This document shows positions 1-32,392 of a stretch of 32,392 bases of DNA, piece after piece; the first letter of the stretch is position 1, and each line of letters starts with the position of its first letter. Source of the stretch: Verrucomicrobiota bacterium. Its GTDB lineage: Bacteria > Verrucomicrobiota > Verrucomicrobiia > Chthoniobacterales > JAFAMB01. Under the pieces are notes generated by a model, which was given only the letters and a program-made list of their open reading frames with translations, was not told the DNA's origin and did no database searches. The DNA is taken from the NCBI GenBank assembly GCA_019247695.1, contig JAFBAP010000132.1, positions 1 through 32,392 on the forward strand, given 5' to 3'. The translations under genes were made by a program, and so were the position numbers.

Positions 1-100
1 TGCAAACCCTTGCGTCCCAGCATGTTACAAGGGAATGTTCGTCCGAACATACATAATGTAACTGGTTGGAAGGCAGCCGCTTCTGAAAACGAGCTCCCAG

Positions 101-411
101 ATGTGGGTAACAACAAGAGGATTACCCTGGGAAGGCGTTTCCCCCCCCGACCCAGCCCTGAAGGGTCGGCAGAAAGCGTTGCCGACGGGTTCTACCGCCC
201 CTTCAGGGCTAGATCGAGATTTTACGGTTACCCAGGGTAAACCCTCGGCTAGGTTCCTTTGGCCCTTCAGGCCATCAAACCGTCCGCCAGCCGGTTGGGC
301 CTGAGACCGATTCAACCAGCTACGGAGCATCCTCCGGTGCCGACGCCCCCCTGAGCCGGCATTCTACCGAGATAGCGATCTGAATGGGATTAATGGCCAC
401 AACTTTGCGAA
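101..411 (+). repeat. Compound intergenic repeat, copy R1
   Basis: First of six related non-coding mosaics in the window. Its modules in order are a degenerate acccaggg/accctggg palindrome, a hairpin core (arms 154-174 and 190-210, two mismatches over 21 bp), the string gattttacggttaccc, a second cagggtaaaccct palindrome, a ggcccttcaggcc module, and an outer module with ccggcattctacc and aatggccacaactttg, ending near 411. The same modules recur in the same order at 28.9-29.2 kb and, reversed, at 32.0-32.4 kb. Upstream bases 1-100 hold only a small palindrome (atgttcg-tc-cgaacat, 35-50). Bases 412-494 show nothing. ORFs here with RPFRA-like peptides are translations of the repeat, not genes. 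Confidence 0.85.
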
Positions 412-494
412 ATGACCAACTAGGATGGTGAACTCGCGCCAGCGCCGGCGGATCCTTTTCCCATCAAAAACTAAAAACTGGCCTTAAGCTGCCT

Positions 495-1103
495 TCATCG
501 GCAGACCATATCGGGTGATACCGCTGGTACTTGTGCTTCGTCGGCCACGTTGGCCTTTTTGTCGAGAAACTGGATTTCGACGCACTCGCGAACTTTTGAT
601 TGCTTCGGCAAGGACTCCTGCGCGTCACTTAGGAGGTGCAAGAGGTTAAAGAATGCATCGCCGAAAAAGCTCGAAATGTGCGGCTCAAGTTCATCGTGAT
701 TGTGAGCGAGCCTTGCAAGCTCATTAAACAAACGCCGGATTTGAGAGAAGTGGTATTTGATGGCTTCAACAAAGGTCATTTTCTTTCCGATGGTCAGAAT
801 CATTCTTTCCTCGGTGACCCTGCAATAATCCTCGAGCAGTTTTAGTGTGAGGTCAGCGTCGTTGCCCGATTCGATTTTTGAGATCGTTCCTTGTGTTACG
901 CCTAAGGCGTCCGCCAATTGCTTTTGCGTCAATCCCTTTCGAAGTCGCGATTTTGCGAGATGAGCAGCAATGCGCGATTGGTTTACCGCGGCTTTGACCT
1001 TTTTTACCTCCCGGTCAGTGCTTCCCAAGTCGCGCATCATTTCTGCGACGTCGGAGTAGCTCTTTGGGCTCAGTTCAAGCCCGTCGGATTCATCGGCGTT
1101 CAT
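495..1103 (-). CDS. XRE-family helix-turn-helix regulator with long C-terminal extension
   Basis: 202-residue protein. An XRE/HTH_3 domain is visible at about residues 50-104: GLTQKQLADALGVTQGTISK supplies the two helices, followed by IESGNDADL, the usual loop and third helix. The N-terminus has the look of a HigA-type antitoxin (a region ending in REVKKVKAAV before the HTH). The 95-residue tail after the HTH (IKYHFSQIRRLFNELARLAH, with many His and Leu) is helical and not one I recognise. An AGGA lies 13 nt before the ATG, slightly far. A 38-codon ORF ends 6 nt upstream, so translation may be coupled. No recognisable toxin lies beside it; it may be an orphan antitoxin or a stand-alone regulator. 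The HTH call is firm, the role is inference. Confidence 0.8.
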   Translation of the reverse strand: MNADESDGLELSPKSYSDVAEMMRDLGSTDREVKKVKAAVNQSRIAAHLAKSRLRKGLTQKQLADALGVTQGTISKIESGNDADLTLKLLEDYCRVTEERMILTIGKKMTFVEAIKYHFSQIRRLFNELARLAHNHDELEPHISSFFGDAFFNLLHLLSDAQESLPKQSKVRECVEIQFLDKKANVADEAQVPAVSPDMVCR

Positions 1104-1109
1104 GGTCGT

Positions 1110-1226
1110 TTAAAATTCCTGGAGGGAATTCGGCAATTGGTTCGCAAACTTGATTGAAAGTTTGATGTCATTCTGTTGGGAATCTTTGTCCCCTATCGTT
1201 ATCAAACAGACTTCACAGTTCTTCAT
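1110..1226 (-). CDS. Possible 38-residue small ORF upstream of the XRE regulator
   Basis: An ATG at 1224-1226 opens a 38-codon frame beginning MKNCEVCLITIGDKD and ending in SLQEF, with TAA at 1110-1112, only 6 nt before the ATG of the XRE gene. The tight spacing suggests either a translationally coupled small protein, such as the remains of a toxin partner, or chance. No convincing Shine-Dalgarno lies ahead of it and I recognise no family. Confidence 0.3.
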   Translation of the reverse strand: MKNCEVCLITIGDKDSQQNDIKLSIKFANQLPNSLQEF

Positions 1227-1336
1227 CAGGGGGTACGCTCATGTTTTTTCCGATAACGCTCGTAACATTGCCTAAACCTCGCCGTAAACCGGAGCTTCCA
1301 CGCTACCGGGTTCTCATCCATCTGTTCGGCCGGAAG

Positions 1337-1384
1337 TATTCCTTATAGGAATATTTCAGGCAAGAATAATTTGTAACGTTACAA
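1337..1384. promoter_or_regulatory. Two operator-like palindromes in the 515-bp gap between XRE and Uma2 genes
   Basis: Positions 1337-1353 form tattcct-tat-aggaata (7-bp arms). Positions 1371-1384 are a perfect 14-bp palindrome, ttgtaacgttacaa. They are AT-rich islands in a GC-rich gap between the XRE gene (minus) and the Uma2 gene (plus). Either could bind a dimeric regulator, perhaps the XRE protein itself. The rest of 1227-1618 shows no gene or other structure. Confidence 0.4.
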
Positions 1385-1618
1385 GTTGTTCCGGATTTTC
1401 CGCCCCGGCCACCCACCGACCAAGGGAGGCTCAAACGCCCGGCCCCAGAGGTTCGAACTCGCCACCGCAGCGGACCTTTTTCCTCTCATACAAAGCCGCT
1501 TCGGCCGCCGGGCAAAGCGGCGGTCGTCTGAGGCTAAGCGCCCTCGAGTTTAGAGGGTGCGCCCTCTAGTGGGATCAGGTATGATTCCGTACTGCCCGCA
1601 GGGGCGACCGGTTACCCT

Positions 1619-2197
1619 ATGACTACCCTTCCTCAACCGCCCCCGGTCCACTTCGATGCCGTGCGCCGGTTTACCATCGAGGAGTATTACCGGTTGGTGG
1701 AGGCCGGCATCCTCGAGGAGGACGCGCGGGTCGAGCTGCTGGACGGCCAAATCATTCCCATGGCGCCGATCGGACCCGAACACCACTGGATTTTGGAGGA
1801 ACTCAACGAGGCCTTCATGCGCCAACTCGATGAGCGCTTTAAGGTCGGTCCGGGCCGGTCCCTGCCGATCCGGCCCCACGACGTGCCCGAGCCGGACCTG
1901 GTGCTTTACCGGCCCGGGATCGGTCGACGCCAGCACGTCAGCGCCGCGGACGTGCTGCTGGTCATCGAGGTCGCCGACAGCACCCTCAGCCACGACCTGG
2001 GGTACAAAGCGGACCTCTACCGGCGGGCCAAGATCCCAGAATATTGGGTGGTTGACGTCCGCCACCGGTGCCTGCGGGTCTTTACGCTGGCAGGCGACCG
2101 TTATGAAACGACGATCGTCAGGGAAGGCAAGGTATCGCCGCAGGCGTTGCCGGGCGTCGAGGTCGATGTGACGGCCCTGTTGTTCGGCGGGGCTTGA
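1619..2197 (+). CDS. Uma2-family (DUF820) PD-(D/E)XK nuclease-like protein
   Basis: 192 residues, the normal size for the family. The sequence follows the Uma2 pattern closely: RVELLDGQI (E39), a G-x-x-H-H segment, DVPEPDLVL (D93), LLVIEVADSTLSHD (E117), GYKADLYRRAKIPEYWVVD (K130). E39, D93, E117 and K130 match the PD-(D/E)XK metal-binding set. This family is highly expanded in cyanobacteria, Planctomycetes and Verrucomicrobia; its cellular role is poorly known and it is often linked to mobile DNA, consistent with the transposase debris just downstream. The ATG at 1619 precedes the conserved RRFTIEEYYRL segment. No strong Shine-Dalgarno is visible. It stands alone with no operon partner. Confidence 0.92.
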   Translation: MTTLPQPPPVHFDAVRRFTIEEYYRLVEAGILEEDARVELLDGQIIPMAPIGPEHHWILEELNEAFMRQLDERFKVGPGRSLPIRPHDVPEPDLVLYRPGIGRRQHVSAADVLLVIEVADSTLSHDLGYKADLYRRAKIPEYWVVDVRHRCLRVFTLAGDRYETTIVREGKVSPQALPGVEVDVTALLFGGA

Positions 2198-2273
2198 GTC
2201 AGCCCGGGTTCTGCCGGTTGACTAAAGGGGAGCGACTTTAGGAGCGAACCGAGGGAGAACGCAAAAAACCTCG

Positions 2274-2660
2274 TTACTCCTGTCCCCGACTCCAGGCGAG
2301 AGCGGGTCCTGCCGCGCGAGCGGCCGCCAGCGGGTCCCCCTCCAGCCGCAGCGCGTCGGCAAAGCTCCAGGCGTCCAAATGATCGTTCTTGGTGCCGGGG
2401 GGCTTTGCGCTCCCGATAGCGCGGCGCGGCTTTGGGGTTGAGCGGGTAGATGGTGCAATCGGGCGTTTGGAGCGGTTGGTCGATGACGGGGCCTTGGCTC
2501 TCGTTCGCTCGCCACGGCTAACGGCGCATAACGGGCGGCTTGCTGCCGCCAGGATTGCCAGCCGGCGGCGGTGAGGAGGAGGGCAGGATGCTTGTGCTTG
2601 ACCCAGTCGATGCCGGCGAAGTGAGCGAAGGGCGTTTAGGGGGGTAACCATCGCGACTTT
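2274..2660 (-). pseudogene. Decayed IS110-family transposase fragment
   Basis: Conceptual translation of the minus strand in shifting frames gives consecutive pieces of the N-terminal DEDD domain of IS110-type transposases. FAGIDWVKHKHPALLLTAAG lies near 2550-2630, with the first catalytic Asp. LQTPDCTIYPLNPKAAPRYR lies near 2410-2480 (compare family Y-x-INPK). PGTKNDHLDAWSFADALRLE lies near 2340-2400 (compare SGAKTDPLDA-x-x-LAD). At least two frameshifts, near 2490-2510 and near 2400, separate them. The C-terminal Ser-bearing domain is not visible, so this is a dead, truncated copy. IS110 elements lack terminal inverted repeats, so the original ends cannot be read. Confidence 0.75.
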
Positions 2661-2912
2661 CTGTTCGGGGGTTTTGGTGCCGGGGTGCGCAACTTTTACC
2701 TTCGCTTCAGGCCTTAGTCGACCTGACACAGGATCCTCTCGGGAGGTCGTTCTCTCAGGCTTTAGGACTCCAAGCCTCCGGCTCGGCCGGTGATCTTCGG
2801 AAGGCTCTCGTGAAGCGAGAACCAGTAGCCCGTGCCGGTCCGGAGGCAACGCTGCCGTCAACCTTTTGGCCTGGCCCGGAGTTGTTCACAAGCCCGGGCT
2901 GGGTCGCGGCCA

Positions 2913-2980
2913 AGTTATGCGCAAGCGCCGCGGCGGAGGACGGCTTGGGCGAAGCCTTCGGTCGGCGCTTGCGCATAACT
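2913..2980. repeat. Perfect 18-bp inverted repeat with 32-bp spacer
   Basis: Positions 2913-2930 (agttatgcgcaagcgccg) are exactly complementary to 2963-2980. It lies between the IS110 and IS3 remnants, in sequence with no recognisable gene. Possible origins are an insertion-sequence end pair, a transcription terminator lacking a T-run, or a recombination site. I cannot assign it. The rest of 2700-3087 holds nothing I can identify. Confidence 0.7.
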
Positions 2981-3087
2981 GTGGAAACGGCATCAGGACG
3001 AATTGACGTGCCCCGACCAACCGCCGACTCGGGAGGCGGAACGCCCGACCCCAGCGAAGGCCGGGCAATACGCTGTTTCAGCCAGCG

Positions 3088-3226
3088 GGTGGTGGGCCTT
3101 ATCAGACTCCAGCCGAGCATGCGCGCTCAGGGCAACTCCTATGAAAATGTGATGGTCGAAGCGTTCTTCAGCACGTTGAAAACCGAAGCCTTTCCTCCTG
3201 ACCGGGTCTTTATACCATTTCGATGA
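3088..3226 (+). pseudogene. Remnant of IS3-family transposase (OrfB integrase core)
   Basis: The plus-strand frame reads LQPSMRAQGNSYENVMVEAF followed by FSTLKTEAF. This matches the well-known IS3/IS150-group segment around SMSRKGNCYDNAxxESFFSTLKTE, including the last catalytic Glu of the DDE triad (here E in MVEAFF). Nothing upstream in the same ORF resembles the rest of the integrase core, and the frame stops about 13 codons after the motif, where the compound repeat R2 begins. It is a short relic, not a functional gene. Confidence 0.8.
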
Positions 3227-3229
3227 CCA

Positions 3230-4087
3230 TGAAGGTAAAATGTTGTCTTCCGTCCCAGGTGCCCTGCCAGCTTTAAACCTATTCGACCGTATAAACGGTC
3301 TAGGCCCAACGGGCCGGGAGACCTTAGCCCAGGGTCTCACCCCCCTGCCATTTAGTTAAGGATACAAGGCCGGGTACTGCTTTGGTCCCGCAGGGACGGC
3401 TGATGTTAGGCAGGTACGTTAGTGCCTGTGCGGGCGTTCCCCAGGAGTTGCACTCCCTCGGGACGCCTGAAGGCGTGCGCCGGGCCGGGCGGGCGTCAAC
3501 GGTGGGGCGCCGTTCGGGCGTTCGTCGCCGAGGGTCGCGCCGTGTCTGGCTGGCCCTTCGGGAGTCGGCATCCTCTGGGGCAGCGTTTCAGGCGTCCCGA
3601 CGGGACGCGAGCCCTCTTAAATGTCCCGTCCAGGGACTGAAGTCCCTGGCTAAGATCAGCCGTCCCTGCGGGACGAAAGCGTCGCCTATCCATCGGCCCT
3701 TAACTAAATGGCAGTGGGGTTTACCCTGGGAACGCACCCCTCCCCGATCGAGCCCTCCTAAGGCGTCACGTCCGTACGCCCTCCCTAACAAACGCCCGCC
3801 CCGCCGGGTTGGATTTGCTGAAGGGGCGAAAGAACCCGTGAGCCACGCCTTCTGCCGCCCCTTCAGGGCTTGATCATGATTTTACGGTTACCCAGGGTAA
3901 ACCCTGGGCTATGGTCTACCGGCCCGTTGGGCCTAAGACAAAAATTTTTACCTCGATGGTCATCGAAATAAAGGTCCCCCGGCCCGTTGCGCCCAAGACC
4001 GACTCACCCAGCTACGGAGCATCCTCCGGCGCCGATACCCCCTGAGCCGGCATTCTACCGGGATAACTATCTGAATGGTATTACCTC
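3230..4087 (+). repeat. Compound intergenic repeat, copy R2, carrying a MITE-like insert
   Basis: Begins with an atgaccatgaaggtaaaat module, then a cgtataaacggtctaggccc module and tagcccaggg. It is interrupted by the TIR element at 3341-3719, resumes as ttaccctgggaacgca, passes through a hairpin core (arms around 3817-3835 and 3850-3868, less perfect than elsewhere), gattttacggttaccc, a second cccagggtaaaccctggg palindrome, gcccgttgggcc modules, and ends with ccggcattctaccgggataa near 4055-4087. No coding potential beyond repeat-derived peptides. The transcribed genes on either side stop outside it. Confidence 0.85.
3341..3719. mobile_element. MITE-like non-coding element with terminal inverted repeats, copy A
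   Basis: About 379 bp. The left end (3341-3360) and right end (3699-3719) are inverted copies sharing the core gccatttagttaag. Imperfect inverted homology continues inward for some 70 bp: ggtcccgcagggacggctga at about 3383-3402 is mirrored at about 3648-3672. A second copy lies at 9626-9936 and a right-half copy at 14541-14613. It encodes no transposase. It sits inside a cccagggt/ttaccctggg palindrome of repeat R2, splitting it. Confidence 0.75.
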
Positions 4088-4143
4088 GAGTGGGGACCGG
4101 CCTGCACCTAAATCGTGGACTGCCGCGCCTGAGGCGACGGCAA

Positions 4144-5055
4144 TCATGCCCTGACGCCCCCGGAGAATGTCTGGACGAAATAGCGGCGGGCAAACCCGAA
4201 CGCGACCACGGCCGGCAGCATGTAGAGGATCGCGAGTGCGCTCAAGAAGCCGTAGTCGATCTGCTGGATGCGCAGGAAAGCGCGGAACAAGCCAAGCGGC
4301 AGCATCTGCAGCTCGGATGAAGACAGGAAGATCAACGGCATAAGGAAATCGCCCCATGCGGAAATGAAGGCAAAGATGCCTGCCGCACCGAGACCCGGGA
4401 GGGCGAGCGGCGCGATGACAAGGCGAATCCGTTGGAACAGGCCTGCCCCGTCAACGAGCGCCGCCTCTTCATAGTCGTACGGGATTGTGTCGAAGTAGGT
4501 TTTCATGATCCAGAGCGCGAGCGGCAACTGCATGGCGGCAAAGACCAGGATCAAGCCAAGATACCCATCGATCAAGCCGACCACGAGCATGGCCGGGCGG
4601 ACGAGTCCGGGAGCTAGAAGGCTGCGGACAAGAGACCCGACCGCGTTGTTCGCGGTGAGCAGGATGCTGTAGAGCGGGACGACCAGGGCCGGCGGCGGCA
4701 CGACGCGGACTAAAATGATCGTGTAGAGGAACGGCCGTTTCCACCAGGCGCGCGTGCGTGACAACGCGTAGCCGCCAAAGCCGGAGAAGACCAGGACGAT
4801 GAAGGTAGCGGCCCCGACGACCACGAACGAGTTGAAAAACCATCGAACGCCTCCCTCGCGCGCAAAAATGCCGATGTAATTGTTAAGGGTCCACGGGCCG
4901 GGCCACCTTAGGAACAGTGATGCGTTCGCGTCAAAGGAGGCGAGAACGAGCCAGATGAACGGGATCGCGCAGTAAAGGGAGATCAGCGAAAGGGTTGCAT
5001 ACGCGACCGCGTCGCCGCGCCGGGGTCTTGGAACAGCGGGTTGCGTTTTGCTCAT
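4144..5055 (-). CDS. Carbohydrate ABC transporter permease, MalG/UgpE type
   Basis: 303 residues from the ATG at 5053-5055 (MSKTQPAVP), which lies 4 nt after the stop of the upstream permease gene; the longer upstream frame is a shadow of that gene. Several hydrophobic segments give the usual six-helix MalG layout. The EAA loop that docks on the ATPase is at about residues 196-221: EEAALVDGAGLFQRI, then LVIAPLALPG. Between PLYSILL (128-134) and VVGLIDGYLGLIL (158-170) there are about 22 residues more than I expect for this family. With the other permease and the binding protein it forms an importer of a sugar or glycerol-type solute at the inner membrane. No ATPase gene is in the window, so a shared MsmX/MalK-type ATPase is inferred. 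Confidence 0.93.
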   Translation of the reverse strand: MSKTQPAVPRPRRGDAVAYATLSLISLYCAIPFIWLVLASFDANASLFLRWPGPWTLNNYIGIFAREGGVRWFFNSFVVVGAATFIVLVFSGFGGYALSRTRAWWKRPFLYTIILVRVVPPPALVVPLYSILLTANNAVGSLVRSLLAPGLVRPAMLVVGLIDGYLGLILVFAAMQLPLALWIMKTYFDTIPYDYEEAALVDGAGLFQRIRLVIAPLALPGLGAAGIFAFISAWGDFLMPLIFLSSSELQMLPLGLFRAFLRIQQIDYGFLSALAILYMLPAVVAFGFARRYFVQTFSGGVRA

Positions 5056-5059
5056 GGCT

Positions 5060-5938
5060 TTAAACCTGGACTTTAAGGGCGCGCACGTAGAGCAACCCGA
5101 TCGCCATTGAAATGACGAGCGTGACCACCGCCACCGCCGAACCGAACCCGAGCTGAAAGGCGGTGAAAGACTGGTTGTAGATGTAGATGCCGATGATCTC
5201 GGTGGCATTGCCGGGCCCCCCGCGGGTAAGCGCGTAGATGAAGCCGAAGATTGAGATGGTTGTGACCGTCGAGACCAGCATGTAAAGGAAGATCGTCGGC
5301 ATGATCAGCGGAAGGGTGATGAACCGGAAGACCTGACCATCGGAGGCACCGTCGATCCGGGCGGCTTCACGAATTTCGTTGGGCACAGCGCTCAGACCCG
5401 CCGTCATCAGGATCATCGCCGCGGCGATGCCGCGCCAGGTGTTAACCACAATGATCATGGCCAGGGGAAAATCCTGCAGCCATTGCACCGGCGCGATCCC
5501 CAAGCCGCCCAGTAACCGGTTCAGCGTCCCGTGTTCGCCGCCGGCCAGCATTGAGATCCAGATGAAGCCGGCGACCACTTCCGGCACGGCGTTCGGCAAC
5601 AGGATGATGGAGTTGATCAGACTTCCAAAGCGCAACGGCCGGCGCAGGAGCACGGCGGAAACGAGCCCCAGGACGAACTGGCCGATCACGGCGGAGCCCA
5701 GCACAAACCAAAAGGTAACAACCAGCGAGTTCCAGAAGCCGGCATCCGCAAACAGGCGCACGTAGTTGCGCGTGCCGACGAAACGGGGATGGGTTGCCGC
5801 CACGCCAACCAGCGAGGCATTCGTCAGGCTCAGGTAGATCGAGTAAAACGCCGGGTAGACGACGAGAGCACCGAGCAGGAGGATGCAGGGGAGAAGGAGG
5901 AGCTGAAGCTGCCAGGAGGTGCGTTGATGGTACGTCAT
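5060..5938 (-). CDS. Carbohydrate ABC transporter permease, MalF/UgpA type
   Basis: 292 residues, the usual length for UgpA-like subunits. The N-terminal helix LQLLLLPCILLLGALVVYPA is typical of the family (LLPALLxxxxFxxYP). The EAA motif lies at about residues 191-214: IREAARIDGASDGQVFRFI, then TLPLIMP. The ATG at 5936-5938 gives MTYHQRTSW. It follows the binding-protein gene after a 109-bp gap that contains a strong stem-loop, and precedes the second permease by 4 nt. It would form the heterodimeric channel with that protein. The substrate cannot be told from sequence; the neighbouring oxidoreductase hints at a sugar or polyol. Confidence 0.93.
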   Translation of the reverse strand: MTYHQRTSWQLQLLLLPCILLLGALVVYPAFYSIYLSLTNASLVGVAATHPRFVGTRNYVRLFADAGFWNSLVVTFWFVLGSAVIGQFVLGLVSAVLLRRPLRFGSLINSIILLPNAVPEVVAGFIWISMLAGGEHGTLNRLLGGLGIAPVQWLQDFPLAMIIVVNTWRGIAAAMILMTAGLSAVPNEIREAARIDGASDGQVFRFITLPLIMPTIFLYMLVSTVTTISIFGFIYALTRGGPGNATEIIGIYIYNQSFTAFQLGFGSAVAVVTLVISMAIGLLYVRALKVQV

Positions 5939-5994
5939 CGTTTGGGCTTGCCGTCAGGGTAGAAATCCGCGGGTAAGCCGCGTCGCACGGGGAT

Positions 5995-6030
5995 ACCGGA
6001 GACGACCGCGGGGCAGCGGTCGTCTCCGGT
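5995..6030 (-). promoter_or_regulatory. Intercistronic stem-loop between binding-protein and permease genes
   Basis: Arms accggagacgaccgc (5995-6009) and its exact complement at 6016-6030 enclose a 6-nt loop, giving a 15-bp GC-rich perfect stem. It lies 18 bp after the stop codon of the binding-protein gene and 57 bp ahead of the permease start. No T-run follows on the transcribed strand. In maltose-type operons such stems partially terminate transcription or protect the upstream mRNA, so that binding protein is made in excess over permease. That role is inferred here. Confidence 0.75.
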
Positions 6031-6047
6031 TACAGAATATTGAAGAG

Positions 6048-7346
6048 TTATTTGACGGATTCGTCGCCGACCACCTCTTTGACGTAGTCGACCAGGATCT
6101 TCTGAGCGCCGGCCGCATCGGCTTTCTTGCGGAGTTGCGCCTCGGTCGCGCGCGCCACCCCTTCGGCCACCGCCGAGAAACCCTCGGCGGTTTTCAGAAA
6201 GGTTCCGGTGCCGCTCTTCAGGGCGGCGAGAATCGGAACCAGCGCCTTGAGCTTTTGGAAATCCGGGTCAGCCGCCGCGTCCGTTCGGCCCGGGATATTT
6301 CCGAGATTCTGCGCGTACGCGACATCGGCCTTAACGGAACCGAGCTCGAGCAGGACCTTTTTGGCGAGCCCGGCATCGGCCGACTTGGCGTTAACGGCCC
6401 ATGGGCTCTCAAGGTCGACCAACACGTACTGCCCACCTTGCTTGCCGGGAACCTGCCAGCTGCCGACGACTTCCGTAACGTTCGGGATCGGGTTCTTGCT
6501 CTCCGGGCCCCAGTCATAGATGTAGCACCATGACCCGCTCGTCGTTATAACCAGCTTGCCGGCCGGAAACATCTCGTACTTCGGCACTACCCACGGCTCC
6601 GGCTCCAGCAGCGGCTGGACCGGCATCAGGTCGTTGTTGATGAGATCCGCATAAAAGCCGAAGGCGTCCTTTATTCCTTGACCGGTGAGATTGAGCGTAC
6701 CGTCATCATTGGCGATCTGTGGCGTCGCGGTGCCAACGATCAAAAGCCGGAAGCCTTCGACGAAGGAACCGCCGCCCCACGTCACTCCCGCCGGGAAGAG
6801 TAGGCCGTAGGCGCCGGTCTTCGTTTTGATTTCCTTGGCGCGGTCGAGAAGCTCGGCCCACGTCTTCGGTTGCTCGGTCGGAATGCCAGCCTTTTCCAGG
6901 ATGTCGCGACGGTAGTAGAGCTGCTGGACATTCAGCATGGCAGGCAGAACGTACACCTGACCATCTTTGCCGGTCGCCATAGCTTTGGCGGCATCAACCA
7001 ACTGCGGATAGCCTTCCCAAGCCTTGAGTTCCGCGGTGATGGAAGCCAGATAGCCGGCCGCGACGGTGTCGGCGACATCCTGACCGTGGGGTAGAGTAAA
7101 GATGTCGGGGGCATTGCCCGCGCGAAGTTCGGTCAGAAGCTTGGTTAGATAATCTTTTTCCGGGGCGGGATACTCGACCACTTCAAGGTGGACGTTGTAC
7201 TTTTTTTCTATGTCCGGCACGACCTTCTTGAGCGCATCGATCCGTGCCTGACGATGCTCGGCGATACGGATCGTCGCAGCCTGGGCGGAGCCGATGGCAA
7301 CCGCCCAGGCCAGGCACATGCCGGCCAGGACTCTTCCTTTAGACAT
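6048..7346 (-). CDS. ABC transporter extracellular sugar-binding protein (family 1)
   Basis: 432 residues with a clear Sec signal peptide: MSKGRV, a hydrophobic core, and an AQA cleavage site near residue 23. The mature part has the family-1 pattern: EVVEYPAPEKDYLTKLLTEL, then GNAPDIFTLPHG, then GYLASITAELKAW. Later come YYRRDILEKAGIPTEQPKTW with WAELLDRAKEIK, typical of MalE/UgpB-like receptors. The start is set by an excellent Shine-Dalgarno, AAGGAGG (7351-7357 on the complementary strand), 4 nt before the ATG. It is the first gene of a three-gene importer operon and diverges from the Gfo/Idh/MocA gene over a 111-bp regulatory region. The protein would act in the periplasm and deliver substrate to the two permeases. 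Ligand unknown. Confidence 0.93.
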   Translation of the reverse strand: MSKGRVLAGMCLAWAVAIGSAQAATIRIAEHRQARIDALKKVVPDIEKKYNVHLEVVEYPAPEKDYLTKLLTELRAGNAPDIFTLPHGQDVADTVAAGYLASITAELKAWEGYPQLVDAAKAMATGKDGQVYVLPAMLNVQQLYYRRDILEKAGIPTEQPKTWAELLDRAKEIKTKTGAYGLLFPAGVTWGGGSFVEGFRLLIVGTATPQIANDDGTLNLTGQGIKDAFGFYADLINNDLMPVQPLLEPEPWVVPKYEMFPAGKLVITTSGSWCYIYDWGPESKNPIPNVTEVVGSWQVPGKQGGQYVLVDLESPWAVNAKSADAGLAKKVLLELGSVKADVAYAQNLGNIPGRTDAAADPDFQKLKALVPILAALKSGTGTFLKTAEGFSAVAEGVARATEAQLRKKADAAGAQKILVDYVKEVVGDESVK

Positions 7347-7397
7347 GCAGCCTCCTTGTCGTCGGGCGAGGCGGCCACGGCCGAGCTCGCCGGTGTT

Positions 7398-7453
7398 GTG
7401 TACGCGTGTTCATAAAGGCCTGGTGTATACGTTTTCGAAAATGGTGTAAACGT
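7398..7453. promoter_or_regulatory. Three operator-like direct repeats in the divergent promoter region
   Basis: gtgtacgcgt (7398-7407), gtgtatacgt (7423-7432) and gtgtaaacgt (7444-7453) share the pattern GTGTAnnCGT with 25- and 21-bp offsets, roughly two helical turns. They lie between the ABC operon (starts 7346, minus) and the oxidoreductase gene (starts 7458, plus). The middle copy contains gtatac, which also forms the core of the palindromes upstream of the GntR gene at 13.7-14.0 kb. A common regulator for both promoters is possible but unproven. Confidence 0.5.
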
Positions 7454-7457
7454 CCTC

Positions 7458-8492
7458 ATGATGGCGGCGACAAACGAGGGCTTGCGGCTTGGCGTGATCG
7501 GCACGGGACACATGGCGGCAGAGTATGCGCGCCGCTGGGTCTCGATGCCGGAGATCGCATTTACAGCGGTGGCCGACGTCAATGCCGCGTCACGGCGGCG
7601 GTATATCGATATTTGCCGGCACGGGGGACGACCGGAGCCGCGGGAATTCGACGATTTCCGGTTGATGCTCGCGGCCTGCCGTCACGATCTGGACGCGGTT
7701 TACGTGTCTACACCGCACGCGCTGCACGCCGAGCAGGCCGTCGGCGTGGTCGAGTCCGGCCTGGACCTGCTCCTCGAGAAGCCGATGGTAACCACGGTGG
7801 CGGAGGCCCAACGGTTGATTTCGGCCCGAGACCAGAGCCGGTCCGTCGTCGTCACCGCCTTTCAGGGCGCCCTGTCGCCATTGGTCGCCGATACGCGCAA
7901 ACGTGCCCGGGCCGGTGAATTCGGCGAACTGGTGAGCGCGGCCGCTACGATCTGGGAGAATTGGTCCGCACGCTACGAGGGGCACTGGAAGCAGCAACCG
8001 GCCCTTTCGGGGGGCGGCTTCATGTTCGATACCGGCGCGCACATGATTAACACCGTCTGCCTTTTGGCGGACGCAGATTGTGAACGAATTTCCGCCTTCA
8101 CGAACAACCGCGACCGCAGCGTCGAGGTGGCGTGTGCAGTCGCAGGCCGGTTAACCACCGGCACCCTTCTGACCCTGAATGCCGCAGGCGACGGGCCGCC
8201 CGGCTGCGCCTCGCTCCTAACTTTCTTTTATACCCGGGCGATCGTACGGGTCGACGCCTGGGGCGTCTGGCGGGAGATTGCCACGGCCGGAAATCCGGGG
8301 ATTCGTGACGAGCTTGAAATCACGCACAATCCGATGAAGAGTTTTCTCGCCATCCGTGCAGGCAGGATGGAGAACCTGTCGACCGCCGAAGCCGGGCTGC
8401 GTTTTGCGCGCCTCTGGGACGCGATCAAAACGTCTGCCGCCCGAGACGGCGAACCCGTCGCGGTACTTCCCGGTTCAGGGACGCCGGGGTAA
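7458..8492 (+). CDS. Gfo/Idh/MocA-family NAD(P)-dependent oxidoreductase
   Basis: 344 residues. The N-terminal Rossmann fold begins LGVIGTGHMA (residues 11-20), followed by FTAVADVNAASRRRY and the family's VYVSTPHALHAEQAV and LLLEKPM (K108 of the conserved EKP). In the C-terminal domain GGGFMFDTGAHMIN (D191, H195) supplies the catalytic His region. Members oxidise or reduce sugars, inositols or sugar derivatives with NAD(P). The start is ATG 7458 or 7461 (Met-Met). It diverges from the sugar ABC operon, so it probably processes the imported compound. The 3' end is convergent with the NlpC/P60-like gene, 14 bp away, with no obvious terminator between. Confidence 0.92.
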   Translation: MMAATNEGLRLGVIGTGHMAAEYARRWVSMPEIAFTAVADVNAASRRRYIDICRHGGRPEPREFDDFRLMLAACRHDLDAVYVSTPHALHAEQAVGVVESGLDLLLEKPMVTTVAEAQRLISARDQSRSVVVTAFQGALSPLVADTRKRARAGEFGELVSAAATIWENWSARYEGHWKQQPALSGGGFMFDTGAHMINTVCLLADADCERISAFTNNRDRSVEVACAVAGRLTTGTLLTLNAAGDGPPGCASLLTFFYTRAIVRVDAWGVWREIATAGNPGIRDELEITHNPMKSFLAIRAGRMENLSTAEAGLRFARLWDAIKTSAARDGEPVAVLPGSGTPG

Positions 8493-8506
8493 TGAAGTTG
8501 GAGTCC

Positions 8507-9289
8507 CTATTCGCGCACCAAGCGTCCTATCGCAATCGCTTCACTGTGAATATCTGCACGAGAGTTAAACTGAAAGGCGATCGGTTCGCCGCTTCGATTT
8601 ATCCGGAATGTGATAACGCCGCTCCCTACGCCACCGGTGCGTCCCGTTCGGCTATCGTCGTCATGACGAATACCGCTTGAGTCGTAAACTTCCACGCCAT
8701 AAGAATCGCCGGATTTCAAAACCGGCGTGGCGGCCACGATAACAACGTGACCGGTGTCCCCGGATTCCCGGGTCGACGCCTGAAGCGCCCAAGCGATGAT
8801 GTCACCTCGCCGGGCATCGCCGAGTTGATGAACCGCTTGCCACCCGGGCACAGGCTGCTCGCGCAACCGGTTCAGGAATCGAAAGTACACGGCAGCCCGC
8901 GGGCGTACGTGCCCGGGTTCAACGGGGATTTGGCTGAATCTCTCGGGGGCGACCTGCTTCAGGAGATAGTCCACGAACCCTGAACAGTCCAGGTCGTAAG
9001 CACCTGCGGCCCTATCAATGTGCGTCTTATGTTGATAGTGCGTCTCGTGCACGTCGCCCAACAACCGCTGGGCTGCGTCAGCCAATTCTTCTGCGCCGTC
9101 CGCTCCTGAAACGCTGTCTTCCGACTGAACCTCGGCCATTGACGGATGACTAACCAATAAGTCACGTAACTGACAGGGATTCAGGCCAGCTTGCGCCGCC
9201 TGTGCAGCCGGCGTTCCGACGAAGGTCGCCACGATCGCCAGCGTTCGCGGAATGAAACGCGAGAAATGAAATACGGAACTGCTGCTCAT
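8507..9289 (-). CDS. Secreted NlpC/P60-like cysteine hydrolase (hypothetical)
   Basis: 260 residues. A signal peptide is likely: a hydrophobic stretch LAIVATFVG, then TPAAQAAQA with a cleavage site near residue 30-34. The pattern YDLDCSGFVDYLL (C102), RRGDIIAW and GDTGHVVIV (H181), then YDSSGIRHDDDSR (D203 region) matches the Cys-His-polar triad order of NlpC/P60 and related amidase folds. Such enzymes cut peptide or amide bonds, often in peptidoglycan. I do not recognise a specific named subfamily; the approximately 90 residues before the Cys are unfamiliar. It is monocistronic as far as visible, with an 11-bp direct repeat pair 50-80 bp upstream of its start. Confidence 0.75.
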   Translation of the reverse strand: MSSSSVFHFSRFIPRTLAIVATFVGTPAAQAAQAGLNPCQLRDLLVSHPSMAEVQSEDSVSGADGAEELADAAQRLLGDVHETHYQHKTHIDRAAGAYDLDCSGFVDYLLKQVAPERFSQIPVEPGHVRPRAAVYFRFLNRLREQPVPGWQAVHQLGDARRGDIIAWALQASTRESGDTGHVVIVAATPVLKSGDSYGVEVYDSSGIRHDDDSRTGRTGGVGSGVITFRINRSGEPIAFQFNSRADIHSEAIAIGRLVRE

Positions 9290-9340
9290 GCGCTGATTTT
9301 CTTAACCCGTGCGATAGTCTCCTGCACGAGATTTCAAGGG

Positions 9341-9371
9341 ATCATAGTGAACAACGGATCATCATAGTGAA
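9341..9371. promoter_or_regulatory. Paired 11-bp direct repeats upstream of the NlpC/P60-like gene
   Basis: atcatagtgaa occurs at 9341-9351 and again at 9361-9371, exactly 20 bp apart (about two helical turns on one face). The pair lies 52-82 bp upstream of the start codon at 9289 on the minus strand. It could be an activator or repressor site, or a simple duplication at the edge of repeat R3. Confidence 0.35.
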
Positions 9372-9414
9372 GGGCTGTGCAGCTGAATAATGCCGGTCGA
9401 GGGGGAGGGCATCG

Positions 9415-9990
9415 GCGCTGATTGACGCTCTGCCCCCCCGATGATCGCTTTTAGGCCCGAGGGAGGGCGGCAGAACCTGGGAGTCACGCTTTCTGCCGCC
9501 CTTTCAGGGCTGGATCGTGATTTGACGGTTACCCAGGACTAGGTTCTCTTGGCCCTTCGGGCCGTAAGACGGTAACGGCTCTCCCCGTGCTGCCCTCAAA
9601 AAGGTGGATAAAGCTCCGGGGTAAACCCCACCGCCATTTAGTTAAGCATACAAGGCCGGGGATTGCTTTGGTCCCGGAGGGGCGGCTGAGGTTAGGCAGC
9701 AACTTTAGCGGCTGCGCTGTGCGGGCGTTCCCCCGGGGTTGCGTCCCATCGGGACGCCTGCAGGCGTGCGCCGGGTTTGGCTGGCCGCTTGGGAATGGGC
9801 ACCCTCCGGGGCAGCGTTTCAGGCGTCCCTACAGGACGCGATCCCTCTTAAATGCCTCGTCCAGGGACTGCAGTCCCTGGCTAACCTCAGCCGTCCTTTC
9901 GGGACGAAAGCGGCCCTTAACTAAATGGCAGTGGGGATTCCCCTGAGCTAGGTTCCAGTGCCCGTTCGGGGCTGGCCGAATCCCCTCGAC
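9415..9990 (+). repeat. Compound intergenic repeat, copy R3, carrying a MITE-like insert
   Basis: Contains a hairpin core (arms about 9453-9474 and 9491-9512), the string gatttgacggttaccc, a ggcccttcgggcc module and a long module around acggctctccccgtgctgcc that recurs at 32.1-32.2 kb. The TIR element 9626-9936 interrupts it between gctccggggtaaa and attcccctgagct. The remnant tail reads ggttccagtgcccgttc. The remaining bases 9991-10135 up to the MaoC-like gene show nothing. Confidence 0.82.
9626..9936. mobile_element. MITE-like non-coding element, copy B
   Basis: 311 bp. The termini 9626-9646 and 9916-9936 are inverted 21-bp repeats with a single mismatch (core gccatttagttaag). The interior matches copy A at 3341-3719 over most of its length: tacaaggccggg near the left end, gcgggcgttccc, gcgtgcgccggg, then ggcagcgtttcaggcgtccc and ccagggactgcagtccctgg, itself a palindrome. 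It lacks the roughly 65 bp of extra sequence seen in the middle of copy A. No ORF of its own encodes a recognisable protein. Confidence 0.78.
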
Positions 9991-10135
9991 TCCATCGGCA
10001 TGACCGGCGAGGCTCGGGTTTATTTAAATTGCAAGTCGATGATACCGGCCGGCCAACAACGTTTCAATTCGGGCCTTCGGATCCGTTGATCAGGCTATCC
10101 ATCTCCATCAGCCGAGCCGAACCTTTTTCCGCGAT

Positions 10136-10612
10136 ATGAAATCCGCAGCAAAGACCGAGAAGCTTTTCCTGGATGATCTGGCGGTGGGAGACGAATTCAC
10201 CAGCGAGGAATACACGGTCGACGCACCGCAAATCCGCGAGTTCGCGCAGCAGTTCGACCCTCAACCTTTTCATCTGGATGAGGACGCCGCACGTGAGACC
10301 TTCTTCGAAGGGTTGGCCGCTAGCGGATGGCATACCGCCGCAATCACGATGAGGCTGCTTGTTCGCAGCGTCCCCATGGCCGGCGGGCTCATCGGTGCAG
10401 GCGGTGAAATCACCTGGCCCCGGCCGACAAGGCCGGGCGACGTGCTGCGCGTGGTAAGCAAGGTCGTCAAGATTTCCCCTTCAACATCCAGGCCGGATCG
10501 GGGGATCGTGACGGTTCAGAGCGATACGTTGAATCAGCGCGGCGAACTCTGTCAGAGGTTAGTCGCCAAACTCCTGGTGTTTCGAAGAGGTTCAATCACC
10601 GCCCGGACCTGA
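10136..10612 (+). CDS. MaoC-like dehydratase / (R)-specific enoyl-CoA hydratase
   Basis: 158 residues, the size of a single-hotdog MaoC enzyme. LFLDDLAVGDEF opens the fold; IREFAQQFDPQPFHLDEDAA carries the catalytic D41 and H46 in the D-x4-H hydratase motif; FFEGLAASGWHTAAITMRLL replaces the more usual AHG motif with ASGWH, as in many MaoC dehydratases of unknown substrate. It hydrates or dehydrates acyl-CoA substrates in the cytosol. ATG 10136 follows cgcgat with no clear Shine-Dalgarno. It is an isolated gene, convergent with the glycosyltransferase gene, so the pathway is not indicated by its neighbours. Confidence 0.9.
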   Translation: MKSAAKTEKLFLDDLAVGDEFTSEEYTVDAPQIREFAQQFDPQPFHLDEDAARETFFEGLAASGWHTAAITMRLLVRSVPMAGGLIGAGGEITWPRPTRPGDVLRVVSKVVKISPSTSRPDRGIVTVQSDTLNQRGELCQRLVAKLLVFRRGSITART

Positions 10613-10613
10613 G

Positions 10614-10633
10614 CGCCGGGTTTCAGCCCGGCA
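10614..10633. terminator. Possible bidirectional stem-loop terminator between convergent genes
   Basis: cgccggg-tttcag-cccggc forms a short GC stem directly after the MaoC-like stop codon and about 55 bp after the end of the convergent glycosyltransferase gene. There is no clear T-run on either strand, so termination activity is uncertain. Confidence 0.35.
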
Positions 10634-10686
10634 AGTCGATTTCCTTGTCCTGCAGGCCAGGGTCCGTTCCGGTTCTCCGGGAAAAC

Positions 10687-11952
10687 TCACCCGGCGGCCC
10701 TTAGGATGCAGTCCGCCGCCGCGGTGGCGCCGTTTTCCCGCTGTACCCGGCCGGCGAGGGCCTGAGCCCGTTGCGGGTATTCCGGGCGCGTCAGCAACGC
10801 GTCCAACTCCGCGCATAAGCGCTCGGCGCGGCAATTTCGCCGGCTCAGGGTACGGCTGACTCCTAACCGCTGAAGCCGCTCGGCGTTGTCGGGCTGGTCA
10901 TAGGCCCAGGGTATGACCAATGCCGGCCGGCCCGCCCGAAGCACTTGGGCACTGGTACCGATGCCGCCGTGGTGCACGATGCAGGCCGCCCGGGGAAACA
11001 GCTTCGAAAAAGGGGCGTACGCCGCCGCGTGGATCGATGCGGGCAAGGCCGAGCCAGCGCGGTTGCGCGGGTCGGTGCCCACCAGCAGGACGGCCCGCCG
11101 GCCCAGCCGTTCAGCCGCGGCGCGCGCCTCCCGGTAGAAGTTGCCCGCCTGCATTACCGCCGCCGAGCCCAGGGTAAAGACGATGGGCGGTTCGCCCGCT
11201 TCGAGAAAGTGCGCCAGGTCCGGCTCAAGCGGCGCGTCATCCTGCAGGAAAGGGAAACCGGTGAGGGTGGTCCGCGACGGCCAATCGGGCTGCGGGACCG
11301 CAAACGCGCGCGAAAACCATGCCGTGGTGCCGTACGGGGAGAAGGCGCCGGCCGTGAGGGGGTTCTGCCGGGCGGGACTGAGCCCGAGACGGTTGCGCAG
11401 GTCTGCGATGGGTTGCACCCATGCGCGGGTCCGGTGAGAAACCAGCCTAAAGAGCAGCCGGTAGGGCCACCGACCCAGGCGGCGTAAATGCCGGAGCGCC
11501 GGCATGCCTGCCACCACCGGCGGGTCATAGGTAGACAGGAAGCCGAAGGGCTGCAAGGCGACGCTCAGCCAGGGCAGGCCCAGGGTTTCGGCTACCAGGG
11601 GAACCGCGTAAGCCAGGGGATGGGCCACCAGCAAGGCCGCCCCGGTGCACGCCGCCCGTAAGTCCTCGTAGCCGGCTTGCAAGTGAGGCAGCATCAGGAC
11701 GCGAACAAGAAATTCGGGGCCGTGCCGGGGATGCCAGAGCCGTTCCTGCGCGTCCGGCAGGAACGCGAGCGGAATCAGGTCGGGTCGCACGGGTCGAAAC
11801 GTCAGGCCACGGGCTTCAACGGCCGCCCGGTAAGACTCCGACGTGGCGATCACGGCACGGTGGCCCCGCGCCTGCAACGCCGCGCCAACCGCCAGAAACG
11901 GGAAAAGGTCGCCCAGGGAGCCAAAGGTGGTGAACACAACCGTGCGGATCAC
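10687..11952 (-). CDS. GT1-family glycosyltransferase (UGT/MGT-like)
   Basis: 421 residues, GT-B fold. The N-terminal half starts VVFTTFGSLGDLFPFLAVG (GSLGD at 11-15, the acceptor-side loop). The C-terminal donor site shows VFTLGSAAVMQ (259-268), AYAPFSKLFPRAACIVHHGG (311-330) then IGTSAQVLRAGRPALVIPWA, and YDQPDNAERL (D352, Q353), the nucleotide-sugar binding signature of sterol, macrolide and flavonoid glucosyltransferases. The enzyme would move a sugar from a UDP- or TDP-sugar to a lipid or small-molecule acceptor; the acceptor cannot be predicted. It is monocistronic. The ATG at 11952 gives MIRTVVF, directly ahead of the first strand, which supports the start. Confidence 0.92.
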   Translation of the reverse strand: MIRTVVFTTFGSLGDLFPFLAVGAALQARGHRAVIATSESYRAAVEARGLTFRPVRPDLIPLAFLPDAQERLWHPRHGPEFLVRVLMLPHLQAGYEDLRAACTGAALLVAHPLAYAVPLVAETLGLPWLSVALQPFGFLSTYDPPVVAGMPALRHLRRLGRWPYRLLFRLVSHRTRAWVQPIADLRNRLGLSPARQNPLTAGAFSPYGTTAWFSRAFAVPQPDWPSRTTLTGFPFLQDDAPLEPDLAHFLEAGEPPIVFTLGSAAVMQAGNFYREARAAAERLGRRAVLLVGTDPRNRAGSALPASIHAAAYAPFSKLFPRAACIVHHGGIGTSAQVLRAGRPALVIPWAYDQPDNAERLQRLGVSRTLSRRNCRAERLCAELDALLTRPEYPQRAQALAGRVQRENGATAAADCILRAAG

Positions 11953-12194
11953 AATGAGTCAGTAGCACAACTCCGAACCGTTGACCTGAACGCGCAGCGC
12001 GCTTAGGAAAGATCAAGGCGGGTGGCGCGGCCGGCGCCGCCGGAGCCAGGTGAGGCCGTGCGCCCGGTTAACCACCGGCCCGAGCACCCACCCGAGAGAA
12101 GCGCCCATCGATGCTGAACGCAGTCAGGCTTTAGAAACGTAGAGATGACACCCTGCCCTACCTGCAGCAAGATCCAACAACCCGAAGCCGGGCT

Positions 12195-12956
12195 ATGAGT
12201 TCCGATTCTAAAGGGCCGCCAACCCACGAGTACCGTTTGCTGATCAGCCGCTGGGAAGCTCTGGCACGAACCCGCGGCCTGACGGGGCAGGCGTACGCGA
12301 CCGCCGGCCCTTTCGAGCTGTTCTGTTGGCGTTCACCCGCGTTCAGACCCGAAGGCGGCCTGTATCTATCGGCTGGCATCCACGGTGACGAGGCCGGGGC
12401 GGTTGAAGGCCTGTACACGTGGGCGGCGCTGGAAGGGAACCGCCTGCGCACGCTGCCGGTAATCCTCTTCCCCTGCCTGAACCCCCACGGCTTGGAACGC
12501 AATTGCCGGACCGATGCCGCCGGTCACGACCTCAACCGCTGCTACCACCGGCAGGACGTGCCTCCGATCCGGGCCCATCAAGCCCTTCTGGCCGGCCACC
12601 GCTTCCGCCTGGCGTTGTGCCTGCACGAAGATTGCGATGCCCGCGGGGTCTACCTCTACGAGTTCCGGCGCCGGGGCGCTGCCCCGATCGGCGCGGAGTT
12701 GCTGCGGGCGGCAGGCCCTGACGTGCCGACGGATGCGCTCCGGCGGTTGGGGGCGCGCGGGGTCGAGCTCATCGCCAACCTGGCCTTGGGCCTGAACTTC
12801 ACGCCGTTACCGGCTGTAACTGAAGCGCTGTACCTGGCGCGGCACCACAGCGAGCGGACGATCACGACCGAGACGCCCGCCGGCTACGGCCTGGGTCAGA
12901 GGGCCCGGGCGCAGGTGACCCTGATCCGGCGGGCACTCGAACTGACGCCGGCCTGA
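12195..12956 (+). CDS. M14-like zinc carboxypeptidase / succinylglutamate desuccinylase-type hydrolase
   Basis: 253 residues. Zinc ligands are visible: H63 and E66 in SAGIHGDEAGA and H144 in LCLHEDCD. FPCLNPHGLERNCR and GHDLNRCY (R115 region) match the substrate-binding Asn-Arg of the M14 AstE/AspA branch. E226 in TITTETPAGYG fits the catalytic Glu. Known relatives remove N-acyl groups or cleave murein peptides (MpaA-like). Substrate not assigned. The gene converges on the GntR/FCD regulator gene with a 23-bp gap. The ATG at 12195 is one of several possible starts. Confidence 0.85.
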   Translation: MSSDSKGPPTHEYRLLISRWEALARTRGLTGQAYATAGPFELFCWRSPAFRPEGGLYLSAGIHGDEAGAVEGLYTWAALEGNRLRTLPVILFPCLNPHGLERNCRTDAAGHDLNRCYHRQDVPPIRAHQALLAGHRFRLALCLHEDCDARGVYLYEFRRRGAAPIGAELLRAAGPDVPTDALRRLGARGVELIANLALGLNFTPLPAVTEALYLARHHSERTITTETPAGYGLGQRARAQVTLIRRALELTPA

Positions 12957-12979
12957 CAGCGACAGACCGGCACGGCACC

Positions 12980-13681
12980 CTAAGATGCGTCGGCAAGCTG
13001 CCGCGCCTGCAGGTGGACAATGACCTGGTGAGTGGCTTCCAGGTAAATGCGTCTGAACGCGCGCAACGCCTCGGCGACTTTGTCCTGACGGCAAAGCTCG
13101 ATCAGCACCTGGTGCTGCGGCGGCCGCACCTCGGGGGTCGGAAACAACTTGATCAAAAGCGGAATGTAACGCGTCGCCCGGTCGTCCAGCTGACGGAACG
13201 TCTCATCCAGAATCGGGCGGCGTGCCTTTTCAAGAATGATGGCCCAAAAGCAACGGTTACTTTCAAAAAATTCTCCGGCGCTCCGGGTGCGCAGAATCCG
13301 TTTGGCCAGTTCCGAGGCGCGGTCAAAGTCCGCGGGAGAAAGGTGACGGTATGCCGGTTTAATCGCCAGTGCGATGAGGGCCAACCTGAGTTCCGCGATG
13401 TCCAAGGCCTCTTCAGGCGAGAGGGGTTTAACGATCGCGCCCCGGTAGGGCGACATGACCACGGTACCCTCTTTCTCCAGGGCCAGCAGCGCTTCCCGGA
13501 CAGGCGACCGGCTTACCTTGAACGCCTCTGCGAGCTCGACCTCGGGCAGACGCTCTCCGGGCTTGAAAACCTCGTCGAGGATCGCGTCGCGGATCTTCTT
13601 CATGACCACCACCGGCACCTTGTCCGCGTGCTGCGGGGCATTCGTCCTGAACTGGGATGGCCATGCGCGCGCCTCTTCCAT
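12980..13681 (-). CDS. GntR-family transcriptional regulator, FCD (FadR) subfamily
   Basis: 233 residues. Winged helix at about 22-86: KKIRDAILDEVFKPGERLPE, then VELAEAFKVSRSPVREALLA and LEKEGTVVMSPYRGAIV, a textbook GntR N-terminus. The FCD effector domain spans about 90-225. In metal-binding FCD proteins the first ligand pair is D-x3-H; here the equivalent is N142-x3-W146, while H190 (PQHQVLIEL) and H218 remain, so metal binding may be lost. Palindromes of the TTGTATACAA type lie upstream (13748, 13895, 13958), which suggests autoregulation. It is convergent with the M14 hydrolase gene and could also act on the 7.4-kb sugar promoter, which has a related site. Confidence 0.92.
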   Translation of the reverse strand: MEEARAWPSQFRTNAPQHADKVPVVVMKKIRDAILDEVFKPGERLPEVELAEAFKVSRSPVREALLALEKEGTVVMSPYRGAIVKPLSPEEALDIAELRLALIALAIKPAYRHLSPADFDRASELAKRILRTRSAGEFFESNRCFWAIILEKARRPILDETFRQLDDRATRYIPLLIKLFPTPEVRPPQHQVLIELCRQDKVAEALRAFRRIYLEATHQVIVHLQARQLADAS

Positions 13682-13747
13682 CGTTTGAGCGACCGGGCTT
13701 ACCGCCGTTCCCCGAGTCTGTCCACCGGGCTGGAGGAGTCAAGTTTT

Positions 13748-13967
13748 TTGTATACGATCAGGGGCGTCGCATACACGCTCACCAAGCCCTCAAGCCTTCC
13801 CCCCTCCCCTCGGTTCCGGCCGTGAACGACTCATCGGCCTTTCCGTGGCGCCAAGCCGGCCCCTCGGGGCGCATCACCCGTTCGGATAACAAACGGTATA
13901 CAATGCCGCTTGTCACATACAAGTTGATTGACACTGCGCGGCGCGGTGGCATCCATATTGTATACAA
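13748..13967. promoter_or_regulatory. Cluster of GTATAC palindromes upstream of the GntR gene
   Basis: ttgtatacga at 13748-13757, ggtatacaat at 13895-13904 and a perfect 10-bp palindrome ttgtatacaa at 13958-13967; a weaker gcatacacg lies near 13769. GntR/FCD proteins commonly bind short palindromes of this sort. The first site is 67 bp upstream of the GntR start; the last is 70 bp upstream of the small ORF starting at 14038. A further tgtataca stands at 14681-14688, followed by ggtgtaaaaa. Binding by the neighbouring GntR protein is inferred. Confidence 0.55.
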
Positions 13968-14037
13968 AACGGATCATGGAATACCGGGCCGGGACGAGCC
14001 GAAGCTCGGCGGCACGCGGCATTCCGGACGAGCACTT

Positions 14038-14286
14038 ATGCTGATTCACTTCACTCTTACCACTGAGGAGGTCCACGACCTCATCCTCGGGGCGAACTAC
14101 CTTGAGCGCCGGCTCAGGAACGCCGCTTCAAGCGTAAGCGGCGGCGAACGCGAGTTCTTGATCGCGCAGGCCGGTCGCCTTGAGGCGGTTGCGGAGATCC
14201 TGGTTGACGCGAGCGACGCGAGGCTGAGTGAAGTGATGAACGAGCCGAACGACTCTGTGGCGAGGCATCCGCACCAGGGGAATTAA
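14038..14286 (+). CDS. Small hypothetical protein, 82 residues
   Basis: From ATG 14038: MLIHFTLTTEEVHDLILGAN continuing as a helical, charged protein (LERRLRNAASSVSGGERE, AQAGRLEAVAEILVDASDA). I recognise no family. The regular spacing of hydrophobic residues and the balanced charge resemble a real small protein rather than a repeat-derived frame. The longer in-frame extension upstream (to 13657) overlaps the GntR gene and its operator region and is rejected. A TGTATACA-type palindrome lies 70 bp upstream. Downstream it is followed at once by compound repeat R4. Real gene status is moderately likely. Confidence 0.5.
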   Translation: MLIHFTLTTEEVHDLILGANYLERRLRNAASSVSGGEREFLIAQAGRLEAVAEILVDASDARLSEVMNEPNDSVARHPHQGN

Positions 14287-14287
14287 C

Positions 14288-14660
14288 GCCCTTTCGATAG
14301 CCATCGAGGTAAAATTTCGTCTTAGGCCCAGCGGACCGGCAGACCTTAGCCCAGGGTTCCGCAATGGGAACGCACCCCCCCTGATCGAGCCCTGAAGGGG
14401 CGGCAGAACCCGCAGCCACGCGTTCTGCCGCCCCTTCAGGGCTCGATCGCGATTTTACGGTTACTCAGGGTAAACCCTGGGCTAAGTTCTGCCGCCCCTT
14501 CGGGGCTGAAATCGAGCACAGGCACAGGCACCAAAGTACCTGACTAACCTCAGCCGTCTCTGCGGGACGAAGGCCACGCCTGGCCTGCCGTCCTTAACTA
14601 AATGGCAGCGGGGTAAACCCTGGGCTAAGTTCTGCCGCGTCTCCGGGGCTGAAACCCGGT
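14288..14660 (+). repeat. Compound intergenic repeat, copy R4, with the most perfect hairpin core
   Basis: The core hairpin has 27-bp arms, 14383-14409 and 14422-14448, with no mismatch and a 12-nt loop. It is preceded by a gatagccatcgaggtaaaat module and tagcccaggg, and followed by gattttacggttactc, gggtaaaccctgggctaag and a gccgccccttcggggctga module. A right-half copy of the MITE-like element follows (14541-14613), then another gtaaaccctgggctaag module to about 14660. From 14661 to 14766 only a tgtataca site is seen. Confidence 0.85.
14541..14613. mobile_element. Truncated copy of the MITE-like element (right end only)
   Basis: tgactaacctcagccgtc to cttaactaaatggcag plus gcgggg matches the right-hand about 75 bp of copies A and B, including the terminal inverted repeat (14593-14613). 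The left end is absent: upstream sequence is a short unrelated stretch after the R4 hairpin module. It suggests deletion or one-ended recombination between copies. Confidence 0.7.
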
Positions 14661-14766
14661 CGAAATTCCACCAAGGAAACTGTATACATTGGTGTAAAAA
14701 AGGCGGCCGGCTTACGGGGGCAAACGGGGCCGAGGGTGCGATGAGATATACCGGCTTCCAGCTCGG

Positions 14767-15180
14767 CTAAGCCGCGCCTGATCCCGAAGGAGCCGTCCTC
14801 ACGGGGTTTTCCTGGCGGTCCCCGGCTTGAGGCGCTTGCCCCTCGCGCTCGTTTTGTTTGAGCAATGCTCGCACCTGGTCGAACGCGCCCGGGTGCTGCA
14901 GGCCCACGCGCAAGAGCGCCCGCAAAATCTGGGCCTCACTGGCTTCAAGCCCTTGTGCACGGGCTGAGACGACCATCTTGCTCAAGATGGCGCAATCCTC
15001 ACCGTCGAGCCACAAGCCGAGCGTTCGCCCGCTGACCGGAGGGGGAGGCGGCTCATCCTCCAGCGGTTGGCTTTCAACGGGCACCGACGCGGGCCAACCC
15101 GGCAACGTCCGGGCCTGCGGCGCGGGGTTGACATCCTCTTTGGTTTTGTCAATCGGCTCTAGGGGGATCGTTTTAACCAT
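14767..15180 (-). CDS. Hypothetical protein with possible ribbon-helix-helix-like segment
   Basis: 137 residues. A Pro- and Glu-rich N-terminal half (PLEDEPPPPPVSGR) precedes a compact segment, TLGLWLDGEDCAILSKMVVS, then ARAQGLEASEAQILRALLRV and GLQ. This strand-helix-turn-helix pattern resembles RHH or phage/plasmid seed-type DNA-binding proteins; the resemblance is mine and not a family match. The C-terminus is Gln/Glu-rich and probably disordered. It lies 130 bp downstream of nagB on the same strand and could be the last gene of that operon or separately transcribed. Antisense ORFs across it look like shadows. Confidence 0.6.
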   Translation of the reverse strand: MVKTIPLEPIDKTKEDVNPAPQARTLPGWPASVPVESQPLEDEPPPPPVSGRTLGLWLDGEDCAILSKMVVSARAQGLEASEAQILRALLRVGLQHPGAFDQVRALLKQNEREGQAPQAGDRQENPVRTAPSGSGAA

Positions 15181-15310
15181 ACGCGCATCAGGTTGTTATT
15201 TTCTGATCCGTGACTGGAAAGCGTTCGCAAGGGCACCGCAACCCGGTTTTGCGGCGGGACGCCCAACCACTCCGCCGGTCCAGTCGGCGGGTCCGGGCCT
15301 AACAGGCCGG

Positions 15311-16102
15311 CTAAGCGCAGAACTCCCGCCACTCGGGTTCGTTCTGAAAAACCCAATCGTAGTACTCGCGGCCTTGGAGTTCCCGGCCGGCTTGCTCATC
15401 AACGACCACTTTGCAATTGGCGTGCAATTGGATGGCCGAGGCGCTGATCATGGCCGTGATCGGCCCCTCCACCGCTTTAGCGAGGATCGACGCCTTGGCC
15501 GCCCCGGTGGCCAGGAGCAGCAACTCGCGCGCTTCGAGGATGGTGCCCACGCCCATCGTCAAGGCGCGCGGGGGCACCTTATCCGGATCGCCACCGAACA
15601 TGGCGGCATTTTGGCGACGCGTAACGGGCGTAAGCGCTTTTTCCCGCGTACGTGACCTCAGCGCCGACAGGGGTTCGTTGAAACCGATGTGGCCCGCTTC
15701 GCCGATGCCCAACAGCTGCAGGTCGATCCCGCCGGCTTCGTGGATTTGCCGCTCGTAGCGGACGGCTTCCGCGCCCAGGTCCGGCGCCATGCCGTCCGGG
15801 ACGTGGGTGTTGGCGAGGTCAACGTTTACCCGTCGGAAGAGGTGATGGTTCATGTAGTACCGGTAAGAACGTTCGTCTTCGGCGGGCACACCAATGTACT
15901 CGTCGAGGTTAAAAGTGCGGCAGCCTGAGAAATCCAATTTTTCTTTCTCCCGCATGGCCACGAGGCGGTCATAGACGCGTTCCATCGTGCGGCCGGTAGC
16001 CAACCCCAGGACCAGGTCGGGTTTGGCGCGCAAGCGAGCGGCGATCAGCCGGGCGGCAAGGTCCGCCGCCTGCTCCGGGTCGGGTCGAATGATGACTTCC
16101 AT
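15311..16102 (-). CDS. nagB: Glucosamine-6-phosphate deaminase
   Basis: 263 residues, full length for NagB. Converts GlcN-6-P to fructose-6-P and ammonia in the cytosol. Visible signatures: LVLGLATGRTMERVY (phosphate loop), TFNLDEYIG (D67, the general base, E. coli D72), GIGEAGHIGFNEPLSALRSR (H138 and E143, equal to E. coli H143 and E148), and LTMGVGTILEARELLLLATG. The position of E. coli D141 is A136 here; other NagBs carry Asp or Asn. The ATG is 9 nt after the PIG-L stop, so the two are almost certainly cotranscribed. Its place behind the PTS and a deacetylase fits GlcNAc catabolism. The allosteric residues were not examined. Confidence 0.95.
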   Translation of the reverse strand: MEVIIRPDPEQAADLAARLIAARLRAKPDLVLGLATGRTMERVYDRLVAMREKEKLDFSGCRTFNLDEYIGVPAEDERSYRYYMNHHLFRRVNVDLANTHVPDGMAPDLGAEAVRYERQIHEAGGIDLQLLGIGEAGHIGFNEPLSALRSRTREKALTPVTRRQNAAMFGGDPDKVPPRALTMGVGTILEARELLLLATGAAKASILAKAVEGPITAMISASAIQLHANCKVVVDEQAGRELQGREYYDWVFQNEPEWREFCA

Positions 16103-16111
16103 GGGGTCGCC

Positions 16112-16984
16112 TTATGTTGGGTTAAGAAACAACGGGCTCAAATCATCCCGGCTGGAGAGCGCCCGGCCTCGTTCGAGCACCTCCTCGAGCCGGCCATCGG
16201 CCCAACGGCGCAGGCGGTAGAGCGTGGCAAAGGTAAACCGGGGCGCGGCGGCCCCCTGGCCTCCGACCACCTCCGCGCCTCGACGCACGTTATCGATCAT
16301 CCAGGCCGGCAGACGCAGGTGGAAAGGGTTGCGCGCGACCTCGCCGGCGTGCAACGCCAGCGCGGCCACCAGATCGGCTACTTCCGCCGGGCTTGACTCG
16401 ACCATCAGGTTAGGCGCGTCCATCGCGCCCCAGAATTCGGTCTCCACCACGCGACAGGCCAGACCCGGGCATTGGGTCAGGGCGTCGAGCACCAACTGGT
16501 GGGTGCCAACGTGGGTTTGATTCCAATCCTCGGCGTGCGGCGCGAAGACGATTGCAGGGCGGTGGGCGGTCAAAATGGCGGCAATCGCTTCGACCGAGGC
16601 CGCCCATTGTTTGGGGTCGTGCTTTCGCGCGGCCAGGTTGATGCCCTCCAGCCCCTTTTCGGAAGGCGTCACCAACCCGAAGCCGATGTAGGCGCAAGCG
16701 TGCTTAAGTTCCTGCCAGCGTTCGGCGCGCCGGTCCAGGCGGCTGCCTAACGTGACCGCCACGTTGACGACGTTGATGTTCAGCTCGCGCTGCAGCCGCA
16801 GCGGCAGCGCGCCGATGATAACCTCGTCGTCAGGATGGGGCGCAAAGATCAACGCCGTGGGCGCGCCGGTCGCAACCGGCGGGCGCGCGGGAGGGGTTGG
16901 GTCCGCCGGGCTTAGCGCTGCGCCCTCGGTCAAGAGCCGGGCAAAGCCGTCGACGAATGCCTGGTAAGGGTTGTTAAAGGCCAT
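16112..16984 (-). CDS. PIG-L (LmbE-like) family N-deacetylase, candidate GlcNAc-6-P deacetylase
   Basis: 290 residues from ATG 16982-16984 (MAFNNPYQAF); the longer frame has an Arg-rich non-protein-like extension. Zinc/catalytic motif FAPHPDDEV (H50, D52, D53) near the start of the Rossmann-like fold, followed by the paired motif VFAPHAEDWNQTHVGTHQLV (H150, H158, H162), as in GlcNAc-PI de-N-acetylase, MshB, BshB and archaeal chitin-disaccharide deacetylases. These enzymes remove acetyl from GlcNAc moieties. Position between the GlcNAc PTS permease and nagB, with no NagA in the window, argues that it supplies the deacetylation step, GlcNAc-6-P to GlcN-6-P. That function is inference; the family and operon position are seen directly. 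Confidence 0.9.
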   Translation of the reverse strand: MAFNNPYQAFVDGFARLLTEGAALSPADPTPPARPPVATGAPTALIFAPHPDDEVIIGALPLRLQRELNINVVNVAVTLGSRLDRRAERWQELKHACAYIGFGLVTPSEKGLEGINLAARKHDPKQWAASVEAIAAILTAHRPAIVFAPHAEDWNQTHVGTHQLVLDALTQCPGLACRVVETEFWGAMDAPNLMVESSPAEVADLVAALALHAGEVARNPFHLRLPAWMIDNVRRGAEVVGGQGAAAPRFTFATLYRLRRWADGRLEEVLERGRALSSRDDLSPLFLNPT

Positions 16985-17040
16985 GGGTTGCGTCAGTTTC
17001 TGCCGGTTCGCGTCCAGGGAAAGGTTTGCATGATCAACCC

Positions 17041-18846
17041 TCAGCGAGCGTGCAGTTTGTCCTTGAGTGCGGTTGCGACCGCCGCCGCTCGTCCGCCGGC
17101 AATGACGTGCCAAACGTTGCCGGACGGCTGCATCACGCCGCTCACACCGGCGCGCATTAGGGCCCGCTCGTCGGCTTTACGGCCATCCCGAACCGTAAAC
17201 CGCAACCGGGTCACGGCGGCGTGCTCAGCGGTCTGCACATTCGCGGGTCCCCCGAGGGCGCTGAGCAAGTGTTCCGCAAGCGCCACGTCGTCCGCGCCGG
17301 CCGGGGCTGAGGCCCCGGCAATCATCGCAGCATCGGCTTTGGCGGCTGTTGCCTCCTGAATCGCAGCGCCGGCTTTGGCAGCCGTTGCCTCCCGATCCGC
17401 CCGCGGCAGCGCTCCGTATTCCCCGCCGGCCATCGCCGTCCGGATCTCGCCGGCAACGATCTCCGCCTGGGGGCCGAGCACCACCTGCAAGACGTTACGG
17501 CCCGGGCGGACGATGCCCCGCGCGCCCAGGGCACGAAGTCCCGATTCGTTGACCAACTGATCATCGACTACCTCCAGGCGCAGACGCGTCGTGCACGCGT
17601 CCACGACCTTGATGTTGCGGTTGCCGCCTAAACTTTGGATAAAACCAACGGCACCGGCAAGCGCCGGCGCTCGGGCGCCGGCCGGGACACCGGCTGGGAT
17701 ACCGGCCGGCGAAGGTTCTTCTCCGGCGGTTTCAGCCGCGGCGCGCCCGGGCGTCGCCAGGTTGAACTTACGAATCGCAAAGCGGAAGAGGAAGTAATAG
17801 ATGGCGAAGTAAGCGAGCCCTACCGGGATCAACAGCCAGCCGTTCGTCGAGAGCCGGTAACTGATGATGTAGTCGATCGCACCGGCTGAAAAGGTGAACC
17901 CCAGCTTGACGTGCAGCAAGTCCATCAGCGCCATCGAAATGCCGGTCAGCACCGCGTGGATCACGTAGAGGAGCGGCGCAAGGAACATGAAGGTAAACTC
18001 AATGGGCTCGGTTACCCCGGTCAGAAAAGAGGTCAGCGCCATCGAAAACAACATGCCGCCGACCGCTTTCCGGTTTTCCGGGCGGGCTGCGAAATACATG
18101 GCCAGGCACGCCGCCGGCAAACCGAACATCATGATCGGGAAGAAACCGGCCATGAATGAGCCTGCCGTGGGATCGCCGGCGAAGAAACGGTTAAGGTCGC
18201 CGGTCACAACTTTGCCGCCCGGCCCCGTAAAGTTACCAAACACAAACCAGACCAGGCTGTTGAGGATGTGGTGCAAACCGGTCACCAGCAGCAACCGGTT
18301 GAGAATGCCATAGACGAACAGGCCGATGGCGCCGGCCCCGATGAGCGCATGCCCCACCCAATCAATCCCTGCCTGCACCGGCGGCCAAACGTAGCCGCAC
18401 ACCAGGCCGAGCAGCACGCACGATAGTCCGGTGATGATAGGAACGAACCGTTTACCGCCGAAGAAGGCCAGGTACTCAGGCAGTTTGATGTCCTTGAAAC
18501 GGTTATACAAACCGCCCGCCACGAGGCCGCAGAGGATGCCCGCCAGCACCCCCATGTTGATCTTTTCATTAATCGACTTCAGAACCGCGGTCAGGATGAG
18601 GTAACCGATGCCCCCGGCCAGACCGGCCGCACCGTTATTTTCCTTCGCGAACCCCACCGCAACGCCGATCGCAAAGACCAGCGCGAGGTTAGTGAATACC
18701 GTCCCTCCGGCTTCCGCGATCCATTTGACGTTAAGCAGGTCGGGTTGGCCCAACCGGAGCAAAAGTCCCGCGAGGGGGAGTACCGCGATCGGCAGCATAA
18801 GCGCGCGACCGAGCTTCTGAATTCCTGCGAACGAGATTGCTTTCAT
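17041..18846 (-). CDS. nagE: PTS N-acetylglucosamine/glucose-type EIICB permease with a second, degenerate EIIB
   Basis: 601 residues. EIIC membrane domain at about 1-360: QKLGRALMLPIAVLPLAGLL, LHHILNSLVWF (His192-193 region) and TGVTEPIEFTFMFLAPLLY, the conserved GxTEP sugar-site loop. First EIIB at about 395-475 with the phosphorylation site VVDACTTRLRLEV (C418). A linker with a 12-residue tandem repeat (EATAAKAGAAIQ / EATAAKADAAMI, about 487-511) leads to a second EIIB-like domain, about 515-601. There the equivalent HAAVTRLRFTV has A544 in place of Cys. The second domain cannot carry phosphate at that site. It imports and phosphorylates an amino sugar, most likely GlcNAc given nagB. 51 bp after the EIIA-HPr-EI gene, same strand. 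NagE is the best-fitting name, but glucose specificity is not excluded. Confidence 0.92.
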   Translation of the reverse strand: MKAISFAGIQKLGRALMLPIAVLPLAGLLLRLGQPDLLNVKWIAEAGGTVFTNLALVFAIGVAVGFAKENNGAAGLAGGIGYLILTAVLKSINEKINMGVLAGILCGLVAGGLYNRFKDIKLPEYLAFFGGKRFVPIITGLSCVLLGLVCGYVWPPVQAGIDWVGHALIGAGAIGLFVYGILNRLLLVTGLHHILNSLVWFVFGNFTGPGGKVVTGDLNRFFAGDPTAGSFMAGFFPIMMFGLPAACLAMYFAARPENRKAVGGMLFSMALTSFLTGVTEPIEFTFMFLAPLLYVIHAVLTGISMALMDLLHVKLGFTFSAGAIDYIISYRLSTNGWLLIPVGLAYFAIYYFLFRFAIRKFNLATPGRAAAETAGEEPSPAGIPAGVPAGARAPALAGAVGFIQSLGGNRNIKVVDACTTRLRLEVVDDQLVNESGLRALGARGIVRPGRNVLQVVLGPQAEIVAGEIRTAMAGGEYGALPRADREATAAKAGAAIQEATAAKADAAMIAGASAPAGADDVALAEHLLSALGGPANVQTAEHAAVTRLRFTVRDGRKADERALMRAGVSGVMQPSGNVWHVIAGGRAAAVATALKDKLHAR

Positions 18847-18897
18847 AATCTCCGCGATGCTTCTGTTTTTTGTTCAGACCGTTTACCGGACGCGTTG

Positions 18898-21441
18898 TTA
18901 AGGGTTAACCGGAAAGGTTTCTTTGACTAAGGCGCGGACCTCATCCGCCGTGCGTAAACCGACCGCCTTTTCCGCGAGTTGCCGGCAGGCCTTGAGGTCG
19001 AGGGTGCGCACCTGCGCTTTGATCTCAGGCACCATGGGGATGCTAACGGAGAGTTCGGTCACGCCGAGCCCCATGAGGAGCGGAACGGCCGCCGGTTCGG
19101 AAGCCATCGCCCCGCAAACGCCGACCCAACGGTTGTGCAGCAACGCTCCATCCACGGTGGCGCCGATGGCTCGCAGGACCGCCGGGTGCAAACTGTCGAG
19201 CTTGCGGCCGAGCACCGGGTGGCCGCGATCGATCGCCAGGACGTACTGAGTAAGGTCGTTGCTGCCGATCGAAAAGAAATCGGCTTCGGCTGCAAAATGA
19301 TCGGACAATATGGCGGCGGCCGGCGTTTCCACCATGATGCCGACCTCCGGCAGAGGCGATACGCCGAGCTCCTTGCCCAGGGAGGAAAGGACCCCGCGAA
19401 GCTCCCGGACCTCTTCGACGTCGCTCACCAGCGGCAACATCACACGGTAGCGGCCCTGCGCGCCGATCCGCAGGATCGCACGCAGTTGGTCCCGGTAGAG
19501 GTCCGCGCGCTCCAGGGCAAGCCTGACGCCGCGGACGCCCAGGCTCGGGTTATCTTCGTGCACCTGGGGGAAGTAGGAAGGCAGTTTGTCACCGCCTAAG
19601 TCCAAGGTCCGGATGATGAGCGGCCGATCGCCTAAAGCGCTCGTAATCGCGACGTACTGGGAGAGGTGCTCCTCTTCGGTAGGCGGTTGGGCGCGATCCA
19701 GGAACAGGAACTCGGTCCGCAGTAAGCCGACGCCGTCGGCGCCCATCGTTACGGCTTCTTGCGCATCGGCGGCCCCGCCGATGTTAGCGGCCACCTCAAT
19801 GCGGATGCCGTCCCGGGTCACCGCCGGTTCGTGCGCCTTTTTCCGGCTCTCGGCGCGAACGGTTTCCCGCCGGCGTTGAACCGACCGGATTTCGTCGAGC
19901 CTTTCACGGGCCGGTTGAGTCTCAAGGACACCGTCGTCGCCGTTCAGTACGATCTCCCGATCGCCGGACAGCGCCAGGGCGGCAGCCGGGAGACCGGCCA
20001 CGGCGGGCAGGGCCATGGAACGGGCCAGGATCGCAACGTGCGACGTCGGGCCGCCGCGCACCGTGGCAAAGCCCGCCAGCTTCGTCCGATCCAAAGAGAT
20101 CAAAACGGACGGTGGAAGGTCCTCGGCCACGAGAATGGAATGTTCCGTCATTTGCGGCAACTGCGGTTCGACCCCGGTGAGGCGCCAGATCACCCGGAGG
20201 GCCACGTCCTCGATGTCGGCGGCCCGTCCGGCGAGAACCCCGCTCTTGAGCGACCGCACCCGTTCTTCACACGAACGCGCCGCCCGTTGCCACGCCCACG
20301 CGGCGCTTTTTCCTTGGGCAATCCATTTTTCCGCCTCGGTGACGAGCAGCGGGTCTTCCAGGATGATCCGATGCGCAAGCAGGATTTCACCCTGCTGGTC
20401 GCCGGCCGCGACGCTTTCCGCTTCGATGTCTGCCCGGGTCGCCGCCACCGCTGCCTGCAGGGCGCGCCGCTCTTCGGCAGGGTCCGCCGCCGATTCCGGC
20501 ACCTGAACGACCGGTCGAACCAGCTTTGCGACCTGCCCGACCGCCAGGCCCGGAGATGCCGAGACGCCCCGCAACATTCCCGGCCGCACTTCTCCCTCCC
20601 CCGCCGGTACTGCCGGGGGAAATGCGGCCGCAACGGTTTCCACGCGGGTTGTGGGCGGCCGCTTTTCGACGCGGCCAAAGGCGGTTCTGGCCAATGAACT
20701 CAAAGCTTCCACCGCCTGCTGAGCGTCAGCTCCCCTTGCCACGATGCAGATGGGTTGACCGCGGCCGATCTCAAGTCCGAGGAGGGCAACTACGCTCTTG
20801 GCGTCGGCCGTGCGGCCGGAGGGGCCGGCGACTTCAACCACGCTCTTGAACCGGCGGGCAGTGTCCGCGAGGGCAGCTGCCGGCCGGGCGTGGATCCCGT
20901 GTTCGGCCTCAACCGTGATCGGCTCGGATTCTGACCTGGGCAGCCCTGAATCGGCGGCCGGCGGAACGGGGGGCGCCGTCCCTTTGGAAGCCTCAACGGC
21001 GAAAAGGGAGGTACGACCCGCCTCCGCGAACCCTTGAAACGGCTTTCTGAGCGGAAAACGGTCGGAGTTGGCAACCAGGACCACGGTGATGAGGCTCTTG
21101 GCTTTGCGCACGATAAGGTCGGCGTCGAATTCGAGTAACGGGTCTCCCCTGCTCACCCGCGTGCCCTCAGAGCACCGAACCTCAAACCCCTCGCCGTTCA
21201 GGTTCACGGTTTCGATCCCAACGTGAATCAGAAGTTCGACTCCTTCATCGGTGACAACCGTAACCGCATGCCGTTTTCGGTGGACCTGAGCGACTTTCCC
21301 GTCGCACGGCGATAAGACCCGGTTGTCGACGGGGTCAATGGCCAGCCCGTCACCGGCCATGCGTTGGGCAAACACAGGATCAGGCACATCGCCCAGCGGA
21401 ACGACGGGACCGGACAGGGGGGCAAAAAATTCAGAGTCCAT
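18898..21441 (-). CDS. nagF: PTS multiphosphoryl transfer protein, EIIA-HPr-EI fusion (NagF-type)
   Basis: 847 residues. EIIA(Glc/Nag) domain 1-150: GVELLIHVGIETV with phospho-His H73 and H58 as the second conserved His. HPr domain about 174-255: EHGIHARPAAALAD with H184. EI domain about 288-847: VSASPGLAVGQ at its start, GGPTSHVAILARSMALPAV with H468, TEFLFLDR and RTLDLGGDKL (PEP/Mg site), and VGVCGAMASEP with C776. Pro/Ala-rich linkers separate the domains. It carries phosphate from PEP through all soluble steps to the EIIB of the downstream permease, so the system needs no separate ptsH/ptsI. The same EIIA-HPr-EI order occurs in NagF of Caulobacter and Xanthomonas. First gene of the operon; no strong Shine-Dalgarno before the ATG. 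Confidence 0.95.
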   Translation of the reverse strand: MDSEFFAPLSGPVVPLGDVPDPVFAQRMAGDGLAIDPVDNRVLSPCDGKVAQVHRKRHAVTVVTDEGVELLIHVGIETVNLNGEGFEVRCSEGTRVSRGDPLLEFDADLIVRKAKSLITVVLVANSDRFPLRKPFQGFAEAGRTSLFAVEASKGTAPPVPPAADSGLPRSESEPITVEAEHGIHARPAAALADTARRFKSVVEVAGPSGRTADAKSVVALLGLEIGRGQPICIVARGADAQQAVEALSSLARTAFGRVEKRPPTTRVETVAAAFPPAVPAGEGEVRPGMLRGVSASPGLAVGQVAKLVRPVVQVPESAADPAEERRALQAAVAATRADIEAESVAAGDQQGEILLAHRIILEDPLLVTEAEKWIAQGKSAAWAWQRAARSCEERVRSLKSGVLAGRAADIEDVALRVIWRLTGVEPQLPQMTEHSILVAEDLPPSVLISLDRTKLAGFATVRGGPTSHVAILARSMALPAVAGLPAAALALSGDREIVLNGDDGVLETQPARERLDEIRSVQRRRETVRAESRKKAHEPAVTRDGIRIEVAANIGGAADAQEAVTMGADGVGLLRTEFLFLDRAQPPTEEEHLSQYVAITSALGDRPLIIRTLDLGGDKLPSYFPQVHEDNPSLGVRGVRLALERADLYRDQLRAILRIGAQGRYRVMLPLVSDVEEVRELRGVLSSLGKELGVSPLPEVGIMVETPAAAILSDHFAAEADFFSIGSNDLTQYVLAIDRGHPVLGRKLDSLHPAVLRAIGATVDGALLHNRWVGVCGAMASEPAAVPLLMGLGVTELSVSIPMVPEIKAQVRTLDLKACRQLAEKAVGLRTADEVRALVKETFPVNP

Positions 21442-21860
21442 GAGGTTAAATGGTTGGGTTAGGGATGCCTCGTTTGATCGGAGCGCCAGGCAGGGAAATC
21501 GGGGCCTCTAAGGGGAAAACAGGCAGAGGGCAGTCTCTTTCAGGGTACGATTCAGGAGGGAGCGGCAGGCGAGGATCTGGAAGTTAGCGATAATGGTCTG
21601 ATAATGGTCTGAAGTTAATAATAGTTAGGCGAAGCCGTGGCGTCTGCACGCATAAAAGCAACTGAGTCCTTCGACTCCGCGGGGTAAGGCCGGAGCTACA
21701 TTCCGCCGCCCGGGTCGTGGCGTGATGGAACATACTAATCAGGGGGGTTCCGTCGATAAGAACCCAATAACTTGTATTGGTCAATCAAAAGGCAAAAAGG
21801 GTTCCTGCCGGATCCTCTGCGAAACGGTGTGCAGATAGCTCAGCCTTGAAGGTGCCGGGG
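21442..21860. other. 419-bp intergenic region upstream of nagF
   Basis: No gene. It must hold the promoter of the minus-strand nag operon at its left side; I see no convincing -10/-35 pair. An exact 11-bp tandem duplication, gataatggtct twice, lies at 21589-21610. The stretch 21620-21790 (around ccttcgactccgcggggtaa and cattccgccgcc) resembles dispersed repetitive DNA but matches none of the R copies here. Confidence 0.5.
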
Positions 21861-23657
21861 CTAGAATCCTTCCTGGATCTCCCTGCCCTCCGGCGATTGA
21901 ACGGTGAACCCGAACTCAATCGTCTTTTTGCCCTGGGGAGGCAGGTCGAATTCCCAGGTTAACTTGCCGGTCGGCTGGTCCTGAGTCGTCGGCGGCTCGG
22001 AAAACGATATTCCCGTCAGCGTGATCTCGGTATTTTGGGAGACGGGCAACGCATCGATTACCTGCACCGCCACGGCCACCGGGTGATGGTTTTCAAGCGT
22101 GATCTGGTACCGCCGTTCCTGGGTGTCCTTGCGGTTGATTAACCCCGATGACGAACGGCGGTCAACCACCCGCTTTCGTCGCACCGTCAGGTTCTGGTCG
22201 CGCCCGAAATCGAGGTCGAACTCGGCGCCCGAGGGCACCTCGTTGATGGCACCTTTGCCGACCAGATCACCATCCCGATAAAGGTTTACCTCGCCGGCCA
22301 GTAGCAGCGCATCGGTCCGGTTAGTCACGTGGTAGCGCAGGAAGGCGGTTTGATCCAGAACCGGCGTGGTGACGTACCGGGGTTTACCTTCCAAGGTAAT
22401 TTGCTGCAAGGCCACGGCGTGCGGATCGCCGTCGGCAGGAACGTTGGCCGGCAGGGGCGCCCGATAACTCACGCTCAGGCCGCGGTTGACCACTTCGGCC
22501 TGTGCCTGGAAGGCAGATTCCGAATCACCAGGCGCCGGGACCGCAGCCAGAGCCCGGGCCTTCGGCGCCCCGAGAGGGGCGCTATTAACCACAGGCTGCG
22601 GCGGCTCAACAAACCGCAGGTAAACCGGTTGCAATTCCGGCATCCGGCCGCTCAATCCGGGCTGCGCCGTAGAGAGAACCAGGGCTGCGCCAAGCCAATC
22701 CTCCCCGGTGCGTTGGCGCACCGATCCGCGGTAGTCGAGAACGACCCGGTTTTCATCGTCGTTGGTACGGGCATCATAGACCGGCTTCCACGACGCATTT
22801 CTGAGCTGATACTGCACGCGCAGACGCGCGTGCGCAGGTTGGCCGGCCTGCAGCGTGACGAGCAACGTTCGTTGCGCCTTGCTGCGATTAAGGGTTTTCA
22901 GCTCCTGCTTCGCCCGCTCGAGTTCGACGTTAAGCGCCTGCGCCTGCCGTTCCAGATTCTGCTGCTCGGCGGCCAGCTTAGCGGTTTCATCAACGTAAAA
23001 CCTGTAGATTGACTCGACGTCCGGCAGCGCCGGTGCCGTCCTCTCACCCTTGGCAAATGCCGTGGTGAGGGTAGCGAGGTAAGACGCCCGGCCTTTCAAT
23101 TGCGCGATCTGGAAAGCCAGGCCGGCCCCCTGCTGTTCGAGATTTCGAACCTGCTCTTCGAGGGTACGCACTCGCGGGTTGGCGGCCCCGGTCAGGACCT
23201 CACGCCGCAAATCGTTGCTCAGCAGGGTTAAGGCGGCATTGCCTTCCGCCTGTACCTGGAGCGAATCGTCGATCAATTCGTCGGGCAGATCGACGATGGC
23301 CAGGGTGGTTTCGCCGGCCGGCAGATCCGCCTCTGCGACTCGGGTCACGGCCGCGCGGTCAGAGAACACCGTCACGTCCGAAATCCGGCTCGGGATCTCG
23401 GTGGTGGCGGCGACCCCCGTCACGGGATTTATGGCCAGACGCCAGAGAACGATCGCGACCGGAAGGAGCAGGCGCGACGGCTTGACTCGGATCCCGGCGA
23501 CAAGTTCCAAAACGCCTGTCGAGCTCGTCAGGGGGAGCCCCGGTGAGAGGAAACGCCTCAGAAGCGGAAGCGCCTTAATCCCGGGGCCAGACAGCCAGGG
23601 CGAACCTGCCCCGGCAGCCAACGGTTTCTGCAACGCAGGATCCTTATCCTTGATCAC
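21861..23657 (-). CDS. DUF4139 (MuiA-like mucoidy-inhibitor family) protein
   Basis: 598 residues as read from the first ATG. An N-terminal hydrophobic segment at 60-77 (LLLPVAIVLWRLAINPV) followed by GVAATTE suggests export or anchoring; the first 55 residues are probably not translated and a later TTG start is possible. DUF4140 domain at about 90-195 (ISDVTVFSDRAAVTRVAEAD, then LPAGETTLAIVDLPDELIDD). Coiled coils at 165-190 and 220-262. DUF4139 at about 275-595 with NASWKPVYDARTN, NHHPVAVAVQVIDALPVSQN, and LTWEFDLPPQGKKTIEFGF. Family members are envelope-associated; a mucoidy role is reported for some, and the biochemistry is unknown. It stands alone here, divergent from the GH2 gene. Confidence 0.88.
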   Translation of the reverse strand: MIKDKDPALQKPLAAGAGSPWLSGPGIKALPLLRRFLSPGLPLTSSTGVLELVAGIRVKPSRLLLPVAIVLWRLAINPVTGVAATTEIPSRISDVTVFSDRAAVTRVAEADLPAGETTLAIVDLPDELIDDSLQVQAEGNAALTLLSNDLRREVLTGAANPRVRTLEEQVRNLEQQGAGLAFQIAQLKGRASYLATLTTAFAKGERTAPALPDVESIYRFYVDETAKLAAEQQNLERQAQALNVELERAKQELKTLNRSKAQRTLLVTLQAGQPAHARLRVQYQLRNASWKPVYDARTNDDENRVVLDYRGSVRQRTGEDWLGAALVLSTAQPGLSGRMPELQPVYLRFVEPPQPVVNSAPLGAPKARALAAVPAPGDSESAFQAQAEVVNRGLSVSYRAPLPANVPADGDPHAVALQQITLEGKPRYVTTPVLDQTAFLRYHVTNRTDALLLAGEVNLYRDGDLVGKGAINEVPSGAEFDLDFGRDQNLTVRRKRVVDRRSSSGLINRKDTQERRYQITLENHHPVAVAVQVIDALPVSQNTEITLTGISFSEPPTTQDQPTGKLTWEFDLPPQGKKTIEFGFTVQSPEGREIQEGF

Positions 23658-23851
23658 GGCCTCCAGGCTATCCTACCGGCGGCCCGCGCACAACCGGGAG
23701 GGTCCGCTCGTCGCGGGATTGAGGAAGTGGAAATCGCCTGAGAGCGCCTCACGCTCACCGTTCACCTCAGATCATACGCAATTATGCGTATGCCCCTGTG
23801 CTTTGCGCGGGTGGCGCGTTCTGTTAAACAACAACCGCAACCCTCAATCAC

Positions 23852-26335
23852 GTGAAAGTTTTCCGTCGTCGCACCTTCCTGTTTATCCCGATCGGCCTGC
23901 TGTATTTTTGCGTCGCATCCGCCCGTGCCCAGGCGTGGCATCCTGCCGGGGACAACCTGAAGACGGGCTGGACGTCGCAGGTCCAACCCGACCAACCGCT
24001 GAACGAGTACCCCCGCCCGGAACTGCAGCGAGACGGGTGGCAAAACCTCAACGGCCTGTGGGATTACGCCATTACCGACGCGACCGCAGCGGGCCCGCCG
24101 GCTTCCTGGCAGGGCAAAATCCTCGTACCGTTCTGCGTCGAGTCCTCCCTGAGCGGGGTGCAGACGCGGGTGAACGGAAGCCAATACCTATGGTACCGCC
24201 GCGAGTTTAGAGCCAAACGCCCGGCCGGCGGCGGTCACCTCCTGCTGCACTTCGGCGCATGCGACTGGCGGACCGTGGTGTTTTTGAACGGCGAACTGGT
24301 GGGCAGTCACGCGGGCGGTTACGATCCTTTCACCTTTGACCTCACCCCGTTTCTCGGCGAGGGCGATAACCAAACCTTAACGGTCCAGGTTTTTGACGCG
24401 ACCGACGAGGGTGAACCGATCACCCGGAATGATGAAAGCGATAAGCGGTCCGTAAGCGACCAAAGCGACCAGCCGCGGGGAAAACAGACCTCGATTCAAG
24501 ACCCGAATTATTTCTTTTATCCTATTACGTACACGCCGACGACCGGCATCTGGCAGACGGTATGGCTCGAAGAGGTGCCCGGCGTCTACATCGAACGGTT
24601 AGTGGTGAAGCCCGACCTGGACTCGGGCCGGTTGGAGGTCACCGCCGTGACGCCGGGCGGCGCCGGTCCGGTTCAGGTGACGGTCCGGGGACCAGTCAAC
24701 GTGGCGGGCGGCGCGGAGGGCGCAAAAGCCACCCAAGGGACCGGCGTGGCCAACGCGCCGGTAGAACTGGTGATCCCGGACCCGCAGGCGTGGAGTCCCG
24801 AGCAGCCCGCCCTTTACGACCTCGAAGTCACGTGCGGCCCGGATCGGGTCCGCAGCTACTTCGGCTTTCGCACGATCGAGCGGCGCAAGGACGGCCGCGG
24901 GAGGGAGCGGTTCTACCTTAACCATCACCCCATTTTCCTCTACGGACCCCTGGACCAGGGCTATTGGCCCGACGGCATCTACACGGCGCCCACCGACGAG
25001 GCGCTCGCGCACGATTTGGACGTCGAAAAGAGCTTCGGGTTTAACTGCGTGCGCAAGCACATCAAGGTCGAACCGGCCCGCTGGTATTATTGGGCCGACC
25101 GCAAAGGCCTGTTGGTCTGGCAGGATTTCCCCGCCTTGGGCCCGGTGCTGGACGCCGATCACACCCAAAACCAGCCGGATTTCACGCGGTCTCCGGCGGC
25201 CAAAGCGCAAATTGAAACCGAAATGCGCCGCATGGTCGAGGCCCTTGCCTGCCACCCGTCGATCATCCTTTGGACCGTGTTCAACGAGGCCTGGGGCCAG
25301 TACGACACCGGACGCGTTACTCAATTGTTTCAACGCTGGGATCCCACCCGTCTGGTGGACAGCGTCAGCGGCTGGAATGACCGCGGGTACGGCGATCTTT
25401 TCGATGAACACGATTACAATCCGCCGGCTCGAGACCCGGACACCAACGGCCCGTTCGGCAGGGTGGGCAACCCGGGCCGGATCGTGGTAATCGGGGAGTA
25501 CGGCGGCCGCGGCGTCAGTGATTCAGGTTTGGAGACGGAGGGACTGATGGCGCACATGTGGAAACACAAACCGCTTTGGCGGTACCAGGAACTCAGCGGG
25601 ACGGCTCAACTGAAACAGGCGGTTCTTGACGGCATCTCGCGGGTTCGTGATCTGGCGAGGCAAGGCCTGGGGGGCGCGATCTACACCCAACTCACGGACG
25701 TGGAAGGCGAAGCCAACGGGCTGATGACCTATGACCGGGATAAATTCAAGGTGCCGCCCGACGCGATCCGTGAGCCGATTCAGGCCGTCATCCGGGAAGG
25801 CAGCACCGAAAACGATGCGCCGGTTTCCGAGGTTTTGGTGCCCGGTGCGGAGGTATCGCTGAGATGCCTTGGAACCGCCTCGGGGCCGGGGAAGTACCTG
25901 GACGGAAGCACGCGCGGCGGGACGATTGGTTTGGCAGCGGCGCTCAACCAGGACCACACCGGCACGCGCTGGCGTGTAGGGCAGGCGGAAGACGGGGCCG
26001 TGACGTTGGAATGCCTCGCCGTCGCGGCTGGTGACAAATGGCTCGACGGCAGGACGGCGGAACGGGCGGGAGAAGACCCAAAGGGGGGCGCCGTCGCCTT
26101 GGCCGTGAACGCCGGAGGACGTTCAGCCGGCACCAAATGGCAGGTCTGGCGAGTGGTACCGGCCGCAGGTTCCCAACCCGAGGTCGTCGCGCTGAGGTGC
26201 CTTGGAGATGTCGACGGACCTCGATGGCTGAATGGCGAACCGCAAAGCGGCACCGTGGACCTGGCGCCGAACCTGGACGCACCCTACACGGGCACCCAAT
26301 GGGAGGTCCGCCCCTACCAAGCAGCCACCGACTAA
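23852..26335 (+). CDS. Secreted glycoside hydrolase family 2 enzyme with C-terminal beta-trefoil
   Basis: 827 residues, GTG start at 23852. Signal peptide FLFIPIGLLYFCVASARAQA, cleavage near residue 27. Sugar-binding jelly roll about 30-245 (WYRREFRA, HFGACDWRTVVFLNGELVGS, HAGGYDPFTFDLT). Ig-like domain about 246-345. TIM barrel about 346-650 with acid/base E479 in LWTVFNEAWGQYD and nucleophile E549 in VVIGEYGGRG, and YTQLTDVEGEANGLMTYDR, typical of uncharacterised GH2 members. Three repeats with GTxWxV at about 660-827 (RCLG...WLDG...GTRWRV) form a ricin-like trefoil that probably binds carbohydrate. A Ser/Asp-rich insert sits at about 193-206. It acts outside the cytoplasm; galactosidase or glucuronidase specificity cannot be set. 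Confidence 0.92.
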   Translation: MKVFRRRTFLFIPIGLLYFCVASARAQAWHPAGDNLKTGWTSQVQPDQPLNEYPRPELQRDGWQNLNGLWDYAITDATAAGPPASWQGKILVPFCVESSLSGVQTRVNGSQYLWYRREFRAKRPAGGGHLLLHFGACDWRTVVFLNGELVGSHAGGYDPFTFDLTPFLGEGDNQTLTVQVFDATDEGEPITRNDESDKRSVSDQSDQPRGKQTSIQDPNYFFYPITYTPTTGIWQTVWLEEVPGVYIERLVVKPDLDSGRLEVTAVTPGGAGPVQVTVRGPVNVAGGAEGAKATQGTGVANAPVELVIPDPQAWSPEQPALYDLEVTCGPDRVRSYFGFRTIERRKDGRGRERFYLNHHPIFLYGPLDQGYWPDGIYTAPTDEALAHDLDVEKSFGFNCVRKHIKVEPARWYYWADRKGLLVWQDFPALGPVLDADHTQNQPDFTRSPAAKAQIETEMRRMVEALACHPSIILWTVFNEAWGQYDTGRVTQLFQRWDPTRLVDSVSGWNDRGYGDLFDEHDYNPPARDPDTNGPFGRVGNPGRIVVIGEYGGRGVSDSGLETEGLMAHMWKHKPLWRYQELSGTAQLKQAVLDGISRVRDLARQGLGGAIYTQLTDVEGEANGLMTYDRDKFKVPPDAIREPIQAVIREGSTENDAPVSEVLVPGAEVSLRCLGTASGPGKYLDGSTRGGTIGLAAALNQDHTGTRWRVGQAEDGAVTLECLAVAAGDKWLDGRTAERAGEDPKGGAVALAVNAGGRSAGTKWQVWRVVPAAGSQPEVVALRCLGDVDGPRWLNGEPQSGTVDLAPNLDAPYTGTQWEVRPYQAATD

Positions 26336-26441
26336 CTTAACTCAACTACCTGCCGATCCGTACGGCGATGCCTTCTTCTGCAGGCGCCACCGGCAAGCGA
26401 TCACTGCCGCCTCACGAGTATCCAGCATCCGAGAAACGCAC

Positions 26442-27830
26442 ATGGCCGAATTCATCTTCGCTACAGGGATCGAAAACAGTTACCCCCTGACCATGGTCAA
26501 AGATGCCGGCGGCATCGTTCGCCCGCTCCGCCGTGACCAGATGAAAGAAACGGGGCATCACGACCTGTGGGAAGAGGATTTTGCACTGGTTGAGAAGCTG
26601 GGGATTCCCTTCCTGCGTTATGGTCCGCCCTACTACCTGGTCCAGGAAGCGTCCGGTAAATGCAATTTCAGTCTCAAGCCGGAGCAGATCGGCGCCCATA
26701 AGCGGTTCGACATGCGAGAGAGGCTGGACGCCCTCTGCGGCCTGGGCATTACCCCGATCATCGACCTGTGCCACTTCGGGCTGCCGGACTGGGCCACCGG
26801 ATTTCAAGATTCGTCCTGGCCCGAAAAATTCGCCGGTTACGCAAGGACGTTTGCCGAGACGTTCACAGACGTTGTTCTCTACACCCCCATCAACGAGATC
26901 TATGTTGCGGCCAACTTCTCCGGTCAACTGACGCTCTGGAACGAGCGGGCCGGCACCGACTCCGGCTTCGTTGCGGCGCTTTGCAACCTTTGCCGGGCTA
27001 ATGTCCGCGCCATGGAGGAAATCCTCAAGGTACGGCCCGGGGCGCTGTTTATCCAAAGCGAGTCGTCCGAGTATTTCCATCCCGAAACTGAAAAGGACAT
27101 TCCGGCAGCTGAGTTTCTCAATTCGAAACGGTTCTTGTCGCTGGACTTGAGTTACGGTCACGCCGTCGATGCCGAAATGTACCGCTACCTCAAAAAGTAC
27201 GGCATGACCGAGGAAGACTACGAATTCTTTATGACGCCGCGGCCGGCGCTGCTCCAGGCCTGCGTCATGGGCAACGACTATTACAACACCAACGAACATT
27301 GGGTGGACGGGGCCGGCACTGCGAACCCGTCAAACTACCGTGAAGCGGGTGAAATCTTCGGCTACTACGTGATCACCCACCAGTACTATGAGCGGTACGG
27401 AATGCCCTTTATGCACACCGAGACCAACCGCGCCAACCGGCGCTGGCAGCCTGACGAGTCGTTGGAATGGCTCCAGAAAGAGTGGGCCAACGTCGTGCGG
27501 CTGAAGCAGGACCGCGTGCCCATCATCGGGTTCACGTGGTACGGTTTGGTTGACCTGGTCGGGTGGGACAAGCTTCTCGATGAGGGCAACATGGAACCGG
27601 TTTGGGCGGGCTTGTGCACCCTCGACCGCGCCATTCGTCCGGTAGGAGAACGTTACCGGAAAATTATCCAGGATTGGCGGCAGGCGCTCCAGGGGCGCGA
27701 GATTGAAACCGGAGGGGCCGGCGTTCTGGCGCTCGATGAGGCGGAACGAGGCACCCAGGCCATCGCGCGAGCGAACCGGACGGCGGAGTACATCAAAGCC
27801 CTCCCGCGGGGAAGGTTTCAAGTGCGGTAG
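26442..27830 (+). CDS. Glycoside hydrolase family 1-like beta-glycosidase
   Basis: 462 residues from ATG 26442 (MAEFIFATGIENSYP), preceded by gagaaacgca as a weak ribosome site; the longer upstream frame overlaps the GH2 gene and is discarded. WEEDFALVEKLGIPFLRYGP matches GH1 barrel strand 2, TPIIDLCHFGLPDW the 'HFDLP' segment, LYTPINEIYVAA gives acid/base E152, and MPFMHTETNR gives nucleophile E327. WYGLVDLVGWD corresponds to the aglycone-side Trp region. No signal peptide, so it is probably cytosolic. It lies 106 bp after the GH2 gene, same strand, suggesting sequential breakdown of the same glycoside. GH1-like barrels of this type are sometimes fused to sugar-nucleotide reductases; here it is single. 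Confidence 0.88.
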   Translation: MAEFIFATGIENSYPLTMVKDAGGIVRPLRRDQMKETGHHDLWEEDFALVEKLGIPFLRYGPPYYLVQEASGKCNFSLKPEQIGAHKRFDMRERLDALCGLGITPIIDLCHFGLPDWATGFQDSSWPEKFAGYARTFAETFTDVVLYTPINEIYVAANFSGQLTLWNERAGTDSGFVAALCNLCRANVRAMEEILKVRPGALFIQSESSEYFHPETEKDIPAAEFLNSKRFLSLDLSYGHAVDAEMYRYLKKYGMTEEDYEFFMTPRPALLQACVMGNDYYNTNEHWVDGAGTANPSNYREAGEIFGYYVITHQYYERYGMPFMHTETNRANRRWQPDESLEWLQKEWANVVRLKQDRVPIIGFTWYGLVDLVGWDKLLDEGNMEPVWAGLCTLDRAIRPVGERYRKIIQDWRQALQGREIETGGAGVLALDEAERGTQAIARANRTAEYIKALPRGRFQVR

Positions 27831-27835
27831 AACTG

Positions 27836-27863
27836 TTCCGTTAAGGCGATTCCGTTAAGGCGA
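27836..27863. repeat. Exact 14-bp tandem duplication after the GH1 gene
   Basis: ttccgttaaggcga occurs at 27836-27849 and again at 27850-27863, just after the GH1-like stop codon. It forms no hairpin. It is probably replication slippage, of no evident function. Confidence 0.6.
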
Positions 27864-27917
27864 GTGCGCCGCCACCCCGTACACAACAGTTGACAATACT
27901 TCCGTGCTAAGTCGCCC

Positions 27918-28508
27918 GTGGCGCTGAGACCGAACGGCGGCCAAACACCGGCTTTGTTCTGCTCCCTTGACCATCGGGGGACGGTTGGCTATGACACAGG
28001 GGTCGTGCAAGATCTGCTCAAGCCAAGGCGTTCGCCGGATGTGCCGGAGGTTCTGCTGTTTCCGCCGCTCATCCCGCTTCTAACGTTGGTGGCCGGTGCG
28101 CTGTTGGGTCGTTGGCTGCCGTGGCGGCAGTTGGCGCGCCTGGGGCTTGGCCGGCGCCTGGGGATCGGTGGTCCGGCGGTCCTCGCCGGCATGGCCATTG
28201 CGGGCAGCGGCGCGCGCACGCTCGCGAACCTGGGCACCAACATCAATCCTTCGCAGCCCACCCTGGCGCTCGCCACGGAGGGCGTTTTCGCCCGCACGCG
28301 CAACCCGCTGTACGTGGGCGGGGGGCTGGCTTTTATGGGCTTGACGGTGGGCCTGGCCCTGGATGGGGTCCTGTTACTGCTCGTACCGAGCTTTGTCTTG
28401 CTGCATTACGGGGTGGTTCTGCCCGAGGAGCGTTACCTGGAGCGCAAATTTGGCGACCGGTACCGCCGTTATAAGTCGACTGTCCCCAGGTACGGGTGGC
28501 GAATCTGA
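27918..28508 (+). CDS. Isoprenylcysteine carboxyl methyltransferase-like (ICMT/PEMT) membrane protein
   Basis: 196 residues from GTG 27918, though the true start may be a later GTG near 28006, since the first about 30 residues are not family-like. Hydrophobic helices at LLFPPLIPLLTLVAGALLG and GPAVLAGMAIAGSGARTLA. The C-terminal signature VFARTRNPLYVGGGLAFMGL, LLLVPSFVLLHYGVVLPEE, then RYLERKFGDRYRRYKSTVPR with YGW is the conserved S-adenosylmethionine-binding block of bacterial ICMT/phospholipid methyltransferase relatives. The substrate of bacterial members is usually unknown, with lipids or small thiols as candidates. Monocistronic, 87 bp after the GH1-like gene; compound repeat R5 starts about 190 bp downstream. 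Confidence 0.82.
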   Translation: MALRPNGGQTPALFCSLDHRGTVGYDTGVVQDLLKPRRSPDVPEVLLFPPLIPLLTLVAGALLGRWLPWRQLARLGLGRRLGIGGPAVLAGMAIAGSGARTLANLGTNINPSQPTLALATEGVFARTRNPLYVGGGLAFMGLTVGLALDGVLLLLVPSFVLLHYGVVLPEERYLERKFGDRYRRYKSTVPRYGWRI

Positions 28509-28695
28509 AGGTTCGGGCGAGCAAAAGGGTCAGCCCAGAAAAATGGCCCGTTCAGCGAGAAAGAGGCGGCCTGCCTCATAGGGTGACGCCGCAATGATTG
28601 CCGGGCGCCTCCGATGGGCGAGCGGAAAACGGCCCCTTCCCGGCGGTTGGCCAGAGCGTTCGCTCGAGCCCAATCGGCGTATCTTCATTCCCTGG

Positions 28696-29235
28696 TGGGT
28701 CAGTTGTCAAAGTTGTTGGCATTGATTGGCCCACAGATTGGTTCTTGTTCGGCTACGGCGCGCAAGGGTTGCTTCCGGGCCCGGCTTATGCCAGAGGCCC
28801 GTAAGCTTCCCGCTTCTACCCTTTCGACGGCCATGGAGGTAAGAGCTTGTCTTGCTTTGCAGGTGCCCGGCCAGCGTTACACCTACCAGATCGTATAAAC
28901 GGTCCACGCCCAACGGGGCGGCAGACGGTTTGATGGCCTGAAGGGCCAAAGGAACTTAGCCCAGGGTTTACCCTGGGAAGACGTTTCCCCCTCGATCGAG
29001 CCCTGAAAGCGCGGCAGAAACCGTGAGCAACGCCCTCTGCCGCCCTTTCAGGGCTCGATTGTGATTTTACGGTTACCCAGGGTAAAACCCTGGGCTATGT
29101 TCTACCGGCCCGTCGGGCCTAAGAACCGGCCCGTTAGGTATAAGGCCGATTCAACCGGGTACGGAGCGTCCGCCGGCGCCGGCGCCCCCTGGGCCGGCAT
29201 TCTACCAAGATAACTATCTGAATCGTATCAGGCGG
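28696..29235 (+). repeat. Compound intergenic repeat, copy R5
   Basis: Starts with gggtcagttgtcaaagttgt, the reversed outer end seen at 31963. It continues with ggccatggaggtaagagc, cgtataaacggtccacgccc, gacggtttgatggcctgaag, cccagggtttaccctggg and a core hairpin (arms 28995-29018 and 29036-29059, one mismatch in 24). Then come gattttacggttaccc, cagggtaaaaccctggg, gcccgtcgggcctaag and ccggcattctaccaagataa, ending near 29235. In this copy gaagg/ccttc of the stem has become gaaag/ctttc on both arms. No coding content. Bases 28509-28695 and 29236-29298 show nothing clear. Confidence 0.85.
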
Positions 29236-29298
29236 CGGGTGAGGCGTCGTGAGCGCCTGGGGAGAACCTGCCGCCGGCCGTCAACACCTTACCAACGT

Positions 29299-29553
29299 TC
29301 ACCAAGCCCTAACGTGCGGGTCGCCGTCAGTTGCCCTGGCAGCTGAGGCAACTCCATTAACCAAGCCGCTAAGCACCCCAGCGGCGGCTCTTACCGGCAC
29401 GGGGTTTAACTTACCCCATTGCCGGGCCACGGCTCGCACGGTGGTGCCGGTCAGCGCCGAACCGGCGATATTATGATCCTTCAGGTAGGCAGCGATGCTC
29501 ACGATCATCACCAAAACCACAACAGCGGTGAGCGGCGCAAAGATGGTTTTCAT
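29299..29553 (-). CDS. Possible small membrane protein, 84 residues
   Basis: An ATG at 29551-29553 gives an N-terminal hydrophobic helix (IFAPLTAVVVLVMIVSIAAY) followed by a basic, Ala/Gly-rich tail. One transmembrane segment or an uncleaved signal is likely. A weak GAGGA lies about 13 nt before the start. It sits between repeat R5 and nadE. I recognise no family. The bases 29554-29886 ahead of nadE show no gene. Confidence 0.4.
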   Translation of the reverse strand: MKTIFAPLTAVVVLVMIVSIAAYLKDHNIAGSALTGTTVRAVARQWGKLNPVPVRAAAGVLSGLVNGVASAARATDGDPHVRAW

Positions 29554-29886
29554 GGGTCCAATTTTGTCCTCGGCATTTAGTGCAGAGGATTCGATTCACC
29601 TCCACCGGACCTTTAAGCACCATAGGTGCCAACATCGCGGCGAGCGTTCGGTGACCCCGGCCGGGCTGACCGAATCCGAGTCACAAGTGGCTCGTGCATA
29701 GTCATTTACGACTTCGCCAGCCACATCCAACGGCCGTCATTTGGTCCCGGACGGCGCCGGATCAGGGTCCATCGGGCGCCGGAAACGGTGCTTGGGCCAA
29801 GGCCGGCGTGCCGCAAACGGGATCATCCATCTCAATCTCGGGATGGCGCAGAAAAGTTCTCCCTATGCATCCGGACCCGGCCCGCT

Positions 29887-31962
29887 ATGTTTGGCGCCAT
29901 GCAACGCCCGTTTCATTCGGTTTATGCGCACGGTTTTGTCCGTGCGGTGGTTTGCATCCCGCACGTGCGCGTTGCGGATCCGAATTTCAACCTTGAGCGC
30001 ACGTTAGGGTTAGCCCGTCGTGCATCGGAAATACATGCAGGCGTGGCGCTATTTCCTGAACTGGGGATTTCAGCCTATTCCAACGAGGACCTGTTTCATC
30101 AGGATGTTTTGCTGGACGCCACGGAGGCGGCCATCACCCGGCTCATCACGGAAAGTACGGCATTGTCCCCGGTGCTGCTGGTCGGTGCACCGTTGCGCTT
30201 TGAAGGCAAACTGTTCAATTGCGCGCTGGTCATCTACCGCGGGCAGTTGCTCGGCATCGTGCCGAAAAGTTTTCTGCCGAATTACCGTGAGTTTTACGAG
30301 AAAAGGCAGTTCAACACCGGGCGAAACGCGGTCCATCGCGAGGTGCTGTTCCTGGGCAAATCGGTGCCGTTCGGCAACGACCTGATCTTTGATGCGTCCA
30401 ATTACGACGATTTTTCCATCCACGTGGAGATCTGCGAGGATGTCTGGACGCCGATACCGCCCAGCACCTATGCGGCGTTGGCGGGCGCGACGGTGCTGAC
30501 CAATCTTTCCGCGAGCAACATCACGATCGGCAAAGCCGAATACCGGCGTGACCTTTGCGCCTCGCAATCGGGCAAATGCATTGCCGCATACCTCTACTCT
30601 GCAGCCGGCCCGGGAGAGTCCACCACCGATCTGGCCTGGGACGGGCACGCGATCATCTATGAAAACAATGAGTTGCTGGCCGAGGCGGAGCGCTTTTCCA
30701 CGGATGAACAGATCGTCGTGGCTGACCTTGACCTCGAACGGCTCGCTCAGGACCGGATGCGCCAGACCAGCTTCAACGATGCCGTGGCGGATCATCGCGA
30801 GCGCGTCCGCGCCATCCGCCGGGTGGCTTTTGAGTTCCAGGTGCCTGAAGGAAGGATCCCGCTGATCCGGAACGTTGAGCGATTCCCGTACGTCCCGAGC
30901 GACCCGTCGGTGCGCCATGATCGCTGCTTTGAGGCTTACAATATTCAGGTGCACGGCTTGCTGAAGCGATTGAAAAACACGGGCCTTGAAAGGGTTGTGA
31001 TCGGCGTATCGGGCGGCCTCGACTCAACCCAGGCGCTGATTGTCGCGGCCAAAACCACAGACCGGCTTGGATGGCCGCGCGATCGCATCCTGGCCTACAC
31101 CATGCCCGGATTTGCCACCAGCAGCATCACTCTGAAAAACGCGCACGGCCTTATGCGTGCGCTAGGGGTAACCGCCAACGAGATCGACATCCGGCCAAGT
31201 TGCGTGCAGATGCTGCGCGACCTCGGGCATCCCTTCGCCAAAGGCGAGCGCGTTTATGACGTGACTTTTGAAAACGTGCAGGCCGGTGAACGTACTTCGC
31301 ACCTTTTCCGGTTAGCCAATTTCCATAACGGCCTCGTGCTCGGCACCGGCGATCTGAGCGAACTGGCGCTTGGCTGGACCACCTACGGCGTCGGCGATCA
31401 TATGTCCCATTACAACGTCAACGCGTCTGTCCCGAAGACGTTGATTCAGCACCTGATTCGCTGGGTGATCAGCGCAGGGGAATTCAACCAGGAAACGAAT
31501 AACGTTCTGGAGTCCATCCTGAACACCGAGATCTCGCCCGAACTGGTGCCTCACGAGAGCGATGAGCAGAGGGAACCGGCACAGCGAACCGAGCAAAAGG
31601 TCGGGCCGTATGACTTGCAGGATTTCAACCTGTACTACACCACCCGCTATGGATTCCGCCCGAGCAAAGTCGCCTTTTTAAGCCAGCACGCCTGGGAGGA
31701 CAAAGCCCGTGGCACCTGGCCGGATGGCTTGCCGGTCGAAAAGCATCGCCAATACGATCTACCCGCGATCAAGAAGTGGCTGGACGTTTTCGTGTATCGC
31801 TTTTTCAAAACCAGCCAGTTCAAACGTTCCTGCCTTCCCAACGGTCCGAAGGTCGGCTCGGGCGGCTCGCTTAGCCCGCGTGGCGATTGGCGCGCGCCCA
31901 GTGATGCCGAAGCCACGATCTGGATCGACGAATTGCGGCACAATGTACCCGATTTGAACTAG
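29887..31962 (+). CDS. nadE: Glutamine-dependent NAD+ synthetase
   Basis: 691 residues from ATG 29887 (MFGAMQRP; the second Met, 29899, is an alternative), the size of the two-domain Mycobacterium-type enzyme. The N-terminal nitrilase-like glutaminase has the Glu-Lys-Cys triad: E58 in [13 protein letters not shown]127 in [14 protein letters not shown]183 in [11 protein letters not shown]. The C-terminal synthetase has the ATP P-loop [14 protein letters not shown] (375-380) and [18 protein letters not shown]. It amidates deamido-NAD with ammonia channelled from glutamine, in the cytosol. The upstream in-frame extension to 29626 is Arg/Pro-rich and not protein-like. The TAG stop (31960-31962) is directly followed by repeat R6, whose end itself carries ctag, so the repeat may supply the stop. 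Confidence 0.96.
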
Positions 31963-32392
31963 TGGGTCATTTGGCAAAGTTGTGGCCATTAATACCATTC
32001 AGATAGTTATGCCGGTAGAATGCCGGCTCAGGGGAGGGGCGCCGGCGTCAGGGGATGCTTCGTACTTGGTCGAATCGGTCTTAGGCCCAACGGGCCGATA
32101 GAACCTAGCCCAGGGTAAAGCCCTGAGCTTTACCCACATTGTTTGAGGGCAGCGCGGGGACAGCCGTGACCGTCTTTCGGCCCGAAGGGCCAAGAGAACT
32201 TAGCCCAGGGCTTTACCCCCTGGGTAACCGTAAAATCACGATCCAGCCCTGAAGGGGCGGCAGAACCCGACGGCAACGCTTTCTACCGCCCCTTCAGGGC
32301 TGGGTCGGAGGGAGGAACCCGTTCCCAGGGTGAAACCCTGGGCTATGTTCCTTTGGCCCTTCAGGCCATCAAACCGTCTCCCCGCCCGTCGT
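31963..32392 (-). repeat. Compound intergenic repeat, copy R6, inverted and cut by the window end
   Basis: Reads in the opposite orientation to R1-R5. Starts at 31963 with gggtcatttggcaaagttgt, the mirror of the R1 outer end at about 380-411, then ccattcagatagttatgccg. Within it: gcccaacgggcc, tagcccagggtaaagccctg, the long module around 32110-32165 shared with R3, ggcccgaagggcc, gggtaaccgtaaaatcacga, and a core hairpin (arms 32239-32265 and 32281-32307, 27 bp, two wobble-type mismatches). It ends at the window edge in ggcccttcaggccatcaaac, the same module as R1 at about 260-285. Confidence 0.85.

Follow-up and report, generated by a model that had tools for sequence, protein, structure and literature searches.

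Intergenic hairpin repeats of a verrucomicrobial genome as a probable REPIN/MITE hybrid linked to an HUH transposase subclass

What are the large, strongly structured repeats that recur between the genes of a verrucomicrobial contig, and by what route did they spread? The window, i.e., the whole 32,392-nt stretch analyzed (contig JAFBAP010000132.1, assembly GCA_019247695.1), was predicted from its letters to hold six copies, for which a family mobilized in trans, a structured RNA, or nucleoid and termination elements were proposed. Our analysis makes it very probable that the repeats are non-autonomous mobile DNA built in two layers, with a REPIN-like array inside DDE-type ends, i.e., a REPIN/MITE hybrid.

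All six copies were recovered, and repeat-coverage boundaries combined with end alignment assign them to one genome-wide family of discrete intergenic elements. The element under study (R3) is a 408-bp compound repeat bounded by terminal inverted repeats (TIRs) at 14287-14694 (repeat-coverage boundaries, 14288-14697; ends placed by visual alignment with the TIR family); the extent first proposed, 14288-14660, misses about 35 nt at the right. R3 starts directly 3' of the stop codon TAA of the open reading frame 13657-14286, and this codon (14284-14286, plus strand) is the left copy of a target-site duplication whose right copy, also TAA, occupies 14695-14697. Its central hairpin (C'-loop-C; 14383-14448) has an apex loop and arms (14383-14409/14422-14448) that match perfectly over 27 bp, exactly as predicted, and on the plus strand the double hairpin Acido-Lenti-1 of Rfam (A + linker + B) was matched at 14464-14507 (43.4 bits). 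Folded as single-stranded DNA, 14287-14694 is far more stable than its dinucleotide shuffles (z = -9.4; 0/100 shuffles reach it). More specifically for the other copies, whose limits were set by repeat coverage, TIR search and sequence, R2 (3213-4080; coverage, 3208-4084) has TIRs, a TTA target duplication (3210-3212 and 4081-4083), and a nested second repeat (3345-3714) with ends CTGCCATTTAGTTAAGG/CCTTAACTAAATGGCAG and its own Acido-Lenti-1 match; the plus-strand double hairpins at 3630-3675 and 3891-3934 score 49.1 and 37.0 bits, respectively. The copy at 9464-9974 has no TIRs, is truncated on both sides, and contains a nested repeat at about 9631-9931 and a plus-strand double hairpin at 9861-9906 (41.7 bits). 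R5 (28817-29227; coverage, 28810-29232) combines a degenerate left TIR with a good right TIR (TCA outside) and a plus-strand double hairpin at 29076-29120 (41.3 bits). R1 (101-389; coverage, 101-393) is truncated on the left near the contig start and retains a right TIR (362-389; TTA outside at 390-392), and R6 (31993-32392; coverage from 31985) has a left TIR (TAA outside at 31990-31992) and runs past the contig end. Since both contig ends (1-389, 31993-32392) lie in or beside copies, the elements probably break the assembly, and the true copy number is probably higher. The five window matches to Acido-Lenti-1 (RF01687) all fall within the repeats and, at 37-49 bits, above the curated cut-off.

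The copies are mosaics, in line with the expectation that module content varies as if recombined: second repeats are nested in 3213-4080 and 9464-9974, and recombination between copies has presumably contributed. The nested repeat (3345-3714; about 9631-9931) has CTGCCATTTAGTTAAGG ends, often with CCCCA just before, and these ends occur in the sister species (G001) too (L206, L208); its Acido-Lenti-1 hairpin is a different variant that resembles the flanks of another RAYT (G004:C75).

The family also extends beyond the window. With ≤1 mismatch allowed, the 14-mer GATTTTACGGTTAC was counted 94 times in the host genome (G000; 5.19 Mb) and 0 times in the reversed control, BLAST with the element under study returned 125 matching pieces there, and comparison of about 45 host-genome loci revealed discrete repeat blocks, mostly of 270-880 bp, with unique flanks. 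Another pattern, GATTTKACGGTTACCCAGG, gave four single matches in unrelated genomes among those named, which we took as chance.

The outer layer was defined by a TIR of ~30 bp (TACCATTYNGAYRGYYAT...GGTRRAA) that bounds the arrays in the host genome, where the TIR search gave 176 matches, as opposed to 0 in nine family relatives (same genus included) and 0 in the reversed control. TNA, typically CTNA, lies outside 79/104 host-genome ends, and identical 3-mers were found in 11/26 end pairs, or in 11/18 of the pairs with TNA at both ends, where about a quarter would be expected by chance. The 15/26 TIR pairs that lack matching 3-mers count against our explanation; recombination may account for them. 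At one locus, the sister species is uninterrupted and carries a single TAA, a clean empty site which, together with the discrete ends and the target duplications, supports the proposal of a family mobilized in trans. This is the one clean empty site, the others being imperfect or broken in synteny, which also weighs against our explanation; in the window at 3.2-4.1 kb, homology to the sister species ends near the element edge with no clean empty site.

TIRs of another sequence were found in G029, which shares its genus with G051 and belongs to a family other than the host's. This genome has about 30 copies with one identical score, and alignment of nine of them revealed an element of ~145 bp in which TIRs of ~20 bp (CTGCCKATCCGRAAAACCC) enclose half an array; 8/8 complete copies are flanked by a 3-bp duplication, TAA/TTA. 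Empty sites for these elements in G051 or G022 were not obtained, as the flanks lay on different contigs. The host elements likewise combine TIRs with a target duplication of constant length, several copies being degenerate or recombined. They resemble MITEs of IS5/IS1031-type elements in their ~30-bp TIRs, 3-bp TNA duplication and lack of coding capacity, TNA being the target rule of IS1031. Unlike such MITEs, they enclose a REPIN in place of IS remnants, and no parent IS was found among the PF01609 loci. In particular, none of the six PF01609 (DDE_Tnp_1) loci of the host has these TIRs as its ends among 100 of the 176 TIR places, and the G029 TIR was not found at DDE loci of G029. Separately, one MITE of the host genome adjoins a transposase fragment (C170). 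Because of the TIRs and the 3-bp TNA duplication, set in a CTNAG context, the last rounds of spread would have been catalyzed in trans by a DDE-type transposase, IS5/IS1031-like to judge by the duplication; that no parent DDE element was found among the DDE loci compared counts against our explanation, and this step is argued from the ends and duplications. We propose that DDE-type ends arose in two lineages, those of the host genome and of G029, and that they explain the recent spread in the host.

The inner layer leads to a different enzyme. The window contains no RAYT, as originally predicted, but the host genome does have a RAYT-like gene, in an element copy. Of its two Y1_Tnp genes, the first appears to encode a standard transposase of the IS200 type (148 bits to Y1_Tnp) and has no flanking inverted repeat; the second (L105:2007-2477, G000:C153) is RAYT-like and sits between B'-A'-C' and C-A-B, modules that occur in the same order in the window element. 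It occupies the position equivalent to the central hairpin of R3 (14383-14448), whose apex is a short loop instead of the gene (15 nt in 56/61 arms scored in the host genome). The same hairpin-flanked arrangement is present in G001, G004, G045, G051, and G053. Across the order, inverted repeats flank 31/32 subclass-1.2 genes (proteins with DHVH/WQ/Y---Q--HH), a level reached by 0/200 shuffles, and 30 of these 31 exceed the 95th percentile of mismatched-locus pairs; under the same shuffle and mismatched-locus test, no flanking inverted repeat was found at two IS200-type genes. A lenient Rfam scan of 17 subclass-1.2 loci against 4227 families (E ≤ 5) returned 40 matches, 35 of them to RF01687, which lay mostly on the minus strand upstream and on the plus strand downstream of the gene. 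Among 241 genomes of the phylum, Acido-Lenti-1 was detected in 47/54 with the gene versus 18/187 without it (Fisher p = 1.6e-27, a statistic that ignores shared ancestry), the latter 18, which have the motif and no detected transposase, counting against our explanation. In one distant member of the phylum (G246:C1:769620-773563), a subclass-1.2 gene is surrounded by Acido-Lenti-1 in direct arrays, versus inverted ones in the host genome.

The proteins (~150 aa) bear the signature DHVH, WQ, Y---Q--HH of TnpA_Y1 subclass 1.2, which Quentin et al. (2018, PMC6006769) describe as close to IS200, devoid of IS properties, generally without typical terminal structures, scored "no" for REP, and found mostly in Cyanobacteria and Bacteroidetes. 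The genes examined here share the signature, size, and low copy number of that subclass but have flanking REP-like arrays, so that "no terminal hairpins or REPs", a descriptive rather than a defining trait of the subclass, does not apply to 31 of the 32. An AlphaFold model of the transposase (pLDDT 84.5) matches TnpA of ISDra2 and IS608, and at rank 30 the E. coli RAYT-REP complex 4er8 (rmsd 2.9). Relatives of the transposase are documented to cleave REP hairpins that have a GTAG foot, and by analogy with TnpA_REP the transposase presumably binds the Acido-Lenti-1 palindromes in single-stranded form, with cutting and joining close to the nTAG foot.

Hairpin units that lack the gene are abundant in G051, in which 20/20 sampled units consist of two inverted half-arrays separated by an unconserved spacer of ~35 nt and end at hairpin B, mostly measuring about 212-272 bp in all; neither a TIR nor a target duplication was evident by eye in these 20 units. 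In the REPtron of G051, the gene stands where these units have the spacer. The comparison with REPINs (BIMEs) and their RAYTs (PMC2817692, PMC3116915) is close in several respects: the elements are intergenic inverted hairpin doublets of high copy number that match the flanks of one HUH/Y1 gene, and a non-autonomous form without the gene exists. A Y1 gene flanked by inverted palindromic repeats was found repeatedly, the host's own gene included, and the flanking repeats recur elsewhere at high copy number as inverted doublets in both G000 and G051. In contrast to known REPINs, the halves consist of three hairpins each (B, A, C); the foot by hairpin A is nTAG (GTAG in G001; TTAG/ATAG/CTAG in G000, G051, and G045) rather than strict GT(A/G)G, which in G000 counts against our explanation; and the transposase belongs to a subclass reported to lack REPs. 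The absence of long TIRs and target duplications that marks REPINs holds by eye in G051 and not in G000 and G029, the host-genome unit sitting inside TIRs with a TNA duplication.

In the REPIN/MITE reading, the two inverted hairpin sets (B'-A'-C' ... C-A-B, with A + linker + B forming Acido-Lenti-1) would derive from the flanks of the small HUH/Y1 single-strand transposase gene of subclass 1.2; the unit with the gene would be a REPtron, and replacement of the gene by a short loop would yield the non-autonomous repeat. The arrays would then have acquired the TIR pair with its 3-bp TNA duplication, and recombination and nesting between copies would account for the mosaics. We infer the action of both enzymes and the order of these events, and any effect on neighboring genes is likewise conjectural.

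The strongest competitor regards the repeats as simple MITEs derived from a DDE insertion sequence, in which the hairpin arrays are merely carried along and have no functional connection to the Y1 transposase. The TIRs, TNA duplications, and empty site agree with it, as does the G029 MITE, which has a different TIR and the same target. It does not explain why G051 has abundant units of hairpins alone, with no TIR or duplication evident, that match the REPtron of that genome, or why the association with subclass-1.2 genes holds across many families, and we rate it as unlikely. The TIRs might instead belong to the Y1 transposase unit itself, with no DDE enzyme, as in the published TIRYT/TIRtron class, where RAYT-like genes likewise have inverted repeats nearby that are not simple REPs (PMC3733652). 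In G000, the RAYT-like gene is closely preceded by a TIR (L105:1853), and in G001 the gene is followed downstream by a TIR-like end of another kind (L146:2724). However, IS200/IS605-type enzymes are described as making no target duplication, in conflict with the 3-bp duplications in G029 (8/8) and at the G000 empty site, and G001, with the same RAYT, lacks the G000 TIR. We consider this reading improbable. Neither target duplications nor a link to Acido-Lenti-1 appears in the accessible account of the TIRtron class (PMC3733652), and the host elements have both. The same account reports REP units adjoined to unrelated stem-loops in Pseudomonas and GTAG repeats in the verrucomicrobium Opitutus terrae.

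We assign a similarly low probability to the possibility that the repeats are functional chromosomal elements (bidirectional terminators, or sites for gyrase or nucleoid proteins) selected at gene ends. In its favor, the hairpins are strong, 0/42 elements lie inside a called gene, consistent with the prediction of a purely intergenic location, and the neighbors of 37 elements with both genes called are convergent (19) or tandem (18) and never divergent (0), all according to a home-made codon-based gene caller. A general preference for insertion into stop codons was not supported (4/37 versus 20/370 in the control, not significant). However, relatives differ in copy number (0 to about 77), this species alone among ten family genomes has the TIR-bounded form, the empty site reveals insertion polymorphism, and purifying selection on insertions would leave the same location pattern. 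A termination or nucleoid role, as a by-product, would fit the preference of the elements for gene 3' ends.

The structured-RNA reading concerns the hairpin core. RF01687 began as a proposed RNA motif and is filed as an sRNA of unknown function (Weinberg et al. 2010, PMC2864571), and the copies here agree with it in sequence and structure above the curated cut-off, so the original suggestion of a structured RNA has Rfam on its side. In 27 divergent hairpins A and B, which are joined by CTA and a short linker, from several genomes, 311/324 pairs are Watson-Crick, with many compensatory changes and several pair types at most positions; when one arm was slid by one base, the count fell to about 160. 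These results demonstrate that the structure is conserved beyond sequence. Non-canonical pairs are limited to 3/324 G-U and 1/324 A-C, with no clear strand asymmetry, and such a near absence of G-U would be expected of a DNA palindrome rather than of an RNA helix. Since G-U pairs are scarce, the pairing is palindromic, and the place around an HUH transposase gene is fixed, we favor a DNA role, against the sRNA label, with the motif as the outer part of a mobile DNA element. That Acido-Lenti-1 is a genuine small structured RNA, with the repeats as RNA genes spread by duplication, would suit its origin as a candidate RNA motif, the 37-49-bit matches, the covarying pairs, and a position downstream of genes where it would often be transcribed, yet it is the least probable reading given the pair composition, the half-arrays in both orientations within each unit, the inverted placement around the transposase gene with phylum-wide co-occurrence, and the transposon ends.

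REPINs, REPtrons, MITEs, and verrucomicrobial GTAG repeats are known kinds of element. The link between Acido-Lenti-1 and subclass 1.2, as well as the REPIN-in-MITE hybrid, look new within the open-access literature, because the accessible text of open-access papers on the motif ties it to no transposase. Our reading would supply a candidate substrate for an orphan transposase subclass and suggest what an orphan Rfam family may be, and Acido-Lenti-1 annotations should not be taken as regulatory RNAs; a 2026 paper guesses that the motif regulates proteases in Tannerella forsythia (PMC13298647). The evidence seems to us evenly poised on a broader conjecture, namely, that the Acido-Lenti-1 family is the REP-type DNA substrate of this orphan HUH subclass, whose arrays were captured into DDE-type MITEs in at least two lineages, with different ends and the same CTNAG/TNA target, yielding dual-mode elements that could be handled as single-stranded hairpins as well as double-stranded transposons. 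A hybrid with TIR-bounded MITEs would constitute a route for domesticated REP arrays back to transposons.

Further repeats were observed in the surroundings of the elements. An orthologous intergenic region (G001:C186:5078-5483 and L189) carries Acido-Lenti-1 elements with different ends in both species and may be a hot spot of insertion. An unrelated repeat family of ~58 nt, starting GCGGCGGAGTTTTGCGGCGTAGCCGGAGAATCC, is represented in the right flank of L017 (query positions 601-658) and has about 20 occurrences in G001. A repeat with GTGGGTCATTTGTCAAAGTTGTGGCCATTAA lies directly outside several element ends (window 31959-31992, the right flank of 101-389, L007, L009, and L185), as if elements had inserted repeatedly into one site of another repeat family. 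Finally, arrays of the heptamer GGGTAAC border some elements (L012 at about 1235-1351 and 1819-1909, the right flank of L039, and L044).
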